A stretch of DNA of 21,107 nucleotides from a virus, in the IMG/VR virus record IMGVR_UViG_3300047483_000702, positions 1 to 21,107 of that record; one strand, written 5' to 3'. The notes below the pieces were generated by a model. That model was not told where the DNA came from. It did no database searches and saw only the letters and a list, made by a program, of their open reading frames with translations. The translations under genes were made by a program, and so were the position numbers. The stretch's first letter is position 1, and every line of letters begins with the position of its first letter. Shown here piece by piece: positions 1-21,107 of this stretch.

Positions 1-176
1 GTGTAAGTTCCGGGGTTTAGAAATTGAGATGAGGCATTTCTGTAAGCTCCAGCGCCCCCACCGCCTCCGGTCTGAGCATTACCACCACCAGCACCGCCAG
101 CTACCACAAGGTAGTCGACAGTAATACCAGACGGGCCAAACGGCCCACCCATGACCATCAAAGTCATGCCGGTCAT
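1..176 (-). CDS. Glycine-rich tail-tip/adhesin-like protein, 3' end outside window
   Basis: The ATG at 174-176 opens a frame that stays open to the left edge, giving 58 residues. It begins MTGMTLMVMGGPFGPSG, then has VDYLVVAGGAGGG followed by a poly-glycine stretch and GAYRN. The DYLVVAGG...GGGGGAG pattern is the signature of glycine-rich domains found in phage tail fibres and receptor-binding proteins. The stop codon of the 1579-residue fibre gene and this ATG are separated by one base (TAACATG), and I see no Shine-Dalgarno sequence, so translation is probably coupled to the fibre gene. Methionines at residues 4, 7 and 9 are alternative starts. A long fibre followed directly by a glycine-rich protein resembles the gp37-gp38 pair of T-even phages, but homology to gp38 is not shown here. 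The family call is fairly secure; the exact role is inferred. Confidence 0.75.
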   Translation of the reverse strand, partial: MTGMTLMVMGGPFGPSGITVDYLVVAGGAGGGNAQTGGGGGAGAYRNASSQFLNPGTY

Positions 177-177
177 G

Positions 178-3100
178 TTAGCTCACACTCCCTGAAACAA
201 CACAGACTGTGCTGCTTATAAAAAATACTGTTGCAATGCCTCGAGTGGCCAGTGTCATTGTTGCTTTGTCAGTATCGGTGCCCGAAATATAAGCTGTAGT
301 GATTGAGCAAGTTATTGTGATATTGTTAGCTGTGTTGTTGAAGATAGAAATTGCGTCACCTTCGGCAAACGTTGCATCAGGGATGGTAATTGATCCACCA
401 GATCCAACTTGAACGTATTTACCTACATCACCGGTGGCAAGTGTATAAGAACCAGTTTTAGTTCCAACGGGTGGCACATTGCGATAGCCTAAAGTAGCAG
501 AGTCAGGCGGTAAAGTATAAGTATTTGTTCCTGCAGCCGCAGGTGCATTTAACGAAGCTGTACCACTAGTAGAACCAGCAATCTTTAAGTTGCCAGCAGT
601 AAATGTCTGAGCAGCAGAAAATGTTTGAACTACATCAGTCTTAGCTGTGTCGGCATCGTATGCTTGCACATCAGTACCAATGATTAAACCGAGATTAGTT
701 CTTGCATCAGCAGCCGTATTTGCACCTGTACCGCCTGCGGCAATACCAAGCACAGTATTTGCACTTGTATTACCTAAGGTTGGACTAGAAATATCGATCC
801 AATAATATCTTGAACCATCATATTGATATTCATATAATATGTCCGTAGATGTATTGTACCATTGATCGCCCGACACATTACCCGAAGTAGGAGGTGCAGT
901 ATTGGCTGTATAGGTATTAAATGCTGTTCCACTAGAACTAAATGCTGTGCCGTTACTGTAGAATATACCAGTACCCGAAATTACATAATTACTGGCTACA
1001 ATATTACTACTGATTGTTGCGTTAGTATTGACTGTTAAATTTACTACAGTAATATTAGCATTTGCATTTAGTGTTGTAGTAACTACGCCTGAGCCAAAAG
1101 TGCCTGTTGTACCTAATACAGCACCGTTTGAAGTCAACGCATTAACTGTTGCTGTTCCATTGGCATTTAATGTGCCAGTGTTCAGTGCAGTGGTTGTGGT
1201 ACTGGTTGTAAATGTACCTGTTGTGCCTGTCACACTACTGTTCGAAACTAAAGAATTTACAGTAGCAGTGCTATTGGCGTTTAGAGTTCCAGTATTTAAC
1301 GCTGAAGTAGTTGCACTGGTTGTAAAAGTTCCTGTTGTACCTGTTACCGCACCATTACTGGTTAGAGCATTTACTGTTGCAGTTCCGTTGGCATTTAGTG
1401 TGCCGGTATTCAATGCTGAAGTTGTGGTACTTGTGGTAAATGTGCCGGTTGTACCCGTTACTGCCCCATTTGACACCAAAGAGTTAACTGTAGCAGTACT
1501 ATTGGCATTCAGTGTACCCGTATTAAGAGCTGAAGTTGTTGTACTGGTTGTAAATACACCGGTTGTACCTGTTACTGCGCCATTGCTGGTTAAAGCATTT
1601 ACTGTTGCAGTTCCATTAGCATTTAGCGTGCCTGTGTTCAGTGCAGAAGTAGTTGTACTGGTTGTAAATCTTGCAGTTGCCGCACTTACTGCTGTTGTAA
1701 TTGTGGCATTTCCTGCTACCACATTCCCACCAACATAAATGTTACCGCCTATGCCAGCGCCACTATTACTGCCCAGGATCAGCGCACCTGTATTTACACT
1801 GGTGCTGCGTGTTCCATCTCCGCCTGTACCACCAGCTGGTTGGTCTCCTAGCAGTTGCAAATTACCAGTTTTGATATTTCCATAAACTGCGGTACTGTGG
1901 CTAATGACATTGGGGTCGTCGCCTGCTCCTGCACCATACCACTCTAAATTTTGCTCGTCATTGCTCCATATTAAAGCTGCATTATTGGCTGAAGTTTTCC
2001 AGTAATGTATTCTTAGACCAATATCTCTACCGTCGTCGCTGGTTGGTAATGTTAAGTTAGCATTGGTATGCAGCTCAATTAAATTATCCAAAACACTTAA
2101 ATTGTTTGCGCCATAAATGGTGGTATTGCCTGTAACTGTTAAGTTGCCAAGAGTTGTATTGCCTGTTACATTTAGTGTACCGCCCACATTTAAGTTTTTA
2201 GCAATGCCTACACCACCCGAAACAACCACAGCGCCTGAGCCTGTGCCTGAAGAATCAGTTGTGTTAGTGATGCTAGTGATTCCAGCAACACCCAATGTTG
2301 TGCCAATAGTTGCACTGTTATTAACTGTAATTCCACTGGCTGTGATATTGGCATTTGAATCAACTGCTCCGCTGGCAATACTGCCAGTGGTCACACCGGT
2401 TGTAAATGTGCCTGTAGCACCTGCGACAGCAGCTCCAGTATTACCAATTGTTGCTGCACTAACAGTTGCAGCCAAAATTGCAACACCAGCATTGCCAATT
2501 GTCGCAGCATTTACTGTGGCTGCAGTTATTGTACCATTCGCAGTTAAACTATTAACAGTGGCAGTTCCGTTGGCATTTAAAGAACCAGTATTCAACGTAG
2601 TTGTTGTTGTACTGGTTGTAAATGTACCAGTTGTACCTGTGACAGCACCGTTACTGGTTAATGCATTTACTGTGGCTGTGCCATTAGCGTTAAGCGAACC
2701 AGTATTCAATGCTGAAGTAGTTGTACTAGTTGTAAATGTTCCTGTTGTGCCTGACACTGCACCATTGCTGGTTAAGGCATTGACTGTAGCTGTGCCATTG
2801 GCATTAAGTGTTCCTGTAGCCAAAGCAGAAGTAGTTGTACTGGTTGTAAATGTACCAGTAGTGCCTGAGACAGCACCATTACTGGTTAAGGCATTAACGG
2901 TGGCAGTTCCGTTAGCATCTAGTGTTGAAGTTACAATTCCCGAACCAAAAGTACCAGTAGTACCACTTACTGCACCGTTACTAGTTAAAGCATTTACCGT
3001 AGCTGTTCCGCTGGCATTAAGTGTGCCAGTGTTTAAAGAATTAGTTGTAATGCTAGTTGCAACAGTAAGATTGCCAATAGTTACATTGCCACCAATGGTA

Positions 3101-4917
3101 GCATTGGCATTGACTGTAAGTGCTGCTACAGTGGCGTTGGCATTGCTGTTAAGTGTTCCAGCATTAACAGCAGCAGTAACAACACTGGTTGAAAATGTAC
3201 CTGTTGTTCCTGTAACTGTGCCGTTCGATGTCAACGCATTAACAGTGGCTGTGCTATTGGCATTCAATGTACCTGTGTTAAGAGCGCTAGTGGTTGTACT
3301 TGTAGTGAATACACCGGTGGTGCCAGTAACAGCGCCATTTGATGCAAGTGCGTTAACAGTTGCAGTTCCATTGGCATTGATTGCTCCAGTTGCTAAGTTA
3401 CTGGTAGTTACTTTGGTTGTAAAAGTAGCATCTGTACCTGTGAATACAGTTCCTGACACTGCACCATTGGATGTAACTGCTGCAACTGTAGCAGTTCCGT
3501 TAGCGTTAATGGCTCCTGTAGCCAAATTACTGGTAGTTACTTTAGTTGTGAAAGTAGCGTCAGTACCTGTAAATGTTGTGCCCGCGACAGCACCATTACT
3601 GGTCAAAGCATTTACTGTGGCTGTGCTGTTGGCATTTAATGTCCCAGTATTGACTGCCGCAGTAACTAAGCTGGTGGTAAATGTACCGGTGGTGCCTGTC
3701 ACTGTACCGTTACTGGCAAGACTACTAACTGTGGCTACGCCATTTGCGTTGATTGCGCCAGTGGCTAAATTGCTGGTAGTTACTTTGGTTGTGAAAGTAG
3801 CATCTGTGCCCGTAAAAGTCGTACCTGAAACTGCACCATTGCTGATTAGCGCACTTACTGTAGCGGTTCCATTGGCGTTGATTGCACCTGTTGCTAAGTT
3901 ACTGGTTGTTACTTTAGTGGTAAAGGCAGCATCTGTGCCTGTGAAAACAGTGCCACTTACTGCACCGTTGCTAGTTAACGCATTAACAGTTACTGTGCCG
4001 TTAGCGTTAATTGGCCCAGTGGCCAAATTACTTGTTGTTACCTTAGTTGTAAAGGCAGCATCTGTACCCGTAAAAGTCGTACCTGATACTGAGCCATTTG
4101 ATGTCAATGCGTTAACAGTAGCAGTACCGTTGGCGTTGATTGCACCTGTTGCTAAGTTGGCGGTAGTAACTTTGGTTGTAAATGTTCCTGTGTCACCAGT
4201 GATAGCCGCACCACTATTTCCAATAGTAGCAGCGAAAACACTAGCACCAACTAACGCAGCTCCTGTGTTACCGATTGTAGCAGCATTTACTGTAGCTGCT
4301 GTGACTGTAGTGTTTGATATTAAACTAGCAACAGTAGCAGTATTGTTGGCATTTAAAGTACCAGTGTTTAACGCAGCAGTTGTTGTACTGGTAGTAAATG
4401 TACCAGTTGTTCCTGATACAGCACCGTTTGATGCAAGTGAATTGACGGTAGCTGTTCCGTTAGCATTTATAGTACCAGTGTTTAAAGCTGAAGTGGTTGT
4501 GCTAGTTGTAAATGTACCAGTTGTTCCTGAAACTGCTCCATTACTGGTTAATGCATTTACTGTAGCTGTTCCGTTGGCATTTATAGTACCAGTGTTTAAA
4601 GCTGAAGTGGTTGTACTGGTTGTAAATGTACCAGTTGTACCTAAAACAGCGCCATTACTTACTAATGCATTGACTGTAGCTGTGCCATTGGCATTAATTG
4701 TTCCAACTACAAGATTATTACTGGTAATATTAGCGGTAAAAGTACTGGTATTAGCAAAGAGATTAGTAACATACAAGTTGCCGGCAATGCCTGCACCACC
4801 TGCTACCGTTAACGCACCTGTAGTTGTACTGGTGCTGGTAGTTGTACCGCTGACAATCAGATTAGTGTCTACTGTTGCATTACCATAGATTCTTGTGCCG
4901 CTTAATAATTTTGCCAT
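178..4917 (-). CDS. Giant repetitive tail-fibre-like protein, 1579 aa
   Basis: This is a probable trimeric tail or side fibre. Residues 1-65 hold a non-repeat start (MAKLLSGTRIYG) and one TGALTVAGGAGIAGNLYV motif. From about residue 72 to 855 run about 18 copies of a unit such as GTLNANGTATVNALTSNG, in 38- and 43-residue forms. A non-repetitive module shared with the 2395-residue protein follows (about 849-1070), then five more units (about 1076-1290). The C-terminal part has SGTGIFYSNGTAF, SGDQWYNTSTDILYEYQYDG, the widespread fibre motif GGTGANTAADARTNLGL, and a roughly 100-residue end domain after GYRNVPPVGTKTGSYTLATG that could carry the receptor-binding or trimerisation function. The protein is very rich in Thr, Asn, Ala, Gly and Ser and has few charged residues. 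A late-type promoter motif lies only 7 bases before the ATG and no Shine-Dalgarno is visible. The fibre role is inferred from motifs and context. Confidence 0.85.
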   Translation of the reverse strand: MAKLLSGTRIYGNATVDTNLIVSGTTTSTSTTTGALTVAGGAGIAGNLYVTNLFANTSTFTANITSNNLVVGTINANGTATVNALVSNGAVLGTTGTFTTSTTTSALNTGTINANGTATVNALTSNGAVSGTTGTFTTSTTTSALNTGTINANGTATVNSLASNGAVSGTTGTFTTSTTTAALNTGTLNANNTATVASLISNTTVTAATVNAATIGNTGAALVGASVFAATIGNSGAAITGDTGTFTTKVTTANLATGAINANGTATVNALTSNGSVSGTTFTGTDAAFTTKVTTSNLATGPINANGTVTVNALTSNGAVSGTVFTGTDAAFTTKVTTSNLATGAINANGTATVSALISNGAVSGTTFTGTDATFTTKVTTSNLATGAINANGVATVSSLASNGTVTGTTGTFTTSLVTAAVNTGTLNANSTATVNALTSNGAVAGTTFTGTDATFTTKVTTSNLATGAINANGTATVAAVTSNGAVSGTVFTGTDATFTTKVTTSNLATGAINANGTATVNALASNGAVTGTTGVFTTSTTTSALNTGTLNANSTATVNALTSNGTVTGTTGTFSTSVVTAAVNAGTLNSNANATVAALTVNANATIGGNVTIGNLTVATSITTNSLNTGTLNASGTATVNALTSNGAVSGTTGTFGSGIVTSTLDANGTATVNALTSNGAVSGTTGTFTTSTTTSALATGTLNANGTATVNALTSNGAVSGTTGTFTTSTTTSALNTGSLNANGTATVNALTSNGAVTGTTGTFTTSTTTTTLNTGSLNANGTATVNSLTANGTITAATVNAATIGNAGVAILAATVSAATIGNTGAAVAGATGTFTTGVTTGSIASGAVDSNANITASGITVNNSATIGTTLGVAGITSITNTTDSSGTGSGAVVVSGGVGIAKNLNVGGTLNVTGNTTLGNLTVTGNTTIYGANNLSVLDNLIELHTNANLTLPTSDDGRDIGLRIHYWKTSANNAALIWSNDEQNLEWYGAGAGDDPNVISHSTAVYGNIKTGNLQLLGDQPAGGTGGDGTRSTSVNTGALILGSNSGAGIGGNIYVGGNVVAGNATITTAVSAATARFTTSTTTSALNTGTLNANGTATVNALTSNGAVTGTTGVFTTSTTTSALNTGTLNANSTATVNSLVSNGAVTGTTGTFTTSTTTSALNTGTLNANGTATVNALTSNGAVTGTTGTFTTSATTSALNTGTLNANSTATVNSLVSNSSVTGTTGTFTTSTTTTALNTGTLNANGTATVNALTSNGAVLGTTGTFGSGVVTTTLNANANITVVNLTVNTNATISSNIVASNYVISGTGIFYSNGTAFSSSGTAFNTYTANTAPPTSGNVSGDQWYNTSTDILYEYQYDGSRYYWIDISSPTLGNTSANTVLGIAAGGTGANTAADARTNLGLIIGTDVQAYDADTAKTDVVQTFSAAQTFTAGNLKIAGSTSGTASLNAPAAAGTNTYTLPPDSATLGYRNVPPVGTKTGSYTLATGDVGKYVQVGSGGSITIPDATFAEGDAISIFNNTANNITITCSITTAYISGTDTDKATMTLATRGIATVFFISSTVCVVSGSVS
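1050..1690 (-). repeat. Distal array of fibre repeat units (about 5 copies)
   Basis: Five consecutive copies of a 38-residue (114 bp) unit of the type TLNANGTATVNALTSNGAV plus TGTTGTFTTSTTTSALN lie between the large shared module and the C-terminal part of the 1579-residue fibre. The last copy is changed to a TFGSGVVTTTL ending. Units alternate between NANG...NAL and NANS...NSL versions, so a two-unit (228 bp) higher-order period may exist. Confidence 0.8.
1708..2374 (-). repeat. Shared fibre module, copy A (about 222 codons)
   Basis: Copy A of a non-repetitive module that occurs three times in the window. It runs from SGAVDSNANITASG through GGVGIAKNLNVGGTLNVTG, GNTTIYGANNL, DNLIELHTNANL, DDGRDIG, HYWKTSANNAALIWSNDEQN and LEWYGAGAGDDPNVISHS to GAGIGGNIYVGGNVVAGN. 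Because of its richer amino-acid composition it looks like a folded domain set inside a repetitive shaft. The other copies are at 6626-7290 and 9632-10297. Confidence 0.85.
2375..4700 (-). repeat. Proximal array of fibre repeat units (about 18 copies)
   Basis: About 18 copies in tandem, mixing a 38-residue unit (ending TFTTSTTTSALN) with a 43-residue unit carrying an extra FTGTD and ending FTTKVTTSNLA. Two spots carry an inserted variant with VNAATIGNTGAA motifs (around 2420-2530 and 4190-4310). The sense strand is strongly constrained at amino-acid level, but codons differ from copy to copy. Confidence 0.85.
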
Positions 4918-4924
4918 AGTAGTG

Positions 4925-4932
4925 TATTTATG
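4925..4932 (-). promoter_or_regulatory. T4-type late promoter motif before the 1579-aa fibre gene
   Basis: On the minus strand this reads CATAAATA followed by C, one base different from the T4 late consensus TATAAATA. It lies in the 20-base gap between the LamG gene and the fibre gene, with 7 bases to the ATG. If transcription starts about 6 bases downstream, as in T4, the mRNA would have almost no leader. Confidence 0.6.
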
Positions 4933-4937
4933 GGATT

Positions 4938-5855
4938 TTAAATATTGAATCTACGCCTTTGGGCATTGAAATTTTGATTGACCTCGTCCGCAGTTAGTGC
5001 TCTGTTATAAATCCTAACTACAGCAATATCTCCAGGAAATAAGTTAGTTGAAGCAGTGGTATCGTCCCACCGACGAGCTATTCTTGTAACACCACCAGAA
5101 CTGGCTGTGCCTGTGTAGCTTACAGCACTGCCATTGGCTGTGCCATTTACATACTGCACTAAACTACTGCCATTATAAGTGCCAACAACTTGATACCAAG
5201 TATCTAATGTGGGCACAAAGCCAGCAGTGTTATGCCATGCCCCATCAAAGAACCCTATACATAAATTGTAGTCCGTTGGACTTTTATTTGTTCCAATACT
5301 GTAATTTAAGGCATTGCTTAAATTATATTGATTAGTTACTACACTGGTTACTTGCCCAGTTAAACTGGCATTGACTTTTACCCATGCTTCTGCGGTCCAT
5401 TTTGGCATATTGCCCAAATTTGTAGCAGTGTCTCCGTACTGTGTACTGCCTGGAACAAATTTGATATTACCCCCAGTAACTGCACTGCTGTAAGTAGGGC
5501 TATTGTACAGTGTAACATTGCTTTGACTGGTGCTGATATCCGACCAAGTTGCACCGGAGCCTGAATAGCTATTAGACTGCGCAGCATCTATCCAAAACTT
5601 CAAATTACCGTCGATCACTGGAGCTCCGGTTAATTCGTCAAAGATACCGCTTAATTGAACTGCGCCATTGGCAGCTATTCTACGGGCCACACTGCTGCCG
5701 GTTATAGTCACTTCGTCAAATTCGCCTGTAGCATAAACAGTATTTGCTATGGTGCTGCTAGCAAAACTGGTATTGCCGTTATAAGTTACTTCATCTATGG
5801 TACCGTTGACCAATAAATTTCCAGTATTGGTTAATCGTGTTGCTATTGTTGCCAT
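4938..5855 (-). CDS. LamG / concanavalin A-like domain protein, 305 aa
   Basis: Probably a carbohydrate-binding virion protein. Residues 1-82 contain three short repeats, GTIDEVT (18-24), GEFDEVT (44-50) and GIFDELT (70-76), spaced exactly 26 residues apart. From about residue 84 (NLKFWIDAAQSNSYSG) to the end is a LamG-type beta-sandwich pattern: WTAEAWVKVN, TLDTWYQVVGTYNGSS, VQYVNGTANGS, and the closing FPGDIAVVRIYNRALTADEV, which is typical of phage LamG_3-like domains. The ATG lies two bases after the stop of the 2395-residue gene, so the two are co-transcribed; no strong Shine-Dalgarno is visible. Its position between two fibre paralogues suggests a fibre-tip or adhesin part. Domain assignment is solid, ligand and location are inferred. 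Confidence 0.85.
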   Translation of the reverse strand: MATIATRLTNTGNLLVNGTIDEVTYNGNTSFASSTIANTVYATGEFDEVTITGSSVARRIAANGAVQLSGIFDELTGAPVIDGNLKFWIDAAQSNSYSGSGATWSDISTSQSNVTLYNSPTYSSAVTGGNIKFVPGSTQYGDTATNLGNMPKWTAEAWVKVNASLTGQVTSVVTNQYNLSNALNYSIGTNKSPTDYNLCIGFFDGAWHNTAGFVPTLDTWYQVVGTYNGSSLVQYVNGTANGSAVSYTGTASSGGVTRIARRWDDTTASTNLFPGDIAVVRIYNRALTADEVNQNFNAQRRRFNI

Positions 5856-5857
5856 AA

Positions 5858-8800
5858 TTATCCAAACACTGTATCTATACTATTGGTTGCACTGTTATAG
5901 ATTTGATATGCTGCACTGGTTGTGTTAGCACTGTAAGTAAATCCAATTCTATTGTTACTGTAGACATTGCCACCAGTGGTTAAAATATTTCCAGTTACTG
6001 TCAGTGTTGTGCCAACTGTAGCTGCGTTGTTAACTGCTAGACTGCCGGCAGTAATGGCTGCATTGGAATTAATGGCTCCACTAGCAATACTACCTGTAGT
6101 TACACTAGTAGTAAATGTTCCTGTAGTACCGCTTACAGCACCGTTTGAGGCTAAAGCGTTAACAGTTGCTGTACTATTAGCATTTAGTGTACCTGTGTTC
6201 AATGCTGATGTAGTTGTGCTAGTAGTAAATGTTCCAGTAGTTCCAGATACTGCACCATTACTGGTCAATGCATTTACTGTGGCTGTGCCATTAGCATTAA
6301 TTGTACCAGTTACTAAAGAATTAAATGTACCTGTACCAGTTCCTGTAAAAGTCGTGCCGGATACTGCACCATTACTGGTCAATGCATTTACAGTGGCTGT
6401 GCTGTTGGCATTAATAGCACCTGTTGCCAAGTTGGCAGTAGTTACTTTGGTGGTAAAAGTAGCATCTGTACCGGTAAATGTTGTGCCACTCACTGCACCA
6501 TTGGATGTAACTGCTGCAACTGTAATAGTACCGTTGGCGTTAATTGCGCCTGTTGCTAAATTGCTTGTGGTAACTTTAGTAGCAAATATGCCTGATACTG
6601 CTGTTACTGCTGTAGTTATAGTAGCGTTACCTGCAACTACATTACCACCTACATAGATATTTCCGCCAATTCCGGCGCCACTATTACTGCCTAAAATTAA
6701 AGCACCAGTTGAAATACTAGTACTGCGAGTACCATCACCACCTGTACCACCCGCTGGCTGATCACCTAACAGTTGTAAATTACCTGTTTTGATATTTCCA
6801 TAGACAGCGGTACTATGACTAATGACATTGGGGTCGTCACCAGCGCCAGCGCCGTACCACTCTAAGTTTTGTTCGTCGTTGCTCCATATTAAAGCTGCAT
6901 TATTGGCTGAAGTTTTCCAGTAATGAAATCTAATACCAATATCACGACCATCATCACTGGTTGGTGTAGTTAAATTGGCATTAGTATGTAATTCAATTAG
7001 GTTATCTGATATCGCAAGGTTGTTGGCGCCGTATATTGTAGTATTACCAGTTACAGTCAAATTGCCAATAGTAGCATTACCAGTTACATTAAGTGTTCCA
7101 CCAACATTTAAGTTTTTAGCTATGCCGACACCACCAGAAACAACTACTGCACCAGACCCGATACCCGATGACTCTGTTGTATTTGTAATTGTTGTTGCAC
7201 CATCAACACTTAATGTTGTACCAATTGTAACTGAATTATTAACTGTTATACCGCCGGCAGTGACATTGGCATTTGAATTAATTGCACCAGAATTTATAGA
7301 ACCTGTAATTACACTGTTTGTGAATGTTCCTGTTGTGCCACTTACAGTACCATTGGATACCAGTGCATTTACAGTGGCTGTGCCATTGGCATTAATAGTA
7401 CCTGTGTTAAGTGCTGAAGTGGTTGTACTGGTTGTGAATGTACCAGTGGTACCTATTACAGCACCGTTACTGGTTAAGGCATTAACTGTGGCAGTTCCAT
7501 TGGCATTAATGGCACCAGTTGCTAAATTACCAGTTGTTACTTTGGTATCAAATACACCAGTATCACCAATTACTGCTGCGCCAGTATTACCAATTATAGC
7601 AGCGTTAACTGTAGTAAATGCACCGGTACTGGGTGTTGCATTACCAATTGGAGTATTTTGAATTCCTCCGCTGACTGTTGCTGAAGCATTTACTGATAAA
7701 CTTTGTATAGTTACTGCGCCGTTGGCATTAATTGCGCCTGTAGCTAAGTTACTGGTAGTTACTTTTGTAGTAAATGTTGCTTCAGTGCCTGTGACCGCAC
7801 CGTTGCTGGTAAGTGTATTGACAGTTACTGTGCCATTGCTGTTAATTGCGCCTGTTGCTAAATTACTGGTTGTAACTTTTGTGGTAAATGTTCCTGTGTC
7901 ACCGGTGATAACAGCACCAGCATTACCAATTGTTGCAGCATTCAATGTCTGAATAGCTACTGTAGTGGGCAAACTTAATACAACATTACCTGTTGTTGGA
8001 CTTGCTGTAATTTGATTTGCAGTACCTGTTACACTGGTTACAATTCCGCTAGGTAAAAATGCAGTACCGTTGGTATAAAAGATTCCAGTACCAGAAATTA
8101 TATAGTTACTTGCTGTTATATTACCGCTGATGGTAGCATTGGCATTTACAGACAGACCGGCTGCTGTAATGTTTGCATTGGCGTTTATTGCGCCAGTGGC
8201 CAAATTGGCTGCAGTTACTTTGGTAGTGAATGTAGCATCTGTACCTGTAAACACTGTGCCGCTTATTGCAGCATTACTGATTATATTACCGCCAGTGATA
8301 TTGCCAGTAGCTGTAAATGTTGTTGCTGAAATAATATTGGCGCCAGTAATATTGCCACCTGAGCCAGTAGTAGAAATATTGCCACCAGTTATATTACCTG
8401 TTGCGGTAACGGCACCGTTACTAATTAAATTTCCGCCACTGACATTACCAGTAGCACTTATCAAACCTGCTGTACTTAAATTGCCACTTGTAATATTACC
8501 AGTAGCTGTAATTGTTGTATTGCTAGTTAAACTGGCTACAGTTACAGTGCTATTGGCATTTAATGTGCCTGTATTCAGCGCACTTGTTGTAGTACTGGTA
8601 GTAAATGTACCAGTTGTACCTGTTACAGTACCGTTACTGGTTAAAGCATTGACAGTAGCAGTTCCATTGGCATTTAGTGTGCCGGTATTAAGTGCGGAGG
8701 TTGTTGTGCTGGTAGTAAAGGTACCAGTTGTACCTGTAACAGCACCGTTACTGGTTAAGGCATTGACTGTAGCAGTTCCATTGGCATTGATTGCGCCAGT

Positions 8801-11800
8801 AGCTAAATTGCTAGTAGTTACTTTGGTTGTAAAAGTAGCGTCTGTGCCTGTGAAAACAGTTCCCGATACCGAACCGTTGGATGTAATACTTGCGACAGTA
8901 ACTGCTCCATTTGCATTGATAGCACCAGTCGCTAAGTTGCTGGTTGTTACCTTAGTAGTAAATGTAGCATCTGTTCCTGTGAATACCGTACCGGTAACAG
9001 CACCATTACTGGTTAAAGCATTCACAGTGGCTGTGCCATTGGTATTAAGTGTTGCAGACTTTAAAGTAGTAGTTGTTAAACTGTTGGTAAATGTTGCATC
9101 AGTACCTGTGAATGTAGCGCCCGATACTGTGGTATTAGATGCTAAACTAGCCACAGTAACAGTACTGTTAGCGTTGATAGTACCTACAGCCAACGAACTA
9201 GCAATAGCTGTTGTTGTAAATGTTCCAGTAGTGCCAATAATAGCACCGTTGCTGGTCAAGCTGCTGACTGTCGCGGCTCCATTTGCATTAATAGCACCAG
9301 TTGCAAGATTGCTGGTAGTGACTTTGGTTGTAAATGTTCCAGTAGTGCCTGTAATGTCTGCGCCAGTAATGGCTGCATTGCTAATTAAACTGGCTACTGT
9401 GACTGTGCCATTGGCGTTAATAGCGCCAGTAGCAAGGTTAGCTGCCGTTAATTTAACTCCAATTGTAGCATTGTTTGCAGTCAGTGTATCTGTGGTTGTT
9501 GTTCCGTTGACTGTTAGAGTTGCTGCAGTTACAGTACTGTTGGCATTTAATACACCAGTTACTACATTGCTGGTAGTCATTCTTGTAGCAAAAGAAGCAG
9601 TAGTGCTTGTAATATCTGTTAGTGCTGTGACATTACCTGCAACTACATTACCACCTACATAGATATTACCGCCAATACCTGCACCACTGTTGCTGCCTAA
9701 AATTAGTGCTCCGGTTGAAACGCTGGTACTACGAGTTCCGTCACCACCTACACCGCCTGCAGGTTGCAGTCCAACAAGATACAAATTACCAGTTTTAATA
9801 TTTCCATAAACAGCAGTACTATGACTGATAACATTGGGATCATCACCTGCCCCGGCGCCATACCATTCTAAATTCTGTTCATCATTTGACCAAATCAGTG
9901 CCGCATTGTTAGCTGAAGTTTTCCAGTAATGAATTCTAATACCAATATCACGGCCGTCATCACTGGTTGGTGTGGTTAAATTGGCGTTGGTATGTAGTTC
10001 AATTAAATTATCTGATACAGCAAGATTATTAGCACCATAAATTGTGGTATTGCCAGTTACTGTTAAGTTTGCTAATGTAGTATTTCCTGAAACTACAAAT
10101 TCTCCACCTACATTAAGATTCTTAGCTATACCAACCCCACCGGATACTACTAACGCACCTGTTGTAGTACCTGATGAATCTGTTGTGTTTGTAAAGATTG
10201 AAGCGCCTGCTACAGACAAGGTAGTACCAACTGTAGCACTGTTGTTAATAGTTAAACCAGATGCAGTGATATTGGCATTGGAATCAACTGCGCCTGATTG
10301 TAAACTGCCAGTGGTTGTGCTGGTTGTAAATGTACCAGTTGTTCCTGAAACGGCGCCATTACTGGTTAAAGCATTTACTGTTGCAGTTCCGTTAGCATTG
10401 ATAGTGCCAGTAACCAATGAATTAAATGTAGCCTGACCTGTGCCAGTAAAGGTAGAACCTGTATGTACTGCACTAGCATTACCAATGGTTGCAGCACTTA
10501 TACTTGCACCTGTAAAGGCAGCTCCTGCGTTACCAATTACAGCAGCATTGACTGTTGCAGCTGTTACTGTGGCATTAACAGTTAAATTTGCTACTGTAGC
10601 TGTGTTGTTAGCGTTTAGTGTTCCAGTATTAATGGCACCAGTAGTTGTACTGGTTGTAAATATACCAGTTGCGCCCGTTATCGCTGCACTGGCATTGCCA
10701 ATAATTGCTGCATTTAATGTACCAGTTACAATATTACCTGCGACTGTTAAGTTACTGGTTTGTTTATCAAATGTTAAATTACTGTTACCAGATATTAAAT
10801 TGTTATCATTGAATAGAACTTGTGTATTGGCACCAGGTGCTGTAATATTCCCTGTGATATTACCAATTATATTACCAATAAAATAAGGGGCAGAAACATT
10901 CCCAGACAGTGATGCTGTTCCTAAAACAGTTACGCCTGTGGAACCAAATTCAGCTACATTACTGGTTCCTGCTACACTTATAGCGACATTAGCGTTGGCA
11001 TAGACTTTGACATTGCTAGTGCCATTACTAATTTGACTAGGAGTACCAACACTAGTACCGTCGATGACAAACTGGCCGCCTTGTGCATTGGTAATAACAA
11101 CTGCTGTGGCATTGCTGGTAATTGTACTGGTATCCAAATAGATACTGTTACCACTTAAGAACAAGTCTTTGAATCTACTTGCTGTTGAACCTAAATTATA
11201 AACAGCATTAGCACTGGGTGTAATATTACCGCCAACTGTAACTGCTCCGTTTACTGTAAGCGCATTAACTGTGGCATTACCTGACACACTGATTCCTGAA
11301 AATACAGGAGTATCACTGGTACCAATTCCTAAATCAACTTCATAAGTTGTGCCTGCACTGGTAGAAATAGTTAAGTTACCAGTAGTAGAATTATAAGTTA
11401 CATTACTTACACCAGCAACATTGGTTGTAGTTGCACTGGTAATTCTACCTTTGTCATCTACTGTTATAACAGGAACGGTACTAGCGTTTCCGTAAATACC
11501 TGCTGTAACACCGCTGGTAGGTAAATTGGTTGATCTAATAACAGCATTACTGTCGATGACTGTGTTGCCCGCTATTTGCAGAGAATTAACATTAGCAAAT
11601 CCTGCGCTGGTAATATTTGCAAAACTTACGCTATCTGCTGTACCTACGCCTAAGTCAACTGTAAAGTCTGTGCCTGCACTGGTACTAACTGTTAAATTGC
11701 CTGAAGTATTATTATATGTTACATTACTGACACCGGCTACATTAGTTGTAGTAGCAGCAGTGATGCGGCCTTTGGCATCAACTGTTATAACAGGTACTGC

Positions 11801-13045
11801 ACTGGCATTACCATAACTGCCTGCTGTTACACCTGAATTAGGCAAATTAGATGATCTTATTGTAGCATTACTGTCTATTACAGTATTACCTGCAACCTGC
11901 AGTGTGTTTACATTGGCGTAACCAGTTGTGGTCAAATTAACAAAAGTAGGACTGTCACTGCGGCCAACACCAATGTCTACAGTATAGTCTGTGCCGTCGC
12001 TGCTTTCAATGGTTAAATTACCAGACTGACTGTCGTAACTAACATTACTGATCCCGCCAACAGGTACACCATTAATCAATAAGTTACCATTGTAACCAAT
12101 GTTAGCGCCATTTAAAAATAATTGGCTACCAATATAAGCATTGGCAAATACACTTGAATTAGTTCCTAAACTGTGAGTAGCATTTGCATTAGGAATTAAT
12201 GTTCCTGTTACATTCCCCCAATCGGTTTGACTTATTGGGGCATATGGTTGACCGTTTGGATATAAAAATGCACTAGCAACAACATTGCCGTTGGTAATTA
12301 CATAATTGTAAGCAAATAAATTATTTGCTACAATATTACCGTTAGCTGTAATTGCATTACTTTGGATGACATTGGCATTTACACTGACTCCATCATTACC
12401 AAAGAATGTATAAAGTTGTGTAAAATTTTCATTGATCTTAATAAAAGCACTGTAAACAGTGTCACCTGTTTGAGTGTCGGGTCCGTCACCGATGTCAATG
12501 ATCTGTTGACCGCTTGAAGCAACTAAGTTGGCATTTGCTGTAATTGCGCCGTTGCCTGCTGTGCTTTGTAAGTAAAGATTAATTGTTCTTGTGCTGGCCT
12601 GTCCATAGGCCGTATTGGTTTCACTGGTAGTGCCCAGTCCTAATATAGCATATAAATTAGTAAAATTTCCATTGACTTTGGTAAAGGCATCAAATACTGT
12701 GTCGCTGGTCTGTGTATCTGCTCCTACACCAACATTAACAGTTAGCTGAGCGTTTGCAAGCGTATTTCCTGACAGGGTAATGCCAGCATTGCTTTGAAAA
12801 TCTGTCCATAATATAGTAAAGTTATTGTTGATTTTAATAAAAGCTTCACGCACAGTGTCACCGTCTACTGTGCCTATACCGTTGCTTAGATTAATAACTT
12901 GGAATTCAGTGTTGCCTGCAAAATCATCGGGAAACACAGCGTAGATTTCGGCAAAATTATTATTACACTTAATAAATGCTGATCTAATTGTATCGCCTGA
13001 TGCTACAAAACTGTTTGTACTAAGATTAATAATTTCCTGAGGCAT
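5858..13045 (-). CDS. Giant modular repetitive fibre-like structural protein, 2395 aa
   Basis: By far the largest gene in the window. Residues 1-215 carry four copies of a GDTVxxAFIKINxNFxxLY motif (about 17-35, 62-80, 113-132, 193-212). Next come two full copies and one partial copy of a segment with VSNVTYNNTSGNLTVS, NTVIDSNA and VPVITVDAKGRITAATT (about 326-590), then the fibre motifs NLGSTASRFKDLFLSGNSI (about 613-636) and GANTQVLFNDNNLISGN (about 737). From about residue 770 it consists mostly of the same 38/43-residue units as the 1579-residue paralogue, interrupted by two copies of the 222-residue shared module. It ends with YNSATNSIDTVFG, an ending I recognise from structural proteins of aquatic T4-like phages. 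It has a late-type promoter 22 bases before the ATG. A tail-fibre or other surface-fibre role is inferred; a cleaved polyprotein is possible but unsupported. Confidence 0.85.
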   Translation of the reverse strand: MPQEIINLSTNSFVASGDTIRSAFIKCNNNFAEIYAVFPDDFAGNTEFQVINLSNGIGTVDGDTVREAFIKINNNFTILWTDFQSNAGITLSGNTLANAQLTVNVGVGADTQTSDTVFDAFTKVNGNFTNLYAILGLGTTSETNTAYGQASTRTINLYLQSTAGNGAITANANLVASSGQQIIDIGDGPDTQTGDTVYSAFIKINENFTQLYTFFGNDGVSVNANVIQSNAITANGNIVANNLFAYNYVITNGNVVASAFLYPNGQPYAPISQTDWGNVTGTLIPNANATHSLGTNSSVFANAYIGSQLFLNGANIGYNGNLLINGVPVGGISNVSYDSQSGNLTIESSDGTDYTVDIGVGRSDSPTFVNLTTTGYANVNTLQVAGNTVIDSNATIRSSNLPNSGVTAGSYGNASAVPVITVDAKGRITAATTTNVAGVSNVTYNNTSGNLTVSTSAGTDFTVDLGVGTADSVSFANITSAGFANVNSLQIAGNTVIDSNAVIRSTNLPTSGVTAGIYGNASTVPVITVDDKGRITSATTTNVAGVSNVTYNSTTGNLTISTSAGTTYEVDLGIGTSDTPVFSGISVSGNATVNALTVNGAVTVGGNITPSANAVYNLGSTASRFKDLFLSGNSIYLDTSTITSNATAVVITNAQGGQFVIDGTSVGTPSQISNGTSNVKVYANANVAISVAGTSNVAEFGSTGVTVLGTASLSGNVSAPYFIGNIIGNITGNITAPGANTQVLFNDNNLISGNSNLTFDKQTSNLTVAGNIVTGTLNAAIIGNASAAITGATGIFTTSTTTGAINTGTLNANNTATVANLTVNATVTAATVNAAVIGNAGAAFTGASISAATIGNASAVHTGSTFTGTGQATFNSLVTGTINANGTATVNALTSNGAVSGTTGTFTTSTTTGSLQSGAVDSNANITASGLTINNSATVGTTLSVAGASIFTNTTDSSGTTTGALVVSGGVGIAKNLNVGGEFVVSGNTTLANLTVTGNTTIYGANNLAVSDNLIELHTNANLTTPTSDDGRDIGIRIHYWKTSANNAALIWSNDEQNLEWYGAGAGDDPNVISHSTAVYGNIKTGNLYLVGLQPAGGVGGDGTRSTSVSTGALILGSNSGAGIGGNIYVGGNVVAGNVTALTDITSTTASFATRMTTSNVVTGVLNANSTVTAATLTVNGTTTTDTLTANNATIGVKLTAANLATGAINANGTVTVASLISNAAITGADITGTTGTFTTKVTTSNLATGAINANGAATVSSLTSNGAIIGTTGTFTTTAIASSLAVGTINANSTVTVASLASNTTVSGATFTGTDATFTNSLTTTTLKSATLNTNGTATVNALTSNGAVTGTVFTGTDATFTTKVTTSNLATGAINANGAVTVASITSNGSVSGTVFTGTDATFTTKVTTSNLATGAINANGTATVNALTSNGAVTGTTGTFTTSTTTSALNTGTLNANGTATVNALTSNGTVTGTTGTFTTSTTTSALNTGTLNANSTVTVASLTSNTTITATGNITSGNLSTAGLISATGNVSGGNLISNGAVTATGNITGGNISTTGSGGNITGANIISATTFTATGNITGGNIISNAAISGTVFTGTDATFTTKVTAANLATGAINANANITAAGLSVNANATISGNITASNYIISGTGIFYTNGTAFLPSGIVTSVTGTANQITASPTTGNVVLSLPTTVAIQTLNAATIGNAGAVITGDTGTFTTKVTTSNLATGAINSNGTVTVNTLTSNGAVTGTEATFTTKVTTSNLATGAINANGAVTIQSLSVNASATVSGGIQNTPIGNATPSTGAFTTVNAAIIGNTGAAVIGDTGVFDTKVTTGNLATGAINANGTATVNALTSNGAVIGTTGTFTTSTTTSALNTGTINANGTATVNALVSNGTVSGTTGTFTNSVITGSINSGAINSNANVTAGGITVNNSVTIGTTLSVDGATTITNTTESSGIGSGAVVVSGGVGIAKNLNVGGTLNVTGNATIGNLTVTGNTTIYGANNLAISDNLIELHTNANLTTPTSDDGRDIGIRFHYWKTSANNAALIWSNDEQNLEWYGAGAGDDPNVISHSTAVYGNIKTGNLQLLGDQPAGGTGGDGTRSTSISTGALILGSNSGAGIGGNIYVGGNVVAGNATITTAVTAVSGIFATKVTTSNLATGAINANGTITVAAVTSNGAVSGTTFTGTDATFTTKVTTANLATGAINANSTATVNALTSNGAVSGTTFTGTGTGTFNSLVTGTINANGTATVNALTSNGAVSGTTGTFTTSTTTSALNTGTLNANSTATVNALASNGAVSGTTGTFTTSVTTGSIASGAINSNAAITAGSLAVNNAATVGTTLTVTGNILTTGGNVYSNNRIGFTYSANTTSAAYQIYNSATNSIDTVFG
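6000..6625 (-). repeat. C-terminal array of fibre units in the 2395-aa gene
   Basis: About five units of the 38/43-residue family lie between shared module B and the C-terminus. One shortened unit contains FTGTGTGTFNSLVTG instead of the usual middle. The last unit runs into a partial fourth copy of the start of the shared module (SGAINSNAAITAGSLAVNN), which is cut off before its GGVGIAKNLNV part. Confidence 0.75.
6626..7290 (-). repeat. Shared fibre module, copy B
   Basis: Second copy of the roughly 222-codon module, from SGAINSNANVTAGG to NIYVGGNVVAGN. It shares a 47-base exact match with copy A of the other gene (6879-6925 against 1961-2007), while further upstream in the coding direction it matches copy C better, around DDGRDIGI and NANLTTPTS. 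Confidence 0.85.
7291..9631 (-). repeat. Central array of fibre units in the 2395-aa gene
   Basis: A mixed array of 38- and 43-residue units with two departures. At about 8280-8510 a compact run of short GNITGGNISTTG-like and ATGNITSGNL-like steps replaces the long unit. At about 7930-8130 a segment with ISGTGIFYTNGTAFLPSG and TANQITASPTTGNVVLSLP resembles the C-terminal side of the 1579-residue fibre (about 940-1020). Confidence 0.75.
9632..10297 (-). repeat. Shared fibre module, copy C
   Basis: Third copy of the roughly 222-codon module, from SGAVDSNANITASGL to NIYVGGNVVAGNV. It differs from A and B in the middle (GEFVVSGNTTLANL; NLYLVGLQPAGGVGG) and at many synonymous sites in the ALIWSNDEQN stretch. 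Confidence 0.85.
12410..12997 (-). repeat. Four GDTxxxAFxKxNxNF repeats, N-terminal part of the 2395-aa protein
   Basis: Four copies of a roughly 20-residue motif: GDTIRSAFIKCNNNFAEIY, GDTVREAFIKINNNFTILW, SDTVFDAFTKVNGNFTNLY and GDTVYSAFIKINENFTQLY, spaced 46, 51 and 80 residues apart. Several are preceded by an acidic G-rich lead such as VGADTQT or GDGPDTQT. The pattern is known from structural proteins of aquatic T4-like phages. It may anchor the fibre to the virion, which is inference. Confidence 0.75.
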
Positions 13046-13067
13046 GCCGAATCCGAAAGAATATATG

Positions 13068-13075
13068 TATTTATT
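13068..13075 (-). promoter_or_regulatory. T4-type late promoter motif before the 2395-aa gene
   Basis: The minus strand reads AATAAATAC, one base off the T4 late consensus TATAAATA. It lies just downstream of the terminator at 13103-13130 and 22 bases before the ATG. It is well placed to start the fibre operon. Confidence 0.6.
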
Positions 13076-13102
13076 TGATTACAAATATAGTGCTTGTGCC
13101 AA

Positions 13103-13130
13103 AAAAATAGACCCTTGCGGGTCTATTTTT
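13103..13130 (-). terminator. Rho-independent terminator after the 242-aa gene
   Basis: A perfect 12-bp stem (13103-13114 with 13119-13130) with a 4-base loop. The core is TAGACCC/GGGTCTA flanked by A and T runs on both sides, so it could work in either direction. It begins 18 bases after the stop codon of the 242-residue gene and separates it from the fibre operon. Confidence 0.9.
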
Positions 13131-13147
13131 ATTACTGCTGACAACAA

Positions 13148-13876
13148 TTAAGCATTGTCAACATTAACTAACACTACACCCTGCCAAGCTGGTTGGCTGC
13201 TGAGTACAGTACCGGTATTGTAGGGTTGACCAAAGTAATAACGATATTTGTTATCATTCCAATCCCAAACAAACTTGTTACTGATGTACTGAACATTAAA
13301 TGCTTCTTTGATGTTGGCTTGACCAGCACTGACAGTTTGATCTGCGCAGCTAACTGTTACATTAGTAGAGCTGTTTACTGCTGTAACTGTAACATTACCA
13401 GTTAAACCTGTATTGGTCAATTGGTGTCCAACTGCAGGAGTCTGTAGACCTGTTACATTAGCAGCTGTCCAAGTAACATAAGCACTGGTTCTGAAACCAG
13501 CACCAATATTAGCAAGGTTTGCACCGTTGATTGTAGCTACATTGCACAAAATTGTAGCTGTATTAGCTGCACTTAGCTCAGTGCTAATTGCATTTACAAG
13601 AGTTACAACAGATCCGTTGGCATCACTGCTGTTGTTTACGCTGAATTCTTTGTGACCTTTTTGTACGCGAATATATCCAGTATCAACTGCACTGGTTGTT
13701 TCACGCAGATAACGAATTCTAATTGTAGGTACTGTTTGATCAGTGTCACCACCTGTACCACCAATGTTTGTGCTGTTGATTGTAGTGGGACTGACATAAC
13801 TGTCAGTTACAATAGTTGCACTGGCTTCATAACCAGCTGCACCTGTTCTTGTATGTTGTATTTTTAATTTTGCCAT
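13148..13876 (-). CDS. Unrecognised structural protein candidate, 242 aa
   Basis: I do not recognise a family with confidence. The protein starts MAKLKIQHTRTGAAGYEA, has a predicted beta-rich, Thr/Asn/Val-rich body with VGHQLTNTGLTGNVTVTAVN and NVTVSCADQTVSAGQ stretches resembling Ig-like or beta-sandwich phage domains, and ends with an aromatic-rich part (NKFVWDWNDNKYRYYFGQPY). There is no signal peptide or membrane segment. A good Shine-Dalgarno (AAAGGA, 10 bases before the ATG) supports the start. The gene stands alone between two terminators and has its own late-type promoter, which suggests high independent expression in the late phase. Its place between the capsid and fibre blocks fits a capsid decoration, neck or fibre-associated protein. 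The gene is certain, the role is inferred. Confidence 0.8.
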   Translation of the reverse strand: MAKLKIQHTRTGAAGYEASATIVTDSYVSPTTINSTNIGGTGGDTDQTVPTIRIRYLRETTSAVDTGYIRVQKGHKEFSVNNSSDANGSVVTLVNAISTELSAANTATILCNVATINGANLANIGAGFRTSAYVTWTAANVTGLQTPAVGHQLTNTGLTGNVTVTAVNSSTNVTVSCADQTVSAGQANIKEAFNVQYISNKFVWDWNDNKYRYYFGQPYNTGTVLSSQPAWQGVVLVNVDNA

Positions 13877-13948
13877 TTCATTTATTCCTTTAAGTTAGCG
13901 TTCTAGGCTGCCCGCGGTTGGCTCCGACAAGAGTTCATTGGAACAGTG

Positions 13949-13956
13949 TATTTATG
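13949..13956 (-). promoter_or_regulatory. T4-type late promoter motif before the 242-aa gene
   Basis: The minus strand reads CATAAATAC, 12 bases downstream of the terminator hairpin of the preceding cassette. It would produce a leader of about 65 bases before the ATG at 13876. That leader contains a GC-rich stretch (about 13906-13927) unusual in this AT-rich window, and the AAAGGA ribosome-binding site. Confidence 0.6.
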
Positions 13957-13967
13957 GTATAGCCAAC

Positions 13968-13988
13968 AAAAAGGGCTCCGAAGAGCCC
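13968..13988 (-). terminator. Rho-independent terminator after the acetyltransferase gene
   Basis: On the minus strand a GGGCTC stem with a TTCG tetraloop (13973-13978 paired with 13983-13988) is followed by five T (13968-13972). It lies about 40 bases after the stop of the GNAT-like gene and closes the endonuclease/acetyltransferase cassette. Confidence 0.85.
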
Positions 13989-14029
13989 AATTTGTTTCTT
14001 CCCATCCCGTTGAGAATTCTTTTATAAAT

Positions 14030-14602
14030 TTATTTAGTTAATTCCGTATAATCCTCTTTCATAAACTGCATTCCTGTCCTAAACATAGGCCAATCAAATT
14101 CCCCGTCATTTTCCAACATTAAGCGCCATGCTGTGGGTCTTGCACTACTATAAAAATTATCTAGTGTGTCTAAACTAAAGGGTTGTATTTCTTGTGTTCT
14201 AATATTAATCCACTTTTTCTCAAATCTGCTCAATCCTTTGATAACCTCTTGCATGTCCTTAGAATGTATATCTCCTAAAATTAGTGGGCTCTTATTCAAT
14301 CGAGTTTTAAAAAACCATAATACCTTAGAAAATATTCGTTGTCCTCGGTAGTCAGGATTTACCCATACCCCATCGACTTCGTTGCCCCCAATCAAAGCCG
14401 CAAACGCCACAACAGTATCTTTATCCCATAGTGTATATAATAATGCGCCGGGTAATTGTTCCGAATCACTTACTTTGACCTTAAACTGTTCTATATCAGC
14501 AATGTGTTTACCTGTTTGCCATTTTTCTGCGTTATCATTGGCCAGTTTATTAGCTAGATCATTGTAATCTGGACCACGCATGGTCATTTCTTGGATTTTC
14601 AT
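14030..14602 (-). CDS. GNAT-like N-acetyltransferase, 190 aa
   Basis: Probably a small GCN5-related acetyltransferase using acetyl-CoA. The sequence VDGVWVNPDYRGQRIFSKVL (residues 76-95) matches GNAT motif A: a beta strand, then V-x-P-x-Y/F-R-G-x-(R/G) followed by a helix. ALLYTLWDKDTVVAFAALIG (53-72) fits the preceding pair of beta strands. The usual Q/RxxGxG/A loop is degenerate here (YRGQRIF), so activity is not certain. The ATG is one base after the stop of the homing endonuclease, so the two are co-transcribed. The upstream signal (AAAGAAAG) is weak; Met6 or Met8 are possible starts. Substrate unknown: a virion or host protein, or a small molecule. It is not part of the conserved T4 head cluster, so it is likely an accessory cargo gene. 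Confidence 0.75.
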   Translation of the reverse strand: MKIQEMTMRGPDYNDLANKLANDNAEKWQTGKHIADIEQFKVKVSDSEQLPGALLYTLWDKDTVVAFAALIGGNEVDGVWVNPDYRGQRIFSKVLWFFKTRLNKSPLILGDIHSKDMQEVIKGLSRFEKKWINIRTQEIQPFSLDTLDNFYSSARPTAWRLMLENDGEFDWPMFRTGMQFMKEDYTELTK

Positions 14603-14603
14603 A

Positions 14604-15362
14604 TTATGCTTTCTTTTTGCAATTGTCGCCGTGCCAACGGGCGTATCCGTTTACTGCAACCAATTGTTGACAATGGGGACACTGTTTCTTTTGGCGTTTT
14701 GACCCACGAATAGCGTCTGCTTTTTTCTTTTTTGTTTCTTCTGACTGTGTGCGACCAATAGCTTTTTCTCGCATTTTTTGTTTTGTTTCTTCACTTAGTG
14801 AACCGTCAAATCCCGGCTGTTTACTTTTGTGGTTATTAGATAAATTTTGTTTCCATTCTTCGGTAAATGGATTCCTGGTTTTACCTTTTTTACTATTGGA
14901 TATTTTAATTCTTGACTGTTTTTGTTTGCTACCGTTTTTATCTCCAATGACAGACATTCTTTGAGATTCTTTTCCTACTTCACTTCTATAAAATTTATCA
15001 CCGTACATTGGATTATTTTCTCCAGAAATCTTTTTGCTTTGTAATTTAGAATATTCATCTTTTAAGTTTGCATAGACTCTAGATGTAATCTTTGTTTTAT
15101 ATCGTTGTTGACAGGGGTTTTCAGCCCGCATCATTCTAAATGCATTAATCATTTTCCAATGTTCTTCGCCAACTGGATATATTTTTGTTAACAACCAATG
15201 GCAGATAAAATGTTCCCTTGCCGTTAATTTAGTTAGATTACTTGCATCGTTTGTCCCACCTAAACTTTTAGGTACAATGTGATGTATTTCTGTATATTCT
15301 TCAGTAATACGAGATTGGGCAGATTTGATTATATTGTTGTACCAATTTTTATATTTGTTCAT
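14604..15362 (-). CDS. HNH homing endonuclease with NUMOD3 repeats, 252 aa
   Basis: A free-standing HNH endonuclease of the kind that cuts related phage genomes lacking it and thereby spreads. HNH core: EIHHIVPKSLGG (His27, His28), Asn42 in DASNLTKLTAREH, and His51/His55 in REHFICHWLL. The middle holds NUMOD3-like DNA-binding segments: SGENNPMYG (113-121), GDKNGSKQKQSRIKISNSKKG (start 140), SLSEETKQKMREKAIG (188-203) and SEETKKKKADAIRG (207-220). The C-terminus has a possible zinc-binding knuckle with Cys228, Cys231, His244 and Cys248. It lies directly after the capsid terminator, a common insertion area for such genes in T4-like phages. A perfect TATAAATAC motif sits 5 bases before the ATG, and no Shine-Dalgarno is visible. 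Confidence 0.92.
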   Translation of the reverse strand: MNKYKNWYNNIIKSAQSRITEEYTEIHHIVPKSLGGTNDASNLTKLTAREHFICHWLLTKIYPVGEEHWKMINAFRMMRAENPCQQRYKTKITSRVYANLKDEYSKLQSKKISGENNPMYGDKFYRSEVGKESQRMSVIGDKNGSKQKQSRIKISNSKKGKTRNPFTEEWKQNLSNNHKSKQPGFDGSLSEETKQKMREKAIGRTQSEETKKKKADAIRGSKRQKKQCPHCQQLVAVNGYARWHGDNCKKKA

Positions 15363-15381
15363 ACAAGTATTTATATTTGTT
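15348..15381. repeat. 12-bp direct repeat around the endonuclease start codon
   Basis: AACAAATATAAA (minus strand) occurs twice with a 22-base period, at 15370-15381 and 15348-15359. One copy overlaps the late-promoter motif and the other forms codons 2 to 5 of the endonuclease gene. It may be a small duplication that arose during insertion or promoter capture, or chance in an AT-rich stretch. Confidence 0.6.
15368..15375 (-). promoter_or_regulatory. T4-type late promoter (exact consensus) before the endonuclease
   Basis: The minus strand reads TATAAATA followed by C, identical to the T4 late consensus. It lies between the capsid-gene terminator and the endonuclease, with only 5 bases to the ATG. 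Confidence 0.75.
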
Positions 15382-15419
15382 AATTCTACATTATATACTA
15401 ATATAAATCGAAGTCAATA

Positions 15420-15443
15420 AAAAACCCGCCGAAGCGGGTTTTT
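15420..15443 (-). terminator. Rho-independent terminator after the major capsid gene
   Basis: A 10-bp stem (15420-15429 with 15434-15443) with core CCCGC/GCGGG, a TTCG loop on the minus strand and A/T runs on both sides. It lies 23 bases after the capsid stop codon and separates the head operon from the accessory cassette. Confidence 0.9.
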
Positions 15444-15465
15444 ATTTTCACTGCAAAACAGACAA

Positions 15466-16650
15466 TTACTGGAACGATAGGTTCGCAACAGAAATTTCTG
15501 ATACATAATCTCCGGCGTTGCCAAGAGAAGATGCAGTATTAGTGAGCTCGACATAGCCATACCTGGTCATAAAGCTTACGACTGGTTCGAATGTGCTTGG
15601 GTCTAGAACAACACCGCTGCTCATCAATGGAATGTATGGGCAGTAGAATGCTGCAGCATCAGCTTCGCTGGAACCTTTGTAACCAACTAGAACAGCGGTT
15701 GTGTCGCTGGCATAGCTGTCAACATAGATACGCATTGCGCCGTTTAGTGTACCAACAAACTTGGTGTTTGTAGGAGCTTCGAAAGTACCTTCTGTGGTAC
15801 GAGCAAATGCACTGGTTGTAGCAGACTGAAGAACAGTCAAGCTAGCTGGGCTAACAACGGCCCAGTTACCAGCGCCACGACGTGTACGCTGAGCAATCAA
15901 GTTAGCAGCACGGTTGATAAGAACAGCAAGAGCAGCGTGTTCGTCACCAACGAATGTAGCTGTACCAGAAACGGCAGCTTGATCGTAAGCGAAGTCAGTA
16001 GCAGCCAAACCACGTAGAGAGCCAAGAATTTCTTGGTCAATTTCAACTGTGATTTCTTGTGCTAGAGCAGCCATAATTTCTGCTTCAACATCCAAACCAT
16101 GCATGGCTTGTGCGTCTTGAGCAGCTTCAAATGTCCAACGAGCAGACAATTTGCGTGTTTTGGCTTCAACGACCTGTTTCAAAATCTGTACATTGATCTT
16201 ACGGCCAGGAGCACCTTCCAATGCGCTCACGCTGTCAGCGCGGCCAGTTGTTAGGCTACCAGAGTAAGCTGTAGCAATTTTGAATGGGCTTAGTGCTTCG
16301 TCACCAGCTGTTGTGCTTGTGTCGAATGGACTTGGTGCTGTTACAGCGGTTGTTTCTGCATAACGAACACGAAGTGTGTGGATCTGTGCAACAGGTCCTG
16401 TCATTGGCTGAACACCAACGATTTCGTTAGCAATAACAGTAGGCATAACACGACGGATAACTGGTAGAATAACACGGTTAAGTGTTGCTACGTTACCTGC
16501 GGATGTTGCGCCAGCTGTGGCAGCTTCTGCCAAGTGCTTGCGGGTGTTCTCAAGGATTACACCCATTGTGGTTCTACGAGAACCGTTTAGACCTTCTAAC
16601 AGGGCTTCTTTTGTTTCGCCCCAACGGCCTTCTAATAGTGCTTGTGTCAT
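15466..16650 (-). CDS. 23: Major capsid protein, T4 gp23 family, 394 aa
   Basis: This forms the hexameric shell of the head. The N-terminal third is diagnostic: ENTRKHLAEAATAG, NVATLNRVILPVIRRVMPTV, ANEIVGVQPMTGPVAQIHTL and RVRYAET match the gp23 family of T4-like phages. Other gp23-like features are SARWTFEAAQDAQAMHGLDV with its following EIDQEIL stretch, and the C-terminal MTRYGYVELTNTASSLGNAG. At 394 residues it is much shorter than T4 gp23 (521), mainly through a short propeptide and apparently less insertion sequence. Sites fitting the gp21 rule (I/L)xE are LLE at 5-7 and 17-19, ILE at 32-34 and LAE at 40-42; LAE followed by Ala is the best match to the T4 site. A purine-rich AAAGGAAAG precedes the ATG. 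No late-promoter motif was seen just upstream, so expression probably depends on upstream starts. Confidence 0.95.
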   Translation of the reverse strand: MTQALLEGRWGETKEALLEGLNGSRRTTMGVILENTRKHLAEAATAGATSAGNVATLNRVILPVIRRVMPTVIANEIVGVQPMTGPVAQIHTLRVRYAETTAVTAPSPFDTSTTAGDEALSPFKIATAYSGSLTTGRADSVSALEGAPGRKINVQILKQVVEAKTRKLSARWTFEAAQDAQAMHGLDVEAEIMAALAQEITVEIDQEILGSLRGLAATDFAYDQAAVSGTATFVGDEHAALAVLINRAANLIAQRTRRGAGNWAVVSPASLTVLQSATTSAFARTTEGTFEAPTNTKFVGTLNGAMRIYVDSYASDTTAVLVGYKGSSEADAAAFYCPYIPLMSSGVVLDPSTFEPVVSFMTRYGYVELTNTASSLGNAGDYVSEISVANLSFQ

Positions 16651-16676
16651 TTTCTTTCTTTCCTTTTTTTAGGGTT

Positions 16677-17774
16677 TCAATTAAGCCCTGCTAAACGCTT
16701 AATCTCAAATACATTGCTGTCTTTGACTTCGGCGCTGACTTTAGCAGATTTATCACCAGTTACTTCTTTACGATTTTCTACAACCATTTGCTTTTCGGCT
16801 TTTGGCTGAGGAGCGTTGTTCAGTACTGCTGGTAAATACTTCTCATATGCAGCCTGCAACTTTGCGGTCTGCACACTTTCTAACAAGTCACGCATTACTG
16901 CTTGCTTGTCTTTGTTCAAAGGCTTCAACAAATCGTTTAGAGTTTGTTGACGCTCTTGACTTTCCTTAATAACTCGGATCTCACGGTCTTTAGATTCAAC
17001 TAGTTTTGTTGTGTTTTCAGCTTGAGCGCGAGCTTCAGCAACTGCTTGCTTTTGAGCTTCTACTTCACTGCGCAGCTTTTGAATTTCGTTATTCTCATTT
17101 AAGTGAGTAATAGCAAATTCACTGGCAAAGGCTTCAAACAATCGACGACCAAAATTGTTCTCACGAGCAACTTGGATGTCTTCTTTTAGTTGAGTCAATT
17201 CAGACTCTAGCTTTTTAGCTACAGACTCTTTAACAAGAGCAGCACTCTTGGCAACAAATTGTTGTTGCAGTTGTTCTAGTTTGCCTTTTGCTTCAGCTAC
17301 TAGTCGAACTTTAGTTTCTACTACTTCTTGTTTGTCTTTTGCAAATTCCTTGATTTCTTCAGACAGTGCAGAGATAACAAAGTTCTCAAGTCTGCTTACG
17401 CTTTCTTTTTGTACTTTGCGATCACCACGCAGCTCTTTGATTTCTTCAGCTAGTTTTGTAACTAGGAATTGATCAAACTTGCCTGCGCTTTCTGACATAC
17501 GCTGATTAAAGCGTACACGATCAGCAGCAAGTTGCTGTTTTTCGTCTGCGAATTCGCGGATTTCTGCTTGGAGACTTTCTGTGACCATTTTGTCTAGAGC
17601 TTCGACCATTACACCTTTATCGTGTTCGTAGCGGCCAGCAAATTCTTCGCGAATTTCTGCGCGGATCTGCTCGCGGGCTTCATTTAACTTTGATTCCCAA
17701 GCTTCGCTGATGGCTTGCTTGGTATCTTCGTTAATGATACCACTGTCTACTAATGGTTTGATAGCATCAAACAT
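16677..17774 (-). CDS. 22: Prohead core scaffold protein, T4 gp22 family, 365 aa
   Basis: Main internal scaffold on which the capsid shell assembles, later degraded by the gp21 protease. The protein is almost entirely charged, helical and coiled-coil-like. Related segments with an EIxEFxxDK core recur at about residues 68-80, 108-120 and 137-149. A more conserved part is NNFGRRLFEAFASEFAITHL (207-226), and the C-terminal region has LLKPLNKDKQAVMRDLLESV, both recognisable from gp22 of marine T4-like phages. T4 gp22 is about 269 residues, so this version is extended. Many LxE and IxE sites suit gp21 cleavage. The Shine-Dalgarno (AAGGGGA) overlaps the stop codon of gene 21, 13 bases before the ATG, which suggests coupled translation. 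Confidence 0.92.
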   Translation of the reverse strand: MFDAIKPLVDSGIINEDTKQAISEAWESKLNEAREQIRAEIREEFAGRYEHDKGVMVEALDKMVTESLQAEIREFADEKQQLAADRVRFNQRMSESAGKFDQFLVTKLAEEIKELRGDRKVQKESVSRLENFVISALSEEIKEFAKDKQEVVETKVRLVAEAKGKLEQLQQQFVAKSAALVKESVAKKLESELTQLKEDIQVARENNFGRRLFEAFASEFAITHLNENNEIQKLRSEVEAQKQAVAEARAQAENTTKLVESKDREIRVIKESQERQQTLNDLLKPLNKDKQAVMRDLLESVQTAKLQAAYEKYLPAVLNNAPQPKAEKQMVVENRKEVTGDKSAKVSAEVKDSNVFEIKRLAGLN

Positions 17775-17787
17775 GGATCATTTCCCC

Positions 17788-18423
17788 TTATATTTTTAAG
17801 TCTTTGATGAAGCGTTTTACTTCTTCTTGCAAATACTTTTGGACTTTTGGATTAGCACCGGCATCTCTTGCCATTTCGAGAACCCTATGTCCGCCGCGCA
17901 TATTTAAAAGCCCTTCGTAAACGGCTTTAGGATATGCATTTGGAGCACTGGGTTGTGCTACTATGTCAACTGTGACTATATCAAAGTCACTTACATGGCC
18001 CGAGCTTTCGTTAACGTTGCCGCTACCTCTGCTGGACACTCCTAGCTTCACTCCTGACTCTAACATTGTTGTTACAAGTTGGCCCATGGGAGTTGGAAGT
18101 ATCTTTAATTTACCAAAACCATTTGGTCCGTCCATCCACATTTCTGTGATCATATGGCACACACGGTCTAGGTTAATTTTCAAATCATCGGGATGGTCTA
18201 GTTCGCCTAATACGCTATAACCTTCACGAATCTGTTTATTAATATTGTCTACTGCTTCGGCAATTTCTTGCACAGGGTAAACACGCTGGTTAGCATTCTT
18301 TACCCCGCCCTGAATGAAAATACCTTTCATGTACAGGTTTTTCTTACCGTCAGTAGCAGACTCTGCCAGAACTTCCATTCTGGCATTGTCAAATGATAAG
18401 TGTTCCTGTATTAAACCACGCAC
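17788..18423 (-). CDS. 21: Prohead maturation protease, T4 gp21 family, 211 aa
   Basis: Serine protease that degrades the core and trims capsid proteins before DNA packaging. It carries YMKGIFIQGGVKNANQRVYP (31-50), the GELDHP motif with catalytic His77, and LGVSSRGSG (127-135) with the catalytic Ser at 130 or 131. Asp153 in VTVDIVAQPSAPNAYP is a candidate third residue. This is the usual layout of gp21/S78-like prohead proteases. The assigned start is GTG at 18421-18423, seven bases after the stop of the upstream gene; there is no clear Shine-Dalgarno, so translation may be coupled. The next methionine (residue 16) would remove part of the expected N-terminal strand, so GTG is preferred. Confidence 0.93.
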   Translation of the reverse strand: MRGLIQEHLSFDNARMEVLAESATDGKKNLYMKGIFIQGGVKNANQRVYPVQEIAEAVDNINKQIREGYSVLGELDHPDDLKINLDRVCHMITEMWMDGPNGFGKLKILPTPMGQLVTTMLESGVKLGVSSRGSGNVNESSGHVSDFDIVTVDIVAQPSAPNAYPKAVYEGLLNMRGGHRVLEMARDAGANPKVQKYLQEEVKRFIKDLKI

Positions 18424-18429
18424 GGTAGA

Positions 18430-19305
18430 TTAACTTTCAATACTTTTCTTGTTAATAGCGCCTTCTTCGCCTTTTTTGGCTGCAGGAGCTTTACCAATCT
18501 TAGCAGCATTTCCACCTGGAACATTCTTGTTACCAGAGTTGATTGTGCCTTGACCTTTGCTGTATTGGTTACTTGGACCTTTTGGACCTGTTGGTACTGT
18601 TTCGTCGGGGCTACCGCCTACTACTTTACCACCCATGTCATTTTTACCAGCTACTGGGCTCTTGCCGTTTACACTGACAGAACCACCTTTGCCAACTTCA
18701 GCTGTTTCGCTGTTGTTGCCAGGATAACCGTTGTTGATTTTTTCAACATATTCGCGAATCCACTCAGCTTCTGTCATTTTACGACCGGACTTAGATTCTT
18801 GAACACTTTCGTCCATGTCTTCTTCGTCTTCTTCGTCTTCCTCAGCTTCCATCATGTCGTCACCCATGTCGTCACCCATGTCACTGTCCATGCCCATGTC
18901 GTCACCCATGTCGCTGTGTTCTTCTTCACCAGCTTCATCGGCCATTAGTGCATCAAACTCAGCTTTTAGTTCGTCTAGAGCGTCTTCTAGGTCCATAACA
19001 CGGTCTTCGATTGCGCCATCACTTTCGCCGCCCATGTCATCGCCCATGTCCATGCCGTCTTCATCTTCTTCAGAATCTAATTCGACATCCATTTCTTCTT
19101 CTTCGCTCATGCCTTCTTCGTCACCAGTAATTTCGTCGACCATTTGCTCGACTTCGTTACCACCAACTTCGGCCAAATCCTCTTCGTCAATGAGAGATTC
19201 ATAAATTTCGCGGCTCTTTTCTACAACGATTTGGTGGAAAAGTTCGCGAGCTTTGTCTTCTTGCTCATTGATAATGTATTCAATAAGTTGTTCGTACTTG
19301 CTCAT
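18430..19305 (-). CDS. Acidic prohead core protein at the gp68 position, 291 aa
   Basis: Probably an internal prohead core component. The N-terminus (MSKYEQLIEYIINEQEDKAR, ELFHQIVVEKSREIYESLI) is a helical segment similar in style to core proteins that precede gp21 in T4-like phages. Residues about 55-165 are extremely acidic with repeated MGDDMG and DSDMGDD units and runs of Glu/Asp. After MTEAEWIREYVEKINNGYPG the C-terminal 100 residues are Gly/Lys/Ser-rich and basic. T4 carries genes 67 and 68 here, and gp67 is likewise acidic, but T4 gp68 is only 141 residues; sequence homology is not established. A clear AAGGA Shine-Dalgarno lies 8 bases before the ATG. Possible gp21 sites include IYE and LAE near residues 34-46. 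Confidence 0.75.
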   Translation of the reverse strand: MSKYEQLIEYIINEQEDKARELFHQIVVEKSREIYESLIDEEDLAEVGGNEVEQMVDEITGDEEGMSEEEEMDVELDSEEDEDGMDMGDDMGGESDGAIEDRVMDLEDALDELKAEFDALMADEAGEEEHSDMGDDMGMDSDMGDDMGDDMMEAEEDEEDEEDMDESVQESKSGRKMTEAEWIREYVEKINNGYPGNNSETAEVGKGGSVSVNGKSPVAGKNDMGGKVVGGSPDETVPTGPKGPSNQYSKGQGTINSGNKNVPGGNAAKIGKAPAAKKGEEGAINKKSIES

Positions 19306-19414
19306 TTTTAATCCTTATAAAGCAACACGCCAATGTAATAGCGTAATATTATTTACATAATATGCTAATTTATAGGGTAATATGTGTGTTTTTTGAAGGA
19401 TTTTTACAGATATA
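19306..19414 (-). promoter_or_regulatory. AT-rich gap with possible late promoter(s)
   Basis: A 109-base gap between two core genes, the longest untranslated stretch in the head cluster. On the minus strand it holds TATAAATT (19367-19374) and TGTAAATA (19350-19357), each one base away from the T4 late consensus, and then the AAGGA ribosome-binding site. No terminator hairpin is visible. A late promoter here would serve genes 68-position through 23. Confidence 0.4.
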
Positions 19415-19645
19415 TTACATACCAGGCGCTGCGGCTGGTGCTTTATACTGATCTGCTACTTTTTCTAATTTGCGCTCATGTTCCACTTTGCGAGTATCGT
19501 TCATTATGCGTAGTCGATTTAACTTGTCCAAAGTCAATCTAATTTCATGGCGCTTACGAGTGTCGTGTAGATTCAAAACAGTGTTATCTTCTTTGTCTGT
19601 TTTATAAGCGTCAGGAGTAGGACTTAATAATTCATTCAGGACCAT
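19415..19645 (-). CDS. Small prohead core protein candidate at the gp67 position, 76 aa
   Basis: A small, charged, helical protein in the position of T4 gene 67, between portal and the next core gene. It starts MVLNELLSPTPDAYKTDKED and continues with DTRKRHEIRLTLDKLNRLR, ending KAPAAAPGM. Similar short proteins with an SPTPDAYK...DKEDN start and a basic helix follow gp20 in aquatic T4-like phages, from memory. The frame is open further upstream, but that part overlaps the portal gene in another frame, so the ATG at 19643-19645, 19 bases after the portal stop, is the likely start. No strong Shine-Dalgarno is seen; AGTAAATAC just upstream is a weak match to the late motif. Confidence 0.7.
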   Translation of the reverse strand: MVLNELLSPTPDAYKTDKEDNTVLNLHDTRKRHEIRLTLDKLNRLRIMNDTRKVEHERKLEKVADQYKAPAAAPGM

Positions 19646-19664
19646 AATGTATTTACTCAAACTT

Positions 19665-21107
19665 TTATAAACCAGCTGATGGTGCTGTTGTTGGAGACCC
19701 TGTCGCAGGCGCTGCAGCCCCAATTGGACTAGCCCCTCCAGGCACTGCAGCACCCTCAGGTGCTGGTGCTGCACCAGCTTCTAAGTCAGCTGACAGACCT
19801 TCTAAGCCACCCGGGCTAATGCCAATACTGCGTAGTCCTGCAGCTTCACTGGGAGCTTTTTCAGTGTCGCCTTGTTCTTCAGCCCACATGCGCTCATTGT
19901 CGCTCATTTCTTCTTCAGTCAATCCCAAGAATCTGCTTAATAAGAATCGTTTAGCAAGATATGGATACTGTTCTAACTGTGTAAAACTAGTAATTCTTGC
20001 AGCATCAACTTCAGCTTGACGATAGCTGGCAAAGTTCTGTGGTTCATTTAACTGCAATTCAAACAAATTACCGTCAATGTTAATACCACGCCAACGCATG
20101 AATAACTTGAATTCTTGATCCAGTTTTTCAATTATCAGCTTTTGCAGTCTAATACAGTATTGGTTAAAACGCCATTCTTGGATTAGTGCTGTACCAACAC
20201 GACCATCAGTAAAAGTATTGCTGTTGCTGGTACCATCGTCTAAGCCTGTGGGCAAATAGCTGGCAGGGATACGCAGGCCACGGAATAATTTATTAGTAAA
20301 GTAATGTAAATCAGTGATTTCACCTAAGTTTTGACCACCTTGTAAAATTTCTACGCTGGAGCCTCTACCATCTGCTGTTTGAGGGAAGAAAAAGTCTTCA
20401 TTTGTGCTAAGTGGATTGTATGTAGCATCCATCATGGTCTGGCCGCCACCGGTTTGTGTAGGTATTCTACGCTGGTGAACTTCGTTTTTTACACGCTCCA
20501 CAAAGGCCATGGCCATGTGTGACGGCATATTACCAACATCAATTTTAAACATACGGCGTTCTGGTGCTCGCTGTATGCGATAAATCAAAATAGCATCTTC
20601 TAAAAGTTCTTTTTGTTTGAATACTTTAAAGACATTTTCTAATACACTGTTGCCAAATGGCCAGCTAAAATCTAAGCCTTCTGTTAGGCTTAGGTGTATG
20701 ACATGTTCAGCATTTACCGCAGTTTCGTTTTGTGCATGACTGAATCTTGAACCACCGCTGTAGGGATTTTGTGGTTGAATATAAGTGCCTGAAGGTCCGC
20801 CCACCTGTGGATGATTGACCTGCACATCGCTGGTGTTTAAACTAGTAGCACTGAGATTTTCTAAGTTTGGAGCCAGTTCACGAACAATATACTGTTCGGG
20901 CTTTTTGCCTTCAGCTTCGTTGACAATGACTTTAACAACTTTTGACATTTCAACCCAAAACATTTTGAATGTTTCAGGATCACGAATGAATACTTGATCT
21001 CCGTACTTAATGGTGTTACGAAAGATTTTAAACATTCGTTTGTTAAGTTCATTTAAGCTGGTCCACTGTGTTAGCTGTTCACGGATTATTTTTACTTCAT
21101 TGTCAGT
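19665..21107 (-). CDS. 20: Portal vertex protein, T4 gp20 family, 5' end outside window
   Basis: Dodecameric portal through which DNA is packaged and to which the neck attaches. The frame is open to the right edge, adding 24 codons (TDNEVKIIREQLTQW...) before the first internal methionine, so the true start is outside. Diagnostic segments are YRIQRAPERRMFKIDVGNMP, the acidic/aromatic STNEDFFFPQTADGRGSSVE, TDLHYFTNKLFRGLRIPASY and LIQEWRFNQYCIRLQKLI, all typical of gp20. About 480 residues are visible; T4 gp20 has 524. The last 50 residues are an Ala/Pro/Gly-rich tail that looks disordered and makes a local GC-rich stretch (about 19668-19800). It starts the T4-order block 20-67-68-21-22-23. 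Confidence 0.95.
   Translation of the reverse strand, partial: TDNEVKIIREQLTQWTSLNELNKRMFKIFRNTIKYGDQVFIRDPETFKMFWVEMSKVVKVIVNEAEGKKPEQYIVRELAPNLENLSATSLNTSDVQVNHPQVGGPSGTYIQPQNPYSGGSRFSHAQNETAVNAEHVIHLSLTEGLDFSWPFGNSVLENVFKVFKQKELLEDAILIYRIQRAPERRMFKIDVGNMPSHMAMAFVERVKNEVHQRRIPTQTGGGQTMMDATYNPLSTNEDFFFPQTADGRGSSVEILQGGQNLGEITDLHYFTNKLFRGLRIPASYLPTGLDDGTSNSNTFTDGRVGTALIQEWRFNQYCIRLQKLIIEKLDQEFKLFMRWRGINIDGNLFELQLNEPQNFASYRQAEVDAARITSFTQLEQYPYLAKRFLLSRFLGLTEEEMSDNERMWAEEQGDTEKAPSEAAGLRSIGISPGGLEGLSADLEAGAAPAPEGAAVPGGASPIGAAAPATGSPTTAPSAGL

Follow-up and report, generated by a model that had tools for sequence, protein, structure and literature searches.

The window, by which we mean the whole stretch of 21,107 nucleotides of viral DNA analysed here, carries two long genes for putative fibre or other virion structural proteins, separated by a LamG/concanavalin-like gene (Pfam Laminin_G_3, 3.5e-17) whose position is kept in two other contigs, L006 and L176. 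Gene 1 contains shaft repeats of 38 and 43 residues, encoded in tandem units of 114 and 129 bases, and has its syntenic counterpart at 2059-5853 of L006; gene 2 is made of shaft repeats too, and the counterpart of its C-terminus lies at 3-569 of the same contig. A module of 222 codons occurs once in gene 1 and twice in gene 2, with all genes and copies on the minus strand:

178..4917, minus strand: gene 1, putative fibre / virion structural protein (ORF, 1579 aa), with one module (copy A)
4938..5855, minus strand: LamG/concanavalin-like gene (305 aa), between both putative fibre genes
5858..13045, minus strand: gene 2, putative fibre / virion structural protein (ORF, 2395 aa), with copies B and C
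1708..2373, minus strand: module copy A, 222 codons
6626..7291, minus strand: module copy B, 222 codons
9632..10297, minus strand: module copy C, 222 codons

The original prediction had placed the three copies correctly to within one base and described them as almost the same protein. The description fits at the amino acid level, where the gap-free alignment of all 222 codons gives 86-91% identity (A-B 90.5%, A-C 88.7%, B-C 86.0%), while the DNA differs considerably (73-78% identity; A-B 77.8%, A-C 73.4%, B-C 76.7%). A further contig record, L005, contains all three copies without a difference; over 16,227 bases it departs from the window at two sites, each close to position 14,370. This match speaks against a misassembly of the window, the sample behind L005 being possibly the same as the window's.

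Fold and relatives of the module

The structure model of the module has a mean pLDDT of 82, with strands at residues 118-148. The three top resemblances found with VIA-align against the PDB, all weak, are phage spike proteins (Z 3.0-3.6), the best being endosialidase NF 766-910 (Z 3.6, rmsd 4.3, 122 residues aligned); the lower rows list monellin, clathrin and further unrelated chains, which we regard as chance matches. The PDB yielded no structure match at E<=0.001 and no relative by sequence (best E 0.16). The Pfam family End_beta_barrel (endosialidase) was found in one of the 46 members of our module alignment (1.8e-7), three of which are the window copies. Endosialidase and spike stalks are trimers. 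Two further Pfam signals were taken as repeat artefacts, namely Aegerolysin in gene 1, where the whole-protein score exceeds the cut-off with no single stretch passing, and Phage_sheath_1C in both genes, below the cut-off.

That the two genes encode fibres, as originally proposed, is plausible from the repetitive shaft and the fibre-like fold matches, and among 23 viral-library matches of any name at E<=0.001 some are named tail fibre; the claim is nevertheless unproven. The PHROG that best matches the module set, phrog_697, is annotated only as 'structural protein' (category head and packaging). It is matched by 37 of the 46 alignment members (best 5.3e-32), and phrog_3018, 'head decoration protein', is matched as well; with head PHROGs among those matched, a fibre position on the virion is a tentative one. 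A 'baseplate wedge tail fiber protein connector' PHROG is matched by six of the 46 members, and tail fibre and short tail fibre PHROGs by one or two each. As whole proteins, genes 1 and 2 have no PHROG match at 0.01.

The nearest known proteins are those of PHROG 697 and the structural proteins of T4-like cyanophages (for example of Synechococcus phages ACG-2014g and Syn30). The window differs in that copy B, the one window copy searched, has no phage record at 1e-5 and its phrog_697 match is weak (6.9e-8), with the best stretch at residues 5-89, in an arm of the module. A tblastn search with the L099 module (E limit 0.01) found 122 Synechococcus, Prochlorococcus or cyanophage records; the 30 matches listed are 32-39% identical, most are annotated as structural protein and four as 'YadA domain-containing'. 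The L106 copy had no phage record at 0.01, and a pattern search of genome contigs gave 38 matches with no relative among them. The module is part of a structural-protein domain that is widespread among T4-like phages and cyanophages.

Silent divergence and exact tracts among the copies

Synonymous sites are saturated in all three pairs. On the grid tried, dS values up to 1.08 are rejected for A-B, A-C and B-C (2dlnL 39.5, 66.2 and 28.3 at 1.08), which rules out a simple recent duplication. For orientation, gp23 of the window and of L008 fits dS 0.93, and one orthologous module pair of L107 and L108 fits dS 0.5-0.75, so that the module is capable of an ordinary synonymous rate. The syntenic L006 copy is as far from A in silent sites as B and C are (dS 1.08 rejected, 2dlnL 67.6). 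The genes shared by the window and L006 are themselves patchy: residues 1-100 of the LamG protein are saturated and residues 101-305 fit dS 1.08, while dS is about 1 for gene 1 residues 1-50 and about 2 for the gene 2 C-terminus. How far apart window and L006 are overall is therefore uncertain, and we do not claim that A and the L006 copy are non-orthologous.

Across the full module, codons match silently at 81 of 197 positions for A-C (83.3 expected), 100 of 201 for A-B (85.1) and 93 of 191 for B-C (80.7). Outside the longest identical run of each pair, the counts are 85 of 186 (77.4 expected, z 1.17) for A-B, 75 of 191 (79.6, z -0.7) for A-C and 82 of 180 (76.0, z 0.94) for B-C. With the copies at a random silent level outside these runs, one short exact block stands out in a conversion-like manner. 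The tracts concerned are:

1961..2007, minus strand: 47-base exact tract in A, codons 123-137, HYWKTSANNAALIWS
6879..6925, minus strand: 47-base exact tract in B, identical to the A tract
6627..6661, minus strand: 35-base exact tract in B, common to C (NIYVGGNVVAG)
9633..9667, minus strand: 35-base exact tract in C, common to B (NIYVGGNVVAG)

The 47-mer is the longest of seven exact direct repeats of at least 30 bases within the window. It had been noticed beforehand, and it is indeed exact; C is identical to A at 37 of its 47 sites and has a contiguous 20 of these bases, which means that A and B do not have the whole tract to themselves. The reported agreement of B and C adjoining the tract likewise holds, with ACCAATATCACG (6935/9941) and TCATCACTGGTTGGTGT (6951/9957) on the plus strand present in B and C only. 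The A-B run of 15 codons has p=0.0009 in a shuffle of matches within amino acids; with independent codon draws, p is 0.0012 for a run of at least 15 codons in one or more of the pairs. The 35-base B-C tract is the weaker signal (p 0.01-0.02): its run of 11 codons gives p=0.009 for that pair shuffled within amino acid, and a run of at least 11 codons in any pair p=0.023 with independent draws. An exact search of IMG/VR found the 47-mer in one contig, namely the near-identical contig that underlies L005, where both copies carry it. Inside the tract, L006 and L008 both depart from A at numerous silent sites, hence no family-wide DNA constraint is apparent there.

The patchy DNA identity among A, B and C is real. 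The site patterns AB/AC/BC number 79/50/72, and their distribution over six bins is uneven (p=0.0026 by permutation, and p=0.013 with silent codons alone); uniform identity for each pair, as a simple duplication tree would leave, was not seen. The interpretation given in the original prediction is partly supported. Of six 3SEQ-like permutation breakpoint tests on the triplet, the best gave p=0.011 and 0.017 before correction with all sites and p=0.030 with silent codons, yet none of the six remains significant after correction. The proposed conversion between gene 1 and gene 2 has in its favour the exact 47-base block on a random background, and against it the weak breakpoints and the record of other genomes. 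We tested six of ten multi-copy contigs, leaving out L023, L045, L093 and L105 with their distant second copies, and found a significant identical run in one of 13 within-genome pairs (L103, p=0.017), which is about what chance gives and does not support general conversion in the module family. Short-patch conversion between A and B, resting mainly on one tract, is plausible.

Protein-level concerted evolution within the genome was suspected at first, the A, B and C cores being 93.5-94.9% identical as against 74-78% to the L006 and L008 cores. It was set aside since the L006 difference is mostly central (core identity A-B 94% and A-L006 74%, but 89% and 85% in residues 85-137 alone) and the protein tree does not separate A, B and C from L006. 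Holding the three window copies together costs 0.64 lnL (p-AU 0.375), a pairing of A with L006 is likewise unrejected (p-AU 0.072), and the best tree joins B with L006 (79/51). Nor are groupings by genome rejected for the four L099 copies (p-AU 0.175) or the L098 pair (0.152). The L107 copies as a sister pair are rejected (p-AU 2e-8), and L107 and L108 represent plain orthology. For the trees, 19 of 54 distinct module matches were dropped beforehand as weak, distant or, in one case, a near-duplicate; loci of the near-identical contig had been skipped and identical sequences collapsed before this selection.

Probable segment exchange between phages and the competing explanations

The clearer mosaic signal lies between phages, where residues of about 131-174 look like an exchangeable segment:

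1852..1983, minus strand: residues 131-174 of copy A, segment apparently exchanged in related phages
6770..6901, minus strand: residues 131-174 of copy B, segment apparently exchanged in related phages
9776..9907, minus strand: residues 131-174 of copy C, segment apparently exchanged in related phages

The L006 copy is 85-91% identical to A, B and C over residues 85-137, falls to 49% (20/41) over residues 138-178 and then recovers to 84-88%; L010, of the L008 group, scores 74-75%, 80% and 67% in the same three stretches. Fisher tests of the central drop give p 1.4e-5 against B and C and 2.6e-4 against A. The trees of the two segments conflict. Residues 85-130 join the window copies with L006 (100/96) and reject their union with the L008 group (p-AU 0.013), whereas residues 131-174 join them with the L008 group (96/95), the union with L006 being disfavoured and unrejected (p-AU 0.199). 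As the segment boundaries were picked after viewing the alignment, the p values of identity drop and segment trees are optimistic. Sister coverage extends to the A position in full from one contig only, and to the B and C positions from none. A donor search for the L006 central segment found no close donor, the best matches still being A, B and C (56%), and relaxation or an adaptive burst in this segment could mimic a replacement. The same segment seems to have been swapped in a distant phage group. In the L099 copy at residue 2709 it is nearest to L103 (65%), the three sister copies (49-51% in a second comparison) are absent from its six best matches, and grouping with the sisters and L094 is rejected (p-AU 0.024); for residues 85-130 the best tree lacks this clade too, but the grouping is unrejected (p-AU 0.163).

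Taken together, the patchiness probably stems from short pieces that were exchanged, both among the copies and from phage to phage. The account that we favour, with moderate confidence, combines exchange between A and B, maybe between B and C, and segment replacement between phages, in fibre-like proteins with old paralogous modules. The products of the two genes would be long fibre-like proteins of the virion, probably trimers, in a T4-like jumbo phage; their shaft repeats are interrupted by one or two of the 222-residue domains, each predicted to be a small beta sheet between two extended shaft-like arms. The three copies would be old paralogues under strong purifying selection, whose DNA drifted to synonymous saturation with most of the protein unchanged. 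At least one short-patch exchange of 47 bases between A and B, and perhaps one of 35 bases between B and C, would have followed later, and between phages the central segment would have been replaced.

It is possible, though rather unlikely, that the three copies, whole or in part, derive from different phages through inter-genome recombination instead of in-genome conversion. Of the mosaicism in the module family, exchange of segments between phages has the best support, and the large silent distance between A and the syntenic L006 copy as well as the patchiness of the LamG gene agree with such an import; an exact tract on a saturated background points instead to a late event, and IMG/VR holds the tract only in the near-identical contig, albeit that phages outside IMG/VR could carry it. 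Import overlaps with the second half of the favoured account. Doubtful, in our view, is a history with no within-genome exchange, in which old copies under purifying selection have random codons and the 47-base tract reflects chance or local constraint. Silent matches that are random for A-C and only somewhat higher for A-B and B-C agree with it, as do the weak breakpoint tests and the 12 of 13 pairs in other contigs that lack a significant run, but a 15-codon run in any pair arises in 0.12% of independent draws, and the silent differences of L006 and L008 speak against a family-wide constraint. Very improbable, finally, is silent recoding, that is, selection keeping the DNA of the copies apart, because long identical repeats would be deleted by phage recombination, while the protein stays the same. 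High protein identity with near-random codons occurs both in the window and in L099 (copies 409 and 1794: 88% amino acid identity, 86 of 187 codons matching, 72.8 expected), and none of seven contigs, the window and the six others, has a recent DNA-identical module duplicate. Yet silent matches are at and not below the random level, and exact repeats of 12-21 bases exceed the synonymous-shuffle mean in all 12 sets, one of them being both window genes together; the excess is strong in most sets and slight in L006 (81 vs 59, sd 18, at 12 bases), leaving avoidance of DNA identity between copies unsupported.

Phage fibres are known to evolve by such exchange of short pieces. Domain duplication occurs in the T4 adhesin. 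The T4-type long tail fibre modules of gp37/gp38 and the C-terminal modules of fibritin likewise belong to fibrous virion proteins that evolve by module swapping; gp37/gp38 modules are described as frequently shuffled and those of fibritin as swapped long ago (Letarov & Krisch 2013, PMC3797505). In the present case the unit lies inside the protein, occurs several times per genome and adjoins the capsid genes. Gene conversion between paralogues resembles our case in the short exact tract shared by two copies on a divergent background and differs in that only one clear 47-base tract is present, the copies are not homogenised and the tests are modest. The accessible text of papers on phage-fibre conversion, repeats and shuffling (including PMC8594841 and PMC2853527), retrieved by a search that was not domain-specific and covered few subscription journals, does not report this domain.

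The finding is ordinary in kind, an instance of modular fibre evolution, with useful detail: against the saturated synonymous background one sees on how small a scale exchange between repeated fibre domains can still be detected, and a defined segment of about 40 residues is pointed to as what phages swap with one another. This central face would probably lie exposed on the shaft and serve for binding. More speculatively, and with low confidence, residues of about 131-174 may be an interchangeable face, passed as a cassette between copies and unrelated phages, with conserved flanks; several copies on one virion could then be reshuffled through short-patch recombination, which would give the repeated fibre domain a passive means of diversification. 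Should sister genomes confirm it, the segment would offer a concrete place to seek the binding surface of the long uncharacterised proteins of T4-like jumbo phages.

Setting and nature of the module

The window is an entire virus record of IMG/VR, 21,107 bases long. Its minus strand carries the head genes of a T4-like phage, namely portal, maturation protease and the gp23 major head protein, the last of which is 65–70% identical to that of 285–469 kb phages (20 records listed of 2493), among them Vibrio phage 2.275.O, Sinorhizobium phage Phosso and PA5oct. Downstream of the head genes lie, in this order, a homing endonuclease, a GNAT-like gene (weak match), a 242-aa gene, gene 2, a LamG-like gene and gene 1; genes 1 and 2 are the putative fibre genes that harbour the three copies (A, B and C) of the 222-codon module.

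Features of the fibre region and its flank
14604-15362, minus strand: homing endonuclease directly downstream of gp23 (phrog_655, 8.1e-48; Pfam NUMOD3/HNH)
14030-14602, minus strand: GNAT-like acetyltransferase gene between head and fibre genes, weak matches
5858-13045, minus strand: gene 2, 2395 aa, module copies B and C
4938-5855, minus strand: LamG-like-domain gene, 305 aa
178-4917, minus strand: gene 1, 1579 aa, module copy A

The endonuclease may be an insertion, since in its place the related contig L009 has (ORFs of at least 150 aa) an opposite-strand 272-aa ORF (phrog_15334, function unknown) and then a 3710-aa gene. Contig L005 represents the same phage as the window (2 mismatches in 16,227 bases), and the sole two differences both fall within the GNAT-like gene. 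Repeat units 114 and 129 bases long, coding for 38 and 43 residues, make up the bulk of genes 1 and 2. Long plus-strand open frames run antisense to the fibre genes, e.g. 2117-4888 (923 aa) and 8130-9662 (510 aa); they echo the codon pattern of the repeated units, and most probably none is a gene.

Searched at full length, the proteins of genes 1 and 2 had no PHROG match at 0.01, and their Pfam scores, which look like repeat artefacts, were set aside. Among 46 sequences of the module set, 37 match phrog_697 'structural protein', nine a 'head decoration protein', six a 'baseplate wedge tail fiber protein connector' and one or two each several tail fibre families. A copy from L099, a contig of a distant phage whose four modules lie in two adjacent genes (88-2535 and 2591-11935), matched 122 T4-like cyanophage records (E up to 0.01), and structural protein is the annotation of most of the 30 listed. 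The structure model built from the 46 sequences (mean pLDDT 82.3) has three strands within residues 118-148 flanked on both sides by long extended arms, which would fit a chain in need of partners. At E<=0.001 it has 23 viral-library matches, counting any name, some of them to proteins called tail fibre or major tropism determinant N-terminal domain. Resemblance to solved structures is weak, and phage spike proteins take the first three places (Z 3.0-3.6).

Searching IMG/VR with copy B turned up 175 stretches coding for a relative, and the best 80 were retained; among these, only L005-L013 have a close match to the conserved core (73-100%). L006 shares the gene order of the window (gene 2 end, LamG gene and a counterpart of gene 1 that has one module), and L008-L013 each carry one copy in a 3710-aa gene downstream of gp23, which in L010, L012 and L013 runs off the end of the contig. 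A module profile hit 35 loci, and an iterated profile gave 54 distinct long hits, the three window copies included, in 174 loci (L001-L004 excluded, window included). In six contigs (L098, L099, L102, L103, L107 and L108) the copies are spread over two genes; those of L107 and L108 track orthology, with 95% and 79% amino acid identity between phages and 38-42% between the two kinds.

Old copies with patchy identity

Re-checking confirmed the originally predicted module positions, to within one base, and the exact matches between copies. A, B and C align across 222 codons free of gaps, and the copies are old. Third-position identity is only 41-51%, and where the amino acid is the same, identical codons number 100/201 for A-B (85.1 expected from codon usage), 81/197 for A-C (83.3) and 93/191 for B-C (80.7). 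Synonymous sites are therefore at or near saturation. Likelihood profiles rejected dS <=1.08 for all three pairs over the grid tried; a dS of 0.93 fits gp23 of the window and L008.

The identity pattern among the copies is real, and its patchiness is moderately beyond chance. A run of 15 identical codons between A and B has p=0.0009 when matches are shuffled within amino-acid classes, and p=0.0012 for such a run in any of the pairs if codons are instead drawn independently; elsewhere A-B matching stays at the level of chance (z 1.17). The 11-codon B-C run gave p=0.009 by shuffling, and a run of at least 11 codons in any pair p=0.023 by codon draws. In IMG/VR the 47-base stretch shared exactly by A and B (1961-2007 and 6879-6925) occurs solely in the near-identical contig, at both its copies. 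Across six bins the informative sites (AB 79, AC 50, BC 72) are distributed unevenly (p=0.0026; p=0.013 for silent codons alone), but the best of six 3SEQ-like tests reached p 0.011 and 0.017, uncorrected. Identical-run tracts are no general signature of the module family, since in six of the ten other multi-module contigs only 1/13 pairs had a significant run (L103, p=0.017).

Probable exchange of the central segment

The central segment (residues ~131-174) suggests exchange between phages. Identity of the L006 module to A, B and C is 85-91% at residues 85-137, 49% at 138-178 and 84-88% beyond; for L010, of the L008 group, the same stretches give 74-75%, 80% and 67%. The trees conflict: residues 85-130 place the window copies with L006 (starred branch 100/96) and reject a grouping with the L008 group (p-AU 0.013), and residues 131-174 place them with the L008 group (starred branch 96/95) and leave the grouping with L006 unrejected (p-AU 0.199). 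One L099 module, at residue 2709, has a foreign-looking central segment, 49-51% identical to its three sisters against 69-83% and 62-83% in the flanks, and nearest to L103 (65%). The central segment rejects its grouping with the sisters and L094 (p-AU 0.024) and the first leaves that grouping unrejected (p-AU 0.163), although the best first-segment tree also splits this module from them. The p values of these segment comparisons are optimistic, because the boundaries were chosen after inspection of the data.

Recombination is the likeliest cause of the patchiness. The original prediction attributed it to gene conversion between the two fibre genes; one tract supports A-B conversion, but exchange of the central segment between phages is the stronger case. 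The homing endonuclease could in principle drive co-conversion nearby; the modules, however, lie 4-13 kb distant.

Patchiness extends beyond the module. The LamG protein of the window (4938-5855) and that of L006 (572-2038), which has ~180 additional residues near its N-terminus, are synonymously saturated over residues 1-100 and have dS ~1 over 101-305. In L176 a LamG relative (5022-5915, 46%) is flanked by two genes of long collagen-like QGxQG repeats (1-5019 and 5959-10983), the second of which starts like gene 1. It seems that the N-terminal anchor was retained with a shaft of another type, and since this gene begins like gene 1 yet has collagen-like repeats, shafts seem to be exchanged too. 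The overall pattern is modular fibre evolution of a kind already known (Letarov & Krisch 2013, PMC3797505).
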